64,000 nucleotides of DNA, from assembly GCA_030531215.1 (NCBI GenBank), contig JAUNNY010000005.1, forward strand, positions 1 through 64,000, given 5' to 3'. The DNA is from Erysipelotrichaceae bacterium. Its GTDB lineage: Bacteria; Bacillota_I; Bacilli_A; Erysipelotrichales; Erysipelotrichaceae. The translations under genes were made by a program, and so were the position numbers. This document shows, piece after piece, positions 1-64,000 of this stretch. The stretch's first letter is position 1; every line of letters begins with the position of its first letter. Below the pieces are notes generated by a model that saw only the letters and a program-made list of their open reading frames with translations, was not told where the DNA came from and ran no database searches.

Positions 1-1
1 T

Positions 2-64
2 CTAACTGTTAAGAAACATCATAATCCAGATGATGTAAAGGTAGTAGCTACTGGTATTGAATAA
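2..64 (+). CDS. 3' end of an unidentified protein (partial)
   Basis: Frame 2 is open from the window edge to a TAA at 62-64 and gives about 20 residues ending in VVATGIE. A clear terminator follows 13 bases later, so this is the tail of a real gene that begins upstream. The fragment is too short to assign. By position it could be the substrate-binding lipoprotein missing from the LplB/YtcP importer at 4154-6043, but nothing in the 20 residues supports or excludes that. Confidence 0.55.
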   Translation, partial: LTVKKHHNPDDVKVVATGIE

Positions 65-77
65 ACTTTAGAAACAA

Positions 78-99
78 GGGCACGTAATGTGCCCTTTTT
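78..99 (+). terminator. Rho-independent terminator
   Basis: A perfect 6-bp stem, GGGCAC (78-83) with GTGCCC (89-94) around a 5-base loop, is followed by a run of T. It closes the upstream partial gene. The ATG at 87 lies inside this hairpin, which argues against using it as the start of the histidine kinase. Confidence 0.85.
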
Positions 100-133
100 A
101 TATGAGCGGAATCCATTATCAGATAATTCAAGA

Positions 134-139
134 TATAAT
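134..139 (+). promoter_or_regulatory. Candidate -10 box of the histidine kinase operon
   Basis: TATAAT at 134-139 lies 7 bases before the ATG at 147. Transcription would then start at or one base before the start codon, giving an essentially leaderless mRNA. No Shine-Dalgarno sequence is visible before 147, and no good -35 box is present. AT-rich DNA yields chance TATAAT matches. Confidence 0.35.
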
Positions 140-146
140 TATATTA

Positions 147-1859
147 ATGGTTAATATATTCAATTTTAAATCGTGGCGCAAAGTAGTTGTGGGATTGTTG
201 GCAATTATTCTTTTTTGTTCGACCATTTCTTTATTTACTACTGTTTATTCATATCAAAAACAAATTAACCAAACGCAAATGAATGAAAATAATTCAATTT
301 GTAGTAAGTGGGTTTCAAATACAGATACACGTTTAAATCTAATACACGAACAAGTATATGATGTTTTTGTAACTTTATATGATGATACTGAATTTCAAAA
401 GAATCCAAACGAAATTGATACATTTACCGGTAAAAAGATTGTTGATTTATTACAAAAGAAAATAATCGCATCGGATGATATATCAGCTATCTTTTTATAT
501 GATGTTAATTCTGGCTATTATACGTATAATGCTAGTTCAAAATCTACCATTGTTAAGTTGCCGATGGTTAAATCGTATTTAAAAGAAATATGTGTTGAAG
601 AAAGCGCACCTGTCGGTGACCACAGTTGGGAAATTAAATATATAGGTGGTAATAAATATTTTTATCAATGTATGAGGATGGGCCGTTTCATTATCGGTAC
701 GGTTAGTGATTGTGATCTATATAAGTTCAACGACAAAATTAGTGATAGTGATGTAACGGCAATATTTACAGATGGAGAAGAAAAAATACTAAGCATCGGA
801 GATGAAAAACTTGTAGATAGCATTGAACCATCAAGCGAAGGAACAAAATACGAAGATGGTTTTGTAACTTCTACGTTGGTTGGTGAATATTCAAACATTA
901 TTGGTATTTTAACAGTCAAATATAATAGATCTTATTTTAATTTATTAACAGGAACTTTATTCTTGAGTAATGCGATATTAGAAATCGTTTTAATTGTTTT
1001 GTTGTTCTCTTATTTTAGGCGCAGAATAATGAAACAAACAAACGATTTAATAGTCGCAACTCAAGAAGTATCAAAAGGCAATTTTGACTATCGTATTGAT
1101 ACTGAAAATGTTGGTAGTGACGAATTTAAAGAGTTATATACAAATTTCAATAATATGACTTCTCAAATCACGGATTTAAAAATTGAACAATACGATATGC
1201 GATTAAAAGAAGAAGAAAATAAGTTAAGAATGCTAAGAGGGCAATTAAGACCGCATACATTTATGAATGGAATTACTACTATCTCAAATCTTACTTATGA
1301 TAATGACCCTGAAAAAGTAAGAGATTATATTTATCAGTTTTCTCAATTTACCAGATACATGTTAAACACTAGTAGTGAATGGACTTCAATCAAAGAAGAA
1401 TTAAAACAAATTGAAAACTATATCGAGATGCAAAAAATAAAATTCCCTAATAGTATTGATTATACTTGCGATGTAGACCAAGATATTGTCGAAACAAAAA
1501 TCCCGTACTTATTGTTATTTTCACAAGTTGAAAATTCATTTAAACATGCGATGAGTTTAATTCAAACACTACACATTTATATTAAATGTGAAAAATATGA
1601 AGAAGAGGGATTTAAAGGAATAAGACTAATAGAAGAAGATGATGGTGATGGCTTCCCTCAAGAAGCGATTGATAATTTAAATGCAAATGATAAGATGTTT
1701 ACAAAGGAACATATCGGATTAACTAACACCAAATATACTTTGCATCTATTATATAAACGTGATGATTTATTGCGTATATCTAATTCTGAAAAGGGTGGTG
1801 CTAGAATTGAATTATTAATACCTGATACTGGAGACAACGATGAAACTATTAATATGTGA
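147..1859 (+). CDS. YesM-type sensor histidine kinase
   Basis: A membrane sensor kinase of the LytS/YesM class that senses extracellular sugar-related signals and phosphorylates its partner regulator. With the start at 147 (570 aa) there are membrane segments near residues 13-33 and 268-290 flanking an extracellular domain of about 230 residues. A HAMP-like region and a His_kinase domain follow. The phospho-acceptor is H370 in LRPHTFMN, a variant of the usual NPHFLYN. An ATP-binding domain has the N-box QVENSFKHA and a glycine motif DDGDGFP. The ATG at 147 is preferred because the longer frame starts inside a terminator. Its 3' end overlaps the response regulator by 20 bases, implying translational coupling. 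Confidence 0.9.
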   Translation: MVNIFNFKSWRKVVVGLLAIILFCSTISLFTTVYSYQKQINQTQMNENNSICSKWVSNTDTRLNLIHEQVYDVFVTLYDDTEFQKNPNEIDTFTGKKIVDLLQKKIIASDDISAIFLYDVNSGYYTYNASSKSTIVKLPMVKSYLKEICVEESAPVGDHSWEIKYIGGNKYFYQCMRMGRFIIGTVSDCDLYKFNDKISDSDVTAIFTDGEEKILSIGDEKLVDSIEPSSEGTKYEDGFVTSTLVGEYSNIIGILTVKYNRSYFNLLTGTLFLSNAILEIVLIVLLFSYFRRRIMKQTNDLIVATQEVSKGNFDYRIDTENVGSDEFKELYTNFNNMTSQITDLKIEQYDMRLKEEENKLRMLRGQLRPHTFMNGITTISNLTYDNDPEKVRDYIYQFSQFTRYMLNTSSEWTSIKEELKQIENYIEMQKIKFPNSIDYTCDVDQDIVETKIPYLLLFSQVENSFKHAMSLIQTLHIYIKCEKYEEEGFKGIRLIEEDDGDGFPQEAIDNLNANDKMFTKEHIGLTNTKYTLHLLYKRDDLLRISNSEKGGARIELLIPDTGDNDETINM

Positions 1860-3399
1860 AGATGATATTTCTACCATTGATGTATTAAAAAAGAAAATCA
1901 ATTTTAAAAAATTAGGAATTGATGTTGTTTTAGAAGCATATAATGGCGCTATGTCTATCGATATGATAGGCAAAGAAAATCCCGAATTAATACTGTGTGA
2001 TATTGGTATGCCTAAGGTTAAAGGTACAGAAGTATTAAAGTTTGCACGAAAGAATAATGAAAATACCGAGTTTGCTTTTTTAACATGTTATGAAGATTTT
2101 AAATATGCGCAAATGGCTATAGATTATCGTGCTACTGGTTATATTACTAAACCATTTAAATTAAAACAGGTTGAAGATCTTCTTAATAAGATGATTTCTA
2201 ATTATAATAGCCATTTTGAAAATATTAATGAAGAAAGCCAAATCAAGAAAGATTTGTTATGTTCATCCGTATTTAAACAAATATCTGATGGTCTATTTGG
2301 AACTAATGCCGAATTAATTCAAAATTATCTTGAAAATAATGGCATGAATTTTAGAGCAGATAGTAAATGGAAGATTGTTTTTACTTGTTTAAATACACTT
2401 GAAAAAATTAATAGTGAATGGTCAAAAGATTTATTACTTTATACTTCTCCAAGAATTCATGACGAGATATTAAACAATTACATTGGCTCAGCTCATACTA
2501 TTGTGAATTTTGATGATAGATTTTTATGGTGCATTACTTTCGTGAATGATGATGTAGATGATCAACAACTAGAAGAAAGATGTCGCACTTTAAATGATTT
2601 CTGTAAAGAACACTTTGAAATTGAACCTGTTATTTTAATTAGTGATAAGTTTGTTTTTTATAAAGCCTCTATAATACTTAGCGATTTATATACAACTATT
2701 AGGAAGATCAGATTCTATGGTGGTAAGATTTTCCATCAAGGAGATGATATAAGCAATCTAGAGAATGAAACTATTTTGAATGAAAATCAATTATTATGGT
2801 ATTTAAAGAATAGAGATGAAAGTGGATATGAAGAGTATATAAATGAATTGTTAGATAATAGCGAAAAAGCAAACAAGTCTGAACAATTTAAAAAGGAAAT
2901 TACTTTATTCTATTTCACAATTCTAAAAGATAATAATATTTCTAATTCAGTTATTTCTGATAATGAAAAAATAAAACAATACAATGACTTACAAAATAAT
3001 AAAAAGAACTTATTGGCTTATAGTAAAGAACTGATGAATATATATAATAACGAAATCATTAATAAAAACGATTCTGATAATATCATCAATCGTGCTAAAA
3101 AATTCTTGGATGATAATTATCACGATAATATTGATAGAGGAGATGTTGCGGAAGTTGCATTTGTTACACCAAACTATCTATCTAAGTTATTTAGAAATAA
3201 TATGGGTATGAACCTAAGAGAATATATTAACCAACTTAGAATCGATGAATCTAAACGTTTGTTGTTGTCGACAAATATGTCAATTTCAGAAATCGCAAGT
3301 TATGTCGGTTATTATAATATTTCTTATTTCTCAACCGTCTTTAGAAAACTGGTTGGTGTTTCTCCTGCTGAATGGCGTATGAATGGTAAAAATGAATAA
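1840..3399 (+). CDS. YesN-type response regulator (receiver plus AraC HTH)
   Basis: 519 aa. The N-terminal receiver has the acidic pocket ICEDD and the phospho-acceptor D54 in LCDIGMP, with the conserved Lys in ITKPF. A long middle linker is followed by a C-terminal AraC/XylS DNA-binding domain ending in the typical SYFSTVFRKLVGVSPAEWR. Such regulators are partners of YesM kinases and activate neighbouring carbohydrate importer genes. It overlaps the kinase by 20 bases and its stop overlaps the next gene's ATG (TAATG). The likely targets are the LplB/YtcP genes downstream, by context only. Confidence 0.92.
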   Translation: MKLLICEDDISTIDVLKKKINFKKLGIDVVLEAYNGAMSIDMIGKENPELILCDIGMPKVKGTEVLKFARKNNENTEFAFLTCYEDFKYAQMAIDYRATGYITKPFKLKQVEDLLNKMISNYNSHFENINEESQIKKDLLCSSVFKQISDGLFGTNAELIQNYLENNGMNFRADSKWKIVFTCLNTLEKINSEWSKDLLLYTSPRIHDEILNNYIGSAHTIVNFDDRFLWCITFVNDDVDDQQLEERCRTLNDFCKEHFEIEPVILISDKFVFYKASIILSDLYTTIRKIRFYGGKIFHQGDDISNLENETILNENQLLWYLKNRDESGYEEYINELLDNSEKANKSEQFKKEITLFYFTILKDNNISNSVISDNEKIKQYNDLQNNKKNLLAYSKELMNIYNNEIINKNDSDNIINRAKKFLDDNYHDNIDRGDVAEVAFVTPNYLSKLFRNNMGMNLREYINQLRIDESKRLLLSTNMSISEIASYVGYYNISYFSTVFRKLVGVSPAEWRMNGKNE

Positions 3400-4070
3400 T
3401 GAAATTTATTGAAAGAATAAAAAAAGATAAAGAAACATTTGATGGTTTAAAAGATCGCAAAACTAAATTAATATTTCTTTGGGATTACTATAAGATTCCT
3501 ATCGTAAGTGCGATATTAGTATTTTTTATTTGTATATTTTCTTTGATTAGAGTTCTTACTACTAAACCGGTATTGATGTATGCGGTACTAGTTAATAGTG
3601 ATGCTCAAATATTAGAGGTTGATGATAGTGTATTTACGGATACGTTAGAAGAAGCCGGTGTTGATGTCGAAGGCAAGGTTGTTGATGTAAATGATTATTT
3701 GACTTTAGGTATGGATAACAAGGAAGAAGATGATATTGAAACTCTTCAAGTACTTAATGCTTTGTTTTCTATTACTGATTTAGATGTTTTTGTAGGTTTT
3801 AAAGATGATTTTGATAAATTCATAGAAGCAGATGCTTTTTATGACTTATCTTTGCTTATAGATGAAGATCTATTAAAGGCTAATGATACTGATTTATACA
3901 GATATCCAGATTCTAGTGGAAAAGAAATTGTTGGCGGCATTATACTGCATAGCGATTCTGCTTTGCATAAAGCAAACTATTATCATAATGACGTTATTAT
4001 TGGTATTGCAAGCAATGCTGTATATTTGGAAAATGCAAGTGCTTTTGTGAGCCAGTTAATAAAGGATTAG
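3399..4070 (+). CDS. Membrane-anchored protein of unknown function
   Basis: 223 aa. A basic N-terminus is followed by one hydrophobic segment at about residues 34-53 and an acidic, presumably extracellular domain. I recognise no catalytic motif. It starts on the stop codon of the response regulator and is therefore part of the kinase/regulator transcript. It could be an accessory sensor or co-receptor for that pair, since similar small anchored proteins accompany YesMN operons, but this is inference. It ends 83 bases before the permease genes. Confidence 0.75.
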   Translation: MKFIERIKKDKETFDGLKDRKTKLIFLWDYYKIPIVSAILVFFICIFSLIRVLTTKPVLMYAVLVNSDAQILEVDDSVFTDTLEEAGVDVEGKVVDVNDYLTLGMDNKEEDDIETLQVLNALFSITDLDVFVGFKDDFDKFIEADAFYDLSLLIDEDLLKANDTDLYRYPDSSGKEIVGGIILHSDSALHKANYYHNDVIIGIASNAVYLENASAFVSQLIKD

Positions 4071-4101
4071 TAATTAAAACACCATTGTATTTTTTTTAAT
4101 G

Positions 4102-4115
4102 TCTTCTAAAGAAGA
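4102..4115 (+). other. Small inverted repeat in the leader of the permease operon
   Basis: TCTTC (4102-4106) and GAAGA (4111-4115) form a short hairpin with a TAAA loop in the 83-bp gap before the first permease. It has no T-tract after it. It could be a regulator site or chance in AT-rich DNA. A strong Shine-Dalgarno, AAGGAGG, ends at 4145. Confidence 0.25.
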
Positions 4116-4153
4116 TAATTATAAACTTATATATGTAGAAGGAGGTTTTTGGC

Positions 4154-5116
4154 ATGGAAAAGAGTAAAAATGTATCAGAATTTGATGATGTCTTAGCCAA
4201 ACAAAAGAAAGCCAAGAAACTTGAACGTTTTAAAAATGACTTTCCTTTGTATCTAATGATGCTCCCTGGAATGCTGTATCTTTTAGTAAATAACTACCTT
4301 CCAATGTTTGGTATTTTACTTGCATTTAAGAAAATCAACTATGCTAAAGGTATTTTTGCTTCACCATGGGTTGGTTTTGATAACTTTGAATACCTATTCA
4401 AAACAAAAGATGCATTTATCATGATCAGAAATACTGTTTTATATAATGCGGTATGGATTGTTTTAGACTTGGTTTTAGCTGTAACTATAGCTTTGTGTAT
4501 GAATGAAATCGCAAAACGCAAAATTGCTAAAGTGATTCAACCAGTTATTTGTTTCCCTTCAATGGTATCAGCTGTTATCTTGTCATTCTTAGTATATGCA
4601 TTCTTATCAGTATCATATGGTTATTTGAATACTGTATTCTTTACTGATAATCCTATTAGTTGGTATACCGAAGATAAATATTGGCCTTTAATTTTGACTA
4701 TAGTACATATTTGGCAAAATGCTGGTCAAAGTTCAATTATCTATATGGCGTCAATCGGTGGAATTGATAAAGGATTATATGAGTCAGCTAGAATTGATGG
4801 CGCAACTAAGTGGGAACAAATTAAATACATTACAATACCTCTTCTAAAACCTATTATTACAATGATGTTATTGTTGTCTGTTGGTCATATCTTCAATTCA
4901 GACTTTGGATTGTTCTATCAGGTACCATTAGGCAATGGTATGTTATATAACACCACACAAACAATCGATACTTTCGTATATCGTGCTTTGATGGTTAATA
5001 ACAATGTCGGTATGTCATCAGCTGCAGGTATTTTCCAAGCAGTCATTGGTTTCGTATTGGTATTAACTTCTAATATGTTGGTTAAGAAAGTTAACCCAGA
5101 GAACTCGTTGTTCTAG
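4154..5116 (+). CDS. LplB-type sugar ABC importer permease
   Basis: 320 aa with six or so membrane segments and the binding-protein-dependent transport EAA loop (YESARIDGATKWEQIKYITIPLL), which docks on the ATPase. The length and the N-terminus (FPLYLMMLPGMLYLLVNNY) match the LplB/YteP group, which imports complex oligosaccharides such as pectin-derived sugars in other Bacillota. It is preceded by AAGGAGG and followed 12 bases later by its YtcP-like partner. The solute-binding protein is not between the regulators and the permeases; it may be the partial gene at the window start. Substrate unknown. Confidence 0.92.
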   Translation: MEKSKNVSEFDDVLAKQKKAKKLERFKNDFPLYLMMLPGMLYLLVNNYLPMFGILLAFKKINYAKGIFASPWVGFDNFEYLFKTKDAFIMIRNTVLYNAVWIVLDLVLAVTIALCMNEIAKRKIAKVIQPVICFPSMVSAVILSFLVYAFLSVSYGYLNTVFFTDNPISWYTEDKYWPLILTIVHIWQNAGQSSIIYMASIGGIDKGLYESARIDGATKWEQIKYITIPLLKPIITMMLLLSVGHIFNSDFGLFYQVPLGNGMLYNTTQTIDTFVYRALMVNNNVGMSSAAGIFQAVIGFVLVLTSNMLVKKVNPENSLF

Positions 5117-5128
5117 AAAGGAGGAAAC

Positions 5129-6043
5129 ATGTCTAAATCAAATAATAAAATTCAAATGATGAAGGGCGAAAGAGGATTCCATTATGGATCATTAGTTGCA
5201 ATGATTCTATTAATGTTATTCTGTATCGTACCACTAATACTAATGTTGACTGTTTCTTTCTCTTCAGAATCTTCGTTAGTTCATGGTTATCGTTTTATTC
5301 CTAGTGAATGGTCGCTTAGTGCTTATGAATTCATGTGGGCAAAAAGAGCGACTATCGCAAGAGCTTATGGTTTAACTATTTTAGTAACTGTAGTTGGTAC
5401 AACTGCAAGTTTGATTATTACTTCTTTGTTTGCTTATCCATTATCTCGTAAAGATTTTAAACCTAGAAATGTAATTGCTTTTATCTTATTCTTTACGATG
5501 TTATTTAATGGTGGTATCACAGCTAGTTATATTGTTTGGACAAGATTGTTTAATATCAAAGATACTATTTGGGCATATTTAATTCCTGGTACTTTGATGG
5601 ACGGTATGAACGTATTGTTGGTTAGAAATTATTTCAACGCAAATATTCCATATTCATTTGTTGAAGCAGCAAGACTAGATGGTGCTAGAGATTTTACAAT
5701 CTATTCAAAAATTATGGTTCCACTATCTAAACCAATAATGACAACAATTGGATTATTCTCGGCTTTAGGTTATTGGAACAACTGGTCTAGTGGTCTATAC
5801 TATATCGGTAATCCTAAGTTATATACAATTCAAGTTTACTTAAAGAAGTTAATGGATTCTATTCAATTCTTAAAGACAACAGATTTACAAGACGAAGCAG
5901 TATTGTTGGCTGCAAGATCATTACCTACAGAGTCTGCCCGTATGGCTATAGCAATTATTGCATTGTTACCAATATTACTTGTATATCCATTTGTACAAAA
6001 AGAACTTATTAAAGGTATGGTTGTGGGAGGCATAAAAGGATAA
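5129..6043 (+). CDS. YtcP/MalG-type sugar ABC importer permease
   Basis: 304 aa with multiple membrane segments. It has the EAA loop VEAARLDGARDFTIYSKIMVPLSKP and the C-terminal VQKELIKGMVVGGIKG ending that is typical of YtcP/YesQ proteins. It is the second subunit of the LplB importer. An AAGGAGG lies just before the ATG. Its stop overlaps the ATG of the serine hydrolase gene (TAATG), so the hydrolase is co-translated with the transporter. Confidence 0.92.
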   Translation: MSKSNNKIQMMKGERGFHYGSLVAMILLMLFCIVPLILMLTVSFSSESSLVHGYRFIPSEWSLSAYEFMWAKRATIARAYGLTILVTVVGTTASLIITSLFAYPLSRKDFKPRNVIAFILFFTMLFNGGITASYIVWTRLFNIKDTIWAYLIPGTLMDGMNVLLVRNYFNANIPYSFVEAARLDGARDFTIYSKIMVPLSKPIMTTIGLFSALGYWNNWSSGLYYIGNPKLYTIQVYLKKLMDSIQFLKTTDLQDEAVLLAARSLPTESARMAIAIIALLPILLVYPFVQKELIKGMVVGGIKG

Positions 6044-7542
6044 TGAATACACGTGAACAATTTGAAAAAGCTACACCTGAACAAGTCGGAATTAAAAGTA
6101 GTTTGATTCTTGAGTATATTGATAATCTAGAAAAAAGCGAAACTGAAATGCATGGATTAATGATCATGCGTCATAATAAACTATGTGCAGAAGGCTGGTG
6201 GGCACCATTTGGTCCAAATTTAAGACACGGTCTACAATCACATACTAAGACTTATGCAGCTACAGCAGTAGGTATTGCTTATACTGAAGGCTTAGTTAAA
6301 CTAGATGAAAGAATTATTGATATTTTCCCTGAAGAATCTCCAGAAAATCCTAGTGAAAATCTAAAGCTATTAACAGTAAAAGATGTCTTGTGTATGGGTT
6401 GTGGCATGGACACAATGCCACGTCCATCAAAAGATTGGATAAAAGAATTTATACATACTCCTGTTAATCACAAACCAGGTACAACTTACATGTACAATTC
6501 AACCGGTTCAACATTATTGGGTGCAATCGTTAGAAAGAAAACTGGTTTAGGATTACATGATTATTTAACACCAAGATTATTTAATAAGATTGGTATTAAT
6601 CCTGATAATTTAAGATGGATGACAATGCCAGATGGTATGGAAGTTGGTGGTGGTGGATTGTTTGCAACCACCGAAGATAACTTTAGATTAATGAAACTAT
6701 ATGCTGATGGCGGTGTATGGAATGGAGAAAGAATATTAGCTGAAGATTATGTTAAATTAGCTACTACTAATCAAAATGATTCAGCTACAGAATCAATCAA
6801 CAACCCTGAAGCTTCAGATAACTTCTTAGGATATGGATTCCAGATTTGGATGTGTAAACCTCACTTGGCATATCGTGCTGATGGTGCAATGGGCCAATTC
6901 ACTATCGTTCTTCCTGAACAGGACATGATAATTGGTATCACCGAAACAGCTGTTGGAGCACATTGGGCACAATCAACATTAGATATTACTTGGGACTTTA
7001 TAGAAAAAATCAAAGAAGCAGGACCAATTGAAGATAATGAAGAAGATTATCAAAAACTATGTAGAAAACTTAGCAGATTAAATGTTGGTAATCCTGAATG
7101 TCAACCATTCTCTCCATTAAAGGATGAAATTGATGGAAAGACATATCAAATTGATACTGGTATATTTACACCATTTGCTGGAAGTTTCATGACTGGCGAA
7201 GGACCTGACAATATCAAGACATTTGGTTTCAAGTTTGATGATTATGGATATACATTTAATCTTGAAACAGTAAGTGGAAGAAAAGAAACTATTCGTTTCT
7301 CTACGAACGGAACTAGATTCACTAATCTATTAGGTAAATCAGAAGATCTACATCAACTATATTTAGGTGATGCGCACTTTGAAGATACTGATAAATTAGT
7401 TATGCATGGTAGATGGGTTGAAACTTGTTTAACTGATGTCTACACATTGAAATTTATTGGCGATAAAGTTGAAATTGATGCCGATAATAATTCGGCATGG
7501 AAGTTCGGAGAAAAAGAACCAATTACAGCTCACAAAATATAA
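6043..7542 (+). CDS. Beta-lactamase-family serine hydrolase
   Basis: 499 aa, no signal peptide, hence probably cytoplasmic. The N-terminal 330 residues resemble class C beta-lactamase/esterase folds. The nucleophile motif SxxK is SHTK near residue 67, the second motif is YNSTG, and HKPG precedes it. The C-terminal 170 residues are probably a lipocalin-like or beta-barrel domain as in related esterases. Its coupling to the permease gene and its neighbours (deacetylase, carboxylesterase) suggest it removes an ester group from imported oligosaccharides. A peptidase or amidase role cannot be excluded. Confidence 0.85.
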   Translation: MNTREQFEKATPEQVGIKSSLILEYIDNLEKSETEMHGLMIMRHNKLCAEGWWAPFGPNLRHGLQSHTKTYAATAVGIAYTEGLVKLDERIIDIFPEESPENPSENLKLLTVKDVLCMGCGMDTMPRPSKDWIKEFIHTPVNHKPGTTYMYNSTGSTLLGAIVRKKTGLGLHDYLTPRLFNKIGINPDNLRWMTMPDGMEVGGGGLFATTEDNFRLMKLYADGGVWNGERILAEDYVKLATTNQNDSATESINNPEASDNFLGYGFQIWMCKPHLAYRADGAMGQFTIVLPEQDMIIGITETAVGAHWAQSTLDITWDFIEKIKEAGPIEDNEEDYQKLCRKLSRLNVGNPECQPFSPLKDEIDGKTYQIDTGIFTPFAGSFMTGEGPDNIKTFGFKFDDYGYTFNLETVSGRKETIRFSTNGTRFTNLLGKSEDLHQLYLGDAHFEDTDKLVMHGRWVETCLTDVYTLKFIGDKVEIDADNNSAWKFGEKEPITAHKI

Positions 7543-7548
7543 TTAAAA

Positions 7549-7578
7549 CAAACACATGTTCAATAGAATATGTGTTTG
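7549..7578 (+). other. Intercistronic stem-loop
   Basis: CAAACACAT (7549-7557) pairs perfectly with ATGTGTTTG (7570-7578) around a 12-base loop. Only a weak T-rich stretch follows. It could attenuate transcription or protect the upstream mRNA. An in-frame ATG at 7556 lies inside the hairpin. Confidence 0.5.
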
Positions 7579-7597
7579 TGTTTATGAAGGAGGTCGT

Positions 7598-8461
7598 ATG
7601 GGAAAAAGATTTGATACTTTATTATTTCCAGGACACAAAGCTAAAGCATTTACTTTAAGTTATGACGATGGTGTTGTTCAAGATAAAAGATTAATTGAAA
7701 TATTTGATAGATATAATGCCAAATGTACTTTTAACTTGAATTATGGTGTGCTTGGCCACAAACAAATAATTAAAGGCCCCGACCAAAAAGAAGTAGATAT
7801 TTCTAAATTTGATAAAGAAGAAGTAAAAGAAATATATAAGAATCATGAAGTTGGTGGCCATGGCTTATATCATTCATCGTTGATATCTATCGGCACTCCT
7901 TATGCAATGCACGAAATAATAGAAGACAAGGTAAATTTAGAAAAGCTTATAGATAAACAAGTTAAAATGTTTGCCTATCCATTTGGCCACTATAATGAAA
8001 AAGTTGTTTCGTTATTAAAAGATGCTGGATATAAGGGAGCTAGAACTGTAGAATCAACACACAGTTTTGATATTCCTAAAGATTTTTTAATATTAAATCC
8101 AACATGTCATCACAATGATCCAGAATTAATGAAACTTGCGAAAGACTTTGTTGAAAAGCCAATCTTCATTCCTTCACTTTTCTATTTATGGGGACATGGA
8201 TATGAATTTGATCATGATGGCAATTATGATGTGATAGAAAATCTATTAAAGTTCTTACATGAATATAAAGATACTATTTGGTTTGCGACAAATAGCGAAA
8301 TTATTGAATATGTAAATGCATATCGCAATCTCGAATATAGTGGTGATGGCTCAATGATTTATAATCCAAGTGCTATAGATGTTGAAATATTAACATCATT
8401 CAAGACAAGCGAAATAATTAAAGCTGGTGAAACAATTAAAGTAAAAGAAACAGAATTATAA
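7598..8461 (+). CDS. Polysaccharide-deacetylase-family protein
   Basis: 287 aa in the NodB/CE4 fold. The first metal-binding motif is SYDDG (residues 20-24), and GGHGLYHSS resembles the His-rich motif. FAYPFGHYNEK, a later conserved segment of the family, is followed by a C-terminal hydrophobic strand with WGHGYEFD. It probably removes acetyl groups from a glycan, using a divalent metal. The start at 7598 is chosen over the ATG at 7556 because AAGGAGG at 7587-7593 sits at ideal spacing. No signal peptide is seen, so the substrate should be an imported acetylated oligosaccharide. Confidence 0.85.
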   Translation: MGKRFDTLLFPGHKAKAFTLSYDDGVVQDKRLIEIFDRYNAKCTFNLNYGVLGHKQIIKGPDQKEVDISKFDKEEVKEIYKNHEVGGHGLYHSSLISIGTPYAMHEIIEDKVNLEKLIDKQVKMFAYPFGHYNEKVVSLLKDAGYKGARTVESTHSFDIPKDFLILNPTCHHNDPELMKLAKDFVEKPIFIPSLFYLWGHGYEFDHDGNYDVIENLLKFLHEYKDTIWFATNSEIIEYVNAYRNLEYSGDGSMIYNPSAIDVEILTSFKTSEIIKAGETIKVKETEL

Positions 8462-8462
8462 G

Positions 8463-9167
8463 ATGAAGTACAATAGTCCCTTAATGAAGATACTAGAAAC
8501 AATTGCTAACATGCTTATTGTTAGCTTTTTTTGGATTGTTTGTAGTATTCCTATCGTGACTATTATTCCTGCATCCGTTGCTTTGTATCATACTTCTAAT
8601 AAAATAATTTTTAATGGTCGTGGCCAAGGAGTGATGAAGGATTTCTTTAATACTTTTAAAGATAATATTCTTATTGGTGTAAAAATAAATTTAATTTATT
8701 TAATTGCGACTTTTTTTGTATTTGTTGGAGATTATGCGGCAATTCAAATCTATAAGTGGAATATCTTTGGATTGTTATATTTGATTCTTGCGATAATAGT
8801 GACACTAGTTTATGCTGTTTCACTTATTTATATTCCTGCAGTTATCTCAAGATTTTATTTGAAAATAATTGATACAATTAGACTTTCGTTGTTCTTTGCT
8901 TTTCAAAATATTTTTATTTCAATATTGAACGTTATATTATTAGCGTTTATTGTTTTGATGATTGAAGTTGTTCCACTAGTATTAGTAATCGCGCCTGCTT
9001 TATATGTTGATTTAACAAGAATCGGAATTGAGAAAAAGATGCAAAAATTTATTGAAGATAATAATCTTCAAGATAATTTAAAACCTGTTGAAGAAGAAAA
9101 TGATAAACAAGAAGAAATTTCATCAACAGATATAAACAGCCGTTTAGCTAGAAAGAAGTCAAAGTAA
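8463..9167 (+). CDS. YesL-like DUF624 membrane protein
   Basis: 234 aa with about five membrane segments. The N-terminus (NSPLMKILETIANMLIVSFFW, then IPIVTIIPASVALYH) is typical of YesL/DUF624. These proteins occur with YesM/YesN and LplB/YtcP importers and have no settled biochemical role. The hydrophilic tail of about 45 residues is rich in Glu, Lys and Asn. It starts one base after the deacetylase stop and its own stop overlaps the ATPase start, so it belongs to the same transcript. Confidence 0.88.
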   Translation: MKYNSPLMKILETIANMLIVSFFWIVCSIPIVTIIPASVALYHTSNKIIFNGRGQGVMKDFFNTFKDNILIGVKINLIYLIATFFVFVGDYAAIQIYKWNIFGLLYLILAIIVTLVYAVSLIYIPAVISRFYLKIIDTIRLSLFFAFQNIFISILNVILLAFIVLMIEVVPLVLVIAPALYVDLTRIGIEKKMQKFIEDNNLQDNLKPVEEENDKQEEISSTDINSRLARKKSK

Positions 9168-10333
9168 TGCCAAATATTATATTTAAAGATGTTACGATGA
9201 TTTATCCTTTTGTTGAAGTAAACGGAATATTCAATCGTAAAGAAAAGAAAGATATTTTACAAAAGCAACAAGCGATGCCATATACATCTAATGAAGGCGT
9301 GGTAGCTGTTCAACATTTTAATGCCACAATTAAAAGCGGTGAATTGACAGTGATTGTTGGACCATCAGGTTCAGGAAAGACGACTGTTTTGAGAATGGTC
9401 GCAGGATTAGAGCAACTATCTCTAGGTGAAATATATTTTGATAAGACTTTAATTAATGATATAAAACCGGAAGACAGAGATGTATCAATGGTATTCCAAA
9501 ATTATTCTATATATCCAAATCAAACAGTATATGACAATGTTGCATTCCCTCTAAGGAACCAACACTTACCTCGTGAAGAAGTAGATGAAAAAGTTAACTT
9601 TATTATTGACCTATTAAAATTAAACAACAAAGTCGAAAGCCTTCCTGAAGAATTGTCGGGTGGCGAAAAACAACGTGTAGCTATTGCGAGAGCACTTGTT
9701 AGAAAACCAAAAGTATTATTGATGGATGAACCTTTTTCTAATTTAGATGAATTAATTAGAATTAATCTTCGTAGCGAAATAAAAAGAATACAAAAAGAAT
9801 TAGGAATTACGATAATATATGTCACTCACGACCAAAGAGATGCTTTGTTGTTGGCAGATAGAATAATCGTCATGAATAACGGTATCATTGAACAAGATGA
9901 TACAGCCATAAATGTCTATAACTACCCTAATAATTTGTTTTGTGGACAATTTGTCGGTTATCCTTCAATTAATATTTTTGCTGATGTTCCAGTTAATGAC
10001 AATAAATTTGTTTTCTTTGATAAGGAATATAAACTTTCTTCTTATCAAATGAAACAAATCGGAAAAGATAATACTATTACTTTGGGAATAAGGCCATTTA
10101 ATATAGCAATCGGTAATTATGGTGTTGATGCAATTGTTAATTACACAGATGTTGATGGAAAAGATTTGCTTATTCACTGTGATTTAAATGGGCAAGAGAT
10201 TATTATTGTTGAAAAGAATTTAAATGATGAAGGTTTTAAATATATGAATGGTCAAAATGTTAAGTTAACATTTGATGAAAATTATTTTTATCTATTTAAC
10301 AAAGAAGGAAAAGGAATTAACGATAAACGATGA
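9167..10333 (+). CDS. MsmK/UgpC-type sugar importer ATPase
   Basis: 388 aa cytoplasmic ATPase that energises sugar importers. Walker A is GPSGSGKTT (about residues 65-73), the signature is LSGGEKQR, Walker B is LLMDEP and the switch His is in VTHDQ. The C-terminal 120 residues form the regulatory TOBE-like barrel. The N-terminus is unusual: about 25 extra residues, rich in Lys and Gln, separate the first strand from VQHFNATIKSGE. It is the only importer ATPase in the window and may serve the three permease pairs at 4154, 19797 and 37721. It is coupled to genes on both sides by overlaps. Confidence 0.93.
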   Translation: MPNIIFKDVTMIYPFVEVNGIFNRKEKKDILQKQQAMPYTSNEGVVAVQHFNATIKSGELTVIVGPSGSGKTTVLRMVAGLEQLSLGEIYFDKTLINDIKPEDRDVSMVFQNYSIYPNQTVYDNVAFPLRNQHLPREEVDEKVNFIIDLLKLNNKVESLPEELSGGEKQRVAIARALVRKPKVLLMDEPFSNLDELIRINLRSEIKRIQKELGITIIYVTHDQRDALLLADRIIVMNNGIIEQDDTAINVYNYPNNLFCGQFVGYPSINIFADVPVNDNKFVFFDKEYKLSSYQMKQIGKDNTITLGIRPFNIAIGNYGVDAIVNYTDVDGKDLLIHCDLNGQEIIIVEKNLNDEGFKYMNGQNVKLTFDENYFYLFNKEGKGINDKR

Positions 10334-11745
10334 TAGAACTTGTTAAATGCAAATACGGATATCTAAAAGGTGTTAAATCTAACGCAGGTTTTTCATTGTT
10401 TAGAGGTGTTCCATATGCTAAAGCTCCAATAGGTGAACTAAGGTGGAAGGCTCCACAAGAGCTAGAACCTTGGAATGGCATTAAGGTGTGTGATACTTAT
10501 GGACCAGCTTGTGTTCAATATGATCGCTGGGCTAATTGCATCGACGATATTACCGATGACTCAAATCATCCATATATTATGGTTGATAATTATCCATATC
10601 CACCTAAGATGTCGGAAGATTGTTTATATTTAAATATCTATACTCCAGCTGAAAGCGAAAATGATTGTTTGCCTGTATGTTTCTATATTCATGGTGGCGG
10701 TCTACAACAATGGTATGGATCAGATTATGAATATTGTGGTGATGAATTCTGTAAAAATGGATGCATCGTTGTAAACATTACTTATAGATTAAATGTTTTT
10801 GGATATTTTGCTCATCCAGAACTAGATAAAGAAAACGAATTTAACAGTAGTGGGAATTATGGACTCTTAGATCAAATACATGCATTGAAATGGGTATATG
10901 AAAATATTGAATACTTTGGTGGTGATAAAAATCGTATCATGTGCTTTGGCCAATCGGCTGGAGGAGGTTCCTCATTAGCGTTACTTGCATCTAAGTTAAG
11001 TTCAAATTATGTTGGTCGCGTTTCGTTACAATCGGCGATCGGTTTAAATAATCTAATGAAAGAAAAAACTAAGCAACAAATCGAAGAAAAAGGTATACAA
11101 TTTATGAAGGAGTGTGGTTGTGAAAACATCACTCAAATGCGTCAATTAGATGCCAACTTTCTAAGAGATAAGAATGATGAATTATTTGGAATGTTCGGTG
11201 GATTTGGCATGAATATTGATGGCTATGTTCTAGAAGATGAACCTACAAGGTTGTTAGCTGAAAATAAGTTAAAAGATGTAGAAATAATCATCGGTTGTAC
11301 AGCTGATGAAGGTGCCAATAATAAAAAGCCTATGTTCGGGGTTAACCTATGTGCAAATATTGTTGCCTTGTGCAAAAAGTTAAGTGAAAGTAAACACAAG
11401 CCAATATATTCATATGTGTTTACTAGAGAACAGCCAGGTGATGATGTAGGTGTTCCTCATTCTTGTGATAATCGTTATCAGTTTAATTCGCTTGCCGGTT
11501 GTTGGAGGCCATATACTGATAAAGATTATGAACTTGCTAGAAATATGAATAAATATTGGGCAAATTTCGCAAGAAATGGTAATCCAAATGACGAAGGATT
11601 AAGTGAATGGAGTCCATTCACAAGTAAAGAACCATTACAAATGAAGTTTGATATAGATGAATGTGAGATGCACGATTTCAATGCTGATACAAATGGCAAT
11701 ATTGAAAAGTTATCCACAAAATTGTTAGAAGAATACGGTAGGTGA
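10330..11745 (+). CDS. Type B carboxylesterase
   Basis: 471 aa alpha/beta hydrolase of the carboxylesterase/cholinesterase family. The oxyanion segment is YIHGGGLQ, the catalytic Ser is in FGQSAGG, and a likely catalytic His is in GVPHSCDN near residue 380. The typical start FRGVPYAKAPIGELRW is present. No signal peptide is seen. Its ATG overlaps the ATPase stop by four bases (ATGA). With the serine hydrolase and deacetylase it forms a set of three ester- or amide-cleaving enzymes inside one importer operon, consistent with an acetylated or feruloylated plant polysaccharide. The substrate is an inference. Confidence 0.9.
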   Translation: MIELVKCKYGYLKGVKSNAGFSLFRGVPYAKAPIGELRWKAPQELEPWNGIKVCDTYGPACVQYDRWANCIDDITDDSNHPYIMVDNYPYPPKMSEDCLYLNIYTPAESENDCLPVCFYIHGGGLQQWYGSDYEYCGDEFCKNGCIVVNITYRLNVFGYFAHPELDKENEFNSSGNYGLLDQIHALKWVYENIEYFGGDKNRIMCFGQSAGGGSSLALLASKLSSNYVGRVSLQSAIGLNNLMKEKTKQQIEEKGIQFMKECGCENITQMRQLDANFLRDKNDELFGMFGGFGMNIDGYVLEDEPTRLLAENKLKDVEIIIGCTADEGANNKKPMFGVNLCANIVALCKKLSESKHKPIYSYVFTREQPGDDVGVPHSCDNRYQFNSLAGCWRPYTDKDYELARNMNKYWANFARNGNPNDEGLSEWSPFTSKEPLQMKFDIDECEMHDFNADTNGNIEKLSTKLLEEYGR

Positions 11746-11749
11746 TTAA

Positions 11750-13483
11750 ATGATAAAGCTATTAGTTAAATACACAAAAGATGGATGGTGGGCAGCGATA
11801 CTTGGCCCAATCTTTACAATTATTGAAGTATTCTTTGATGCTTATATTCCTTTGGTTATGGCTGATATTATCGATGTTGGCATTTATGAACTTGGTGGTG
11901 ATATCGAATATATAACTAAAAAGGGTATATATATGGTTGCGATGGCACTTATCGCTGCATTATGTGGCGCATTAAGTGGTTTGTTGTCATCTATTTCTTC
12001 TACTAAGTTTGTTAAGAATATTAGAAACGCAATGTATCATAAGATTCAGACATATGATTTTGCGAATATTGAAAAATTCCCAGTATCAACTATTGTTATG
12101 CGTTTAACTACTGATATGCGTATGATGAGATTAGCTTATGTGCAAATTGTAAGAATGGCAATGCGTGCACCAGTCAACTTAGCGCTTAGTGCATATAATG
12201 CATATAAGTTGAATTCAACAATATCTTTTGTCTTTGCGATTATTCTTCCTATCTTAGGATTAATTCTATATTTAATTACAATGATTTCGCATCCACGTTT
12301 TAGAAACATGATGTTGAAGTTTGATGCCTTAGATGAAAAATTAGATGAAAACATAAATGGTATCAGAGTTGTAAAAACTTTCGTTAGAGAAGATTATGAA
12401 AATGAAGACTTTGATAAATCTTCTGTTGCAGTATTAAAAGCTCAAAGACACGCTGAGAATATCGTTATTTTAAATAGACCAGCATTTGAACTTGCAATGT
12501 ATATTTGTATGATTGCAGTTGCATGGATTGGTGGCAAGGCAATTATTGGTGGAACAATGCCTACTGGTGATTTCATGGCTTATCTATCATATGTAAAAGC
12601 AATTCTTTTCTCACTATTGATGTTGTCTAATGTTGTTATGCAAGTAGTAATGGCACAAGCATCTATTGATAGAGCTAATGAAGTACTAGAAGAAGAACCT
12701 AGTATAACTGATGAAAATGCAAATCCAGATCTTGAAGTTGAACAAGGTTCAATTGAATTCAAGAATGTATCTTTCAAATATTCTAAAGATGCAGAAAATA
12801 AAGTTCTTGAAGATATTAATTTAAAAATTAATCCAGGCGAAGTTGTTGGTATCTTAGGACCTACAGGTGCTGGAAAAACTTCTCTAGTTCAATTAATACC
12901 AAGGCTATATGATATTGATTCCGGAGAAATATTGATTGGCGGTCATGATATCAAGGAATATAAACTTGAAAAGTTAAGAGATGCCATTGCAATGGTTCTT
13001 CAAAAGAACACTTTGTTCTCTGGAAGTGTTAGAGAAAACATGAAATGGGGTAATCCTGATGCGAGTGATGAAGAAATCATCGAAGCATGTAAAGATGCGC
13101 AAGCTCATGAATTTATCACTGCACATAAAAATGGTTACGATCGTGAGTTAGGCCAAGGCGGTACTAATGTTTCTGGCGGTCAAAAACAAAGATTATGTAT
13201 TGCTAGAGCTTTATTAAGAAAACCAAAGATTATTATTCTTGATGATTCTACTAGTGCTGTTGATACCGATACCGATCATCGTATTCAATTAGCTTTCAAA
13301 GAAAAGCTGAGTGGAATGACAACTATTATCATTGCACAAAGAGTTGCTTCGGTTAAAGAAGCAAATCGTATCGTTATTATGGAAGATGGTAAGATTGCTG
13401 ACATTGGTTCTCATGATGAATTGATGGAAAGAAACGAAGTATATCGCGACTTATATACTACACAAATGGAAGGAGCTGAATAA
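11750..13483 (+). CDS. ABC exporter half-transporter with a degenerate ATP site
   Basis: 577 aa: six membrane segments (residues 1-310) then an ATPase domain with Walker A GPTGAGKTS, signature VSGGQKQR and Walker B IIILDDSTSAVD. The residue after the Walker B Asp is Asp instead of the catalytic Glu. The partner gene two bases downstream has the canonical Glu, so the two form a heterodimer with one active and one degenerate site, as in YheI/YheH, TM287/288 and BmrCD. The cargo could be a drug, lipid or peptide; the sequence does not say. Starts four bases after the esterase. Confidence 0.93.
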   Translation: MIKLLVKYTKDGWWAAILGPIFTIIEVFFDAYIPLVMADIIDVGIYELGGDIEYITKKGIYMVAMALIAALCGALSGLLSSISSTKFVKNIRNAMYHKIQTYDFANIEKFPVSTIVMRLTTDMRMMRLAYVQIVRMAMRAPVNLALSAYNAYKLNSTISFVFAIILPILGLILYLITMISHPRFRNMMLKFDALDEKLDENINGIRVVKTFVREDYENEDFDKSSVAVLKAQRHAENIVILNRPAFELAMYICMIAVAWIGGKAIIGGTMPTGDFMAYLSYVKAILFSLLMLSNVVMQVVMAQASIDRANEVLEEEPSITDENANPDLEVEQGSIEFKNVSFKYSKDAENKVLEDINLKINPGEVVGILGPTGAGKTSLVQLIPRLYDIDSGEILIGGHDIKEYKLEKLRDAIAMVLQKNTLFSGSVRENMKWGNPDASDEEIIEACKDAQAHEFITAHKNGYDRELGQGGTNVSGGQKQRLCIARALLRKPKIIILDDSTSAVDTDTDHRIQLAFKEKLSGMTTIIIAQRVASVKEANRIVIMEDGKIADIGSHDELMERNEVYRDLYTTQMEGAE

Positions 13484-13485
13484 TT

Positions 13486-15333
13486 ATGGCAAATACTAAT
13501 TACAGGCAACTTCGCACATCAAGAGCTAATGATGTTTGGGGCACAACAAAAAGAACCTTCTCATATATAAATATTCACTATAAGTGGAGATTTGTTCTAG
13601 CTATTATATTTACATTATTATCAAGTTTAGCTGGCGTTCTTTCTTCTTATTTATTCACACCAATCTTGAATGATTGTATTGTTCCATATATTGGTGTTAG
13701 TAATCCAGACTTATCAAATTTGATCAAGATGTTGATACTATTGGCTATTATCTATATTATTGGTATCGTTTCATCTTATGCATTCAATAAATTGATATCT
13801 ATTATTTCAACAGGTATGCTACATGATATGCGTACTGATTTATTTAGAATAATGGAGAAATTACCACTTAGCTTCTTTGACGGAAGAACACATGGTGAAG
13901 TAATGAATTACTACACTAATGATATTGATACAATCAGACCAATGATAGCTCAAGCATTTCCAACTTTAGTTCAAACTATTACTAATATTGTTGGATGCTT
14001 TGCGTTGATGTTGACATTAAATATAAAATTAACTGGTGTTGTTTTTGCGATGTTAATAGTAATCTTTATTGTCACATTTGTTTTAGCTAAAGGATCAAGA
14101 AGAACATTTGCAGGTCTACAAAGAGAAGTGTCAAATATAAATGGATACGCACAAGAAATGTTTGCGGGCCAAAAAGTTATAAAGGTATTTAATCATGAAG
14201 ACGAAGCTATTGAAGGGTTTGAAAAGATTGCAGATCGTTTATATATATATTCTGTAAAATCAAACGCATATGCTTCGATGTTAATGCCAATTAATGCATC
14301 ATTATCTTACGCTACATATGCATTAGTTGCAGTAATCGGTGGCACGATGTGTGTTAATGGTGTTTTAAGAATTGGTGATCTAGCTTCTTTCCTTTTATTC
14401 ACAAGACAATTTGCTGGACCAATCTCAAATATTTCACAACAATTTAATGGCATTATGATGTCATTAGCTGGAGCTGAAAGAGTATTTAACGTTATGGATA
14501 TGGATCCAGAACTAGATGAAGGAAAAGCTGAACTAATTAAAAATGGTACTGGTTCTTGGTCTTGGAAGAAAGCTAACGGTGAATTAATACCTCTTAAAGG
14601 TGACATTAGATTTAATGATTTATCTTTTGGATACAACAAAAATAAACTTATTCTAAAAAATATTTCTCTATATGCTAAACCAGGTCAAAAGATTGCTTTC
14701 GTAGGTTCTACTGGTGCAGGCAAGACAACAATTACAAGTTTGATTAATAGGTTTTATGATATTGAAGATTGTAATGGAAATATAACATATGATGGTATTC
14801 CTATTAAAGAGATTAAGAAAGACGATTTAAGAAGGTCTGTTGGTGTCGTTCTTCAAGATACAAACTTATTCTCTGGAACAATCATGGATAACATTAGATA
14901 TGGTCGATTAGATGCAACAGATGAAGAATGTATCGCTGCAGCAAAAAGATGTAATGCAAGTTCGTTCATAGAAAGATTACCTCATGGTTATCAAACAATG
15001 TTATCTGCTAATGGTGCTAACTTATCTCAGGGTCAAAGACAATTATTAAATATTGCTAGGTGTGCTGTAGCTGATCCACCAGTAATGGTATTAGATGAAG
15101 CAACCTCTTCAATTGATACGCATACTGAAAAATTAATTGAAAAAGGTATGGATGAATTAATGAATGGTAGAACAACATTTGTTATCGCTCACCGTTTATC
15201 AACTGTAAGAAACGCAAATGCAATAATAGTACTTGAACATGGTGAAATAGTCGAAAGAGGAGATCACGAAGAATTACTAAAACAAAAAGGTAGATACTAT
15301 CAGTTATATACTGGTAAAGCAGAATTAGACTAA
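13486..15333 (+). CDS. ABC exporter half-transporter, catalytic partner
   Basis: 615 aa, six membrane segments then an ATPase with Walker A GSTGAGKTT, signature LSQGQRQL and Walker B MVLDEATSSID with the catalytic Glu intact. This is the hydrolysing half of the heterodimer with the preceding gene. About 20 extra residues around SWSWKKANGE lie between the membrane domain and the ATPase. The gene ends the long regulator-importer-exporter run, with a terminator at 15379. Confidence 0.93.
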   Translation: MANTNYRQLRTSRANDVWGTTKRTFSYINIHYKWRFVLAIIFTLLSSLAGVLSSYLFTPILNDCIVPYIGVSNPDLSNLIKMLILLAIIYIIGIVSSYAFNKLISIISTGMLHDMRTDLFRIMEKLPLSFFDGRTHGEVMNYYTNDIDTIRPMIAQAFPTLVQTITNIVGCFALMLTLNIKLTGVVFAMLIVIFIVTFVLAKGSRRTFAGLQREVSNINGYAQEMFAGQKVIKVFNHEDEAIEGFEKIADRLYIYSVKSNAYASMLMPINASLSYATYALVAVIGGTMCVNGVLRIGDLASFLLFTRQFAGPISNISQQFNGIMMSLAGAERVFNVMDMDPELDEGKAELIKNGTGSWSWKKANGELIPLKGDIRFNDLSFGYNKNKLILKNISLYAKPGQKIAFVGSTGAGKTTITSLINRFYDIEDCNGNITYDGIPIKEIKKDDLRRSVGVVLQDTNLFSGTIMDNIRYGRLDATDEECIAAAKRCNASSFIERLPHGYQTMLSANGANLSQGQRQLLNIARCAVADPPVMVLDEATSSIDTHTEKLIEKGMDELMNGRTTFVIAHRLSTVRNANAIIVLEHGEIVERGDHEELLKQKGRYYQLYTGKAELD

Positions 15334-15378
15334 TACGCAAAAGTGCTTTAATCTATCATTTACAAATAAAAAACAATG

Positions 15379-15409
15379 AGTTGGATGTTATAAGTCCAAC
15401 TTTTTCTTT
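15379..15409 (+). terminator. Rho-independent terminator of region 1
   Basis: AGTTGGA (15379-15385) pairs with TCCAACT (15395-15401) and is followed by TTTTCTTT. It marks the end of the glycan/exporter operon. The following stretch up to the LacI start holds only the promoter and operator listed next, plus the small inverted repeat at 15464-15477. Confidence 0.85.
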
Positions 15410-15463
15410 GCCTCAGTTTATGGCTTAACATTTTTTATTGTTTCGAAAAACCGTATAATTTTG

Positions 15464-15477
15464 GGAAATACATTTCC
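15464..15477. other. Short inverted repeat upstream of the LacI promoter
   Basis: GGAAAT (15464-15469) and ATTTCC (15472-15477) are inverted around AC, about 70 bases before the -35 box of the LacI operon. It could be a second regulator site. Its size makes chance plausible. Confidence 0.25.
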
Positions 15478-15547
15478 ACATAGTATTGATACAAAATAGA
15501 ACAAATACAATTAAAATGCTTTTATTATTGAAAATAGTTAAAAATTG

Positions 15548-15576
15548 TTGACGGAAAGGGCTTACAATGCTATATT
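15548..15576 (+). promoter_or_regulatory. SigA-type promoter of the maltodextrin operon
   Basis: TTGACG (15548-15553) and TATATT (15571-15576) are separated by exactly 17 bases. The predicted transcription start near 15583 falls inside the perfect palindrome at 15581-15600, as expected for a LacI-repressed promoter. Confidence 0.8.
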
Positions 15577-15580
15577 TTAG

Positions 15581-15600
15581 TTATGCACACGTGTGCATAA
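15581..15600. promoter_or_regulatory. LacI-family operator
   Basis: TTATGCACACGTGTGCATAA is a perfect 20-bp palindrome with the central CG typical of LacI-family operators. It covers the predicted transcription start of the operon that begins with a LacI-family gene 50 bases downstream, so autoregulation is the simplest reading. I noticed no second copy at the other promoters of the window. Confidence 0.85.
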
Positions 15601-15649
15601 ACTTATTATTTCTGTTATAGCCCATAAAAATATAGTTAATGGAGGAATT

Positions 15650-16687
15650 ATGGCCGCAACAATTAAAGATGTCGCAAAACTAGCAGGTGTATCTCATTCT
15701 ACAGTTTCTCGCGTATTAAATGACAAAGGTGTCATTTCTGATGAAACCAAACAAAGAATCTATAGCGCCATGGAAGAACTTAAATATGTTCCTAATGATT
15801 TTGCGCGTAATTTTGCGAATGGAAATCCTTTAACTATTGCTTTAGTAATAGATGTTGATAATGTAAATGATTATTCAAACAGTTTTTTCTCTAACACTGT
15901 ATTTGGAATTGAAACTGCTGCACATAATAGTAACTATAGTTTAATGGTTCTTAACGGATCTGCTTCAATAGATGGAGCAGAAGAAGTCAAAAGACTTGCG
16001 ATGGGGAAAAGAATAAACGGTATTATTTTTCCAGAATCAATCGTTAATGTTGAATTATTAAAAAGTTTAGATGAACAAAATTTCCCATATGTAATTTTAG
16101 GAAGATCAAAAGATATTGATTGTGGAGCAGATTGGGTGGATATCAATAATACTCAAGCAGGAGCAGCTGCTGTTAAACACTTGCTAGAACGTGGATATAA
16201 AAAAATAGCATTTATGTCTGATGGCAAAGATAAAGTTTTCAATCAAGATAGAATTGAAGGATATCGTAAAGAGTTAAAAAATAAAGGAATCACAATAGAA
16301 GATAACTTGATTGTTGAAGGTAAAGCTAGCGTTGAATCAGGCATGGAACTTACTAAAAAATTACTAAAAGGAAGCAATCATCCTGATGCAATAATATGTA
16401 GCAACGATCGTATGGTAGTTGGTGTATTAAGAACGGCAAAAGCCGAGGGAATAACTATTCCTGATAAACTTGGAATAGTATGTTGTGATAACACCCCAGT
16501 AATGGAATTATTACAGCCATCAATTACATGTATAAATGTCGATACTTATGAGTTAGGAATTCAAGCCGCTGATAAACTTATTAATTCAATAGAAAACACT
16601 ATGACGAGCGTTCATCAAACGATGCTTTCTACATCTATAATTTCAAGAGATTCTACAGCGAAGAAATTAAAAGGAGCAAATAAATGA
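15650..16687 (+). CDS. LacI-family transcriptional repressor
   Basis: 345 aa. The N-terminal HTH (IKDVAKLAGVSHSTVSRVLND) and hinge (YVPNDFARNFANG) are followed by a periplasmic-binding-protein-like sensor domain (residues 60-340) that binds the inducer. The start at 15650 is chosen because GGAGG lies at 15641-15645 and the HTH begins at once; the longer frame would start inside the operator. Its ORF overlaps the amylase by four bases. It probably represses this operon until maltodextrin or a derivative is present. Confidence 0.93.
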   Translation: MAATIKDVAKLAGVSHSTVSRVLNDKGVISDETKQRIYSAMEELKYVPNDFARNFANGNPLTIALVIDVDNVNDYSNSFFSNTVFGIETAAHNSNYSLMVLNGSASIDGAEEVKRLAMGKRINGIIFPESIVNVELLKSLDEQNFPYVILGRSKDIDCGADWVDINNTQAGAAAVKHLLERGYKKIAFMSDGKDKVFNQDRIEGYRKELKNKGITIEDNLIVEGKASVESGMELTKKLLKGSNHPDAIICSNDRMVVGVLRTAKAEGITIPDKLGIVCCDNTPVMELLQPSITCINVDTYELGIQAADKLINSIENTMTSVHQTMLSTSIISRDSTAKKLKGANK

Positions 16688-18432
16688 ACATAGCTGCTAT
16701 AATGCATCGGCCAACATTAGAAAATATATATCCTATAGATAGAACAAAGTTGTGTTTTAAGATCCAAACTGCTCGCGATGATATGAAAAATATAAATCTT
16801 GTTTGGTGGTTTAGATGTGATGAAAATCAAAACAAACTGAGACGAGTTCCTTTGATACTAGAATATAGAGATAAATATAGTGATTATTATGAGACGGTGG
16901 TAGACACTAAAGAGATAGCTGCCTATGTACGTTACTATTTTGTATTTGATGATGACAATGAAAAAATTTCTTATGGTGCAAAAGGATTTGATAATGGGGA
17001 GCCTGATTTTAATAAAAATTATTTTGAATTCTTATGGCCAAATAAATCTGATGGACATTATGCTCCATCGTGGAGTAATAAATTAATCTACTATCAAATT
17101 TTCCCAGAGCGATTTAAAAACGGAGATGAGACACTTTCCCCAAAAGACTGCGTTCCATGGGGAAGTAAACCGACAAGAGAAAATTTCATGGGTGGTGACA
17201 TTAGAGGAATTATTGATGAACTAGACTATATTAAGGATTTAGGAGTCAACTGTATCTATATGACACCAATCTTCAAAGCTCCATCAAATCATAAATATGA
17301 CACGGTTGATTACTATGAAATAAATCCATCATTTGGCAATAAAGATGATCTAAGAAAACTTGTTGATGAAGTTCATCGAAAGGATATGAAGATTATCTTG
17401 GATGGTGTATTCAATCATTGTGGTTACTATTGGCCATATTTCCAAGATGTAGTTAAAAAAGGTAAGGGATCTAAATTTGCTGATTGGTTCTATATAGATA
17501 ACTATCCTATTTTACTAGAAGAAAAAAACTATGATTGTGTAGGCCACTATAAATGGATGCCAAAGCTCAATATGGAAAATTCTGATGTAGTCGAATACTT
17601 TATAAAAATTGGAGAATATTGGATTAAAGAATTTAATATTGATGGTTGGAGGCTTGATGTTGCTGATGAAATTGCTACAACCTTCTTCCAAAGATTCTCT
17701 ACACGAATAAAAAAGATTAAACCTGATGCACTGTTATTAGGCGAGACATGGGGTGATGCAGGCAAACTTGTCAATTCTGATCGCCTAGATACAGCCATGA
17801 ATTATTTGTTCCGTGATGCTATGGTTGATTGGATAGCCAAGGAAGAAATTAAGCCATCTCGATTTGATCATCTAATTAATAAAATGTTGTCACTATATCC
17901 AAGAGAAGTTTCTTTAAGAATGTATAATCTCTTAGATAGCCATGATACTGCTAGATTCATGTATGAATGCAATAACGATATTCGCAAATATAAATTAGCG
18001 ATAGCGATGCAGATGACAATGCCAGGATGTCCAGCGATATTCTATGGTGATGAAATTGGCTTGAGTGGCGATAATGATCCAGACTGTCGACTATGTATGG
18101 AATGGAACGAAATAAAACAAAATAAAGAATTATTATCTTGGTATAAAAAACTTATCTCGATAAGAAAAAATAATAGAACATTATATGAAGGAAAATATCA
18201 TTCACTGATATGCGATGATGAACGAAACATCTATGCATATACAAGAGACATTGATGAAGAAAGTATTGTTGTGATTATTAATGCAAGTGAATGTAAACAC
18301 GAAGTTTTCTTACCAATAGAAAAAACGATATGGTGTGATGTTCTTAATGAAAGTTATATAACAGAAAATATGATAAATGTGCCATCATTTTCTGTTCATA
18401 TATTAAAAAAAGGAGGAAATCTAAAAAGATGA
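16684..18432 (+). CDS. GH13 cyclomaltodextrinase/neopullulanase-type alpha-glucanase
   Basis: 582 aa, no signal peptide, therefore cytoplasmic. An N-terminal beta domain (residues 1-120) precedes the (beta/alpha)8 barrel. Conserved regions are DGVFNH (240-245), the nucleophile D325 in GWRLDVAD, acid/base E354 in LLGETWGD and D421 in LLDSHD. The N-domain plus barrel layout is that of the GH13_20 maltogenic amylase, neopullulanase and cyclomaltodextrinase group. It would cleave imported maltodextrins to maltose and glucose. It overlaps LacI (ATGA) and the binding-protein gene by four bases each. Confidence 0.92.
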   Translation: MNIAAIMHRPTLENIYPIDRTKLCFKIQTARDDMKNINLVWWFRCDENQNKLRRVPLILEYRDKYSDYYETVVDTKEIAAYVRYYFVFDDDNEKISYGAKGFDNGEPDFNKNYFEFLWPNKSDGHYAPSWSNKLIYYQIFPERFKNGDETLSPKDCVPWGSKPTRENFMGGDIRGIIDELDYIKDLGVNCIYMTPIFKAPSNHKYDTVDYYEINPSFGNKDDLRKLVDEVHRKDMKIILDGVFNHCGYYWPYFQDVVKKGKGSKFADWFYIDNYPILLEEKNYDCVGHYKWMPKLNMENSDVVEYFIKIGEYWIKEFNIDGWRLDVADEIATTFFQRFSTRIKKIKPDALLLGETWGDAGKLVNSDRLDTAMNYLFRDAMVDWIAKEEIKPSRFDHLINKMLSLYPREVSLRMYNLLDSHDTARFMYECNNDIRKYKLAIAMQMTMPGCPAIFYGDEIGLSGDNDPDCRLCMEWNEIKQNKELLSWYKKLISIRKNNRTLYEGKYHSLICDDERNIYAYTRDIDEESIVVIINASECKHEVFLPIEKTIWCDVLNESYITENMINVPSFSVHILKKGGNLKR

Positions 18433-19709
18433 AGAAAGAAAACATTAAAAAAGCTCTGATGTTAGTACTATCTGTATTTTTGATTTTGGGAATCGCAACA
18501 GGATGTACAAATTCATCAGAGACTGATTCAGACCAGGAAACTGAACCAGTAGTTATCAATTTCTGGCATCACTATAGCGCACAGTCTGCCGAAAATGAAA
18601 CTCTTATGAACGTTCTTATTCCTAAATTCGAGGAAGAGAACCCTGGTTACAAAGTTAATGCAGTATCACATGAATGGGCAGAACTTCATGACAAGATTAT
18701 CGTAAGCGCAAGCTCTGATAGTCTACCTGATGTTGCTCGTTTGGATATTGCATGGGTACCAGAATTCCAAAAGATGGATATTTTAGTACCACTTGATAGT
18801 GAAATGGCTGACTTTAATGAAGTAGCAGGTGGCTTACTAGACTCTGCAATGAGCACAGGCTATGTAAAGGGCAACTACTATGCATTAGGTCTAAACACTA
18901 ACACTAAGATTTTATTCTACAATGTACAAGCATTTGAAGATGCTGGAATTACTGCTCCAACAACTATGGATGAGATGTTTGAAGCAATTGCCAAATTATC
19001 TGGAACAAATGAGAATGGTCAACAAGTTTGGGGCTTAAATGAACCTGCTCTTGCTGGTTGGAACATTTGTCCTTATATCTGGAGCTATGGTGGCTCTATC
19101 ACTAATGATAATTATACAAAGGCAACTGGCTATCTAAATAGCGCAAAGACAGTTGAAATCATCCAAAAGCTTGCAGATATGTATGCTGATGGTCAATTAA
19201 CAGGATTCAACAGCGGTGATATCCCTATGACTGATGGCTTTGGCACAGGCCGTTACATGATGCTTCTTGAAGGTCCATGGAAGTCAGCTGAAATGGATGG
19301 AGCTTATCCTGATTTTAAGTACGCAACTGCTGATATGCCTGCAGGTGAAGCTGGTTCACACTCTGTTCTTGGTGGCGAAGATATCGCAATGTTCAAGAAC
19401 GGAAATAGTGAAGGAGCTTGGTTATTCATGAAATTCATGACTAGCGAATTTGCAGAAGAAGAAATGGCTAAATGTGGCCAAATCCCTGTAAACAAGGAAG
19501 CTCTAGAAAGCGATACAGTTAAGAACGCTGATTTCGCTCCATTCTTAAATGCTATTACAACAACTTATGCACGTCCTCCAGTTGCTTCTTGGTCTGAAAT
19601 CGATAACGCATTATCTGTAGCAGTTACAGACATTATCGTTAATGGTGCAGATGCTCAAGCAACTCTAGATGCATTAGCAGAAACTGTTGATGGATTACTT
19701 GCTGAATAA
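18429..19709 (+). CDS. Sugar-binding lipoprotein (maltodextrin type, family 1)
   Basis: 426 aa. The signal peptide ends in a lipobox GIATGC with the lipidated Cys at residue 26, so the protein is anchored outside the membrane. The mature protein is a family 1 solute-binding protein (VINFWHHYSA at its start). Its place after a GH13 enzyme and before MalF/MalG-like permeases suggests maltodextrin. Shine-Dalgarno AAAGGAGG lies 5' within the amylase gene. The intercistronic hairpin downstream probably keeps its transcript more abundant than the permease mRNA. Confidence 0.9.
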   Translation: MKKENIKKALMLVLSVFLILGIATGCTNSSETDSDQETEPVVINFWHHYSAQSAENETLMNVLIPKFEEENPGYKVNAVSHEWAELHDKIIVSASSDSLPDVARLDIAWVPEFQKMDILVPLDSEMADFNEVAGGLLDSAMSTGYVKGNYYALGLNTNTKILFYNVQAFEDAGITAPTTMDEMFEAIAKLSGTNENGQQVWGLNEPALAGWNICPYIWSYGGSITNDNYTKATGYLNSAKTVEIIQKLADMYADGQLTGFNSGDIPMTDGFGTGRYMMLLEGPWKSAEMDGAYPDFKYATADMPAGEAGSHSVLGGEDIAMFKNGNSEGAWLFMKFMTSEFAEEEMAKCGQIPVNKEALESDTVKNADFAPFLNAITTTYARPPVASWSEIDNALSVAVTDIIVNGADAQATLDALAETVDGLLAE

Positions 19710-19745
19710 CAAGTAATAACAAATCTATTTTATCATTTAATGGCT

Positions 19746-19774
19746 GAATATGCGCCGTCTATCGGCGCATATTC
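19746..19774 (+). other. Stem-loop between binding protein and permease genes
   Basis: A perfect 12-bp stem, GAATATGCGCCG (19746-19757) with CGGCGCATATTC (19763-19774) around a 5-base loop, lies in the 87-bp gap. No T-tract follows, so it should not terminate fully. Such hairpins protect the upstream mRNA end and raise binding protein relative to permease, as between malE and malF. Confidence 0.8.
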
Positions 19775-19796
19775 ATAACCATGATAGGAGAAAAGT

Positions 19797-20684
19797 ATGA
19801 ATTTACGAAGTTCTCAAGATAAATTACGTGTAGGCTTATTACTTTTACCTGGTATATTAATGTTTGCCATTTTCACGATTTATCCAATTATAAAATTATT
19901 TTTAATGAGTTTTACTCAATGGGACTTTGGTTCCATGATGGATCATTCTTTTATAGGATTCGAAAATTATAAAGCAGTTTTATCTGATGAGACATTTAGA
20001 ATTGCTTTTGAAAATACTATTATTTATACAATTGTTACAGTTCCAGGACAAATGGTACTCGGTCTATTGGCTGCAACTTTTATTCATTCAATTCCTAAGT
20101 TTCAAGTTCCATTTCGTGTCATCTATTACATTCCTGTTATCACTTCATGGGTAATAGTTTCTTTGGTTTTCCGTTATGTATTTAATACTGAAGGAATGCT
20201 TAATTATGTTTTGACTAATGTTCTTCATTTATCAGAATCATTTATTCCATGGCTTGATACTAGATGGGGTGGTTCAGGTGTTGCTATGATGTTAGGAATT
20301 TGGAAAGGCGTTGGTTGGAATATGGTTGTATTTTTAGCAGCTTTACAAAGTGTTCCTCAAGACTTATATGAAGCTGCAGAAATTGATGGCTGTGGAAGTT
20401 TCCAAAAGTTCTTCAAGATAACATTGCCATGTATAAAACCTACAATATTGTTTGCCTTAGTTATGTTAACGATTGGTGGCTTCAATGTCTTTACTTCAAT
20501 AAAGATGATTACAGGCGGCAAGCCAATGCATCAGACAGAAACAGTATTAACATGGATGTATTATAAAGCATTTAATACTGGTGAATTTGGATATGCCGCA
20601 GCATTATCGTTTATTGTTGCGATTGTCTTGGTCTTCTTAGCTGTTCTTCAATTCCGTGCCATGAAGAATAAAGATGCAAATTGA
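19797..20684 (+). CDS. MalF-type sugar ABC importer permease
   Basis: 295 aa with six membrane segments and the EAA loop YEAAEIDGCGSFQKFFKITLPCIKP for ATPase contact. It belongs to the UgpA/MsmF group. It pairs with the permease 11 bases downstream and the lipoprotein upstream. A weak AGGAGAAAAG Shine-Dalgarno precedes the ATG. No ATPase gene is present in this operon, so it probably borrows the MsmK-type ATPase at 9167-10333 or another elsewhere. Confidence 0.92.
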   Translation: MNLRSSQDKLRVGLLLLPGILMFAIFTIYPIIKLFLMSFTQWDFGSMMDHSFIGFENYKAVLSDETFRIAFENTIIYTIVTVPGQMVLGLLAATFIHSIPKFQVPFRVIYYIPVITSWVIVSLVFRYVFNTEGMLNYVLTNVLHLSESFIPWLDTRWGGSGVAMMLGIWKGVGWNMVVFLAALQSVPQDLYEAAEIDGCGSFQKFFKITLPCIKPTILFALVMLTIGGFNVFTSIKMITGGKPMHQTETVLTWMYYKAFNTGEFGYAAALSFIVAIVLVFLAVLQFRAMKNKDAN

Positions 20685-20695
20685 GGTGATTAACT

Positions 20696-21547
20696 ATGAA
20701 ATTTAAATTAACTCAAAAGACAACAAAAAATATTATATTATATGTATTCCTTCTATTAGGTGGCGCTGTATCAATAATGCCAATGATTTACATGATATCA
20801 ACCTCATTAAAACCTAATGGTGCATTATATGAATTTCCACCACATTTTTTCCCATCACTTGAGCAACTTACTACAGAAAACTATAGCTACATTTTTTCAC
20901 AAGAAAAGTTCTATCTAAACTTTTTAAACAGTGTTGTTGTAGCTGTTGCTACAGTAATATTAGCGGCATTTATTTCTACAGCGCTTGCCTTTTGTTTAGC
21001 ACGATTTAAGTTCCCAGGAAGAAAATTCTTATTTGGTTTAATTATCGGTACAATGATTATTCCTGGAACAACATTAATCATCACGCAATATCAATTAGCA
21101 GATTTCTTAAATCTAACAAATAAGTTATGGGGATTGATCCCTTTCTATACTGCATGGGTTATTCCTTTTTCAACCTTTATGATTAAAGGGTATATTGAAG
21201 GTATTCCACGTGAATATGATGAGGCTGTTTATGCTGATGGGGGAACAGTATTCACGGTCTTCTTTAAAATCATTGTTCCATTAGCTAGTCCAGCTATTGC
21301 TTCAGTGTCTATCTTTAATTTCTTAACTGCTTGGGAAGAATTCCCTTGGGCATTAACGGTAATTAATGATAACTTAAAGAGAACATTGCCTATCGCAATA
21401 TCTGGTTTCTTTGGCCAACATCAATTTACACAATGGGGTTATGTATTTGCGATGTCGGTAGCTAGTCTGATGCCAGTGCTTATTGTATTTATTTGTTTCC
21501 AAAAATACTTTGTATCTGGTTTACAATCAGGTGGTATTAAAGAGTAA
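20696..21547 (+). CDS. MalG-type sugar ABC importer permease
   Basis: 283 aa with six membrane segments, an EAA loop YDEAVYADGGTVFTVFFKIIVPLASP and the C-terminal FVSGLQSGGIKE characteristic of MalG/UgpE proteins. It is the second permease of the maltodextrin-type importer and the last gene of the LacI operon; a bidirectional terminator follows 23 bases later. Confidence 0.92.
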   Translation: MKFKLTQKTTKNIILYVFLLLGGAVSIMPMIYMISTSLKPNGALYEFPPHFFPSLEQLTTENYSYIFSQEKFYLNFLNSVVVAVATVILAAFISTALAFCLARFKFPGRKFLFGLIIGTMIIPGTTLIITQYQLADFLNLTNKLWGLIPFYTAWVIPFSTFMIKGYIEGIPREYDEAVYADGGTVFTVFFKIIVPLASPAIASVSIFNFLTAWEEFPWALTVINDNLKRTLPIAISGFFGQHQFTQWGYVFAMSVASLMPVLIVFICFQKYFVSGLQSGGIKE

Positions 21548-21570
21548 GCAAAATAACAATTAAAAAAATA

Positions 21571-21596
21571 AACGCACCTTAGTGGTGCGTTTTTAA
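21571..21596. terminator. Bidirectional terminator between convergent genes
   Basis: AACGCACC (21571-21578) pairs with GGTGCGTT (21584-21591), with T-runs on the + strand and A-runs upstream that serve the minus strand. It ends both the maltodextrin operon and the minus-strand operon whose last gene stops at 21593. Confidence 0.88.
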
Positions 21597-22483
21597 AATA
21601 AGTCCAAAGTATTATTTAAATATATAGCCTCTCTAACATTAATTTGAAATTCTGGCTTAGTCATGTAGTAAAGAATAAATTCTAATATTAATGCGTTTCC
21701 AAGACTTCTTCCTTCAATTTTAAAGTTAGATATACCCATTGGTAAATAATTGTATTTAATATCATCGATACTAATAAAGCCAGGATTGTTCATGGCTTTA
21801 GAAAAACGATATCCATCAGCCGAATTAGAAGCTGAACAAATAAAATCACCACAATTTTCCCCAAGGCATTTGCGACTGACATTTTCGTAACACGCTTTTC
21901 TATTTAGGCATCCAAAATCACAACATTCATTACACAAAAATTCTAATTTGTTCTTCTCTTTTTGAGATAAATCTCTAAATTTATCAAATAGTTTATTGAA
22001 ACGAAAGTCGGGTACAACGTATTTATAATTATCATTGTTTATTTCTTTGATTAATTCATTAAAATCTAAGATAACTTTTGTAGTAGAAGAAACATGATAA
22101 AATTTAGGATACTTATTTTTAATGTATTCTAATAAAAGATCAGAATATATTATTATTCCATTTGATTCATCTTCAAATAATTCGCATAGCTTATTACATT
22201 TATAATCGTTTAGATGCTTTTCATTAAGTAATGAATTGCTAAAAGTTAAGCGTGAAGATATATGATATTTTTTCATTAATTCAAAAACATCATTTGGATT
22301 ATCTTCTCCAAAACCAACTCTACCTCCGCCCCATAAACAATCAGCTGGAGCACCATATATTGAACCTATTTCACACCAATCATAGAAGTATTCGCGATGT
22401 TCAAAAAACAAAGGCAAAAATTTACGATATAATTCGTAAAACTCAAATAATCCCGGTAGATGGTAGTATGCTTTATTAATCAT
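21593..22483 (-). CDS. Cys-rich protein of unknown function, possibly U32/TIM-barrel related
   Basis: 296 aa, cytoplasmic. I recognise the general look of a conserved Bacillota family without a named function. The N-terminal half has strand-helix alternation with FYDWCEIGSIYGAPADCLWGGG, and the middle segment (IIYSDLLLEYIKNKYP, then VSSTTKVI) resembles peptidase U32-type barrels. The distinctive feature is a cluster of eight Cys in about 35 residues (CNECCDFGCL, then CYENVSRKC and CGDFIC), which could bind an iron-sulfur cluster or zinc. It follows the pseudouridine synthase gene by two bases. Confidence 0.6.
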   Translation of the reverse strand: MINKAYYHLPGLFEFYELYRKFLPLFFEHREYFYDWCEIGSIYGAPADCLWGGGRVGFGEDNPNDVFELMKKYHISSRLTFSNSLLNEKHLNDYKCNKLCELFEDESNGIIIYSDLLLEYIKNKYPKFYHVSSTTKVILDFNELIKEINNDNYKYVVPDFRFNKLFDKFRDLSQKEKNKLEFLCNECCDFGCLNRKACYENVSRKCLGENCGDFICSASNSADGYRFSKAMNNPGFISIDDIKYNYLPMGISNFKIEGRSLGNALILEFILYYMTKPEFQINVREAIYLNNTLDLF

Positions 22484-22485
22484 AT

Positions 22486-23181
22486 TTAAATATGCAGTTT
22501 AGCAATTTCTTCTTCGTTAAGAAGTCTGTATTTTCCTTCTTCGACATCTAGATTTAAGTGCATAAATCTAATCCTTTTTAATGAAATAACATGATAGTCT
22601 AGTTTAGAACACATACGTCTAATTTGGCGATTATATCCTTGTTTAAGAATTATATTGAAATGATTTTTGCCCATTTGATTAACAGTACAAGGAAGCGTCG
22701 TCACGTATTTGTCATTGACAGGATTGTATATCTTCACACCATTTGCCATTTTATTTAAGAAATTTTCAGTAATTTGTTTATCAACACGAACAACGTATTC
22801 TTTCTCGTGTCCATTTTCTACTCTTAGACATTCGTTGACTAAATCACCATTATTTGTAAGCAGAATTATTCCCGTGCTATCTTTATCTAATCTGCCAATA
22901 GGAAAAATACGTTCAGGATAATTAATATAATCAATGATATTATCTTTTACTTTGTGCTCGGTTGTACAAGTAATTCCTTTTGGTTTATTGAATAACAAAA
23001 CTATTTCTTCTTTATTTTGTTCTATTAATTTGCCATCTAAAAGCACAACGTCATTTTCTTCAACGGTTGATGAAAGAATAGCGGTTTTACCGTTAATAGT
23101 TACTAATCCTTTTTCTATATATTCTTCTGCTTTTCTTCTAGAACATAGTCCGGAAGAAGCGATGTATTTATTTATACGCAT
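22486..23181 (-). CDS. rluF: RluF-like 23S rRNA pseudouridine synthase
   Basis: 231 aa. An N-terminal S4 RNA-binding domain (INKYIASSGLCSRRKAEEYI) precedes an RsuA/RluB/RluE/RluF-type catalytic domain with the catalytic Asp in GRLDKDSTG, plus HEKEYVV and GYNRQIRRMC. The pattern matches RluF best; RluF modifies U2604 of 23S rRNA, and assignment to RluB or RsuA is less likely. It is three bases after the kinase gene and two bases before the Cys-rich gene on the same strand. Confidence 0.85.
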   Translation of the reverse strand: MRINKYIASSGLCSRRKAEEYIEKGLVTINGKTAILSSTVEENDVVLLDGKLIEQNKEEIVLLFNKPKGITCTTEHKVKDNIIDYINYPERIFPIGRLDKDSTGIILLTNNGDLVNECLRVENGHEKEYVVRVDKQITENFLNKMANGVKIYNPVNDKYVTTLPCTVNQMGKNHFNIILKQGYNRQIRRMCSKLDYHVISLKRIRFMHLNLDVEEGKYRLLNEEEIAKLHI

Positions 23182-23184
23182 TAA

Positions 23185-24144
23185 TTATTTTTGTAGATTA
23201 TTGATTATCGTATCGTCTATTGCTACATCACCGTTTTTTAATGCTAATATTAATGAACCTTCTTCTGGCCCTAAGACTGGACTAACCAGTTTCATCTTTC
23301 CAGGTAATAAGTTATCAGCTAATGGTTTTAATATTTTATCTCCCATCTTGAAGATTCCACCAGTATAGCTAACTTTTATTTCACTTTCGAATTTCAATTT
23401 CGTGTATAAAGTGTTAATTATATCAGCAAGTTCTTTGCCTGCTTTTTCAATAATCTTTATTACATATGGATCGTTTTCTTCATATAGACCATCAATTAAC
23501 GAAGCTAATGATGCAACTTTTGTTCTATCCATTTTCCATTTTTCAACAACGATTGTGATTATTTCACCATCAGATGATAAATTAAGATGTTCTCTTAACT
23601 TGTAATATAAAGGTGTTTTTTCATCACGACCATCAGCTTGTCTAGTAAATTCATGAAGAAGCTCATACGCAAACCAATATCCACTTCCTTCATCAGAACC
23701 TAATGCATATAACCAACCACCACAAGAAAGAGTCGCATTTATTTTACTGTTATAGCCAAAGCCTATTGAGCCAGTACCAGCAACTATATTGATTCCATCA
23801 TCACCGCATATAGCACCAGCAAGAGCGTTAAAGCCATCATTTCCAATGTTAAAACTTATATCACCCAAAGCTTTTTTCACAGCAGCATTGATTTTATCCA
23901 TATCGCTTTCAATAGCGCCATATCCAGGCGCACCAACAAAGGCACTAACTATTTGATCTTTATTGATATTTGCTTTTTTACATAAATCATCAATGTTTTT
24001 GCTTAATTCTGAAGTGACACCATCTAAACCAATTTGAAGATAATGGCTAGTTGGTCCCTCAACACTTGTTATTTTATTTCCTTGTTTATCACATAAAACA
24101 TATTTTGTTTTTGTTCCACCGCCATCGATTCCTAAATAATACAT
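23185..24144 (-). CDS. BadF/BadG-type N-acetylglucosamine kinase
   Basis: 319 aa, ASKHA fold. The phosphate 1 loop is LGIDGGGTKTKYVL at the N-terminus. The phosphate 2 loop is NIVAGTGSIGFGY, then LGSDEGSGYWFAYE and the adenosine motif TGGIF. This is the layout of NagK/GspK-like amino-sugar kinases, which phosphorylate GlcNAc or GlcN salvaged from cell wall or host glycans. A strong Shine-Dalgarno (GGAGG) lies in the 21-bp gap behind the small membrane-peptide gene. Substrate specificity is not resolvable from sequence alone. Confidence 0.85.
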   Translation of the reverse strand: MYYLGIDGGGTKTKYVLCDKQGNKITSVEGPTSHYLQIGLDGVTSELSKNIDDLCKKANINKDQIVSAFVGAPGYGAIESDMDKINAAVKKALGDISFNIGNDGFNALAGAICGDDGINIVAGTGSIGFGYNSKINATLSCGGWLYALGSDEGSGYWFAYELLHEFTRQADGRDEKTPLYYKLREHLNLSSDGEIITIVVEKWKMDRTKVASLASLIDGLYEENDPYVIKIIEKAGKELADIINTLYTKLKFESEIKVSYTGGIFKMGDKILKPLADNLLPGKMKLVSPVLGPEEGSLILALKNGDVAIDDTIINNLQK

Positions 24145-24165
24145 TACTTAACCCTCCTTGTGTAT

Positions 24166-24270
24166 TTATCTTTTTATGAAACTTCTAAATGCGATTGTTA
24201 TTATTCCACAATCAATTATTGTTGCACCTATTAATATTAATAGAGGAATTCCTGAAATATCTTTTATCAT
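24166..24270 (-). CDS. 34-residue single-pass membrane peptide
   Basis: A short ORF with Shine-Dalgarno AAAGGAG 7 bases before its ATG. Its translation starts MIKDISGIP and is dominated by one hydrophobic stretch at residues 8-28, ending in a basic tail FRSFIKR. It sits between a six-helix membrane protein (12 bp upstream) and the kinase (21 bp downstream) on the same strand, all with good ribosome sites. It could be a small partner of the membrane protein. No homologue is known to me. Confidence 0.6.
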   Translation of the reverse strand: MIKDISGIPLLILIGATIIDCGIITIAFRSFIKR

Positions 24271-24282
24271 TTTCTTTCTCCT

Positions 24283-24933
24283 TTAAATCCATCCAATACA
24301 TGCACAGATGATAATTAGGATTAAATCAAATCCTAAAATTGAACCTGTTGCTATAATAGATTGTTTGATTGTTGGTCTATCATAAACATAGAATGCTGCA
24401 CAGAAAAATGGAAGATAGCCAATTAGCCATAATAGCCATGGACAAGATCTCTGCCAGAATGACCATTCCCAAGTTAATATTCCACAATAATTCAAGAAAC
24501 ACTCAACTAATACCGCAGTTGTTGTTAAGATACAAGCGATAACAATACGGTTGTTAATACCAAGTATTTTAGCTTTTGGATCTTTTGGTAAAGAATGGCA
24601 AGCCATCAAACCCATAAAAATAAACATAATTGAGATTTCAGCATTATAGCCGATCATCAGCAATAGAGAAGTGTTCCCAACGCCAACTGGTGTTCCCCAA
24701 ACAGGAGCCCAGCCACTAGAGAAACAAACCATTGAATTCCATATCTCATTAAAGATATCAACACCCCACAAAGCAAATGCGCCAAGTACAACCTTATAGT
24801 TCTTTTCTGCAAGTTCTTTATTAATAGCATAAAGAACAATAACAAAAAGAGGAACAATGTACCAGTGCATTGTAAGTTGTGGTTTACGCAATATTTCTAA
24901 TGCAGACTGAGTATACTCAGAAAAATTATTCAT
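24283..24933 (-). CDS. Six-helix membrane protein of unknown function
   Basis: 216 aa. Hydrophobic segments lie roughly at residues 22-40, 47-65, 88-108, 126-146, 159-179 and 189-214. The loops are rich in Trp and Cys (EIWNSMVCFSSGWAPVWGTP, then WEWSFWQRSCPW). I recognise no family. It is the first gene of an operon with a small membrane peptide, a GlcNAc-kinase-like protein and an RluF-like enzyme. A transporter or carotenoid-type enzyme fold is possible but unsupported. Confidence 0.7.
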   Translation of the reverse strand: MNNFSEYTQSALEILRKPQLTMHWYIVPLFVIVLYAINKELAEKNYKVVLGAFALWGVDIFNEIWNSMVCFSSGWAPVWGTPVGVGNTSLLLMIGYNAEISIMFIFMGLMACHSLPKDPKAKILGINNRIVIACILTTTAVLVECFLNYCGILTWEWSFWQRSCPWLLWLIGYLPFFCAAFYVYDRPTIKQSIIATGSILGFDLILIIICACIGWI

Positions 24934-24961
24934 ATTAATAATCCACCTTTGTTACTATTAT

Positions 24962-24976
24962 TGTCTCATATAGACA
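24962..24976. promoter_or_regulatory. Inverted repeat in a divergent promoter region
   Basis: TGTCT (24962-24966) and AGACA (24972-24976) flank CATAT in the 130-bp gap between the minus-strand membrane-protein operon and the GPH symporter. It lies close to the minus-strand start codon, where a repressor could act. No confident -35/-10 pair could be assigned. The symporter has its own AAAGGGG ribosome site. Confidence 0.35.
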
Positions 24977-25063
24977 TATACCAAGCATAGCAAATTTAAA
25001 AATTGATAAAATAAAAGTAGATATTATTTTTAAATAATGAATAGTATATAAAAAGGGGATCAT

Positions 25064-26524
25064 ATGAGCAATAACATTTTTGAAAAGAAAATAATGGATT
25101 CAAAAATAGTCACTGAAAAGATGACTATAAAAGAAAAAATACTTGGCTATATTATTGGTCCTCTTGGAATGTTGTCTTTACAAGCTGTTGTTAATCAGTT
25201 GGCTGAACTATACTATACTGAAGTTTTTTATATAGATAATATATTTGGCGTAGGAACCTATCTTGCGATGTCGTGGGTTACTAAAATTGTCTCGATGTTA
25301 GCAGGACTGTGGATTGCAAGATTAGTCGAGAAAAATCAAAGTAGCCAAGGTAAGGTTAGACCTTTTATTTTAATTGGCGAGTTAATATGTGCGATTAGCG
25401 CATTCTTTATGTTTGAAATTCCGGAAATATCAAATACAGGCAAAATCATATGGGTTTATTTTTTCAATATTTTATATAACGGAATTGGCATTACTATGTT
25501 CTTATTAAGAAAGAATATGATAACTTTAGCTACAAGAGATCAAAACGATAGAAATCAAATCAATCTATTTGATAGAGTATCTAGTTTTATGATTGTTGGT
25601 ACTGCGGTAACGATGGTGGTTGGTTCTGTTCTTTACTACACAATGCTACATGGTTATCCTAAAGAAAACTGGATATTGTTGATTGGTATATTTTGCATTG
25701 TTACTGTTCCGCTATCATTTATAAATTACTATTACACCAAAGAAAGAGTAACGCTTGAAGCTGATGAAGTAGAAGGCGCAATTTATAATAAAGAAAATGT
25801 TTCTATTTTGGCACGTATTAAGCAACTATTTTCATGTAAATATTGGACAATAGCTTTTATTATTACTTTAGTTAGTCAATGCGTTTCTAACTTACAAGGC
25901 TATAATTTAAATACTAATTTTTGTACTGTTATCTTAGGTGCAAATGCAGAGAACAATTATAATTTGTTCTATACAATTGCTTCAGGTGTGCCCCTAGGAA
26001 TAGGAATACTATTTATTTATCCATTAAGTAAAAAAATTACAATAAGAAAAGCTACGATAATTTTTAATTTAATATCTTTTGTTGGATGTTCTCTAGGTTT
26101 GATTGTTAAATCTGATTTCGTATTAGCAGTTATATCTTTCTTTATACACAATTTAGGAACTATCGCGACAGTGTATGTATTAGATGCTTTGTTATTGTCT
26201 AGTAATGATGAAGTTGAATACAAATATAATTTTAGGCCTGAAGGAACAGTAGCTTTAGCAGTAACCACTGCCATCGCCACTATTATTTCTGGCGTATTTT
26301 CTGGAGTATATGAAACAGGTTTAAGTTATTTTGGTTATAACGCTTCATTAGGTGTAAATCAAGGTACTGGCGTAATTAATTGGATTTATTTTATTAGGTA
26401 CGTTGTGCCTATGATACAAGATGTTGTTGTAATTATTGCGTTATATTTTATGAATCTTGAAGAGAAACTTCCTGCAATGCAAAAGGAAGTATTAGAGAGA
26501 AAAAACATTCATGAAAGCAAGTAG
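25064..26524 (+). CDS. GPH/MelB-type sugar:cation symporter
   Basis: 486 aa with about 12 membrane segments and the major facilitator layout of glycoside-pentoside-hexuronide symporters (IIGPLGMLSLQAVVNQ near the N-terminus). These import disaccharides or glycosides with Na+ or H+. It overlaps the alpha-rhamnosidase gene by 14 bases and starts an operon with GH78 and GH3 enzymes. The cargo is therefore likely a rhamnose- and glucose-containing glycoside such as a flavonoid rutinoside or a pectin fragment; this is inference. Confidence 0.88.
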   Translation: MSNNIFEKKIMDSKIVTEKMTIKEKILGYIIGPLGMLSLQAVVNQLAELYYTEVFYIDNIFGVGTYLAMSWVTKIVSMLAGLWIARLVEKNQSSQGKVRPFILIGELICAISAFFMFEIPEISNTGKIIWVYFFNILYNGIGITMFLLRKNMITLATRDQNDRNQINLFDRVSSFMIVGTAVTMVVGSVLYYTMLHGYPKENWILLIGIFCIVTVPLSFINYYYTKERVTLEADEVEGAIYNKENVSILARIKQLFSCKYWTIAFIITLVSQCVSNLQGYNLNTNFCTVILGANAENNYNLFYTIASGVPLGIGILFIYPLSKKITIRKATIIFNLISFVGCSLGLIVKSDFVLAVISFFIHNLGTIATVYVLDALLLSSNDEVEYKYNFRPEGTVALAVTTAIATIISGVFSGVYETGLSYFGYNASLGVNQGTGVINWIYFIRYVVPMIQDVVVIIALYFMNLEEKLPAMQKEVLERKNIHESK

Positions 26525-29069
26525 ATTAAAAACAGAATATCTAATTAATCCCATTGGCGTTGATTTTACTAGTCCAAGATTTTTTTGGAATTGTGAAGAT
26601 GGGAAGAAACAAACCGCATATCATATATTAGTAAAAAACGAAAGCAATGATGCTGTATGGGATAGTGGCAAAGTTGTCTCAAATAAAATGTTTGCGGACT
26701 ATGAAGGTGAACAAATCGAATATAAACAAAGATATACATGGTATGTAGAACTATATGATGAAAACGATAAAATAGGAGAACAAAATTCAGCTTATTTTGA
26801 AACAGGCCTTAAGCCAAATGAAAAATGGCCTGCCAAATGGATTTGTGGCAATTACAAAGTAAATAAAAATAAACGTTATCCTGTAGATTATTTCAAAAAA
26901 GAATTTGAAACAAGCAATATTAAAAAAGCTAGACTTTACATTACTGCTTGTGGACTTTATTGTTCGTATATAAACAATAACAAAGTTGGTGATGCTATAT
27001 TATCTCCAGGAATCACTGATTATCGAAAAAGGATTCAATATCAGACATATGATGTAACAAATTTACTTCACGATGGAGCAAATGTTTTAAGCGTCGAATT
27101 AGCTGACGGTTGGTATAGAGGAAGTTGTGGTGCTTGGGGCATTAGAAACCAATATGGAACAGAGACAAAATTTATATCAGTATTAGAAATCACAAAAGAA
27201 GATAATACTTCACAAACGATTGTAAGTGATAATTCTTGGTCTTGGTCTAATGACGGTGAACTTCGATTTGCGGACAACAAAGATGGTGAAATTATAGATG
27301 CTAATCTAAAGCCATCGTTTACTAATAATGCAAAAGTTACTAACCATAATGTTATTCCTTCTTGTTCTAACAACAATGTAATCAAAGAACACGAACATTT
27401 TATACCGGAATTAATTATTACTCCTTCGAATAAGAAAGTCCTAGATTTCAAACAAAACTATGCTGGTTATATCTCTTTCAAAATAAATGCGAAGTTTGGA
27501 CAAAAAATAAACATGTTATTTGGTGAAATGTTGGATGACAATGGAGAATTTACGCAAAGCAACATTCAATTAGTAAGTAAGAAAAAAACAACACCATTAC
27601 AAAAAATAGAATATATATGTAAGGATGGAATGAATGAATATAAAACTAAATTTGCGATATTTGGATACCGATATGTATTAGTTGAAACTGATGTTGCATT
27701 TAAACCAGAAGATTTTGTTGGTATAGCTTTGTATACCGATATGGAAGCAACATCAAGTTTTGAAAGTTCTAATGAATTATTAAACCAATTTGTAAAAAAT
27801 ACTATTTGGTCAACAAAATCAAATAGCGCAGATTTACCAACAGATTGTCCAACAAGAGAAAGGCACGGATGGACAGGAGATGCACAAATCTTTGCTGACA
27901 CTTTTAGTTATTTATTTGATTCAATGTCTTTTGAAAAGAAATATTTAAATGATATTTATGATTGGCAAAAAGATAACGGGAAATTACCACATATAGCTCC
28001 AGAAGGTGGGTCTGATTTTTATATGTATGGTATGAATGGCTCTGTTGGTTGGGCAGATGCAGGAATAATAATTCCATATGTCTTATGGAAAAAATATAAT
28101 GATAATCGCATCTTAAAACAATATATAAAAGGCATGGAAAGATATATTGATTTTATGGAATCTCGAGCTGGTAAGTTTTATATTACAGCAGAATATACTC
28201 ATCTACACGGCCAAGATAGAAAGTATCTTATAAATTGTGGGCAGTCATATGGCGAATGGGCAGAACCTAGTGATGTTCATATAATGAAATGGACCGATTG
28301 TGCCATTCCTCATCCCGAATCATCAACAGCCTATACTGTTTACATGCTAGATTTGATGAATGAAATAGAAACAGAATTAGGAAATAACAATAAAGCAAAA
28401 TCATATAAAGACTTTGCGGACAAATGTCGCAATTCATATCAAGCGTTAATTAATAAAAATAAAAAATATACTATAGATACTGATAGACAAGCTAGTTTGG
28501 TTAGACCATTAGCCTTTAATTTATTGACTGAAGAAGAAAAACAATTTGCAAGAAATAGGTTGATAAAAGCATTAGATAATTATGGTTGGAGAATAGGAAC
28601 AGGATTTTTATCAACACCACTAATTTTATATGTATTATCAGATATCAGTACAGAATATGCCTATAAATTACTAGAAAACACAAAGTGTCCAGGATGGTTA
28701 AATATGGCAAAAGACAATTCAACAACCATCTGGGAAGCATGGGAAGGTAAAGATACCGTTAATGGCGGTATTGCCAGTCTTAACCATTATTCTAAAGGTG
28801 CTGTATGTGGTTGGCTGTTCAATAAGATGTGTGGTATCAATGTAAAAACAAATAATCATTTTGAGATTAAACCTTTACCTGGTGGTAATTTTAAATATGC
28901 TCAAGCAACTTATGATAGTGTATATGGTAGAGTAACCAGTAGATGGGAAAAGATTAATAACGAATACGAATACGAGATTACAATCCCGTGTAACTGTACA
29001 GCAGAAATTATATTGCCAAGTGGGAAAAAATATATACAAGAATCAACAAAGGAGGTCTACAAAGACTAA
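26511..29069 (+). CDS. GH78 alpha-L-rhamnosidase
   Basis: 852 aa, no signal peptide, cytoplasmic. The N-terminus (YLINPIGVDFTSPRFFW) and two beta-sandwich domains are followed by an (alpha/alpha)6 barrel. The GH78 hallmark DLPTDCPTRERHGWTGDAQ lies near residue 443 and contains catalytic acidic residues. TTIWEAWEG and LNHYSKGAVCGWL further along are also typical. It removes terminal rhamnose from glycosides or rhamnogalacturonan pieces brought in by the upstream symporter. It overlaps that gene by 14 bases. Confidence 0.93.
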   Translation: MKASRLKTEYLINPIGVDFTSPRFFWNCEDGKKQTAYHILVKNESNDAVWDSGKVVSNKMFADYEGEQIEYKQRYTWYVELYDENDKIGEQNSAYFETGLKPNEKWPAKWICGNYKVNKNKRYPVDYFKKEFETSNIKKARLYITACGLYCSYINNNKVGDAILSPGITDYRKRIQYQTYDVTNLLHDGANVLSVELADGWYRGSCGAWGIRNQYGTETKFISVLEITKEDNTSQTIVSDNSWSWSNDGELRFADNKDGEIIDANLKPSFTNNAKVTNHNVIPSCSNNNVIKEHEHFIPELIITPSNKKVLDFKQNYAGYISFKINAKFGQKINMLFGEMLDDNGEFTQSNIQLVSKKKTTPLQKIEYICKDGMNEYKTKFAIFGYRYVLVETDVAFKPEDFVGIALYTDMEATSSFESSNELLNQFVKNTIWSTKSNSADLPTDCPTRERHGWTGDAQIFADTFSYLFDSMSFEKKYLNDIYDWQKDNGKLPHIAPEGGSDFYMYGMNGSVGWADAGIIIPYVLWKKYNDNRILKQYIKGMERYIDFMESRAGKFYITAEYTHLHGQDRKYLINCGQSYGEWAEPSDVHIMKWTDCAIPHPESSTAYTVYMLDLMNEIETELGNNNKAKSYKDFADKCRNSYQALINKNKKYTIDTDRQASLVRPLAFNLLTEEEKQFARNRLIKALDNYGWRIGTGFLSTPLILYVLSDISTEYAYKLLENTKCPGWLNMAKDNSTTIWEAWEGKDTVNGGIASLNHYSKGAVCGWLFNKMCGINVKTNNHFEIKPLPGGNFKYAQATYDSVYGRVTSRWEKINNEYEYEITIPCNCTAEIILPSGKKYIQESTKEVYKD

Positions 29070-29071
29070 TT

Positions 29072-31423
29072 ATGGATGCGAAAGATATAGTAAAAAAGAT
29101 GAAATTGGAAGACAAGATATCTTTATGTACTGGTAAAGATTATTGGCAAACAAAAGATTTTGAACAATATGGTATTCCATCTGTATTTATGTGTGACGGC
29201 CCAAATGGATTAAGAAAGCAAGATGGTGGTTTACATAAAGAAAATTTAGGAATAAACGATTCTGAAAAAGCAACATGTTATCCAGCTGCATGTACGATGT
29301 CTAATTCATGGAACATCAAACTAGAAAATGAATTAGGTGTGCGCATAGCTAAAGAAGCAAAGAACCAAAAGGTTGGAATGGTTTTGGGTCCTGGTATAAA
29401 TATCAAGAGAAATCCTCTATGTGGCAGAAATTTTGAATATTTTTCTGAAGATCCTGTTCTAGCCGGAAAGATGGGAGCAGGATTTATAAATGGTATCCAA
29501 TCTGAAGGGGTATCATGTTCTTTAAAACATTTTGCTTGTAACAGTCAGGAGAATAATCGCTTTACATCTAGCGGTGTAATTGATGATAGAACCTTAAACG
29601 AAATATATTTAAAAGGTTTTGAAATAGCGGTTAAACAAGCAAAACCAAAATGTGTAATGAGCAGTTACCCTAAAGTTAATGGTGTATATAGTTCTGACAA
29701 TAAAAAATTATTAAATGATATTTTAAGAGATCAATGGGGATTTGATGGAATCGTCGTAACAGACTGGGGCGGTATGAATAATAGGATCGCCGCAATGGAA
29801 GCAGGAAACGATTTAATGATGCCTGGTGGCTCTGACTATATGGAGAAAGAATTAATTAAGGCTGTAAAGGATAAAAAACTTGATGAAAAATATATAGATA
29901 GATGTTGTGAAAGAATAATTGATTTTGTTTTATGCCAAGCAAAATTGTTGGAAAAGGAGCATGATGCTGACTATGATAGTAATCATGAGTTTGCATTAAA
30001 AGCAGCACAAGATGGTGCAGTTTTATTAAAAAATGATAATCACTTGCTTCCTATTCAAGAAGAAGAAAAGGTATTGATAGTTGGAACAATGGCTAAAAAT
30101 ATCAGATACCAAGGAGCAGGAAGTTCGCATGTAAACGCAACGAGAATTGATCAACCAATTGATTATTTTAAAAATTATGAATTTGTTCCTGGATGTGATG
30201 AATTTGGTGATACAAATAATGAACTATTAAATGAAATAGAAACAAAAGCTAAAGAAGTTAACACAATAATTGTGTTTGCAGGTCTACCAAATAGGTATGA
30301 ATCAGAAGGATATGATAGAGATAATTTATACATGCCTCAAGGACACATCGACATGATTAATAGGGCTCATGAAACGGGCAAAAATGTTGTAGTTGTTTTG
30401 TCTTGTGGTTGCGTAGTTGACTGTAGTTGGCAAGATAAAGCTGATGCTATTTTATATATGGGATTAGGTGGTCAAGCGGTAGGCCAAGCTGTTTGCAATC
30501 TTCTTTATGGCAAGGTTAATCCATCAGGCAAACTAAGTGAAACATGGCCACTAAATTATGAAGATGTTCCAAATAGTCCTTTTTACAATAAACAAGTTGA
30601 CGCATTATATAAAGAAAGTATTTATGTAGGTTATCGTTATTTTGATTCTGCAAGAAAAGAAGTGAGATATCCATTTGGTTATGGATTAAGTTACAGCAAT
30701 TTTATATATAAAGATATCAAACTAGATAACAACATTATTAAAATAACAATTGAAAACAATAGTGATTATGATGGAAGCGAAATAGCGCAGCTATATGTTT
30801 CGCAAATTAATTCATCAATTTTTAAACCAATAAAAGAATTAAAAGATTTCACAAAAGTATTTATTCCTTCTCATCAGGAAAGAGAAATTCAATTTGAAAT
30901 CAAAGATGATTTCTTTACTACTTATGATGATGGTTGGGTTAAATGTAAAGGTAAATACAACATATTAATTGGCAGTAGTTCTAGAAATATTCATAAGTCA
31001 TTTGAAATAGATGTAGACGGACAAGAATTAACAAACAAAGAATATATAAAGGGTAGTTGGTATGAAACCTTAACCGGAAATATTGATGATGATATTTGGA
31101 TGAAAATGCTTGGTTATCAATATAAACCTACAACTCTTAAGAAAGGTGAATTTACTTTAGAAAATTCTATTATGCAGATGAAGGATTATTCTTTGGTAAT
31201 GAAAATGATGTATAGGATTATTGAAAAGACAATCGCAAAGAGCTATGGCGGCAAAGTAGACTATAATAATCCAGAATTTAGAATGATGGTTATGGCATCA
31301 GCCGCATCACCATTAAGAACGACGATGATATCCGGACAAATTAGAGGTGGTCTATTCCCTGGATTACTTGAAATGGCAAACGGTCATTATATCAAAGGCA
31401 TTATTACTATGATTAAAAATTAG
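29072..31423 (+). CDS. GH3 beta-glucosidase-type enzyme
   Basis: 783 aa, no signal peptide. The barrel begins with MCDGPNGLRKQ and has the nucleophile D231 in GIVVTDWGG; KHFACNSQE (152-160) is conserved. The alpha/beta sandwich follows, then a fibronectin-like C-terminal domain. An extra 100 residues after residue 680, ending GHYIKGIITMIKN, are hydrophobic in part. It starts three bases after the rhamnosidase. Its AAAGGAGG Shine-Dalgarno at 29048-29055 is unusually far (16 bases) from the ATG, so translational coupling may matter. It would cleave beta-glucosides after rhamnose removal. Confidence 0.92.
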   Translation: MDAKDIVKKMKLEDKISLCTGKDYWQTKDFEQYGIPSVFMCDGPNGLRKQDGGLHKENLGINDSEKATCYPAACTMSNSWNIKLENELGVRIAKEAKNQKVGMVLGPGINIKRNPLCGRNFEYFSEDPVLAGKMGAGFINGIQSEGVSCSLKHFACNSQENNRFTSSGVIDDRTLNEIYLKGFEIAVKQAKPKCVMSSYPKVNGVYSSDNKKLLNDILRDQWGFDGIVVTDWGGMNNRIAAMEAGNDLMMPGGSDYMEKELIKAVKDKKLDEKYIDRCCERIIDFVLCQAKLLEKEHDADYDSNHEFALKAAQDGAVLLKNDNHLLPIQEEEKVLIVGTMAKNIRYQGAGSSHVNATRIDQPIDYFKNYEFVPGCDEFGDTNNELLNEIETKAKEVNTIIVFAGLPNRYESEGYDRDNLYMPQGHIDMINRAHETGKNVVVVLSCGCVVDCSWQDKADAILYMGLGGQAVGQAVCNLLYGKVNPSGKLSETWPLNYEDVPNSPFYNKQVDALYKESIYVGYRYFDSARKEVRYPFGYGLSYSNFIYKDIKLDNNIIKITIENNSDYDGSEIAQLYVSQINSSIFKPIKELKDFTKVFIPSHQEREIQFEIKDDFFTTYDDGWVKCKGKYNILIGSSSRNIHKSFEIDVDGQELTNKEYIKGSWYETLTGNIDDDIWMKMLGYQYKPTTLKKGEFTLENSIMQMKDYSLVMKMMYRIIEKTIAKSYGGKVDYNNPEFRMMVMASAASPLRTTMISGQIRGGLFPGLLEMANGHYIKGIITMIKN

Positions 31424-31452
31424 AAGATATAATTTCGTGTTGGAGAAAGAGA

Positions 31453-32193
31453 ATGGAAAAAGATTTATACGATCAAATTTTTAGAAGAAAGTCATATCAT
31501 ACATTTAGAGAAAGAAGTAACGAAGCAATCACGCAATCAGAAATTGAGGATATATATGATGCATATAAGTCTTTTGATAAATTATTCGATATAAAGACAG
31601 ATATCAAAATAGAAAAAGATAATAATGGATCCATTATCAGAAATTCAGAATATATCATTAAGATTTTTTCTGAAAAGAAAGATGGTTATCTTCAAAATGT
31701 TGGATATATAGGTGAACAATTAGATTTATATTTGTTTTCAAAAAATATTGGAGCATTGTGGTTTGGAATCGCAAAATCTAGTGAAGTATATAACGACTTA
31801 AACTATGTAATATTAATCGCGATTGCTAAGGTAGATAGCTACCGTAAAGATATGTTTAAAGCAAAAAGAAAAGATGTTGAAGAAATATGGTCTGGTGCAG
31901 ATTTGAATATCGCAAATATTGTAAGGTTTGCGCCAAGTGCATGTAATAGCCAACCATGGCATGTAGAAAACAAAGATAATAATTTATATGTTTATCGTAA
32001 ATCAAAATCAGGAAAAGTAGGAATCATGCCTAAGGATGCGTCCATCTTTTATAATCAAATAGATATAGGCATATTTATGTGTTTTCTTGAACTATGCTTG
32101 ATGCATGAAGAAATTATATTTGATAAAGAATTATTTAAAGATAATCAAGAATTTGATGCGCCACAATTAAATGCAATATATAAACTTAAATAA
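31453..32193 (+). CDS. Nitroreductase-like flavoprotein (TM1586 type)
   Basis: 246 aa. The start DQIFRRKSYHTFRER and the late motif RFAPSACNSQPWHVE are typical of nitroreductase-fold proteins of the TM1586 group, in which two half-repeats form a monomeric FMN-binding unit. It should use FMN and NAD(P)H to reduce a quinone, nitro compound or unknown substrate. It lies 29 bases after the GH3 gene with GAGAAAGAG as ribosome site. Its role in glycoside use, if any, could be reduction of a released aglycone; this is speculative. Confidence 0.8.
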   Translation: MEKDLYDQIFRRKSYHTFRERSNEAITQSEIEDIYDAYKSFDKLFDIKTDIKIEKDNNGSIIRNSEYIIKIFSEKKDGYLQNVGYIGEQLDLYLFSKNIGALWFGIAKSSEVYNDLNYVILIAIAKVDSYRKDMFKAKRKDVEEIWSGADLNIANIVRFAPSACNSQPWHVENKDNNLYVYRKSKSGKVGIMPKDASIFYNQIDIGIFMCFLELCLMHEEIIFDKELFKDNQEFDAPQLNAIYKLK

Positions 32194-32194
32194 A

Positions 32195-32695
32195 ATGAAC
32201 ATATCATCATTATCAAACAAATATAATGTCAGAAAATTAGATAGAGAAGATATACCCTCTATTCTTTCTTTATGTAAAGAAAATAAAATATACTATGATT
32301 ATTGTCCACCTATGGTAAATGAAGAATCTATTGTTGAAGATATGATAGCTTTACCAACTAATAAAACTATTGATGATAAATATTATGTTGGTTTCTTTGA
32401 TAAACATAAACTAATCGCCATATTAGATTTGATAGTCAAATACCCTAATGATGAAACATGCTTTATTGGTTTCTTTATGATGGACATCAATAAACAAAAT
32501 AATGGAATAGGAAGTGACATTATTAAGGATATATGTAATTATTTAAAGTCATTGAATTATAAGAAGATTAGATTGGCTTGGATTGAAGGAAATAAACAAG
32601 CAGAACATTTTTGGTATAAAAACGGTTTTAAAGATTTGTGTAACAAGAAAGATCAAAACAATAACAATGTTATAGAGGCACAAAAAGAAGTTTAA
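32195..32695 (+). CDS. GNAT-family acetyltransferase
   Basis: 166 aa. The fold's N-terminal part (VRKLDREDIPSILSLCKEN), core strands IAILDLIVKYP, and the acetyl-CoA loop NKQNNGIGSDIIKDI are seen, followed by AEHFWYKNGFKD. The substrate is unknown. The ATG at 32195, one base after the preceding stop, is preferred to 32171, which would overlap by 23 bases; neither has a good Shine-Dalgarno, so coupling is likely. Confidence 0.85.
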   Translation: MNISSLSNKYNVRKLDREDIPSILSLCKENKIYYDYCPPMVNEESIVEDMIALPTNKTIDDKYYVGFFDKHKLIAILDLIVKYPNDETCFIGFFMMDINKQNNGIGSDIIKDICNYLKSLNYKKIRLAWIEGNKQAEHFWYKNGFKDLCNKKDQNNNNVIEAQKEV

Positions 32696-32697
32696 GT

Positions 32698-32996
32698 ATG
32701 AATAATAATCGTATTTAGAATAAGTTTAGAACATTAATTGATTCTTATAATGATGTCTTAGTAGTAACTAGTGATAATCAATATTTTTATAAAAATAATC
32801 ATTAGAAGCAATTGTATATTTGATTAATAATTATTAAATGAATAAAAAAACTTATTATATTGGTGATAGATTGTTAAAGCAACTACTAGTAGAATATGTT
32901 TTAAAGTAATGAAGGTTTTTCACTTAATAAAAAGGATTATGATTATTGTATAAACAATCTAATTGACATACTAGATATTAAAGATAGAGGAGTACT
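32698..32996 (+). pseudogene. Decayed ORF remnant
   Basis: The 300 bases between the GNAT and acetyltransferase genes have no intact frame, but coding-like fragments in more than one frame follow each other. They begin at an ATG (32698): NKFRTLIDSYNDVLVV then NQYFYKNNH, later NKKTYYIGDRLLKQLL, and finally SLNKKDYDYCINNLIDIL reaching the next gene. They are broken by several in-frame stops and at least one frameshift. This looks like a degraded small protein gene of unknown identity. It could also be AT-rich spacer that reads open by chance. Confidence 0.35.
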
Positions 32997-33611
32997 ATGA
33001 AACAATATGAAAGAATGATAGCCGGATTAATATATGATCCTAGTGATGAAGAGATAGTAAAAGAGCAAGTTCCATATCAGGACAAGTTATGGGAATTTAA
33101 TAATCTAAAGCCTTCGCAAATAGAAGAAAAGACAAAGTATATGAAAGAGGTATTTGCGGAATGCGGAGAAAACAATTATATAGAAATTCCACTTCGTGCA
33201 AACTGGGGCGGACATCATGTTCATTTTGGAAGTAACATCTATGCAAACTATAATCTAACTCTAGTTGATGATGGACACATTTATGTTGGTGACAAAGTTC
33301 TATTTGGTCCTAATGTTACGATAGCTACTGCTAATCACCCAATAGAACCGTCTTTGCGTGGTAAGAATCTTCAATATAATAAAGATGTCCATATCGGAGA
33401 AAATGTATGGATTGGAAGTGGCGTAATGATTATGCCTGGTGTAAGTATAGGCAAAAATTCTGTCATTGGAGCAGGAAGCGTCGTGACTAAAGATATTCCT
33501 GATAATGTGATAGCTGTAGGTAACCCTTGTCGCATTTTAAGAGATATTGGAGAACACGACAAAGAATATTTCTATAAAGATGAAAAAATAGATTGGGAAA
33601 ACTTAAAATAA
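32997..33611 (+). CDS. Maltose/galactoside O-acetyltransferase (LacA type)
   Basis: 204 aa left-handed beta-helix acetyltransferase. The N-terminal helical cap (MKQYERMIAGLIYDPSDEE) is the Mac domain. Hexapeptide repeats follow, with GHIYVGDKVLFGPNVTI, a catalytic His in TANHPIEP, and IGKNSVIGAGSVVTKDIPDN. It transfers acetyl from acetyl-CoA to non-metabolised sugars, thought to aid their export. Shine-Dalgarno GGAG at about 32985-32989. It ends at a bidirectional terminator. Confidence 0.93.
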   Translation: MKQYERMIAGLIYDPSDEEIVKEQVPYQDKLWEFNNLKPSQIEEKTKYMKEVFAECGENNYIEIPLRANWGGHHVHFGSNIYANYNLTLVDDGHIYVGDKVLFGPNVTIATANHPIEPSLRGKNLQYNKDVHIGENVWIGSGVMIMPGVSIGKNSVIGAGSVVTKDIPDNVIAVGNPCRILRDIGEHDKEYFYKDEKIDWENLK

Positions 33612-33637
33612 ATCACGCTATAATGCGTGATTTATTT
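33610..33637. terminator. Bidirectional terminator
   Basis: AAATCACGC (33610-33618) pairs with GCGTGATTT (33625-33633) around TATAAT, overlapping the acetyltransferase stop and the 3' end of the minus-strand GH2 gene. T-rich sequence follows on the + strand. Confidence 0.75.
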
Positions 33638-35362
33638 TGGATTCTTAGAGAATATTTTATTGTATTCATCGATAGGCAGTTTCATATTACGTTCCATATC
33701 AACTAGACCATTAATCTCTTGCATAACATCGGAGAATTGTGTGTAGCAGTAGCCACAACTATATGTTAATGATAATACTGCATCTACATGTTGAGTTATT
33801 CTTTCTTTTAATTCTTCAGCACTTTTTGCATCTGAATTGTATCCCCAACTTTCATTATCGCTATTAATAGCAATGCCACCAAATTCACTTACTAAAATAG
33901 GTTTATTTTCTAATGGAGTGATAGTTTGAATTGGCCTATTCCACATACCCTTTCTAGAAATTTCTTCAAAACTACTATATTCTTTTTTAAACTGTTCTGG
34001 ATCAGCAAAGTATTGATGGAATCCATAGATATCAGTCTTGGCGGATAATTCCCAACCATCATTTGTTGAAATGATTCTTGACGGATCTATTGCTTTTGTA
34101 TATTCATATATTGCATTCGCAAATTGAATCTGTTCGGTGTTGCTATAAATTTTTCTAACACCCCAAGATTCATTAATAGGTACATAAGCAATTATCGATG
34201 GGTGATTATAGTTTTGCATAACTATTTCTTTCCATTGTCTAAAATTATTATCTATAGAATTCAAATTGAAACAGTATGAACTTGGCATTTCTAACCACAC
34301 CAATAGTCCAATACGGTCCGCGTGATAATAGAATAATGGATCTTCACATTTTTGATGCATTCTTACACCATTAAAGCCCATTTCTTTAATCATGGTTAAA
34401 TCTTTAATAATTGCTTCTTCATCTAATGGCGTAGTTAAGGAATCTTTCCAATATCCTTGCTGAAGGATTAAACGTTGATATATTGGTTTGTGATTTAAAT
34501 ATATATAATTATCTTTGATTTCTATTTTTCTTAGGCCAAAATATGAAGATACTTTATCAACGATATTATCATGATCGTATAGATAGAATTTAATATCATA
34601 TAAATTTGGTTTCTCAGGCGTCCAATAGGTTGTTTCATCAATATCATCTTCAGGTTTGATGGTTAAGGTTTCTTTTAGGTAATGATCATCATTAAGTGAA
34701 ATAGTATAGTTTTTAACTATATTATTTTTATAAATTATTTCAACATCTAATTTACCAGTGACTGGTTTAGATAAATTCATATCCAAAGAAATCGTATTAG
34801 TATCTATATCTGGAAGAATACGGAAATAATCAATATATGTTTTTCCTGTAAACTCTAACCAACATGTACGATGAATGCCGCTAGTTTCAGTATACCAACA
34901 ACGGTCTGGTTTATCTTTCCAATATTGTTTACCACGTGGTTTATCAGTATAACGATTATCAATTGCTTTTATGATAATTTTATTTTCTCCAGTATCTACA
35001 TAATCGGTTATATCAACATCAATTTGACTATAACCGCCTTCGTGGTCTTTAATATGTTTTCCATTTACATAGATTGAACAAAAACTATCAACTGCACCAA
35101 TTTTAAGTAAGATGGTATTTAGTAAATCTTCTTTGTTGATATTGATGCTTTTGCTATACCAAATGATCTCGTGATATTTTTGGACATTTATTCCACTAAG
35201 TTTGCTTTGATATGCGAAAGGAACATTTATTTTATAATCAGAAAAAATACCATTTATCTTTTCTAATTCTGTTGAAGAACTTTCATCATCAAAACAAAAA
35301 TTCCATTCACCATTTAACAATTTTATTTTTTCTCTTTTAAAATCAGGCCTTGGTATCATTGG
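33632..35362 (-). CDS. GH2 beta-glycosidase (galactosidase/glucuronidase type)
   Basis: 576 aa, no signal peptide. It has a jelly-roll sugar-binding domain (LNGEWNFCFDD), an immunoglobulin-like domain and an (alpha/beta)8 barrel. The acid/base Glu lies in VPINESWG and the nucleophile Glu in ILVSEFGG. The size fits beta-glucuronidase or a short beta-galactosidase. The start at 35362 is chosen because AAAGGAG lies eight bases upstream; it overlaps the AraC gene end by 7 bases, so the two are co-transcribed and the regulator probably controls it. Confidence 0.92.
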   Translation of the reverse strand, partial: PMIPRPDFKREKIKLLNGEWNFCFDDESSSTELEKINGIFSDYKINVPFAYQSKLSGINVQKYHEIIWYSKSININKEDLLNTILLKIGAVDSFCSIYVNGKHIKDHEGGYSQIDVDITDYVDTGENKIIIKAIDNRYTDKPRGKQYWKDKPDRCWYTETSGIHRTCWLEFTGKTYIDYFRILPDIDTNTISLDMNLSKPVTGKLDVEIIYKNNIVKNYTISLNDDHYLKETLTIKPEDDIDETTYWTPEKPNLYDIKFYLYDHDNIVDKVSSYFGLRKIEIKDNYIYLNHKPIYQRLILQQGYWKDSLTTPLDEEAIIKDLTMIKEMGFNGVRMHQKCEDPLFYYHADRIGLLVWLEMPSSYCFNLNSIDNNFRQWKEIVMQNYNHPSIIAYVPINESWGVRKIYSNTEQIQFANAIYEYTKAIDPSRIISTNDGWELSAKTDIYGFHQYFADPEQFKKEYSSFEEISRKGMWNRPIQTITPLENKPILVSEFGGIAINSDNESWGYNSDAKSAEELKERITQHVDAVLSLTYSCGYCYTQFSDVMQEINGLVDMERNMKLPIDEYNKIFSKNPK

Positions 35363-36216
35363 TTGGTCTCCTTTACATAACAATCTTCACGATATTCCTG
35401 AGGTGTTAATCCCACCATCTTTTTAAAAATTCTTGAGAAGTAACATTTGTCGTTAAAGCCGACGAATGATGCAATCTCTTTTGAAGAATAACTTGTTCTT
35501 TCTAACAATGTTTTTGCTTGATCGATTCTAGTTTTAAGTATGTAATCGCGTATTGTTATTTGTTTACACTGTCTAAATATTTTTGAGAAATAAGTTCTAT
35601 CCAAAGATATAAAGTTAGTTACATCTTCTACTGTTATAGGTAACATATAGTGCATCTTTATGTAAGAGACTGCTTTTTCAACATGTTCTTCTTGGATATT
35701 ATGGGCAATTCTACGATCCTCATTTATTGATTTATTTATTAAGGAGAATATTTCGAATAATGATGAAGTAATTGAATAACGATTAGCTTTGTTATTTTCG
35801 TTTATTAGTTTGATGCATTTTTCAATTTCTTCATGGATTGCGAGATTAGAGTTTATGTGCTGAACGCAATTATCTTTATTGAATCCTAGTTCATTGCATA
35901 TCTCGTCACTGTGTTCGCCAATAAAAGAAAACCACGAGAAGTGAAACGGATCCCAAGAATTAGTCTTGTAGCTTACAAGCGTATCTGGGTATATTATGAA
36001 GATAGAGCCAGGCTTAAGTTCGTAGCTCTTATTATTTGCGATATACGTACCAGAACCAGAAATGATGTAATGTACTAGATATTCGTGTCTTATGTGTGGT
36101 TCCATAGAAAAAGATGGGTTGCATATCTCAGTACCACAATATTTCAAGTCAATACCTTTGTTGTTGAAGCAAGTGTTAAACTCCTCAAGCTTCATTATTT
36201 CTACGGTGTTATCCAT
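35356..36216 (-). CDS. AraC-family regulator with cupin sensor
   Basis: 286 aa. The N-terminal half is a cupin-type arabinose-binding-like domain (HEYLVHYIISGSGTYIANN, then LKPGSIFIIYPDT). The C-terminal half holds two HTH motifs, the second ending CYFSRIFKKMVGLTPQEYR. This class senses a sugar and activates or represses adjacent genes. It is divergent from the sugar importer at 36367 and co-linear with GH2, so both are likely targets. Confidence 0.93.
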   Translation of the reverse strand: MDNTVEIMKLEEFNTCFNNKGIDLKYCGTEICNPSFSMEPHIRHEYLVHYIISGSGTYIANNKSYELKPGSIFIIYPDTLVSYKTNSWDPFHFSWFSFIGEHSDEICNELGFNKDNCVQHINSNLAIHEEIEKCIKLINENNKANRYSITSSLFEIFSLINKSINEDRRIAHNIQEEHVEKAVSYIKMHYMLPITVEDVTNFISLDRTYFSKIFRQCKQITIRDYILKTRIDQAKTLLERTSYSSKEIASFVGFNDKCYFSRIFKKMVGLTPQEYREDCYVKETNQ

Positions 36217-36287
36217 ATTTTTATTGTATTAATATTCAAAATTGGTTGGATACATTATATCAATAAAAACAACACCAGTCCAATAAA

Positions 36288-36301
36288 TGTATACGCTTTC
36301 A
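36288..36301 (+). promoter_or_regulatory. Candidate CcpA (cre) site
   Basis: TGTATACGCTTTCA fits the cre consensus TGWNANCGNTNWCA at 13 of 14 positions (T for A at position 5). It lies upstream of and next to the -35 region of the importer promoter, in the 150-bp divergent gap. It would link the importer to carbon catabolite control if the organism has CcpA. Confidence 0.5.
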
Positions 36302-36316
36302 AATTTACTATCAAAA

Positions 36317-36322
36317 TATAAT
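36317..36322 (+). promoter_or_regulatory. Candidate -10 box of the GH4/importer operon
   Basis: TATAAT 45 bases before the lipoprotein start. The hexamer 17 bases upstream (CGCTTT) is a poor -35 box, consistent with an activator-dependent promoter under the AraC regulator encoded divergently. Confidence 0.45.
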
Positions 36323-36366
36323 TTAGGTGTAGAGATATTCTACTTACTAGAATGAAAGGAATAATT

Positions 36367-37650
36367 ATGAAAAAGATTTTAACTGTATTGTTATCTTTGC
36401 TTATGGTTTTATGTCTAGCTGCTTGTGGTTCAAACACTCCTGCAACTGAAGATGAAACTACAGAAGGCGATGGTAAGGTAACTGTTCGCTTCATGGTAAA
36501 CGGTTCAGCTGCTGAACTAGCTCTTTACCAAAAAGCTGTTGATGCATTTAATGCTCAATCTGAAACAACTGTTGTTGAAATGATTGGCGATTCAGGTGAT
36601 GATTTCGCTGCAGTATTAATGACTCAACTATCTACTAATGAAGCTCCAGATGTATTCTATTCTGATGAAAGCTCATTCGGTGAACTATGCAAATCTGATG
36701 TTTTATTAGACATCACTGATTATCTAGCTAATTCAACTGAGAACTTAACAAAAGCTGGTGTTCCTGCTAATGCTATCGAATCATTCACATATGATGGTGG
36801 TTTAAGAGGTGTTCCAGTAGATGCTAACCCAGAAGTTATTTACTTCAATAAAACATTATTTAATGAATTAGGTATCAAGCTTCCAACTGAATACGTTGCA
36901 GAAGGTACTTGGACATTAGAAACATTCCAAGAAGTAATGACTCAATTAAAAGATGCTGGTAAGTATCCATTTGTATGGGAAAACTGGTGGGGTCCTATTT
37001 ACTCATTCTTAATTAATAAGGGTGATAAATTATTTGATAATACTACTGCTCAAATCGACACTCCACGTGTTAACTATGGTATGTCTTTCATTGAAAACAA
37101 TGTTAAGAATGGTAACATCGTTTGGGCTGGTACTTTAGAATCTGGTGAATCAGCTGATTCATTATTCATTGCTGGTGATACTGGTATGGTTTATGCAGGT
37201 AGATGGTGTCTTCCTGATTACGTAGATGCTGGTGTTGATTTCGATACTGTTATCTTCCCTTACTACGAGACTGCAGATCAAGCAACAAACACTGTTTGTT
37301 CTACACCAATGGTAATCAACTCTGCTACTGCTAACCCAGATAATTGTTGGGAATTCGTATCATTCTACTGCGGACCAGAAGGACAAAGAGTTCGTATGGA
37401 TGGCCAAGGCAATGCTGTTCCTACAGTTCCAGGTCTAGAAGATATCGTTTTAACAGGTACTCCTGAAAATGCTCAAGCTTACTTAGATGCATTAAATAAT
37501 GGCTTCTACTACTCTAGAGAAGAAATGTTACATCCTGGATTATCAGATGCTATGAATGCTGAAATCGAAAAGATGTTAGTTGGTGACCAAGATGCTGCTG
37601 CTACTGTAGCTGCTATGCAAGCTGTTGCAACTGAACTATTAGGTGAATAA
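36367..37650 (+). CDS. Sugar-binding lipoprotein (family 1)
   Basis: 427 aa. The signal peptide MKKILTVLLSLLMVLCLAAC has a lipobox LAAC with the lipidated Cys at residue 20, so the protein is tethered outside the membrane. The mature part is an MsmE-like solute-binding protein. The start at 36367 is chosen over 36352 because AAAGGA (36355-36360) is its Shine-Dalgarno. The gene opens an operon with two permeases, GH4, Gfo/Idh and an MDR protein, so the ligand is probably an alpha-glycoside. Confidence 0.92.
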   Translation: MKKILTVLLSLLMVLCLAACGSNTPATEDETTEGDGKVTVRFMVNGSAAELALYQKAVDAFNAQSETTVVEMIGDSGDDFAAVLMTQLSTNEAPDVFYSDESSFGELCKSDVLLDITDYLANSTENLTKAGVPANAIESFTYDGGLRGVPVDANPEVIYFNKTLFNELGIKLPTEYVAEGTWTLETFQEVMTQLKDAGKYPFVWENWWGPIYSFLINKGDKLFDNTTAQIDTPRVNYGMSFIENNVKNGNIVWAGTLESGESADSLFIAGDTGMVYAGRWCLPDYVDAGVDFDTVIFPYYETADQATNTVCSTPMVINSATANPDNCWEFVSFYCGPEGQRVRMDGQGNAVPTVPGLEDIVLTGTPENAQAYLDALNNGFYYSREEMLHPGLSDAMNAEIEKMLVGDQDAAATVAAMQAVATELLGE

Positions 37651-37662
37651 TTAACTATCATT

Positions 37663-37695
37663 ATCAACAGACGGTTATATAAGCCGTCTGTTGAT
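37663..37695 (+). other. Stem-loop between binding protein and permease genes
   Basis: A perfect 12-bp stem, ATCAACAGACGG (37663-37674) with CCGTCTGTTGAT (37684-37695) around a 9-base loop, followed by TATTT only. Same position and stem length as the hairpin at 19746 but unrelated sequence. Probably a partial terminator or mRNA stabiliser. Confidence 0.8.
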
Positions 37696-37720
37696 TATTT
37701 AAGATAAACGGGGAGGTACA

Positions 37721-38611
37721 ATGAAAAAGAAAAAAAGTAAGCTAAATCGAGATAGAGCAATAGCTGGTGTATTTTTCTCGTTGCCACAAGCTATCAGCTT
37801 GTTTTTCTTGGGAATTCTTCCTATTTGTACAGCGTTTATCTTAAGTATGTTTGATTGGAATGGTTTTAGAGCCCCAGTCTTTGTTGGCTTAGATAATTTT
37901 AAATATATTTTTGGTCACGATGATTTAGGAATCGCCTTTAAAAATACTTTATATTACACATTAATATATGTTCCACTAAATATCGTTTTATCTTTATTGC
38001 TTGCAATTTTGCTTAATAAAGCTAAAGGCAAATTATTTTATCGTGCTGTATTCTTTTTGCCACAAGTAGTAACTTCTGTAGCAATTGCGGTCATTTGGTG
38101 TTGGATTTTCCAACCTCAATACGGAATTTTAAATGTTATTTGTCAATTCCTTGGCTTAGAAACTCACGAATGGCTTCGTGATCCAAGTAGAGTTATGCCG
38201 GCAATTATAGCAATGAGTGTTTGGTGGGGTTTAGGCTACAATACTGTATTATTCTTAGCCTCTTTACAAAATGTTCCAAAAACATATTTGGAAGCTGCAG
38301 AAATTGATGGCTGTAATAAATGGGAACAATTCCTTCATATTACATTACCTATGATTTCTCCTACTACGTTGTTGGTAACAATTACATCGTTGATTAATTC
38401 TTTCCAAGTATTTGATCAATGTTACTTATTAACAAATGGCGGTCCTGCCAAGAGGACTTATACAATGGCGATATATATTTACGATACGGCATTTAAGCAA
38501 TTCAAATTAGGAAGAGCATCTGCTATATCACTGATTATGTTTGTTGTTATTGTCATTGTTTCTGTTATTCAATTTATCATTTCTGAGAAATGGGTAAATT
38601 ATGATGCGTAG
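37721..38611 (+). CDS. MsmF/UgpA-type sugar ABC importer permease
   Basis: 296 aa, six membrane segments, EAA loop LEAAEIDGCNKWEQFLHITLPMISP. First permease of the third importer of the window. The ATG follows GGGGAGG. Its partner is downstream. Like the other two permease pairs outside region 1, it has no adjacent ATPase gene. Confidence 0.92.
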   Translation: MKKKKSKLNRDRAIAGVFFSLPQAISLFFLGILPICTAFILSMFDWNGFRAPVFVGLDNFKYIFGHDDLGIAFKNTLYYTLIYVPLNIVLSLLLAILLNKAKGKLFYRAVFFLPQVVTSVAIAVIWCWIFQPQYGILNVICQFLGLETHEWLRDPSRVMPAIIAMSVWWGLGYNTVLFLASLQNVPKTYLEAAEIDGCNKWEQFLHITLPMISPTTLLVTITSLINSFQVFDQCYLLTNGGPAKRTYTMAIYIYDTAFKQFKLGRASAISLIMFVVIVIVSVIQFIISEKWVNYDA

Positions 38612-38622
38612 AGGTGAAGAAG

Positions 38623-39480
38623 ATGAAGAATAAAAAATTACAAATCTCCATTTCTGCTGGGAAAATAATAACATTCACTCTTTCTCAATTGATATTGATT
38701 ATCTTGGCAATCATGTCATTATTCCCGTTTATATGGATGTTGGCATCTTCGTTAAAAACTAATGCCGAGATGTTCCAATTTCCACCAAAGATATTTCCAG
38801 AGATTCCACAGTGGAGCAACTATCCAAAGGTATTCGAATCAGTTAACTTTGGTCAAGCGTTCTTAAATAGTGTTAAGCTTGCGGTGATAAATACATTCGG
38901 ACAAGTTCTTACTTCGGCTATGGCTGGATATGCACTTGGTAAATTGAAATTTAAAGGAAGCAATCTATTGTTTAGCGGTTTTATTGGTGTAATGATGGTT
39001 CCATATACAGTCATAGTTATTCCAATCTTCGCTATGTTCTCTAAAATGGGATTAATTGATTCTCATTTAGGTATTATTCTAATGACGTTTGCGTATATGC
39101 CTATGGGTGTATTCTTGTGTCGCCAATTTATAATGTCTTTACCTAACGAATTATTTGATGCAGCTATTATTGATGGTGCTAGTTACTTAAGAATATTCTT
39201 TACAGTAGTTATTCCATTAATAAAACCCGCTATCGCTTCATTAGCTGTATTCTCGTTCTTGTGGAATTGGAATAGTTATTTTACTCCGATGATATTCCTA
39301 ACATCGCCAGATAAGTTTACTGTTCCATTAACTTTACAAATGTTTAAGGGCAAGCATTCAGCTGACTGGTCATTAATCATGGCAGCCTCTACGATATCAG
39401 TTTTACCAGTACTGATCGTATATATGTTTGGCCAAAATTATATCGTTGAAGGTATAACAATCACTGGTATGAAATCTTAG
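38623..39480 (+). CDS. MsmG/UgpE-type sugar ABC importer permease
   Basis: 285 aa, six membrane segments, EAA loop FDAAIIDGASYLRIFFTVVIPLIKP and a C-terminal EGITITGMKS. The frame is also open from a GTG at 38614, but GAGGTG at 38611-38616 is the natural Shine-Dalgarno for the ATG at 38623, so the shorter start is used. It completes the importer that feeds the GH4 enzyme 28 bases downstream. Confidence 0.92.
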   Translation: MKNKKLQISISAGKIITFTLSQLILIILAIMSLFPFIWMLASSLKTNAEMFQFPPKIFPEIPQWSNYPKVFESVNFGQAFLNSVKLAVINTFGQVLTSAMAGYALGKLKFKGSNLLFSGFIGVMMVPYTVIVIPIFAMFSKMGLIDSHLGIILMTFAYMPMGVFLCRQFIMSLPNELFDAAIIDGASYLRIFFTVVIPLIKPAIASLAVFSFLWNWNSYFTPMIFLTSPDKFTVPLTLQMFKGKHSADWSLIMAASTISVLPVLIVYMFGQNYIVEGITITGMKS

Positions 39481-39507
39481 GAATTATTAATAAGGAGATA
39501 AATTAAT

Positions 39508-40836
39508 ATGCCAAAAATTACTTTTATGGGCGCTGGAAGTACAATCTTTGCTAAGAACGTCCTAGGTGACTGTATGATGACACCTGAAATCAAAGACCTA
39601 GATATTGCGTTATACGATATCGACCCTGTAAGACTAGAAGACTCTAGGATGATGCTTGAAAACATCAAGAAAAATACAGGAAGAAAAGATGTAACTATCA
39701 ATGCATATAAAGATCGAAAAGAAGCATTAAGAGATGCAAAGTATGTTGTAAATGCTATTCAAGTTGGTGGCTATGAACCATGTACGGTAACAGATTTTGA
39801 AATTCCTAAGAAATATGGTTTACGCCAAACTATTGCTGATACATTAGGAATTGGTGGTATCTTTAGAGCTTTACGTACTATTCCAGTACTTGAAGATTTT
39901 GCTAGAGATATGGAAGAAGTGTGTCCTAATGCTTTATTCCTAAATTACGCTAATCCAATGGCTATGCTTAGTGGTTATCTACAAAGATATACAAAGATTA
40001 ATACTGTTGGTCTATGTCATTCTGTGCAAGTGTGTATTCCACAATTGTTTGAATCAATTGATATGAAAGAATTAATTGATGAAACAATGTATGATATCGC
40101 TGGTATAAACCATCAAGCATGGTTATTAAGAGTTGAAGATGGAAAGGGTAATGACTTATATCCAGAAATCAAGAGAAGATGTGCTGCATTCTTAAAAGGT
40201 GAAGCTCCTCAGTATAAATCTGATTGGGATAGAGTACGTTATGAAATGATGTTGAACTTTGGTTACTACATTACTGAATCATCTGAACATAACGCTGAAT
40301 ATACCCCTTGGTTTATTAAAAAAGATCATCCAGAATTAATAGATAGATTTAATATACCTCTAGATGAATATCCTAGAAGATGTATCAAACAAATCAACGA
40401 TTGGAAAGAAATGAGAGAAAAGCTTGTTAACGATACAGATCTAACTCATGAAAGAAGTAGAGAATACGCTTCTCACATCATTGAATCAATTGAAAATGAT
40501 CATCCATATAGAATTCATGGTAATGTTCAAAATAATGGTTTAATATCTAATCTTCCACACAATGCGTGCGTTGAAGTACCATGTTTAGTTGATAGAGCAG
40601 GAATTCATCCATGTTATGTCGGAGATCTTCCTGAACAATGTGCTGCAATCAATAGAACAAATATCAATGTTCAATTAATGACGATTCAAGCTGCTCATAC
40701 ACACAAGAAAGAAGATGTTTATCGTGCAGCTATGTTAGATCCACATACAGGCAGTGAACTAACAATTGATGAAATTAAAGCAATGTGTGATGATTTATTC
40801 GAAGCACATAAAGATTGGATGCCTGAATATAAGTAG
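39508..40836 (+). CDS. melA: GH4 alpha-galactosidase-type enzyme (NAD+/Mn2+ dependent)
   Basis: 442 aa with an N-terminal NAD(H) Rossmann motif FMGAGSTIFAKN. GH4 enzymes cleave glycosides by transient oxidation at C3, needing NAD+ and a divalent metal. The metal-binding Cys is C170 in GLCHSV and His is H202 in GINHQAW. NYANPMAM is conserved too. The N-terminal third (TFMGAGSTIFAKNVLGDCMM) is close to MelA alpha-galactosidases of bacilli. The Gfo/Idh and MDR genes downstream are unusual companions. Shine-Dalgarno AAGGAGA. Confidence 0.87.
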   Translation: MPKITFMGAGSTIFAKNVLGDCMMTPEIKDLDIALYDIDPVRLEDSRMMLENIKKNTGRKDVTINAYKDRKEALRDAKYVVNAIQVGGYEPCTVTDFEIPKKYGLRQTIADTLGIGGIFRALRTIPVLEDFARDMEEVCPNALFLNYANPMAMLSGYLQRYTKINTVGLCHSVQVCIPQLFESIDMKELIDETMYDIAGINHQAWLLRVEDGKGNDLYPEIKRRCAAFLKGEAPQYKSDWDRVRYEMMLNFGYYITESSEHNAEYTPWFIKKDHPELIDRFNIPLDEYPRRCIKQINDWKEMREKLVNDTDLTHERSREYASHIIESIENDHPYRIHGNVQNNGLISNLPHNACVEVPCLVDRAGIHPCYVGDLPEQCAAINRTNINVQLMTIQAAHTHKKEDVYRAAMLDPHTGSELTIDEIKAMCDDLFEAHKDWMPEYK

Positions 40837-40845
40837 GAGAAAATT

Positions 40846-41850
40846 ATGGCAAAAAAGAAAAAAATTAGAGTAGCAGTTTGTGGTATGGGTAATATGGGTC
40901 GTTGTCATAGTGACCATATGTTAAAAATTGATGATGTTGAATTAGTTGCCTTATATGATGACTTTGGCACACCTGCTGAAAGATTCAAAGAAGAACACAA
41001 TCTAATATGTAATGTTTATTCTGATTATGATTTAATGCTAGAAAAAGAAAAGATTGATGCAATCTATATTTGTCTTCCTCCTTTCTGCCATAATGGTCAA
41101 GTTGAAAAAGCAGCTAAGAAAGGTATTCATGTATTTATAGAAAAACCAATTGCATTAACTCTTGAAAGAGGCAAATCAATGGTTAAAGCGATTGAAAAAG
41201 CTGGTGTTATTTCTCAAGTAGGTTATCAAATGCGTTTCGGCAATGCTGTAAAACGTTTCTTAGATTTAGTTGAATCTGGTGAAGCTGGTCAGCCAATGTT
41301 ATTCTCTGCTTCATATGAATGCAATAGTTTGCATAGTGATTGGTGGAGAGTTAAAGAAAAATGTGGTGGTCAGTTATTTGAACAAGTAATTCATTTATAT
41401 GATATGGCTCAATTTTTAATGGGCAAAGCAAAAGATTGTTCCGGCAGAGTTGCGAACCTAGGACATAAACAAGTGCCTGGATACACAATTGAGGATACAA
41501 GTATTGCGAATATCGTATTCGCAAATGGAACATTAGGATGTATCACTGGTTCTAACTGTGCCGTAAAAAATCAATGGAATGCTAGATTCAGAATTATTTG
41601 TGAAAACTTTACCGCTGATTTTGTAGACCAAAATCATGCAACAATTACTTGGACAAATAAGAATGAAGGTAGTGTTGAAAAGATAGATGGAACTAATGAT
41701 GTATCAATGATGGAAGATGAATATTTCATCAACACCATCAAGGGTAAAAACAAACCATTCGCAACAATTAGAGAAGGATTTGAAGATTTGAAGCTTGTAG
41801 CATCTGTAGTTGAATCATCAGAAAATGGTGGTAAGGTCGTTAGACTTTAA
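40846..41850 (+). CDS. Gfo/Idh/MocA-family NAD(P)-dependent oxidoreductase
   Basis: 334 aa. An N-terminal Rossmann fold (VAVCGMGNMGRCHSDHM) is followed by the EKP signature in FIEKPIALT and a C-terminal alpha/beta domain with EQVIHLYDMAQF. Such enzymes oxidise or reduce sugars, including C3-oxidised ones, and inositols. It sits nine bases after the GH4 gene. The pathway may be interconversion of a released sugar and its keto form. Confidence 0.9.
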   Translation: MAKKKKIRVAVCGMGNMGRCHSDHMLKIDDVELVALYDDFGTPAERFKEEHNLICNVYSDYDLMLEKEKIDAIYICLPPFCHNGQVEKAAKKGIHVFIEKPIALTLERGKSMVKAIEKAGVISQVGYQMRFGNAVKRFLDLVESGEAGQPMLFSASYECNSLHSDWWRVKEKCGGQLFEQVIHLYDMAQFLMGKAKDCSGRVANLGHKQVPGYTIEDTSIANIVFANGTLGCITGSNCAVKNQWNARFRIICENFTADFVDQNHATITWTNKNEGSVEKIDGTNDVSMMEDEYFINTIKGKNKPFATIREGFEDLKLVASVVESSENGGKVVRL

Positions 41851-41874
41851 CAATAGATAAGAGGGAGAAAATAT

Positions 41875-42909
41875 ATGTTAAAAGAAGTAGTATCACTAGA
41901 AATGAGAAAGTGTATTCTTCGCGAATATGAAGATGCACCATTAAAACCAGGCTACGTTAGAGCTAAGGTACACTACGCTGCCGCAAAACACGGAACAGAA
42001 TTTACTCATTTCCGTGGCCAAGATCCATTCTTAGAAAATGATTTTGATGAGGAATATCAATTATTCCGTCCAAGTCAAGCTGCTAAAGATAGACCTTATT
42101 TTATGACTCCAGGTAATATGTGGGTTGGTGAAATCTGCGAAATTGGTGAAGGTGTTGAAGGATATACTATCGGTCAAAAAGTTGCTGGATATGGTCCATT
42201 CAAATCTACTCACACATTTAAAGCTGGTGAAGAATTACAAGTACCAGAAGGAATGAGTTGGAAAGCTATTATGTGCTATGACCCATGTCAATTCGCTCTA
42301 GGTGGTGTAAGAGATGGCGATGTTAGACCTGGCGATAACGTTGTAGTATTCGGTATGGGAGCTATCGGTTTAATCGCTGCTCAATTAGCTAAGATTGCTG
42401 GTGCTAGACAAGTAATTGTTGTAGATCCAATTGAAAAACGTCGTCAAATCGCATTAGAGAACGGAGCAGATGTTGCATTAGATTCTCTTGATGGTGATAT
42501 TGGTCTTAAGATTAAAGAATTAACTGATAAACGTGGCGCTGATGTAATCATTGAAACAAGTGCTAATTATAATGCGCTGCAACAAGCTATTCGTGGTGTT
42601 GCATATAACGGAAATATCGCAGTAGTCGGTTGGTATAAAGAGTGTCATGGTGGATTAAATCTAGGAAGAGAAGCACATTTCAATCAACCTAATATCTTGA
42701 TTTCGCGTGCATGTTCAGATCCTAATAGAGAATATCCACGTTGGGATTTCAAACGTCTATGTGATGCTTCTTGGGAAATGCTATGCAAAGGCATGTTAAA
42801 ATGTGATAATATCGTTGACCCAGTTGTTCCAATTGAAGAAGCTGCTGAAGCTTATATGGCAATTGAACAGAATCCAAACGAGAGTGTTAAATTAGGCGTT
42901 AAGTTCTAA
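41875..42909 (+). CDS. MDR-family dehydrogenase with degenerate zinc site
   Basis: 344 aa. The cofactor-binding Rossmann motif is VVVFGMGAIGLIAAQLAK and the general layout is that of threonine/sorbitol dehydrogenases. The first zinc-ligand segment, CGSDLH in relatives, reads HGTEFTHF here, and the GHE segment reads GNM in TPGNMWVGEICEIGEG. The structural-zinc Cys cluster is absent. A zinc-independent mechanism or another metal arrangement is likely. It is last in the GH4 operon and ends before a strong hairpin. Confidence 0.83.
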   Translation: MLKEVVSLEMRKCILREYEDAPLKPGYVRAKVHYAAAKHGTEFTHFRGQDPFLENDFDEEYQLFRPSQAAKDRPYFMTPGNMWVGEICEIGEGVEGYTIGQKVAGYGPFKSTHTFKAGEELQVPEGMSWKAIMCYDPCQFALGGVRDGDVRPGDNVVVFGMGAIGLIAAQLAKIAGARQVIVVDPIEKRRQIALENGADVALDSLDGDIGLKIKELTDKRGADVIIETSANYNALQQAIRGVAYNGNIAVVGWYKECHGGLNLGREAHFNQPNILISRACSDPNREYPRWDFKRLCDASWEMLCKGMLKCDNIVDPVVPIEEAAEAYMAIEQNPNESVKLGVKF

Positions 42910-42927
42910 TATCAAAGAAAATAAATA

Positions 42928-42954
42928 TGAAAGCTCTCAAATTGAGAGCTTTCA
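42928..42954 (+). terminator. Terminator-like hairpin after the MDR gene
   Basis: TGAAAGCTCTC (42928-42938) pairs with GAGAGCTTTCA (42944-42954) around a 5-base loop. Only a short T-run follows (TTTACA), so termination may be partial. A palindrome TTACAT-TG-ATGTAA at 42956-42969 follows directly, before the DUF624 gene. Confidence 0.7.
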
Positions 42955-42972
42955 TTTACATTGATGTAACAA

Positions 42973-43614
42973 ATGGAAAAGAAGAAAAAGAGAAATATTT
43001 ACAAAAACCCAGTAGTGGTAATGATCACATCACTTTCAAATATGGTTATACTAAATGTTTTATTTGTTATAACTAGTTTGCCTGTTTTTACTATTGGTGT
43101 GGCTTATTCAAGCATGTTTTCTGTAATTAAAGAAATGGAAGGCGATGATATCTATGTTATAAAAAGATATTTTGCCTATTTTAAAGAGCAGTTTAAACAA
43201 AGCACAAGATGTTTTTTACTTCCTCTTGGAATTTTAATTTTATTGTATTTGGAGTTCATCATGCTTTATCAAGTAAATGCTGATGTGCCAAACATTATTT
43301 ATGTTTGTTTATTAATACCATTTCTTTTTGTACTTACTTATATTCCTTGGCTTGAACTACAGTCAGCTTATTTTTATTGCACTTTTTCTCAACAAGTTAA
43401 AAATGCTTTTTTATTGATGATTAGATTTATTCCTCAAAGCATTTTGATAATGGTGTTATCTTCGCTTCCGTTTATTGTATTTGCTTCATGGCCATTTGTA
43501 TTTGCGTTTGCTTGGCCAGTTTGGCTATTTGTATATTTTTCAGCATCTACATCATGGATTTATAGAGCTGTCAAAACGCCAATAAGATTTATATCTGAAC
43601 AATATAAAAAATAG
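42973..43614 (+). CDS. DUF624 (YesL-like) membrane protein
   Basis: 213 aa with about five membrane segments (NPVVVMITSLSNMVILNVLFV, then LPVFTIGVAYSSMFSV). It is the second DUF624 protein in the window and is placed before the GH43 lipoprotein gene, three bases apart, so co-translated. No Shine-Dalgarno is visible; a 14-bp palindrome overlaps the region before its ATG. Function unknown, as for the family. Confidence 0.85.
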   Translation: MEKKKKRNIYKNPVVVMITSLSNMVILNVLFVITSLPVFTIGVAYSSMFSVIKEMEGDDIYVIKRYFAYFKEQFKQSTRCFLLPLGILILLYLEFIMLYQVNADVPNIIYVCLLIPFLFVLTYIPWLELQSAYFYCTFSQQVKNAFLLMIRFIPQSILIMVLSSLPFIVFASWPFVFAFAWPVWLFVYFSASTSWIYRAVKTPIRFISEQYKK

Positions 43615-43617
43615 AAT

Positions 43618-45312
43618 ATGAAAAAAATAATAATATATCTTTTACTAATATCTTTTGTGGTTTCTTTAACTAGTTGTAACGATGGAAACAAATTCAAAGT
43701 AGTATCTAGTGATGATTACAACAAAGAGTTGTTTTATCAAAATGATCTAGATACCATTGGTGCAGATCCTTCAGTTATATACATCAGTGAAGGCGAGCAA
43801 GAAGGATATTACTATATGTACATTACCTCTGATGAGATTGAAGTCAGTGGATATTTAGCATATCGTTCCAAAGATTTAGTTGATTGGGAATGTATGGGAA
43901 CAGCTTTAACTAGTTATAAGGAAAAAGATGAAAATGGAAACACATATATCGGTTTCGGCATAAATGAATATTGGGCTCCAGAAGTAATATATGATAAAAA
44001 CACAATGCTTTATTATATGTTCTATACGGCAAATAGTTACGATACACCAAAGAATGTAGAATATTATTTCTTTGGTGATATCGCAGTCAGCGATAAGCCT
44101 GAGGGTCCATTTATTCCGTATAATAAATATTTCGATAATGAACCTGTATTAATAGATGAAAAGAAAAAAACATATCTTTACGAACCTATGTTCGATTTTA
44201 GAAAGATGGATAATGATGATCCATTATATGAAACAAGAACCGATGGATATATGAAGGTAATAGATTTTTCACCATTTGTAGATCCAGAAACAGGTAAGAA
44301 ATATGCATATTTTACAAGAGATTTATATCCCGAGAAACAAATAGTTTCATCTAAAATATACGTAATAGGATTAGATGATGATTTTAAACCTAAATATGAC
44401 GATGTTCATTTATTGACAGTACCAAACAAAATTAGAGTTGATGATAAAACACAAAGCCAATCATTAAGCGAAGGAAAAGTAAATGAAGGTGCATTTTGTG
44501 TATATCATAATGGCAAATATTATTTGTTGTATTCAGTATGCTCATACATGCTAAAAGCATACGCTGTACATATGGCAGTTGCGGATAGTCCGACAGGTCC
44601 ATTTACAAAACTTCTTCCTGAAGAAGGCGGCGAATTATTATTTGTTGATGGAAAAACCACGTGGTTAGGCGGCACTGGTCATTGTAGTGTCGTTAGTAGA
44701 AATGGACATGATTACATTTGCTATCACTCACATCAATGTCGTTTTAACCCGTTCTTTAATCGCGCTGTAGCAATGGACGAAATTAATTGGATAGATAATG
44801 GCAAGGGTTTAGAGATTATGGTTGCTAATGGCCCAAGTTGGGCTTTACTTCCAAAGACAACTGAAGGCAAAAATAGTATTTCATCTTTTGTCACTATCAC
44901 ATCAGACAATAATAAAACAGATGTTAAATTCTTAAATGACAACATCATATTGTTTCATGATTTTCCATATGAAAACGAAACGATTTTCAATAAAGGAAAG
45001 ACGAAAATTAATATAGATTTATTTAACTATCAAAAAGTTGAAGCAATCGCTATTTATAATAGTTTCTATGAAGACCTAATGATAAACGAAATAGATAATA
45101 TTAAAATTACAACAGAGTCGGAAACAATTAAAACAGGGAAATTAATGTTTGATAAAGATCGTTACACTAATGAAAAAGGGGTTATCATTCCTGGTGGTTC
45201 ATTTACGATTGAATTGTTTGATCAAAAAGTCAAAAAAATAGAAATTACAATCAATTCAGATAAAGAATTTGCATTATCAGAAATTGTAATAATGGGTGAG
45301 TTATCTAATTAA
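43618..45312 (+). CDS. GH43 lipoprotein glycosidase
   Basis: 564 aa, exported and lipidated at C20 (SLTSC). The five-bladed beta-propeller of GH43 is seen: catalytic base D50 in GADPSVIY, the family's WAPEVIYD (119-126), and the acid Glu in NEGAFCVYHNGKYYLLYS. A C-terminal beta-sandwich of about 150 residues follows. GH43 enzymes cleave arabinofuranosides or xylosides from plant polysaccharides. Acting at the cell surface, it could produce the sugars taken in by the importers here. It has a very short 3-base gap to the DUF624 gene. Confidence 0.9.
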   Translation: MKKIIIYLLLISFVVSLTSCNDGNKFKVVSSDDYNKELFYQNDLDTIGADPSVIYISEGEQEGYYYMYITSDEIEVSGYLAYRSKDLVDWECMGTALTSYKEKDENGNTYIGFGINEYWAPEVIYDKNTMLYYMFYTANSYDTPKNVEYYFFGDIAVSDKPEGPFIPYNKYFDNEPVLIDEKKKTYLYEPMFDFRKMDNDDPLYETRTDGYMKVIDFSPFVDPETGKKYAYFTRDLYPEKQIVSSKIYVIGLDDDFKPKYDDVHLLTVPNKIRVDDKTQSQSLSEGKVNEGAFCVYHNGKYYLLYSVCSYMLKAYAVHMAVADSPTGPFTKLLPEEGGELLFVDGKTTWLGGTGHCSVVSRNGHDYICYHSHQCRFNPFFNRAVAMDEINWIDNGKGLEIMVANGPSWALLPKTTEGKNSISSFVTITSDNNKTDVKFLNDNIILFHDFPYENETIFNKGKTKINIDLFNYQKVEAIAIYNSFYEDLMINEIDNIKITTESETIKTGKLMFDKDRYTNEKGVIIPGGSFTIELFDQKVKKIEITINSDKEFALSEIVIMGELSN

Positions 45313-45354
45313 TCAAATATAGACTATAACTTTCTTAAAGTCTAAAATATTATT

Positions 45355-45801
45355 ATGATAAAAGAAATAGAAACCAATGAAATTAAAACGTTAAGACCAT
45401 TAATGGAATATTTGGCCTTGCACCATAATGAAGTCTCAAGTAATTTTAAAAATTCTTATCCACGGCATAGTGATGAAGATAGAATTAAAAGATTTGAAAA
45501 AGAGATAAGCGATGGTACATCTAAGGCGTTTGGATGTTATGAAAACAACCAATTAGTTGGTGCTGTCAAAATTGATTTTGATGGTATCAATGGCGTTGTT
45601 GATTATTTCGTTGTTTTAAAACAATACCAAGGCAAAGGTTATGGAAAAGAATTAATGGATAGAGCCATAGAGTCTTTTAAAGAACGCAATATTAAAAATA
45701 TAGAACTTCATGTTGTATATGGAAATGATGCAGTTAATTTCTATGAAAAATATGGTTTTAAGAAACAATCGTATATTATGGAATTAAAGTTGATAGATTA
45801 A
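45355..45801 (+). CDS. GNAT-family acetyltransferase
   Basis: 148 aa with the acetyl-CoA loop QYQGKGYGKELMDRA and a C-terminal NAVNFYEKYGFKKQSY typical of the family. Substrate unknown. No Shine-Dalgarno is visible. A TAAAAT at 45343-45348 puts the predicted transcription start on the ATG, so it could be leaderless. Its end overlaps the convergent metallophosphoesterase by 26 bases. Confidence 0.87.
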   Translation: MIKEIETNEIKTLRPLMEYLALHHNEVSSNFKNSYPRHSDEDRIKRFEKEISDGTSKAFGCYENNQLVGAVKIDFDGINGVVDYFVVLKQYQGKGYGKELMDRAIESFKERNIKNIELHVVYGNDAVNFYEKYGFKKQSYIMELKLID

Positions 45802-47491
45802 TGACATATTCATTTTGATAGTCGTCTATTCCAAAAATGTTGCATACTGGCACAACTTCACCATCACTATTTGTATAAGTGATGGTTTCTTTTTTATTAT
45901 TTAGATCAACTTGGACATATAATCCTGTATATTGCTTTGTACCATGAGCTAATGTATCACCCGTTTGTTTATTCGAACATCTGCCAACTAAGAAAGCATA
46001 AAAATTATTATTAGTTAAATAACCATCATATGTTTTACCTTCAATGCCAGAGTAGTTTTTATTATAGACTAATTGCGTATTTGATTTTACTGCGCCTGGT
46101 TCAAAGATTGTTATGTCGTGTTGATGGCCAGATAAAGAAATATCTACATTCATTTGATTAATTAATTCGGTCCATAATTCCTTATACTTTACATGATTCT
46201 TCCTTGCATTAACAAAAGTAATTGGTATATGGGAAAGTACTATTTTATATTTACAGCCTTCAAAATAGTTTTCATTAATTAACTTTTGGAGTAGAGCTGT
46301 TTGTTCATCACGGTACAAATCAAATTGTGCAGAATCAAAATATTCCCACCAGTCATCATCATGATCTTCGCCAATATCTAAAACTACACCTTTGATGTCT
46401 TTTCCTAACTTGAATGTGTAGTAGAACTTTTCATTTTTACTGCCAACATATTTGTATAAATCTTCAGCCATCTCACCTTTAATTTCGTGATTACCTCTAG
46501 CGTATACTACTGGTATTTCCCCATTGGTTATTTTATTAGCTACATAATTTGTTGCGTTGGCATTTTCGTGATATTCAACCATAGATACTGTATCGCCTAA
46601 CATTACTATGAAATCTAAATTTTCAATTTTAGATGCAGCTAAGATTGCGCCATCATATGATTCATGAATATCAGATAGAGCATAATAATTTAAACCATCA
46701 TTAGTATCAACGGGTCTAAATTTATGATTAATTGAAATGGTATCGCCTTTATAAGCACCAAATGGTCCACGATATATCATTTGTTGAGCATAGATAGTAT
46801 ATTCTTTGTATTTATCAAGTTCTTCCATTGGAACACATACTTTATGTACAAGATCTTTTGATCTCATACTTCCAGCATATAAGTCATAATATGTTTTATC
46901 ACCGACTTTAACCCATACTAGGCTATTATCACTTGTTGAAAAGACGATTTGATATTCATCTTCAACTGCATATACTACAGCATCTTGTGAGAATTTATTT
47001 ATTTTTAATTTATAACCAATGAAAATCGATGAAATAATAATCAACAAAACAAGCACAGTTTTAACAACAATTGATTTCTTATTTGTTTTAATTGGGAAAA
47101 ATAAGATTACTGCAAATACAATGATTAAACCTGTAACCAATAGAGATTTATAGAAATGAGGAAGAATAAAATCAAGATAATCTTGGCTACCAAAATAGAT
47201 GATTACTCCAATAGCTGCAGTAAAGATAACATTTAATACTAAAGTGATTATGGAATGTATTTTCTTTTCAGGATATTTGTAGATTCCATATAAAGAATAT
47301 ACAAAGATAAGCCATAACAATATACATACTATTATTGGTAAATACATTACTATGAATGATTGATTTGTATCTGCACCTAAAAACTTTGATATACCAGCAT
47401 AATTTATTCTTAAGGCCACAAAAAACAAGGCAATGACTAAAGAATAAAAACTAATTAATATTGATGTTATTCTATTTTTTATTTCCATCAT
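45776..47491 (-). CDS. Membrane-anchored metallophosphoesterase
   Basis: 571 aa. Five hydrophobic segments cover the first 165 residues, then a beta-rich spacer and a calcineurin-like phosphoesterase domain. Its metal-binding motifs are in order: SDIHE, LGDTVS, RGNHEIKG, SHIP and SGHQHD. It faces the outside if the five helices place the enzyme there, but topology cannot be decided by eye. Substrate unknown; nucleotides, phospholipids or teichoic acid are possibilities. Convergent overlap with the GNAT gene. Confidence 0.88.
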   Translation of the reverse strand: MMEIKNRITSILISFYSLVIALFFVALRINYAGISKFLGADTNQSFIVMYLPIIVCILLWLIFVYSLYGIYKYPEKKIHSIITLVLNVIFTAAIGVIIYFGSQDYLDFILPHFYKSLLVTGLIIVFAVILFFPIKTNKKSIVVKTVLVLLIIISSIFIGYKLKINKFSQDAVVYAVEDEYQIVFSTSDNSLVWVKVGDKTYYDLYAGSMRSKDLVHKVCVPMEELDKYKEYTIYAQQMIYRGPFGAYKGDTISINHKFRPVDTNDGLNYYALSDIHESYDGAILAASKIENLDFIVMLGDTVSMVEYHENANATNYVANKITNGEIPVVYARGNHEIKGEMAEDLYKYVGSKNEKFYYTFKLGKDIKGVVLDIGEDHDDDWWEYFDSAQFDLYRDEQTALLQKLINENYFEGCKYKIVLSHIPITFVNARKNHVKYKELWTELINQMNVDISLSGHQHDITIFEPGAVKSNTQLVYNKNYSGIEGKTYDGYLTNNNFYAFLVGRCSNKQTGDTLAHGTKQYTGLYVQVDLNNKKETITYTNSDGEVVPVCNIFGIDDYQNEYVINLSTLIP

Positions 47492-47547
47492 TATTTACCT
47501 CTTATCTCATTTTAACATTACGAGATGATAGAATAAGGGTATAAGAT

Positions 47548-49101
47548 ATGACTTTAGAAAGAATAAAGACTATGAACAATAAATATCCTCGCCCTCAATT
47601 AAAGAGAAATGTTTTCTTCAGTTTAAACGGAACATGGTTAATGAATAAGGAAGAAATTATAGTTCCATCATGTCGCCAAGAGAAAAAGCTTCATTATGAA
47701 AAACATTTTAATTATGAAAAAACAAATGACAGAGTAATTCTTCATTTTTCTAAAGTCGATCAAATCGCAAAAGTATATTTAAATAATAAATATTTGGGAG
47801 AACACGTTGGCGGGTATCTTCCTTTCGAATTTGAAATAACTGATTCAGTCAACATTGGTGACAATAAACTAGAAGTTGATGTTGTTGACGAATTAGATAA
47901 AACCTATCCATATGGCAAGCAAACCCTTAATCCTAGTGGTATGTGGTATACACCAGTGACTGGAATATGGGGAGATGTGTGGTATGAGGAAGTACCTAAT
48001 AGATATATCAAAAATATAAAGATAACTCCTGATTTAAAAGGTGTGGATTTGGATATAGAAATCGATGATTTAGGAACAATAGAAAACAAGCATCTTAGAA
48101 AAGAAATAGAGAATCCTATCTTGTGGACACCAAGTAATCCTCATTTATATAAGGAAATAATTAAAGAAGATAAAGATGAAGTTGAAATATATTATGGTTT
48201 AAGAACAATTACTATTCAAAAAATAGATGGTATTAATAGAGTTTGTTTAAATGACAAACCTATTATTATCAGTGGTTTATTAGATCAAGGATATTGGAAA
48301 GACACTTTATTTATTCCTAATTGTGAAGATGGCTATGAAAAAGATATTTTGAATGTCAAAGAACTAGGCTACAACTTGCTGAGAAAACATATCAAAATCG
48401 AAGCAGAACAGTTCTACTATGATTGTGATAGATTAGGCATGCTAGTTATGCAAGATATGGTTGAAAACGGAGAATATCATTACTTTAGAGATACTATTCT
48501 TCCAACAATAGGTGTTAATTTAAAAGACAAAGTTAATAAACTAGATGATAGAATGAATTTCTTTATTGAACATAGTAAACAAACATTGGATCATCTACAC
48601 AATCATCCTAGTATTATTGCATATACCATCTTTAATGAAGGATGGGGGCAATTCAATGCGGATAAACTATATGATATTTGTAAAGCTAAAGACAGTACTA
48701 GACTATATGATGCGACATCAGGATGGTTTAGACAAAAAAAGAATGATTTTGATTCTTTGCATATCTATTTTAGAAACAAGCATCTTTCACCAAAACAAAG
48801 ACCGATGTTGTTGTCGGAATGTGGTGGATATATTTATGCTATAAATAATGACGAAGTTAAATGGGGTTATGGTATTTGTAAATCTAAAGAAGAGCTTACA
48901 AATAAAATTGTTGAAATGTATAAAACGATGGTAATTCCTAGTATAAAGGATGGTTTATGTGGAGTTATATTTACTCAGATTTCAGACGTTGAGGGTGAAG
49001 TTAATGGTTTATATAATTTCGATAGAACAGAGCTTAAGGTTGAAAAAGAAAAAATAAAAGAAATAAATAATGTTATAACAAACTATTTAGAAGGAGATTA
49101 A
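47548..49101 (+). CDS. Short GH2 beta-glycosidase
   Basis: 517 aa, shorter than the GH2 at 33632 and with a contracted middle beta-sandwich (about residues 150-215). The sugar-binding domain begins FFSLNGTWLMN. The acid/base Glu is in FNEGWGQF and the nucleophile Glu in LLSECGGY. It should be a cytoplasmic beta-glycosidase, perhaps for a small oligosaccharide. The ATG at 47548 has a weak AAGGG upstream. The gene is 4 bases ahead of a methyltransferase. Confidence 0.88.
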   Translation: MTLERIKTMNNKYPRPQLKRNVFFSLNGTWLMNKEEIIVPSCRQEKKLHYEKHFNYEKTNDRVILHFSKVDQIAKVYLNNKYLGEHVGGYLPFEFEITDSVNIGDNKLEVDVVDELDKTYPYGKQTLNPSGMWYTPVTGIWGDVWYEEVPNRYIKNIKITPDLKGVDLDIEIDDLGTIENKHLRKEIENPILWTPSNPHLYKEIIKEDKDEVEIYYGLRTITIQKIDGINRVCLNDKPIIISGLLDQGYWKDTLFIPNCEDGYEKDILNVKELGYNLLRKHIKIEAEQFYYDCDRLGMLVMQDMVENGEYHYFRDTILPTIGVNLKDKVNKLDDRMNFFIEHSKQTLDHLHNHPSIIAYTIFNEGWGQFNADKLYDICKAKDSTRLYDATSGWFRQKKNDFDSLHIYFRNKHLSPKQRPMLLSECGGYIYAINNDEVKWGYGICKSKEELTNKIVEMYKTMVIPSIKDGLCGVIFTQISDVEGEVNGLYNFDRTELKVEKEKIKEINNVITNYLEGD

Positions 49102-49105
49102 AGGA

Positions 49106-49726
49106 ATGGATCATTTTAGAACGCAATATGAAAAACTATATGATTCTGAAGAATATTATTGGGGATTAGAACCAGCTGATTTTTTACCACTTTTATTAGA
49201 AGCTGTCGGCAAAGATCCAAGCGATGTAAAGGTATTAGATATTGGATGCGGTGAAGGTAAAGATGCAGTTTATATGGCCAAGCATGGATGCAAAGTAACT
49301 GCTTTTGATATCACAGAATCAGGTATTAAAAAGACCAAGCTATTGGCAGATAAAAATAATGTTGATATTACAGCATATGTAGATGATATCAACACATTTA
49401 ATACCGATGATAAATTCGACATTATTTACTCCACGGGCACAATTCAATATTTATTCCCAGAAAATATTGAATCTTTCTTTGAGAAAGTAAAGAATATTAC
49501 AAATATTGGCGGTATTGTGTATTTTAATGTTTTTGTAGATAAACCATATTTGCCTCTTCCTCCTGATTGGGATAAAGAAGAAAAAATGTGGAAGACTGGA
49601 GATTTATTTGTTCATTTTGCGGACTGGGAAATTTGTAAGATTGATGAAGTAACATTCGAAGATAATAGTGGTGGTGTAAAGCATTACCATTGTATGGATA
49701 ATATTTTAGCTAGAAGAAAAATATAA
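49106..49726 (+). CDS. Class I SAM-dependent methyltransferase (TehB-like)
   Basis: 206 aa. Motif I is VLDIGCGEGKDAVYMA, then a post-I acidic segment FDITESGIKK and motif IV STGTIQYL. This is the Rossmann-fold methyltransferase of the TehB/tellurite-resistance-like group, with unknown substrate. Strong Shine-Dalgarno GGAG upstream. It is in line with GH2 before it and an FMN protein after it, without evident functional relation. Confidence 0.87.
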   Translation: MDHFRTQYEKLYDSEEYYWGLEPADFLPLLLEAVGKDPSDVKVLDIGCGEGKDAVYMAKHGCKVTAFDITESGIKKTKLLADKNNVDITAYVDDINTFNTDDKFDIIYSTGTIQYLFPENIESFFEKVKNITNIGGIVYFNVFVDKPYLPLPPDWDKEEKMWKTGDLFVHFADWEICKIDEVTFEDNSGGVKHYHCMDNILARRKI

Positions 49727-49738
49727 AGGAGAAAAAAT

Positions 49739-50134
49739 ATGAACGAAGTGTATGAATTTTTAAAGAAATGTGGAACTTATTATCTTGCGACTATCGATGC
49801 ACAAGGTAAACCAAGCATTAGGCCTTTTGGAACGGTTGATATCTTTGATGGTCAACTAACTATTCAAACAGGAAAGATTAAAGAAGTATCAAAACAAATT
49901 CACAATAATCCTAATGTTTCAATTTGTGCTTTTGATGGAAAAGAATGGTTAAGATTAAATGCTACAGCAATCGAAGAAGAAAGAATTGAAGCAGCTGAAC
50001 ATATGTTAGATGAATATCCTAGTCTACAAGGGATGTATAAAGCAGGCGATGGTAACACTGAGATATTTAAATTAACAAACGTTAAAGCTACTATTAGCAG
50101 TTTTGTTGCAGCGCCAAAAACATACGAGTGGTAA
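49739..50134 (+). CDS. Pyridoxamine-5'-phosphate-oxidase-like FMN protein
   Basis: 131 aa single-domain split-barrel flavoprotein. The sequence YLATIDAQGKPSIRPFGTVD and the later ISICAFDGKEWLRLNATA-type strand are typical of small pyridoxamine 5'-phosphate oxidase-fold FMN-binding proteins. The substrate is not known; related proteins reduce quinones or hold FMN. Shine-Dalgarno AAAGGAG. The next gene starts just after its stop. Confidence 0.85.
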   Translation: MNEVYEFLKKCGTYYLATIDAQGKPSIRPFGTVDIFDGQLTIQTGKIKEVSKQIHNNPNVSICAFDGKEWLRLNATAIEEERIEAAEHMLDEYPSLQGMYKAGDGNTEIFKLTNVKATISSFVAAPKTYEW

Positions 50135-50136
50135 TA

Positions 50137-50631
50137 ATGAAAGAAATCGAAATAACAGAATTAAATAAATATGTTGATCCATTGTCTATTGGAAATGATC
50201 CGGCAATAGTCATGGTTTCTGATGGTAACGAAACCAACGGCATGACTATTGGTTGGGCAGGCTTTGGCGTGTTATGGAAGAAACTGATGGCAACTGTTTA
50301 TATTCACAAACTTAGATATTCAAAACATATCTTTGATAATGCTAAGTATTTTGCAATTTGTTTTATGAAACCAGAACACAAAGAGATTGTTAAATATTTC
50401 GGAACTGCATCAGGTAAGAATGAAAATAAAATAGAAAGATGTGGCTTAGAAATTATAAATGATACAGCGCCATACTTTAAAGATTCTAGAGTAGCAGTAA
50501 TATGCAGAAAAATGGGGCAATCCGATTTTGATATCAATCATGTAGATGAGGGTGTTGAAGCATGGTATCAAAAAGATGGAGTACATAGTCAATACTATGG
50601 AGAAATAGTCAAAGTCTATGTTTCAGATTAG
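50137..50631 (+). CDS. Flavin reductase-like FMN-binding protein
   Basis: 164 aa with the flavin-reductase split barrel: NDPAIVMVSDGNETNGMTIGWAGFG, VYIHKLRYSKH and MKPEHKEIVKYFGTASGK. Likely NAD(P)H:FMN oxidoreductase or FMN-binding protein. The start at 50137, two bases after the previous stop, is preferred to the GTG at 50128, which overlaps. It ends right before the promoter of the RNA locus at 50652. Confidence 0.82.
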   Translation: MKEIEITELNKYVDPLSIGNDPAIVMVSDGNETNGMTIGWAGFGVLWKKLMATVYIHKLRYSKHIFDNAKYFAICFMKPEHKEIVKYFGTASGKNENKIERCGLEIINDTAPYFKDSRVAVICRKMGQSDFDINHVDEGVEAWYQKDGVHSQYYGEIVKVYVSD

Positions 50632-50651
50632 TGTATTTTAATAATAAATTA

Positions 50652-50660
50652 TGATATAAT
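50652..50660 (+). promoter_or_regulatory. Extended -10 promoter of the structured RNA
   Basis: TGATATAAT at 50652-50660 is an extended -10 (TGnTATAAT). The predicted start near 50667 (G) opens the structured RNA. The -35 region (TGTATT at 50632) is weak, as tolerated with an extended -10. The same nonamer precedes efp (51526) and pfp (59258). Confidence 0.65.
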
Positions 50661-50666
50661 TTTTTT

Positions 50667-50874
50667 GCTGAAAAGCTAGGGTGTGATGGATTAAAATTCC
50701 ATTATTGAATAATAGAAGATAACGTTAGATACTTACTATTATTCAATGAACCAGTAAGTGTGATTGGCCTTACTAGCCTGACCCACGGGCTAAAAATAAA
50801 GTGGTCTACCATGGCTGAAATGCCCCAATCAAAAAATAACTTAATGAGCATCCTTGTTGGTGCTCTTTGTTTTT
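50667..50874 (+). ncRNA. Structured RNA of unknown class upstream of a nuclease-like gene
   Basis: About 208 nt from the predicted start to a terminator, with no ORF. Stems seen: GCT/AGC (50667-50676), ATGGA/TCCAT (50686-50702), a perfect 12-bp stem ATTGAATAATAG/CTATTATTCAAT (50704-50715 with 50735-50746), AGTAAG/CTTACT (50753-50758 with 50769-50774) and TAGCC/GGCTA (50774-50778 with 50788-50792). Two loops can pair downstream: TGATTGG (50761-50767) with CCAATCA (50825-50831), and GACCCAC (50780-50786, one bulged C) with GTGGTC (50801-50806). These would be two pseudoknots. It is not a recognisable tmRNA, RNase P RNA, SRP RNA, T-box or riboswitch. It may be an antitoxin RNA, a novel riboswitch or an sRNA. 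Confidence 0.6.
50846..50874 (+). terminator. Terminator between the RNA and the nuclease-like gene
   Basis: GAGCA (50846-50850) pairs with TGCTC (50861-50865), followed by TTTGTTTTT. It ends 9 bases before the start codon of the next gene, so that gene is transcribed only by read-through or by a promoter not seen here. Confidence 0.75.
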
Positions 50875-50883
50875 ATTAGAGAT

Positions 50884-51501
50884 ATGTATGACGATTTGCT
50901 ATACAATAATTTAATATATTTTGAAAACAACATTATTCCAAATGTATTTGTTTTGCATACCAAAAATGGAGCGATAGTAATTAAAGCAATCAAAGAAAAT
51001 TTTATGCATTTAGTAGGAGCTCAACATTCGCCAATTATTCAAAACGCTCTGCCTGCTTCACTTTTTTATAATAATGTCAAAAACAAAAAAATGTCTTTAT
51101 ATTCCATTGTGGACAAGAACAATCTAAATAATCGCGAATTAACATACGTTGAAAATAACATTGTAAACAAAAACTTATTTTTTGTAGATATATTTGAATC
51201 ATTGATAAAATGTAATGCAAATTTATATGTGTATTCTAGAAAAACAGGTTATAACAATGCTTTTGACTGTGATTATCTTCATTTTGTTTACAAGAATTAC
51301 ATGGGATTATATTTAGGTTTTGTTAGAGACAATAAAAGTGATTATCATTTCTTTTCATCAATAATTGTCGAGAAAGACAAGCCATTGAAATATCTTACTA
51401 ATGAGAGAATTAAAATTACTAAAAAAGAAATAATTAATATTGAGCGTTTCGATATAAACAAATTAGTTCTAGTTTCATCAAAAAGAAATATTCATAAATA
51501 A
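50884..51501 (+). CDS. Putative BECR/PBECR4-type nuclease-fold protein
   Basis: 205 aa, Asn-rich (about one residue in seven). The segment AIKENFMHLVGAQHS near residues 40-54, and a later region beginning KNYMGLYLGFVRDNKSDYHFF, resemble PBECR4-type proteins (phage Barnase-EndoU-ColicinE5/D-RelE-like nuclease fold), many of which are toxin-like. This is from memory and not computed. The frame is open from 50854, but that TTG lies inside the terminator; ATG 50884 is used with a weak ribosome site (TTAGAGAT). Low expression would suit a toxin. An unrelated protein cannot be ruled out. Confidence 0.55.
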   Translation: MYDDLLYNNLIYFENNIIPNVFVLHTKNGAIVIKAIKENFMHLVGAQHSPIIQNALPASLFYNNVKNKKMSLYSIVDKNNLNNRELTYVENNIVNKNLFFVDIFESLIKCNANLYVYSRKTGYNNAFDCDYLHFVYKNYMGLYLGFVRDNKSDYHFFSSIIVEKDKPLKYLTNERIKITKKEIINIERFDINKLVLVSSKRNIHK

Positions 51502-51525
51502 AACATTAAGATTTAATTGACTAGT

Positions 51526-51534
51526 TGATATAAT
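51526..51534 (+). promoter_or_regulatory. Extended -10 promoter of efp
   Basis: TGATATAAT with a possible -35 TTAAGA at 51506-51511 at 17-base spacing. It gives efp a leader of about 20 bases with AGAGGT as Shine-Dalgarno. It makes efp independent of the preceding nuclease-like gene. Confidence 0.65.
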
Positions 51535-51562
51535 AGTAAAGTAGAAAAAGAGGTAAATATTT

Positions 51563-52123
51563 ATGGCTATAGAAGCAGGTGATTTTAAAACAGGATTAAC
51601 ATTATTAATTGATGGTGACCCATGGGTTGTCTTAGATTTCCAACATGTAAAACCAGGTAAGGGCGCCGCCATCCTAAAAACAAAGATGAAAAATCTTAAG
51701 TCTGGTGTAACACTAGAAAGAAACTATAATGCATCTACAAAATTTGAGGGTGCTACTATCGAAAAGAAGAAAGCAACTTTCTCATACGAATCTGATGGCA
51801 CATACTATTTTATGGATCAAGAAACATACGATACATATGAGTTAACTGAAAACCAAATTGGTTTCAAGAAATATTTCATTTTAGATGGTATGGAAATTAT
51901 GATGGTCTTCTTTGAAGGCAACGTTCTAGATATTTCATTGCCTGATAAGGTTGAAGAAAAATTGGTTGAATGTGAACAAGCTGTAAAAGGTGATACTGCA
52001 ACAAACGCATTAAAGAACGCTGTAACGGAAACAGGCTTACAAGTTAAAGTACCTATGTTCATTAATGAAACTGATACGATTATTCTTTCAACAGCTGATG
52101 GAAAATACGCAGGAAGAGCTTAG
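51563..52123 (+). CDS. efp: Elongation factor P
   Basis: 186 aa, the normal EF-P length with three beta-barrel domains. The tip loop is KPGKGAAI with K33, the usual site of modification. It relieves ribosome stalling at polyproline stretches. The rest, YNASTKFEGATIEKK and ending GKYAGRA, fits well. Its own promoter and terminator isolate it as a single gene. No modification enzyme gene is visible in the window. Confidence 0.96.
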   Translation: MAIEAGDFKTGLTLLIDGDPWVVLDFQHVKPGKGAAILKTKMKNLKSGVTLERNYNASTKFEGATIEKKKATFSYESDGTYYFMDQETYDTYELTENQIGFKKYFILDGMEIMMVFFEGNVLDISLPDKVEEKLVECEQAVKGDTATNALKNAVTETGLQVKVPMFINETDTIILSTADGKYAGRA

Positions 52124-52132
52124 GCTCTTTTT
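52114..52132 (+). terminator. Terminator at the end of efp
   Basis: AAGAGC (52114-52119) pairs with GCTCTT (52124-52129) around a 4-base loop that contains the start of the efp stop codon, then TTT. A second terminator follows. Confidence 0.75.
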
Positions 52133-52146
52133 GTTTAGGCTAAATT

Positions 52147-52182
52147 AAAATGAACTTACCTATATATGGCAAGTTCATTTTT
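52147..52182. terminator. Bidirectional terminator between efp and the subtilase
   Basis: AAAATGAACTT (52147-52157) pairs with AAGTTCATTTT (52171-52181) around a 13-base loop; T-rich in both directions. Serves the convergent subtilase gene as well. Confidence 0.85.
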
Positions 52183-52183
52183 A

Positions 52184-55100
52184 TTATTCTATAGCAGTTG
52201 CTACTGGTCTATATTTTTCATCATGATGTTCAGGAGCAACATAATCACCCAATAAAGGATTTGTTTCCATACGTGTATAACTAAACGTTATATTGCTTCC
52301 TGAAGAAGGAGCATAAACATAAAGTTGATCTTTATATCCAATAGCTGCAGGTCTACGTAACGGATTATTGCTTGCACGCATATTTAGGGATATTGCTTCC
52401 TTAGGATTTTCATCTTCATCAATAGGAATGAAGTATGTGTCAGATTCATTGTTTATACTTGTAGGTCCGACAACTACAACGCCATCTTTAACAGCAGCTA
52501 CAGCATAGTATATATCTTTCATTTGTTCAACAAATTCTTCTAACTTATATTCGTCTTTTGTTGTATATCTAGGTCCTAACTCTTCATCTTTAACAGTACA
52601 GGTTAATCTTTCTACACTAGATATGGTTTCGCCACTTAATCCCGGAACCATGCCCCCCGATATCCAAATATCGTTATTATATATTGCGACATTAGGTGAT
52701 AATCTTTCTGTTTCACCATAAGTAACGAATTCTTTATTTTCACTATCCCACTTAAGAATTTTGCCATCGGTAGCTCCAATTAAATATAATTCATTATTGA
52801 TGTTGGCCATAGTGAAATTGTTTGTAGGAACTTCTTTCGTAAATTCATCATCAATTTTCCAGTTATCATTTTCATCAAGTGTAAGCATACATCCTCGATT
52901 GTATTCTTTTGGTGAAGTTACTACTAATACGTATAATTTTCCTTTATAAGGCGTTGCTGAATAATACCAAATATTATTAATACCAGCTTTGTTAATTAAT
53001 TCCATAGGCAAATTAATAATTTCCCACTTGCCATCATTTATTCCATATCGAACCATTTTGTTTGGAACATTATCTAATTCGCCTTGATATTTTGCCGTAA
53101 CATCTGCTACTTGTTGAAGGAAATAGATATGGTCATTATATGCTGTTAAGCTACAGCCATCATATGCGGCTAATACTTCTTCTATTTCACTTGGAATATT
53201 TACATCAACAGTATCGTAATATTCGTAATTTTTATTATTACCTAATTCAAATTTCTTGATAGGAGAGGTACCATATTGATTTGTTACTCGGATTATTGCA
53301 TTTCCTCCTACAAAGTTATTTGGTATATCTACGATTAATGAATCACCAGTTTGCTTATAGTTTAATTTCGTATAAGAATTATCATTTTCTGGTTTGTATT
53401 CTACACCTTTTATATATGAGAAGAAATTACCTGAAACTTTAATTTTATTGTTAGATAATATTTTAATTTCTTCTATGTATGGTGTTAGCTTATTTCCTAG
53501 AGCGCCATCAACATTAGCGATACCTTCACTATTACATTTTCCATCTAGAGTATCTAGCTTCTTAACGCTTGATAATATACGTTCAACAACTTCGTCTGCT
53601 TTCATATCTGGATATGTTCCAAATATTACTGCTGCTTCACCAGCCACAGCTGGACATGCCATAGATGTTCCAGACATAAATACATAAGGCACCAAGTCAT
53701 CACCAGCCGCAAACATATCAAGGCACAAATCAAAATCTAAAATAGATTCATAATCATCGTTCTGTATGTTGAATTTAAATTGTAGATAGAAATGATCCCA
53801 ATCTACATTCCATTCTTTTGTTTGATCAAGTTCCCAGTCGTAATCAAAATTGGTTAGATCGATAAATGCGCTACCCCAACCTGTTGCTGATGAATATTGA
53901 GCGTTTAATAGACCACTATATCGATAGGTTGTACCATCCTCTGCAACTAGTGGAATGTAGTATGTAGATATAAAGGTATCTAATTTGCCTTCTTTTATTG
54001 GCAAAAATTTAAAAGCTAAATATTTCTTATCTTTAATTGCAGAAATATCTAAATCAGTATCAGAAAAAACCAATACTGTACCATCATCTGAAGCCATTTG
54101 TTTTATTAATGTTCTTGGAATGAATAGACAGTTGCTGTCATCGTAGCCCATATTTTTATTAATATATGCACCGTTGTTTATCAGAGTATTAAATGTGATA
54201 TCTGTATTATTTCCATCGAATGTTTGTAAAGATATGTAATCACTATCGAATTCAGGATAATAATTTAATCTGTCTTCTTTATCTTCTTCTTCCTCATAAG
54301 GAAAGTCGTTGACATCAGTTGAAATTATCATTGTTCCTGGTGCATAGATATCGACATTATTTTGGCCATAACATGAAAATTCAGCAGGGGTTCCATTAGG
54401 ATTGATTGCACCAACAACAATTGCATATGGATTATCGGCTAACGCTGCAGCATTTTCTGAAGTCTTATCATCGTCGTTGTATGAATTGCCTGCAGAGAAA
54501 ACAGACACAACATCATACTTTTCACCAAGTTCATATACTAATTTATTTAAAATGTTTGAGCTTACTGCGCCAGTACCCCAAGAATTAGAAGCAACTTTAA
54601 CTGGAACGCCAGCTTCACATGCAGCAACAATGTATTCAAAACATTCTACAAATGAAGCAAAGCAATCATCATGATGAACAGACATTATTTTAGCGTTAGG
54701 TGCAACACCAGATATTCCCTCACCATTCCATAAAGCACCAATAATACCTGCACAGTGAGTTCCATGATTTCTCTCTATATAATATTTTTCTTCATCGCCA
54801 CCATCAGCATTATTAAAACCAAATTTATCCGCATTTGGATATGTGCCCCATAAACCAATATTTCCAGGATCTTGCCAAATATTTAAATCATCATGGTAGA
54901 TATCAACGCCACAATCTATTACCGCAACAACAACTTCTTTTAGTCCAGGATCTTCTTGTGTAAGCCATTGGCTATAGCCCATATCAACGCCTTTGCCAGT
55001 TCCTAACATACGGCCATCATTGTTCATGCTCCATTGATATTTAGTGGCATCCGCAATCTTTTTTTCTTCTTTATTTTCTTCTTCACTTATTTCTTCAACA

Positions 55101-55483
55101 AGAGTTTCAACTTCATTTGCTATTTCTTCATCAAGTTCAGGATCATCTTCTTGTTTAAGCCAGTTAAACTCAGCTTCACTTACTAACTCGTTTTCTTTTA
55201 GTGTTTCTATAAGTTCTCCACTAGTTAATTCTTCGTCTCTAATTAGATAAATGTTTCCATCTTCTAACTCACCCAACAGTTCATAAGTTTGATTTTCATT
55301 AACTACTGAATCAATATCAGCAGTAATTATAATTGCCTCATGTTCAACATATTCTTCAATTATATTTGTTTCTACTTCTTCAGCAATTATATGAGAAGTG
55401 GTTATTGTTGTGAAAAACAACAAGACACTTAAAAATAAGCATACTATTTTTCTTGAATTTTTCTTACTGTTTATATTAATCAT
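52184..55483 (-). CDS. Large secreted subtilase (S8) with insertion and C-terminal beta domains
   Basis: 1099 aa. The signal peptide is residues 1-34 (basic start, hydrophobic LFLSVLLFFTT). An inhibitor-like propeptide spans roughly 40-145. The catalytic triad is D190 (AVIDCGVD), H243 (NHGTHCAG) and S607 (SGTSMACP). The His-Ser distance of about 364 is roughly twice that of a minimal subtilisin, so about 200 residues are inserted between them. The C-terminal 480 residues are beta-rich with propeller-like repeats. No LPXTG or C-terminal anchor is visible, so it should be released. Start supported by AGAGGT six bases upstream. Confidence 0.93.
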   Translation of the reverse strand: MININSKKNSRKIVCLFLSVLLFFTTITTSHIIAEEVETNIIEEYVEHEAIIITADIDSVVNENQTYELLGELEDGNIYLIRDEELTSGELIETLKENELVSEAEFNWLKQEDDPELDEEIANEVETLVEEISEEENKEEKKIADATKYQWSMNNDGRMLGTGKGVDMGYSQWLTQEDPGLKEVVVAVIDCGVDIYHDDLNIWQDPGNIGLWGTYPNADKFGFNNADGGDEEKYYIERNHGTHCAGIIGALWNGEGISGVAPNAKIMSVHHDDCFASFVECFEYIVAACEAGVPVKVASNSWGTGAVSSNILNKLVYELGEKYDVVSVFSAGNSYNDDDKTSENAAALADNPYAIVVGAINPNGTPAEFSCYGQNNVDIYAPGTMIISTDVNDFPYEEEEDKEDRLNYYPEFDSDYISLQTFDGNNTDITFNTLINNGAYINKNMGYDDSNCLFIPRTLIKQMASDDGTVLVFSDTDLDISAIKDKKYLAFKFLPIKEGKLDTFISTYYIPLVAEDGTTYRYSGLLNAQYSSATGWGSAFIDLTNFDYDWELDQTKEWNVDWDHFYLQFKFNIQNDDYESILDFDLCLDMFAAGDDLVPYVFMSGTSMACPAVAGEAAVIFGTYPDMKADEVVERILSSVKKLDTLDGKCNSEGIANVDGALGNKLTPYIEEIKILSNNKIKVSGNFFSYIKGVEYKPENDNSYTKLNYKQTGDSLIVDIPNNFVGGNAIIRVTNQYGTSPIKKFELGNNKNYEYYDTVDVNIPSEIEEVLAAYDGCSLTAYNDHIYFLQQVADVTAKYQGELDNVPNKMVRYGINDGKWEIINLPMELINKAGINNIWYYSATPYKGKLYVLVVTSPKEYNRGCMLTLDENDNWKIDDEFTKEVPTNNFTMANINNELYLIGATDGKILKWDSENKEFVTYGETERLSPNVAIYNNDIWISGGMVPGLSGETISSVERLTCTVKDEELGPRYTTKDEYKLEEFVEQMKDIYYAVAAVKDGVVVVGPTSINNESDTYFIPIDEDENPKEAISLNMRASNNPLRRPAAIGYKDQLYVYAPSSGSNITFSYTRMETNPLLGDYVAPEHHDEKYRPVATAIE

Positions 55484-55501
55484 TGGGATACCTCTAATTC
55501 A

Positions 55502-55509
55502 ATTATAAT
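55502..55509. promoter_or_regulatory. Bidirectional promoter core (subtilase and sugar isomerase)
   Basis: ATTATAAT contains TATAAT on both strands: + at 55504-55509 and minus at 55502-55507. Both starts would lie about seven bases downstream, at the edge of the Shine-Dalgarno of each gene (GGGAGGG for +, AGAGGT for -). The two divergent genes are 46 bases apart. No clear -35 box on either strand. Confidence 0.5.
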
Positions 55510-55529
55510 TTAATTAGGGAGGGATTAAT

Positions 55530-56348
55530 ATGGACAATAAAGTATGCGTAAAAATAAATTGTTATAAAGGTTTTTCTTATCTTGAAACATTAGATGGTGT
55601 TAAAGATGTCGGATTTAAATATTTAGAATTATCAACATCAAAGGGAAACTCATTAAATCTAAGACAAGATTCAACAATTGAAGAATTAGAAAAACTTAAA
55701 AACGACTTAAACAGTAGAGGTTTATCTGCTTTAGCAATTGGTGGCAATAGCTATTTACTAGATGATGATACATCAAAGATTTTAGCGAATATCAAGTTAG
55801 CTAAATTTTTTGGTTGTAAATATATTGATACAACAATGTTTAATGCGCATGATGAAAAAACTGCTTTAGCAAATGAGGATGATGTTATCAATCATATAAA
55901 ATTCTATGTCCCATATTTAGAACAAAATGATTTAGATTTAGTTATTGAACTTCATGGTAATTATGCATCAGGAAAAATACTTCGTCCCATATTAGATAAA
56001 GTTGGAAGTAATCATGTCCATATTAATTTTGATACAGGTAACGCTTTGTATTGGGGCAAATTATCTGTAGAAGAAATGGTTCAAGATTTTAAAGACAGTG
56101 TTGATTATGTTTCTTTCATGCATCTAAAAGATAAATTAGGGGAGACCACTGAATGGAACTTCCCAGCCATAGGTTCAGGTTATATTCCTTTTAAAGATAT
56201 CTTTGAATATCTAGATAATAAAAACAACAGTTCTACATTAACTGTTGAAATTGAATTTACTCCTGAAGGCGTAAAAGATGTTGGAGAAGTTAATCAAGCA
56301 TTAATAGATAGTTATAACTTCTTAATCTCGTTGGGTTTGAACATTTAA
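55530..56348 (+). CDS. Sugar phosphate isomerase/epimerase family protein
   Basis: 272 aa TIM barrel of the xylose-isomerase-like/AP-endonuclease 2 family. Acidic ligands of the metal are in LVIELHGNYASG, HINFDTGNALYW and the C-terminal TVEIEFTPEG. The enzyme may epimerise or isomerise a keto sugar. The start follows GGGAGGG. The neighbours (subtilase, PHP) give no substrate clue. Confidence 0.88.
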   Translation: MDNKVCVKINCYKGFSYLETLDGVKDVGFKYLELSTSKGNSLNLRQDSTIEELEKLKNDLNSRGLSALAIGGNSYLLDDDTSKILANIKLAKFFGCKYIDTTMFNAHDEKTALANEDDVINHIKFYVPYLEQNDLDLVIELHGNYASGKILRPILDKVGSNHVHINFDTGNALYWGKLSVEEMVQDFKDSVDYVSFMHLKDKLGETTEWNFPAIGSGYIPFKDIFEYLDNKNNSSTLTVEIEFTPEGVKDVGEVNQALIDSYNFLISLGLNI

Positions 56349-56375
56349 AAATAGCCAGTTGGCTATTTTCTTTTG
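56348..56375. terminator. Bidirectional terminator between convergent genes
   Basis: AAAATAGCC (56348-56356) pairs with GGCTATTTT (56361-56369) around AGTT, then CTTTT. Overlaps both the isomerase stop and the PHP stop, a very compact arrangement. Confidence 0.85.
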
Positions 56376-57160
56376 ATCTTATATTTTTCATCAACTTTCA
56401 TCATATCGATAGTGATGTTTGGCTTGTTGTCACCATGGAAATCACTTCCACCGGTAATCAGTTTATCATGAGCATTTGCGAATTCAACAAGATGTTGAGA
56501 ATTTTCTGGTGTAGCACTTGGGTGGTAACATTCAATGCCATCAACAATATCTTTAATTCCTTCTAGGAAGTCATCAATTGGGCCAACATCTTCATATTCG
56601 TATGGATGAGCTATTACGGCAATACCACCATCCTCATGAATTGCATCACATGCTTCAGCTAAAGAAATAGTTTTTGTTTCAACATATGCTTTACAATGTT
56701 CACCAACATAATTTTCAAATCCTTCTTGAATTGAACTAATTATGCCTTTTTCTTTTAAGGCCATACAAATATGGACACGGTTTATTGTGCCTTTCGCAAA
56801 CTTATTTAAATCTAATAAGTCTAATTCAATACCCATATCATTAAGATTTTCTATCATTTCCATGATAGCCATCTTTTTGTAGGCATTCTTTTCTTTTATG
56901 ACGAAATTTACACTGCTGTAATCAGAACCATTAGGGAAGTAACCTAACAAATGAACTTCAGCGCCATTATAATCTACTGATAATTCAACGCCAACAACAA
57001 AATCAACATCAGATATTTGGCTACCTATTATAGAGCCCTTTAAGATGTTGTGATCAGTGATGGCGATTTGTTTTAAGCCTAATACTTTGGCTTCTGAAAT
57101 AATTTGTTCAACAGTATATGTTCCGTCGCTATATACTGAGTGCATATGCAAATCTATCAT
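56363..57160 (-). CDS. PHP-domain phosphoesterase
   Basis: 265 aa. The N-terminal metal motifs DLHMHSVYSDGTYTVEQII and ITDHN begin the PHP domain, with later acidic residues. Homologues hydrolyse nucleoside 3',5'-bisphosphate or RNA 5' ends (RNase AM/YciV), so a role in RNA end turnover is likely. On the minus strand TATAAT is eight bases before its ATG and no Shine-Dalgarno is visible, so it may be near-leaderless. Confidence 0.87.
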   Translation of the reverse strand: MIDLHMHSVYSDGTYTVEQIISEAKVLGLKQIAITDHNILKGSIIGSQISDVDFVVGVELSVDYNGAEVHLLGYFPNGSDYSSVNFVIKEKNAYKKMAIMEMIENLNDMGIELDLLDLNKFAKGTINRVHICMALKEKGIISSIQEGFENYVGEHCKAYVETKTISLAEACDAIHEDGGIAVIAHPYEYEDVGPIDDFLEGIKDIVDGIECYHPSATPENSQHLVEFANAHDKLITGGSDFHGDNKPNITIDMMKVDEKYKIKRK

Positions 57161-57219
57161 ACTAATAAATTATAACTTATTATGGCTCAAAGATTAATAG
57201 TTCATGAGATAATAAGTTT

Positions 57220-58272
57220 ATGTTAAGTTATGAGTACGATGTTTATCGTAATGAAGAATTTGGTACAGTTTTTTGTAATGTATCTATAGACGACTTCTTT
57301 AAATCGGGTTTTGCCCTAGGAGATAGTGTAGATATAGAGTTTTCTGTTGGTTATAAGATTGAAGATGTGCCTATATATGATGGTTATTATGTGAAAATAG
57401 ATGCTCCTTTAGTATTGACTCTAGCGACCTCTTATAGGGATATTTTAATAGCTTATAACTATGGCCCACATCTTTATGACAAACTTGGTCTAAAACCTGG
57501 TGACAAATGTCGCATTACTCTAAGAGAAAAGGGTAAATATAAGAATGTGGTTGAAACAATTGATGTTTCTTATTCTACTAATCCTAACGACTATAAATTA
57601 ATTGAAGATTTTACAAATTTTAGGCCATTAAAGGGTGGAAAATTAAAAAAGAACTATATTTATAGATCTGCTTCTCCTTGCGGTAAATTGTTTATTAGAA
57701 GTGACTATGTGTCTAAAATGTTTGAGAAATATCATATAAGTTATGCGATTAATCTTACTGATACTGAACAGATAGTTGAAAATGTTTATAATGGTACAGA
57801 ACTTGTTTCTAGTTATTGGCGTGAATTATACAGAAATAACAAGGTATTAGTTAATAGATTGACAGCTAATTTTAGAAGTAAAGAGTATGGTTTACAATTA
57901 GCTGATTTATTTAGAAAAATAACTAAATTAGATGAACCTAATTTTGTTATCCATTGTTATGAAGGAAGAGACCGCACAGGTGTTGTGTGTTTTGTTTTAC
58001 AAGCACTTGCAGGAGCAAATAGTGAAGAAGTAGAAGATGAATATATGGAAAGCTTTAGGTGCTTTAATAATATTTCTAAACATGTTGATATAAATAAATA
58101 TAACGTACATCGTGAACTATATTATGATGATTTTGTTCGTAGTGTATGCAAGGTCGAAGACATCAATATGCCACAAGAGCAATTACACCAAAATATCATC
58201 AATTATTTAGTTGATAATTGTGAAATGACCTTAGAAGAAATAGATGCATTAACCAATAAGATAAGTGAGTAG
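57220..58272 (+). CDS. Tyrosine-phosphatase-like protein with an N-terminal beta domain
   Basis: 350 aa. The first 110 residues form a beta-rich domain (FALGDSVDIEFSVGYKIEDVP, then HLYDKLGLKPGDKCRITL). The C-terminal part resembles Tyr_phosphatase-3/PTP-like phosphatases: the P-loop is HCYEGRDRTG at about 246-255, with Cys and Arg intact. It may act on phosphotyrosine, phosphoinositides or inositol phosphates. The ATG at 57220 follows GATAAT by six bases with no ribosome site, so it is leaderless on sequence. It starts the three-gene run with the SGNH and repeat proteins. Confidence 0.85.
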   Translation: MLSYEYDVYRNEEFGTVFCNVSIDDFFKSGFALGDSVDIEFSVGYKIEDVPIYDGYYVKIDAPLVLTLATSYRDILIAYNYGPHLYDKLGLKPGDKCRITLREKGKYKNVVETIDVSYSTNPNDYKLIEDFTNFRPLKGGKLKKNYIYRSASPCGKLFIRSDYVSKMFEKYHISYAINLTDTEQIVENVYNGTELVSSYWRELYRNNKVLVNRLTANFRSKEYGLQLADLFRKITKLDEPNFVIHCYEGRDRTGVVCFVLQALAGANSEEVEDEYMESFRCFNNISKHVDINKYNVHRELYYDDFVRSVCKVEDINMPQEQLHQNIINYLVDNCEMTLEEIDALTNKISE

Positions 58273-58275
58273 TAT

Positions 58276-58902
58276 ATGAAAAGTGTTATTTGTTATGGAG
58301 ATTCAAATACCTATGGTTATGATCCTAGGAATGGTCTTAGATATCCTAAAGAATTAAGATGGACGACAATCTTACAAAAGTTGTTAGGAGCAGAATACGA
58401 AGTGATTGTTGAAGGATTGAATGGTAGAACTACTGCATATCCAAGAATAGATGGTGAATATAAAAATGGTTTGCCATATCTTCTTCCTTGTTTAGCAAGC
58501 CATAAACCAATAGACTATATAATCTTCATGTTAGGAACTAATGATTGTAATGTTGATTTAAATCTAAGCTCCAAAGATATTTCTATAGGTATGGAAAAAC
58601 TATTAGACATAGCCACAAAAGAAATATTAAGTATTCAAGATTATGTACCCGAAATAATACTAGTTGTACCAGCAAGCATAGGTAGTAATTATTTATATTC
58701 ACCATTTGCGGATCAATTAGATGAACTATCTGTAATCAAATCAAAAGAACTTGCTTCACTATATAAAGAATTGTCCAACAAATATGGCTGTGAATATCTA
58801 GACTGTTCAAAGTTAGAAGTATCAAGTGTCGATAGCGAACATTTAACAATAAAATCGCATCAAGAATTAGCTAGACTATTATATGAAAAAATAAGGAGTT
58901 AA
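58276..58902 (+). CDS. SGNH/GDSL-family hydrolase
   Basis: 208 aa. Block I GDSNTYGYDPRNG has the catalytic Ser (residue 8), block II has Gly in EGLNGRTT, block III Asn in MLGTNDCN, and block V Asp/His near SVDSEHL. It is a cytoplasmic esterase or lipase. It could remove acyl groups from sugars. It is three bases after the phosphatase gene and one base before the repeat-protein gene, so all three are one operon. Confidence 0.9.
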   Translation: MKSVICYGDSNTYGYDPRNGLRYPKELRWTTILQKLLGAEYEVIVEGLNGRTTAYPRIDGEYKNGLPYLLPCLASHKPIDYIIFMLGTNDCNVDLNLSSKDISIGMEKLLDIATKEILSIQDYVPEIILVVPASIGSNYLYSPFADQLDELSVIKSKELASLYKELSNKYGCEYLDCSKLEVSSVDSEHLTIKSHQELARLLYEKIRS

Positions 58903-58903
58903 G

Positions 58904-59257
58904 ATGGCGTATATTAAAGAATACAATACTGGTAGAAGAATTGTAGAAATTGATGAACGTTATATCAAGAACTACGCAAGTGGAAGAAGAGATTATGAGA
59001 TTGATGGAAATTATGTCAAAGACTATTCTAATGGCAGAAGAATCTATGAAATTGATAGCAATTACATCAAAGACTATTCTACAGGACGTAGGTTATATGA
59101 AGCAGATTCAACATATTTAAAAGATTATAGTACAGGAAGAAGATTGTTAGAATTTGATGGTAGATATATCAAGGATTATTCAAATGGTCGAAGGATTTAC
59201 GAAATAGATGGATATATTTCAAGAACCTGTCTATTAGCGTTTTTAATGATTAATTGA
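58904..59257 (+). CDS. Protein of six 17-residue repeats, unknown function
   Basis: 117 aa made almost only of repeats. The unit starts at residue 3: consensus Y-I-K-D-Y-S-T-G-R-R-L-Y-E-I-D-G-N, present six times (residues 3-19, 20-36, 37-53, 54-70, 71-87, 88-104). A short hydrophobic tail ISRTCLLAFLMIN ends it. Positions Y1, K3, Y5, G8, R9, R10, E13 and D15 are nearly invariant. Each unit probably is a beta hairpin and the whole a small solenoid or barrel. It has AAGGAG upstream and follows the SGNH gene by one base. No known function. Confidence 0.75.
   Translation: MAYIKEYNTGRRIVEIDERYIKNYASGRRDYEIDGNYVKDYSNGRRIYEIDSNYIKDYSTGRRLYEADSTYLKDYSTGRRLLEFDGRYIKDYSNGRRIYEIDGYISRTCLLAFLMIN
58910..59215 (+). 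repeat. Six tandem 51-bp coding repeats
   Basis: The 51-base units start at 58910, 58961, 59012, 59063, 59114 and 59165, in frame with the 117-aa protein. At DNA level they differ more than at protein level, so selection acts on the protein. They encode the 17-residue unit above. Not a CRISPR: there are no spacers. Confidence 0.85.
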
Positions 59258-59266
59258 TGATATAAT
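59258..59266 (+). promoter_or_regulatory. Extended -10 promoter of the phosphofructokinase gene
   Basis: TGATATAAT just after the stop of the repeat-protein gene (59257). The mRNA leader would be about 20-25 bases, with AAAGGAGA as Shine-Dalgarno. -35 is weak. Same nonamer as at 50652 and 51526. Confidence 0.6.
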
Positions 59267-59293
59267 AACAAAGGTTATAAAAGGAGAAATTGT

Positions 59294-60958
59294 ATGAAAA
59301 CATTATCACCATTACAAAAGGCTAGATATGCTTATATTCCAAAACTTCCTGGAATGTTAAGACATGGCATTAATGAAATTTGTGTTAAGGAAGGTTTAGC
59401 TACAGAATCAGTAGCTGATCAAGAAAAGATTAAAGCTTTATTCCCTAATACTTATGGAAAAAAGGAAATTACATTCGAAAAAGGTACAAACACTTCTACT
59501 GCTAAGAAACAAGTAGTAGGCGTTATCTTATCAGGTGGTCAAGCTCCTGGTGGACACAACGTTGTATGTGGCTTATATGATGCATTAAAAGCAACTGATA
59601 AAGATAATACATTGATCGGTTTTAAGAATGGTCCTGCTGGATTAATCGAAGATAATCATGTAGTATTCGATGATGAATTCATTAATGAATACAGAAACAC
59701 TGGTGGTTTCGATATTATTGGTTCAGGTAGAACTAAACTTGAAACTGAAGATCAATTCAAAGTCGCAACAGAAGTTTGTAAGAAACACGGCATCACAGCT
59801 ATCGTAATTATTGGTGGTGATGATTCTAATACTAATGCAGCTGTACTTGCTGAATACTTTGCAGCAAACAATGTTGGTGTACAAGTTATCGGCTGTCCAA
59901 AGACTATTGATGGTGACTTGAAGAATGAAGATATTGAGTGTTCATTTGGTTTCGATACAGCTACTAAAACATATAGTGAAGTTATTGGCAATATCGAAAG
60001 AGATGCCAACTCTGCAAAGAAATATTGGCACTTTGTAAAAGTTATGGGTCGTTCAGCATCTCATGTTGCTCTAGAGTGTGCTCTAGAAACTCAACCTAAT
60101 ATTTGTTTAATTTCTGAAGAAGTTGAAGCCAAGAAGATGTCATTATCACAAATCGCTGATTATATTGCTGATTCAGTAAATGAACGTGCAAATAATGGTA
60201 TGAACTTTGGTGTAGCAATTATACCTGAAGGTGTTGTAGAATTTGTTCCTGAATTTAAAACCTTAATTTCTGAAATCAATGAATTATTAGCTGGCGAAAA
60301 AGCTGAAGCATTCAACAACTTAGGTACATGGGCTGAAAAATATGCGTTTATTGAAAAAGGTCTAACTAAAGAATCAATGGAAGTATTCGCAATCCTTCCT
60401 CAAGGTATTCAACAACAATTATTCTTAGAAAGAGATCCTCATGGAAACGTTCAAGTTTCATTAATTGAATCTGAAAAATTATTCTCAGCTTTAGTTAAAG
60501 ATAAACTAGCACAAAGAAAGAAAGCTGGAACATATAATGGTAAATTCTCACCATTACACCATTTCTTCGGATATGAAGGAAGATGCGCATTCCCATCTAA
60601 CTTTGATGCAGATTACTGCTATTCATTAGGATATAACGCATTCATGTTGATTCAATATGGTTATAATGGTTACTTGTCAAAAGTATCTAATTTATCTAAG
60701 CCAGCTGAAGAATGGGTTGCTGGTGGTATGCCTATCACTAAGATGATGAATATTGAAAGAAGACACGGCGAAGACAAGCCAGTTATTAAGAAAGCGTTAG
60801 TCGAATTAGATGGTAAACCATTCAAGTTCTTCGAAGCAAATAGAGAAACATGGGCTAAAGAAACTTGTTACACATATCCTGGTGCTATTCAATATTATGG
60901 TCCAGCAGAAGTTTGTGATTTAACAACTAAGACTCTTGCATTAGAAAAGGGTGAGTAA
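59294..60958 (+). CDS. pfp: PPi-dependent 6-phosphofructokinase (long form)
   Basis: 554 aa, the long PFK form. The nucleotide/phosphate site has GGDDS (174-178) where ATP-PFK has Gly, which indicates PPi as phosphate donor. The fructose-6-phosphate site PKTIDGD (202-208) is intact. It makes fructose-1,6-bisphosphate reversibly and saves ATP in glycolysis of the sugars released by the hydrolases in this window. It has its own promoter and terminator. The start follows AAAGGAG with good spacing. Confidence 0.94.
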   Translation: MKTLSPLQKARYAYIPKLPGMLRHGINEICVKEGLATESVADQEKIKALFPNTYGKKEITFEKGTNTSTAKKQVVGVILSGGQAPGGHNVVCGLYDALKATDKDNTLIGFKNGPAGLIEDNHVVFDDEFINEYRNTGGFDIIGSGRTKLETEDQFKVATEVCKKHGITAIVIIGGDDSNTNAAVLAEYFAANNVGVQVIGCPKTIDGDLKNEDIECSFGFDTATKTYSEVIGNIERDANSAKKYWHFVKVMGRSASHVALECALETQPNICLISEEVEAKKMSLSQIADYIADSVNERANNGMNFGVAIIPEGVVEFVPEFKTLISEINELLAGEKAEAFNNLGTWAEKYAFIEKGLTKESMEVFAILPQGIQQQLFLERDPHGNVQVSLIESEKLFSALVKDKLAQRKKAGTYNGKFSPLHHFFGYEGRCAFPSNFDADYCYSLGYNAFMLIQYGYNGYLSKVSNLSKPAEEWVAGGMPITKMMNIERRHGEDKPVIKKALVELDGKPFKFFEANRETWAKETCYTYPGAIQYYGPAEVCDLTTKTLALEKGE

Positions 60959-60967
60959 ATAAAAAAG

Positions 60968-60990
60968 AGGTCAAGCATTGCTTGACCTTT
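60968..60990 (+). terminator. Terminator of pfp
   Basis: AGGTCAAGC (60968-60976) pairs with GCTTGACCT (60980-60988) around ATT, followed by TT then A-rich. It can also serve the convergent SIS gene through the A-run at 60961-60966. Confidence 0.75.
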
Positions 60991-61011
60991 AAAATGAATT
61001 TTTACTAGATG

Positions 61012-61743
61012 TTACCAACCATACTTATCGTATTGTGGGTACATCTTTTCATTATTGTAATCTGTTCCTCCAGGGAAATTAGCACTCTTCAAAATACCAG
61101 GAGTAATTCCTTTTTCTTGTAACTTTTCAATTGCGACTGTCGTCATTGACCACAACAAGATGTCACAAGCAATTCCACTTGCAGCAGCATACTTTGCTTC
61201 TATTCCAGGGACATCAATCATTGCTTCAGCAGCTGGTGCGCAATTATCCATTGCTATATCAACCATTTCGTATAGTCTTTTGCCAGATGGGTGAACTGGG
61301 TCAACAGACATTGTATATTCCATTGATGTAAAGGCAATTACTTTAATACCCATCTTTTTAGCTTCATAAGCTAAATCGACGACATTTTTTGTCCTTCCTG
61401 ATACTGAAGATACCATTAATAGATCACCAGGTTTCATATCAGACAGTTTTAATGCATACTCTGCCATTCCCCATGTTGAATCATCGACATCTGATCTATC
61501 TCTCTTACGTCCATTCTTTTCAACATCCATTTTCCATGCAAAGTGCCTATAGAAAACTGGGCCGCCGCCTCTATTGATTAGATCCCATTCAATCCAGTGG
61601 CAAACCTGTGAAAGATAAACGTTACCACCATTAGCGACTGTATCAGCTATCAATTCTCCTGCTTTAATTATGTTTTCTCTTTGAGTCGTTCTAACTTTAT
61701 TTATTAGATTATCAACAGCTTCATTATATTTATCTAGTAACAT
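61012..61743 (-). CDS. SIS-domain sugar isomerase-like protein
   Basis: 243 aa. The SIS fold is seen (sugar-isomerase, phosphosugar binding): helix then GGNVYLSQVCHWIEWD, MVSSVSGRTKNVVDLAYEAKK and the late ALL-type helices. It belongs to the SIS_2/UPF0309-like group, which act on or regulate phosphosugars. The gene has AAGGAGG on its own strand just upstream, unlike the divergent cupin gene. Confidence 0.82.
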   Translation of the reverse strand: MLLDKYNEAVDNLINKVRTTQRENIIKAGELIADTVANGGNVYLSQVCHWIEWDLINRGGGPVFYRHFAWKMDVEKNGRKRDRSDVDDSTWGMAEYALKLSDMKPGDLLMVSSVSGRTKNVVDLAYEAKKMGIKVIAFTSMEYTMSVDPVHPSGKRLYEMVDIAMDNCAPAAEAMIDVPGIEAKYAAASGIACDILLWSMTTVAIEKLQEKGITPGILKSANFPGGTDYNNEKMYPQYDKYGW

Positions 61744-61764
61744 GAGTTACCTCCTTATCATTTA

Positions 61765-61776
61765 AATTATATAATT
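61765..61776. promoter_or_regulatory. Bidirectional promoter core (SIS and cupin genes)
   Basis: AATTATATAATT is a perfect 12-bp palindrome with TATAAT on both strands, + at 61770-61775 and minus at 61766-61771. It sits in the 38-base gap between divergent genes. The + start would be on the cupin ATG itself; the minus transcript would have a short leader with AAGGAGG. No good -35 on either strand. Confidence 0.5.
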
Positions 61777-61781
61777 AAGTT

Positions 61782-62129
61782 ATGATAATAAGAAAACAAG
61801 AAAGAACAGTTAAAGAAGTAGAAGCATTAAAACAAGGAACAGGTACATCTATACTAACAACTATTGCTGAAGGAGAACAATTATTTAATCACGTTAAGAT
61901 GTACACTAACATCATATTAAAGAAAGATTGTGGTCTAGGTTATCATAATCACGTTGATGAGATGGAAGTTATCTTGATTAACAAAGGGCAAGCAGTATAC
62001 AACAGCGATGGTGTTGAAAGCAACGCTTTTCCTGGTGATGTTTTAATTTGTGAAGATGGTCATTATCATTCAATCAAGAATGTTGAAGATGATGAGTTAC
62101 TATTAACTGCGTTGATTATTAAAAAATAG
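61782..62129 (+). CDS. Small cupin protein
   Basis: 115 aa beta-barrel with the conserved cupin motif: LGYHNHVDEMEVILINKGQA (H-x-H and Glu), then GDVLICEDGHYHSIKN. Likely binds a metal and a sugar or other small molecule. Divergent from the SIS gene, perhaps both acting on the same phosphosugar. No ribosome site; the ATG is predicted to be at +1. Confidence 0.85.
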   Translation: MIIRKQERTVKEVEALKQGTGTSILTTIAEGEQLFNHVKMYTNIILKKDCGLGYHNHVDEMEVILINKGQAVYNSDGVESNAFPGDVLICEDGHYHSIKNVEDDELLLTALIIKK

Positions 62130-62153
62130 CAATAAATAATTTAATAAGTAATA

Positions 62154-62178
62154 AAAAGGGACAGTAACAGCCCCTTTT
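62154..62178 (+). terminator. Terminator-like hairpin after the cupin gene
   Basis: AAAAGGG (62154-62160) pairs with CCCTTTT (62172-62178). Its right side, GTAACAGCCCCTTTT, is shared exactly with the hairpin at 63548-63580. The 230-base gap 62130-62362 contains this, the hairpin at 62191 and an inverted repeat CTAGCA/TGCTAG (62301-62341); I see no gene in it. Confidence 0.65.
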
Positions 62179-62190
62179 AATTTACAATAA

Positions 62191-62217
62191 AGGACAAATT
62201 CACTTAATGTTTGTCCT
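62191..62217. terminator. Hairpin in the gap between cupin and Fic genes
   Basis: AGGACAAA (62191-62198) pairs with TTTGTCCT (62210-62217) around an 11-base loop. It is poor in T on the + side; on the minus side A-rich sequence lies upstream. It could contribute to Fic transcript ending, about 150 bases beyond its stop. Confidence 0.4.
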
Positions 62218-62362
62218 ATTCTTATTATTACTTTTTCCCACTCGATGGCACCACCCTATATCATATGTATCTGGCGGTATACATTATATCTATTTATACT
62301 CTAGCATTCATAATTTTATATTTATTATCTCTATTTGCTAGAATTCTGGGGAGCACGCTTCT

Positions 62363-63418
62363 TTAATTGTTCTTTACATAAAAAGTGTTTTTACCCATTC
62401 CAAATCTTGTTATTGTTTTATCTTCAACAAGTTTCTTTAAAGCAGATTCAACTGAAGAACTTCCTAAACTTGGGCAAGCAATCAATGCATCGTTTTTTGT
62501 AAACTTGCCAATTGTGTTTTCTACATAAACTTTAACAATATCATATGATGTGCTTTTTGCTCCTGCTTTTTCGACAATAGTAACTCTATTTTCAAAATCT
62601 CTATAACATCCAAGAATTATGCCCAACATATATTCAATAAAATGTGTAGAATCATTGGTTTCTTCATGCCAGTTCTCGTCTGATTTTTGTAAAACCTCAT
62701 AATATAGTTCTTTATTATCAGCTATGGCCTTTTCTATGCTTATATATTTACCAACAACAAATCCTGATTGATATAAAAGTAACAACGTTAATAATCTAGA
62801 CATCCTTCCATTGCCATCGTTAAATGGATGAATACATAAGAAATCTAATATAAAGTTAATGATTAAAATTAATGGTTCAACATTCCCTAAAGCCATTTCT
62901 CTATTAAAAGTTTCACAAAGTCGTTCAATCGCATCAGGCGTTTCAAATGGATCTAATGGTTTAAATAGTATTGTCTTGTTTCCGTTGGTGTCTATCGCAT
63001 CAATTTCATTTGGCGTATTTTTAAACTTACCACCATATGACAATTCTGTTTGTTTTAAAAGTTCTCTATGAAGTTGCAATATGTTGTTTGGTTTGATTTG
63101 AATATAATCATAACTTTCATGAATTAAATTTAATACGTTCCTATATCCTATTATTTCTTGCTCGCTTCTATTTTTTGGAGTTGTTTTATCAGACATTAGT
63201 TGTTTAAATCTTGGTCTAGTTGTAACAATTCCTTCAATTTCGTTTGATGACTCAACGCTTTGAGCTTTTGCTATTTCAATTAATCTATCTAATTCTATAG
63301 GCTTTTGCCTAGTATATAATTCTTGCTTTCCTTTATATTCATAAATCTTGGCAATATATGCCATTGTGGTATTATCCCATGTTTTATTTGCCAATTTAGA
63401 GTAATCAAAATTTCTCAT
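62363..63418 (-). CDS. Fic-family protein with N-terminal inhibitory motif and C-terminal winged helix
   Basis: 351 aa. The FIC motif HPFNDGNGRMSR starts at H197, the catalytic His that AMPylates or otherwise modifies a target hydroxyl. The inhibitory motif [S/T]xxxE[G/N] is S58-N-E-I-E62-G63, placing it in class II (inhibition helix in the N-terminal part of the same protein). Residues 288-351 (YDIVKVYVENTIGKFTKNDAL, then SSSVESALKKLVEDKTITRFG) look like a winged HTH, so it may bind DNA. The start at 63418 follows GGGAG by five bases; the TTG at 63430 is rejected. Confidence 0.9.
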   Translation of the reverse strand: MRNFDYSKLANKTWDNTTMAYIAKIYEYKGKQELYTRQKPIELDRLIEIAKAQSVESSNEIEGIVTTRPRFKQLMSDKTTPKNRSEQEIIGYRNVLNLIHESYDYIQIKPNNILQLHRELLKQTELSYGGKFKNTPNEIDAIDTNGNKTILFKPLDPFETPDAIERLCETFNREMALGNVEPLILIINFILDFLCIHPFNDGNGRMSRLLTLLLLYQSGFVVGKYISIEKAIADNKELYYEVLQKSDENWHEETNDSTHFIEYMLGIILGCYRDFENRVTIVEKAGAKSTSYDIVKVYVENTIGKFTKNDALIACPSLGSSSVESALKKLVEDKTITRFGMGKNTFYVKNN

Positions 63419-63477
63419 ATATTCTCCCAATTTATTAATTATTATCCCAATTATAACATATTATTGGGAGAATATAT
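63417..63477. promoter_or_regulatory. Three-part operator at the Fic promoter and start
   Basis: ATATATTCTCCCAAT (63417-63431) and its exact inverted copy ATTGGGAGAATATAT (63463-63477) are 15-bp arms. A further direct copy of the core, TTATCCCAATT (63442-63452), lies exactly 20 bases from TTCTCCCAATT (63422-63432). The left arm covers the Fic start and ribosome site, the middle copy overlaps the minus-strand -10 (63450-63455), and the right arm covers the -35 zone. Ideal for autorepression by the Fic winged helix. Confidence 0.65.
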
Positions 63478-63510
63478 AACTATTTACGAGAAATGTATTT
63501 GTAGTCAAAA

Positions 63511-63529
63511 TTTACTCAGGTTTTACTCA
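63511..63529 (+). repeat. Short direct repeat
   Basis: TTTACTCA occurs at 63511-63518 and 63522-63529, 11 bases apart, in the gap between the Fic promoter and the acyltransferase terminator. One helical turn spacing could suit a regulator. No partner or other sign of an attachment site is seen. Confidence 0.25.
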
Positions 63530-63547
63530 AAAATATTTAAAACCACC

Positions 63548-63580
63548 AAAAAAGGGCTTTTACGTAACAGCCCCTTTTTT
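63548..63580 (-). terminator. Terminator of the PlsC-like gene
   Basis: AAAAAAGGG (63548-63556) pairs with CCCTTTTTT (63572-63580). Read on the minus strand it ends in a T-run. It terminates the acyltransferase whose stop is 13 bases away. Confidence 0.8.
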
Positions 63581-63592
63581 GCTTTGCATAAA

Positions 63593-64000
63593 TTATAATT
63601 CTTGAATAGCTTTAATCAACAATTCATTTAATTCTTGAGAAGTTTTTCCATCAGGATAAATTGGTTTTCCAACAACAATCTGAATCTTTCCTTTTAATGA
63701 TGGAAGTTGGAAGTTCTTCATCTCTTTATCAGTATGAGCTACACCTTTTATATGAAGTGGAACAACTGGCCTATTTGTCGAAATAGCTAATCTTGCATAA
63801 CCTTCTTTTAACGGGAATAATTGTTGATGATTTTGTGCACTTGTTCCTTCTGGGAATATCAAAATATTCATTCCTTGCATCAACAATTCTTGGCATCTAT
63901 CTAATGTTTGAATCGAATTACCAGTTCTATCAATTGGTATGAAGTTATGAGAAATTACTAATTGTTTAAATAATTTATCTTGTACTAATTCAGCTTTACC
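63593..64000 (-). CDS. plsC: PlsC-like 1-acylglycerol-3-phosphate acyltransferase, C-terminal part
   Basis: Partial: the frame is open to the window edge at 64000, giving 135 residues of the C-terminal part. The block III motif FPEGTS is present, preceded by NFIPIDRTG (block II region) and followed by PVVPLHIKG (block IV). The upstream His-x4-Asp motif lies outside the window. It would acylate lysophosphatidic acid in phospholipid synthesis. The internal TTG/ATG starts near 63886 are not real. Confidence 0.88.
   Translation of the reverse strand, partial: GKAELVQDKLFKQLVISHNFIPIDRTGNSIQTLDRCQELLMQGMNILIFPEGTSAQNHQQLFPLKEGYARLAISTNRPVVPLHIKGVAHTDKEMKNFQLPSLKGKIQIVVGKPIYPDGKTSQELNELLIKAIQEL

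Follow-up and report, generated by a model that had tools for sequence, protein, structure and literature searches.

Is the small, nuclease-like protein encoded at this locus held in check by the structured RNA that precedes it? The locus occupies positions 50652-51501 (+ strand) of the window, by which we mean the whole 64,000-nucleotide stretch of DNA that was analyzed, from an Erysipelotrichaceae bacterium of the gut. In it, an extended -10 box, followed by a non-coding RNA and then an intrinsic terminator, precedes a 205-aa ORF. An earlier note, made without database searches, had likened this arrangement to type III toxin-antitoxin systems, which include ToxIN/AbiQ, CptIN and TenpIN (PMC5086642, PMC4627078, PMC8860590). 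Apart from AbiF, the toxins of known type III systems come from essentially a single superfamily. Our analysis indicates that the cassette is likely a type III-like toxin-antitoxin system that combines a new toxin family with a non-repeat antitoxin RNA, its toxicity, RNA binding and neutralization being inferred.

Layout of the cassette

An extended -10 promoter element (TGATATAAT, 50652-50660, + strand), identified by its sequence, is followed on the same strand by a non-coding RNA, the predicted antitoxin (50666-50876, ends uncertain). The intrinsic terminator between the RNA and the gene (50846-50875, +) consists of a stem at 50846-50865 plus a T-run; 0.1 such terminators would be expected in shuffled sequence, and equivalents are present at loci L082, L081 and L064. 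The terminator ends 9 nt before the ATG (50884) of the 205-aa ORF (50884-51501, +; stop codon 51499-51501), which encodes a PBECR4-like protein, the predicted toxin, containing the motif NFMHLVG. The architecture is shown, and the cassette meets the criterion for a type III-like locus, namely an RNA gene, an intrinsic terminator and a toxin-like gene in series as one unit. No convincing -35 was found upstream of TGATATAAT, and a promoter scan returned promoter-like sites no more numerous than in shuffled sequences; the cassette promoter is therefore plausible but unproven. The positions that the earlier note had given for the -10 element, the RNA, the terminator and the ORF held, the promoter being the weak part. 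The ORF has only a weak Shine-Dalgarno sequence.

A covarying RNA structure

The predicted folding energy of the RNA is -55.9 kcal/mol (z = -3.4), a stability that none of 200 shuffles reached, and the RNA is conserved upstream of homologues of the protein. Folding predicts a P3-like 5' hairpin (50686-50702), for which relatives have an equivalent GTAGA..TCTAC hairpin, and a long variable hairpin, P4 (50705-50746). Beyond these lies a core common to relatives that is composed, 5' to 3', of stem Pa with its GATTGG loop, hairpin Pb, the partner strand of pseudoknot PK2, hairpin Pc, the CCAATC strand of pseudoknot PK1 and the terminator. Pa (AGTAAG/CTTACT, 50753-50774) closes the loop bearing GATTGG (50762-50767), the 5' strand of PK1, which pairs with CCAATC at 50825-50830. 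The loop of Pb (AGCC/GGCT, 50775-50791), GACCCAC at 50780-50786, pairs with GTGGTC at 50801-50806 to give PK2, and Pc (50813-50824), directly before the PK1 3' strand, is predicted as a hairpin in 10 of 11 relatives with differing sequences. All of these features are on the + strand.

Covariation was assessed by comparing the pairing strength between arms of the same RNA with that between arms taken from different RNAs. Self pairing beat cross pairing for Pa (p<=0.001), PK2 (p<=0.002) and PK1 (p = 0.018), with variants that include AGTAAG/CTTACT, ACAGG/CCTGT, CAAG/CTTG and AAGGC/GCCTT at Pa, and GACCCAC/GTGGTC, TGATTCAC/GTGAAATCA and TCCTT/AAGGA at PK2. The p-values are only approximate, because the anchors were placed by hand and some of the sequences are closely related. 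Conservation and covariation of the RNA are shown by these comparisons, and the expectation that the RNA be conserved along with homologues of the protein was borne out at 4/4 loci (window included), where the helices covary. That the cassette RNA forms a double pseudoknot is accordingly supported by covariation and likely.

The RNA had been described as lacking an obvious tandem repeat, which held: none was found in the window RNA. Searches of Rfam, riboswitches included, gave no match at gathering level and only chance-level matches, and a plain BLAST comparison of the RNA with relatives returned short chance matches only. We rejected 6S RNA (RF00013) as an identity for the window RNA; the 6S RNA of the same genome is located on contig C8. 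Further copies were found with a DNA pattern and a covariance model built from the RNA finds in the window, in Thomasclavelia genome G077 and at L064, a locus from the window genome's family. The covariance model recovered three copies that had been left out of its building, with E values from 4e-9 to 4e-4, and a fourth at 5e-13.

Membership of the protein in the PBECR4 superfamily

The 205-aa protein has no direct match in Pfam (PF18813 included), PHROGs, NCBIfam, PADLOC or PDB; single-sequence searches of phage, plasmid, viral-contig and genome-contig sets found no relatives, and the protein was not found in 35 genomes of the same genus. A search across the order yielded two homologues, both in G077 (36% and 31% identity, E values 8e-27 and 7e-13). 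An in-frame TAA at L082:5987-5989 splits a G077 homologue, and since the downstream part stays in frame, this copy represents either a pseudogene or an assembly error.

Profile methods connected these proteins to PBECR4. A profile of the three window-family sequences reached a true PBECR4 protein, L084 (PF18813 E value 9e-10), and when 15 PBECR4 proteins from other genomes were combined into a profile, the window protein obtained 27.9 bits, compared with 12.9 bits for the best of 20,000 shuffles. Profile-profile comparison with hhalign aligned residues 6-77 with a probability of 92% and an E value of 5.5e-7; both sides have the F.HL.G motif in common, and the His of HL.G is conserved. The protein at L064 is an intermediate, matching the window-family profile at E 1.2e-9 and PF18813 above its curated cut-off, and it carries the same kind of RNA directly upstream. 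Based on the profile scores and this intermediate, therefore, the window protein is a divergent member of the PBECR4 (PF18813) superfamily. The PBECR4-type assignment made in the earlier note thus held by way of profiles and L064, in the absence of a direct Pfam match.

The earlier note had also favored a BECR-type fold over a MazF/Kid-like one. Neither the Pfam and PADLOC searches with the window protein nor the PDB search with the PBECR4 profile returned a ToxN-type match; AlphaFold models made with one and with three sequences had pLDDT values of 31-32, too low to show a BECR fold, with its expected N-terminal helix His and C-terminal Ser/Thr, so the fold remains unconfirmed. Viral-contig scans for PBECR4 relatives gave nothing usable. 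Nuclease activity of the window protein is a prediction that rests on the description of the PBECR clade in polyvalent proteins of phages and mobile elements (Iyer et al. 2017, PMC5512222).

Pairing of RNA and gene, and an empty site

The window-type RNA lies directly upstream of 4/4 homologous proteins found (the window protein, the two in G077 and the one at L064), and at all four loci a terminator and a start codon follow close behind it. Because the pairing is found in 4/4 cases and the RNA occurs in only 6/316 genomes, chance adjacency of RNA and gene is very unlikely. In the nearest relative, G004, whose efp protein is 97% identical to that encoded in the window, BLAST and alignment to the efp locus showed that the flavin reductase gene is joined directly to efp and that 50613-51499 (+ strand, ~887 bp), corresponding to the whole cassette, is absent as one block. 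Co-inheritance is shown by these data, the RNA and the gene acting as a single unit that is gained or lost whole. The edges of the cassette (50613-50631 and 51505-51525) look as though the 3' end of the flavin reductase gene had been duplicated and had then diverged, which may reflect block insertion at a gene end.

Seven of the 11 window-type RNA copies are solo, without the protein gene alongside: Faecalibacillus faecis has three of them, G073, G070 and G213 have one each, and G077 has a second copy. The solo copies carry their own terminators with no gene behind them (L095, L097, L118-L121) and are possibly orphan antitoxins or remnants. Widespread occurrence of the RNA without the gene would, according to the earlier note, have refuted its reading; the solo copies partly touch on this point, yet the RNA is rare. 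At L119 and L121, solo window-type RNAs adjoin other toxin-antitoxin genes: in G070 the neighbor is a MazF-like toxin, identified by a Pfam match, and in G213 it is a DinJ-like antitoxin, recognized by eye. A second, different RNA is present at L081:8020-8140, just before the window-type RNA and its gene, and resembles, by eye, the RNA upstream of the PBECR4 gene at L141; by appearance, L081 could be a cluster of antitoxin-like RNAs.

The same layout across PBECR4 genes

PF18813 is present in 21/196 genomes of the order, and inspection of 27 PBECR4 loci indicated that most of the genes are preceded by a structured RNA and a terminator. Quantitatively, an explicit detector placed a terminator within 90 nt (<=90 nt) of the start codon at 20/26 PBECR4 loci compared with 27/179 control genes (p = 3e-10), and the upstream sequences had a mean fold z of -3.1 compared with -1.2 for controls (p = 7e-6). 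Upstream tandem repeats in two copies (period 54-84 nt) were present at 9/29 PBECR4 loci and 7/275 controls. The control genes were drawn from the PBECR4-study loci themselves and are not a random genome sample. Loci beyond the first sample agree with the layout (L203, with 53-nt repeats, L204, L208, L209 and L182); at L208:1640-2516, on the Enterococcus faecium plasmid pEfm741160-vanA, two 55-nt tandem repeats, a terminator and a PBECR4 gene follow one another. PBECR4 relatives occur in 77 plasmid records, 74/77 of them from Enterococcus and 55/77 conjugative. The layout is missing in a small PBECR4 subgroup (L139, L140 and L142). Its generality is otherwise shown, and the new pairing of an RNA with a PBECR4-type protein that the earlier note had suggested is supported and extends to PBECR4 genes in general.

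At two loci of different lineages, the RNA in front of the PBECR4 gene belongs to a known family: drum RNA (Rfam RF02958) lies directly upstream, with a terminator between, at L132:898-1005 and L204:2029-2134 (minus strand). Judging from position alone, partnering PBECR4 is a likely function of this orphan Rfam family. Skipping-rope RNA (RF02924) was found downstream of the L082 gene (L082:6660-6739) and, in G183 (L150), directly in front of it lies no intact gene but a degenerate PBECR4 copy upstream of which it stands. As a general PBECR4 partner it was rejected, since PBECR4 is near only 2 of the ~30 loci having this RNA.

Comparison with known systems

Like ToxIN/AbiQ, CptIN and TenpIN, the cassette presents a structured, antitoxin-like RNA, an intrinsic terminator and a small toxin-like ORF in that order, and the RNA is pseudoknotted; the two-copy tandem repeats of many PBECR4 relatives are a further likeness, to ToxI. 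It differs in that its RNA is a single, larger double pseudoknot without repeats and in that the toxin is PBECR4-like by sequence, with no ToxN-type sequence match in Pfam, PADLOC or PDB. Membership of the cassette in ToxIN, CptIN or TenpIN was rejected on the absence of a ToxN/AbiQ (MazF/Kid-like) match, the fold being unconfirmed. Another parallel is AbiF/RCd22 of Clostridioides difficile, in which an upstream small RNA, with a terminator between, neutralizes a toxic non-ToxN protein (PMC12373285). Both loci have a small RNA directly upstream, an intervening terminator and a protein outside the ToxN family, whereas AbiF (Abi_2) is unrelated to the window protein and its RNA is composed of two short motifs.

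The PBECR clade has been described without an RNA partner (PMC5512222). The window protein belongs to the superfamily by profile evidence and has the F.HL.G motif in common with PF18813, but it is encoded, as at most loci examined, by a stand-alone gene behind an RNA rather than within a polyvalent protein. The drum RNA parallels the window RNA as a structured RNA directly upstream of PBECR4 genes; the window RNA does not match it, and Rfam lists drum as an sRNA with no stated partner protein. No paper linking PBECR4 to an RNA antitoxin was found in the open-access literature searched (subscription papers and preprints were outside the search), and within that literature RNA-antitoxin control of the PBECR4 family is likely unreported.

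Proposed mechanism and alternatives

In the model that we propose, the promoter would drive a short, highly structured RNA, most transcripts ending at the terminator, and occasional read-through would yield the mRNA of the PBECR4-type protein, a predicted metal-independent endoribonuclease of the BECR kind. Because the terminator would be leaky, as inferred from type III systems and AbiF, the RNA would be in excess over the mRNA; folded into its double-pseudoknot body, it would bind the protein directly and keep it inactive. Should transcription drop, as when a phage shuts it off or the cassette is lost, the RNA would decay first and the nuclease would be freed. Nuclease activity, toxicity, RNA binding, neutralization and a role in phage defense or addiction are all inferred, not shown. 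The type III-like arrangement claimed in the earlier note is thus supported by layout, co-inheritance and covariation, its function being inferred. Several observations count against this reading: 7/11 RNA copies have no adjoining protein, the window RNA has no tandem repeats, PF18813 misses the window protein, the AlphaFold pLDDT is 31-32, L139, L140 and L142 do not have the layout, and L082 contains an in-frame stop.

The alternative that survives best, unlikely as it appears, is that the RNA, instead of inhibiting the nuclease, activates it as a cofactor or guide, the two forming an RNP effector like those of retrons or Cas-like systems. It fits co-inheritance and covariation equally, and two pseudoknots suggest tight protein binding. 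However, the short tandem-repeat RNAs and terminators before related PBECR4 genes mirror ToxI antitoxins, many unrelated RNA classes accompany one protein family, and solo RNA copies without the protein suit antitoxins, not cofactors. That the RNA inhibits the protein, rather than activating it, is an inference, with no observation here to show it.

A cis-acting leader, whether a riboswitch or an attenuator, that governs read-through into the gene is very unlikely. The RNA, terminator and start codon do lie in series, with the terminator ending just before the ATG, but copies of the RNA also stand by themselves, each ended by a terminator of its own and followed by no gene (L095, L097, L118-L121), and no Rfam riboswitch matches. 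Because different RNA classes front the same protein family, toxin-antitoxin co-evolution is favored over a riboswitch. Least favored of all, and likewise very unlikely, is an independent small RNA gene that adjoins the protein gene by chance, for which the solo copies speak (7/11) and against which stand the RNA directly upstream in 4/4 homologues and a block gained or lost whole. The earlier note had allowed for both a riboswitch and chance adjacency; the former is disfavored by the solo RNA copies with their own terminators and the latter by the 4/4 pairing and the empty site.

Significance

If the type III-like reading is correct, type III systems would gain a new toxin family in the PBECR4 branch, and a role would be assigned to a Pfam family viewed so far as phage effectors. 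Orphan RNAs such as drum would be explained, and the findings would point to an unnoticed stability or defense module on Enterococcus faecium resistance plasmids. A bolder reading, toward which the evidence leans by a modest margin, is that PBECR4 as a whole represents a second large class of RNA-neutralized toxins beside the ToxN superfamily, one whose antitoxin RNAs are of many unrelated kinds (tandem-repeat, drum and double-pseudoknot). Such a class would be carried by chromosomes as well as by conjugative plasmids of Enterococcus, and through it at least one orphan Rfam RNA would gain a function.
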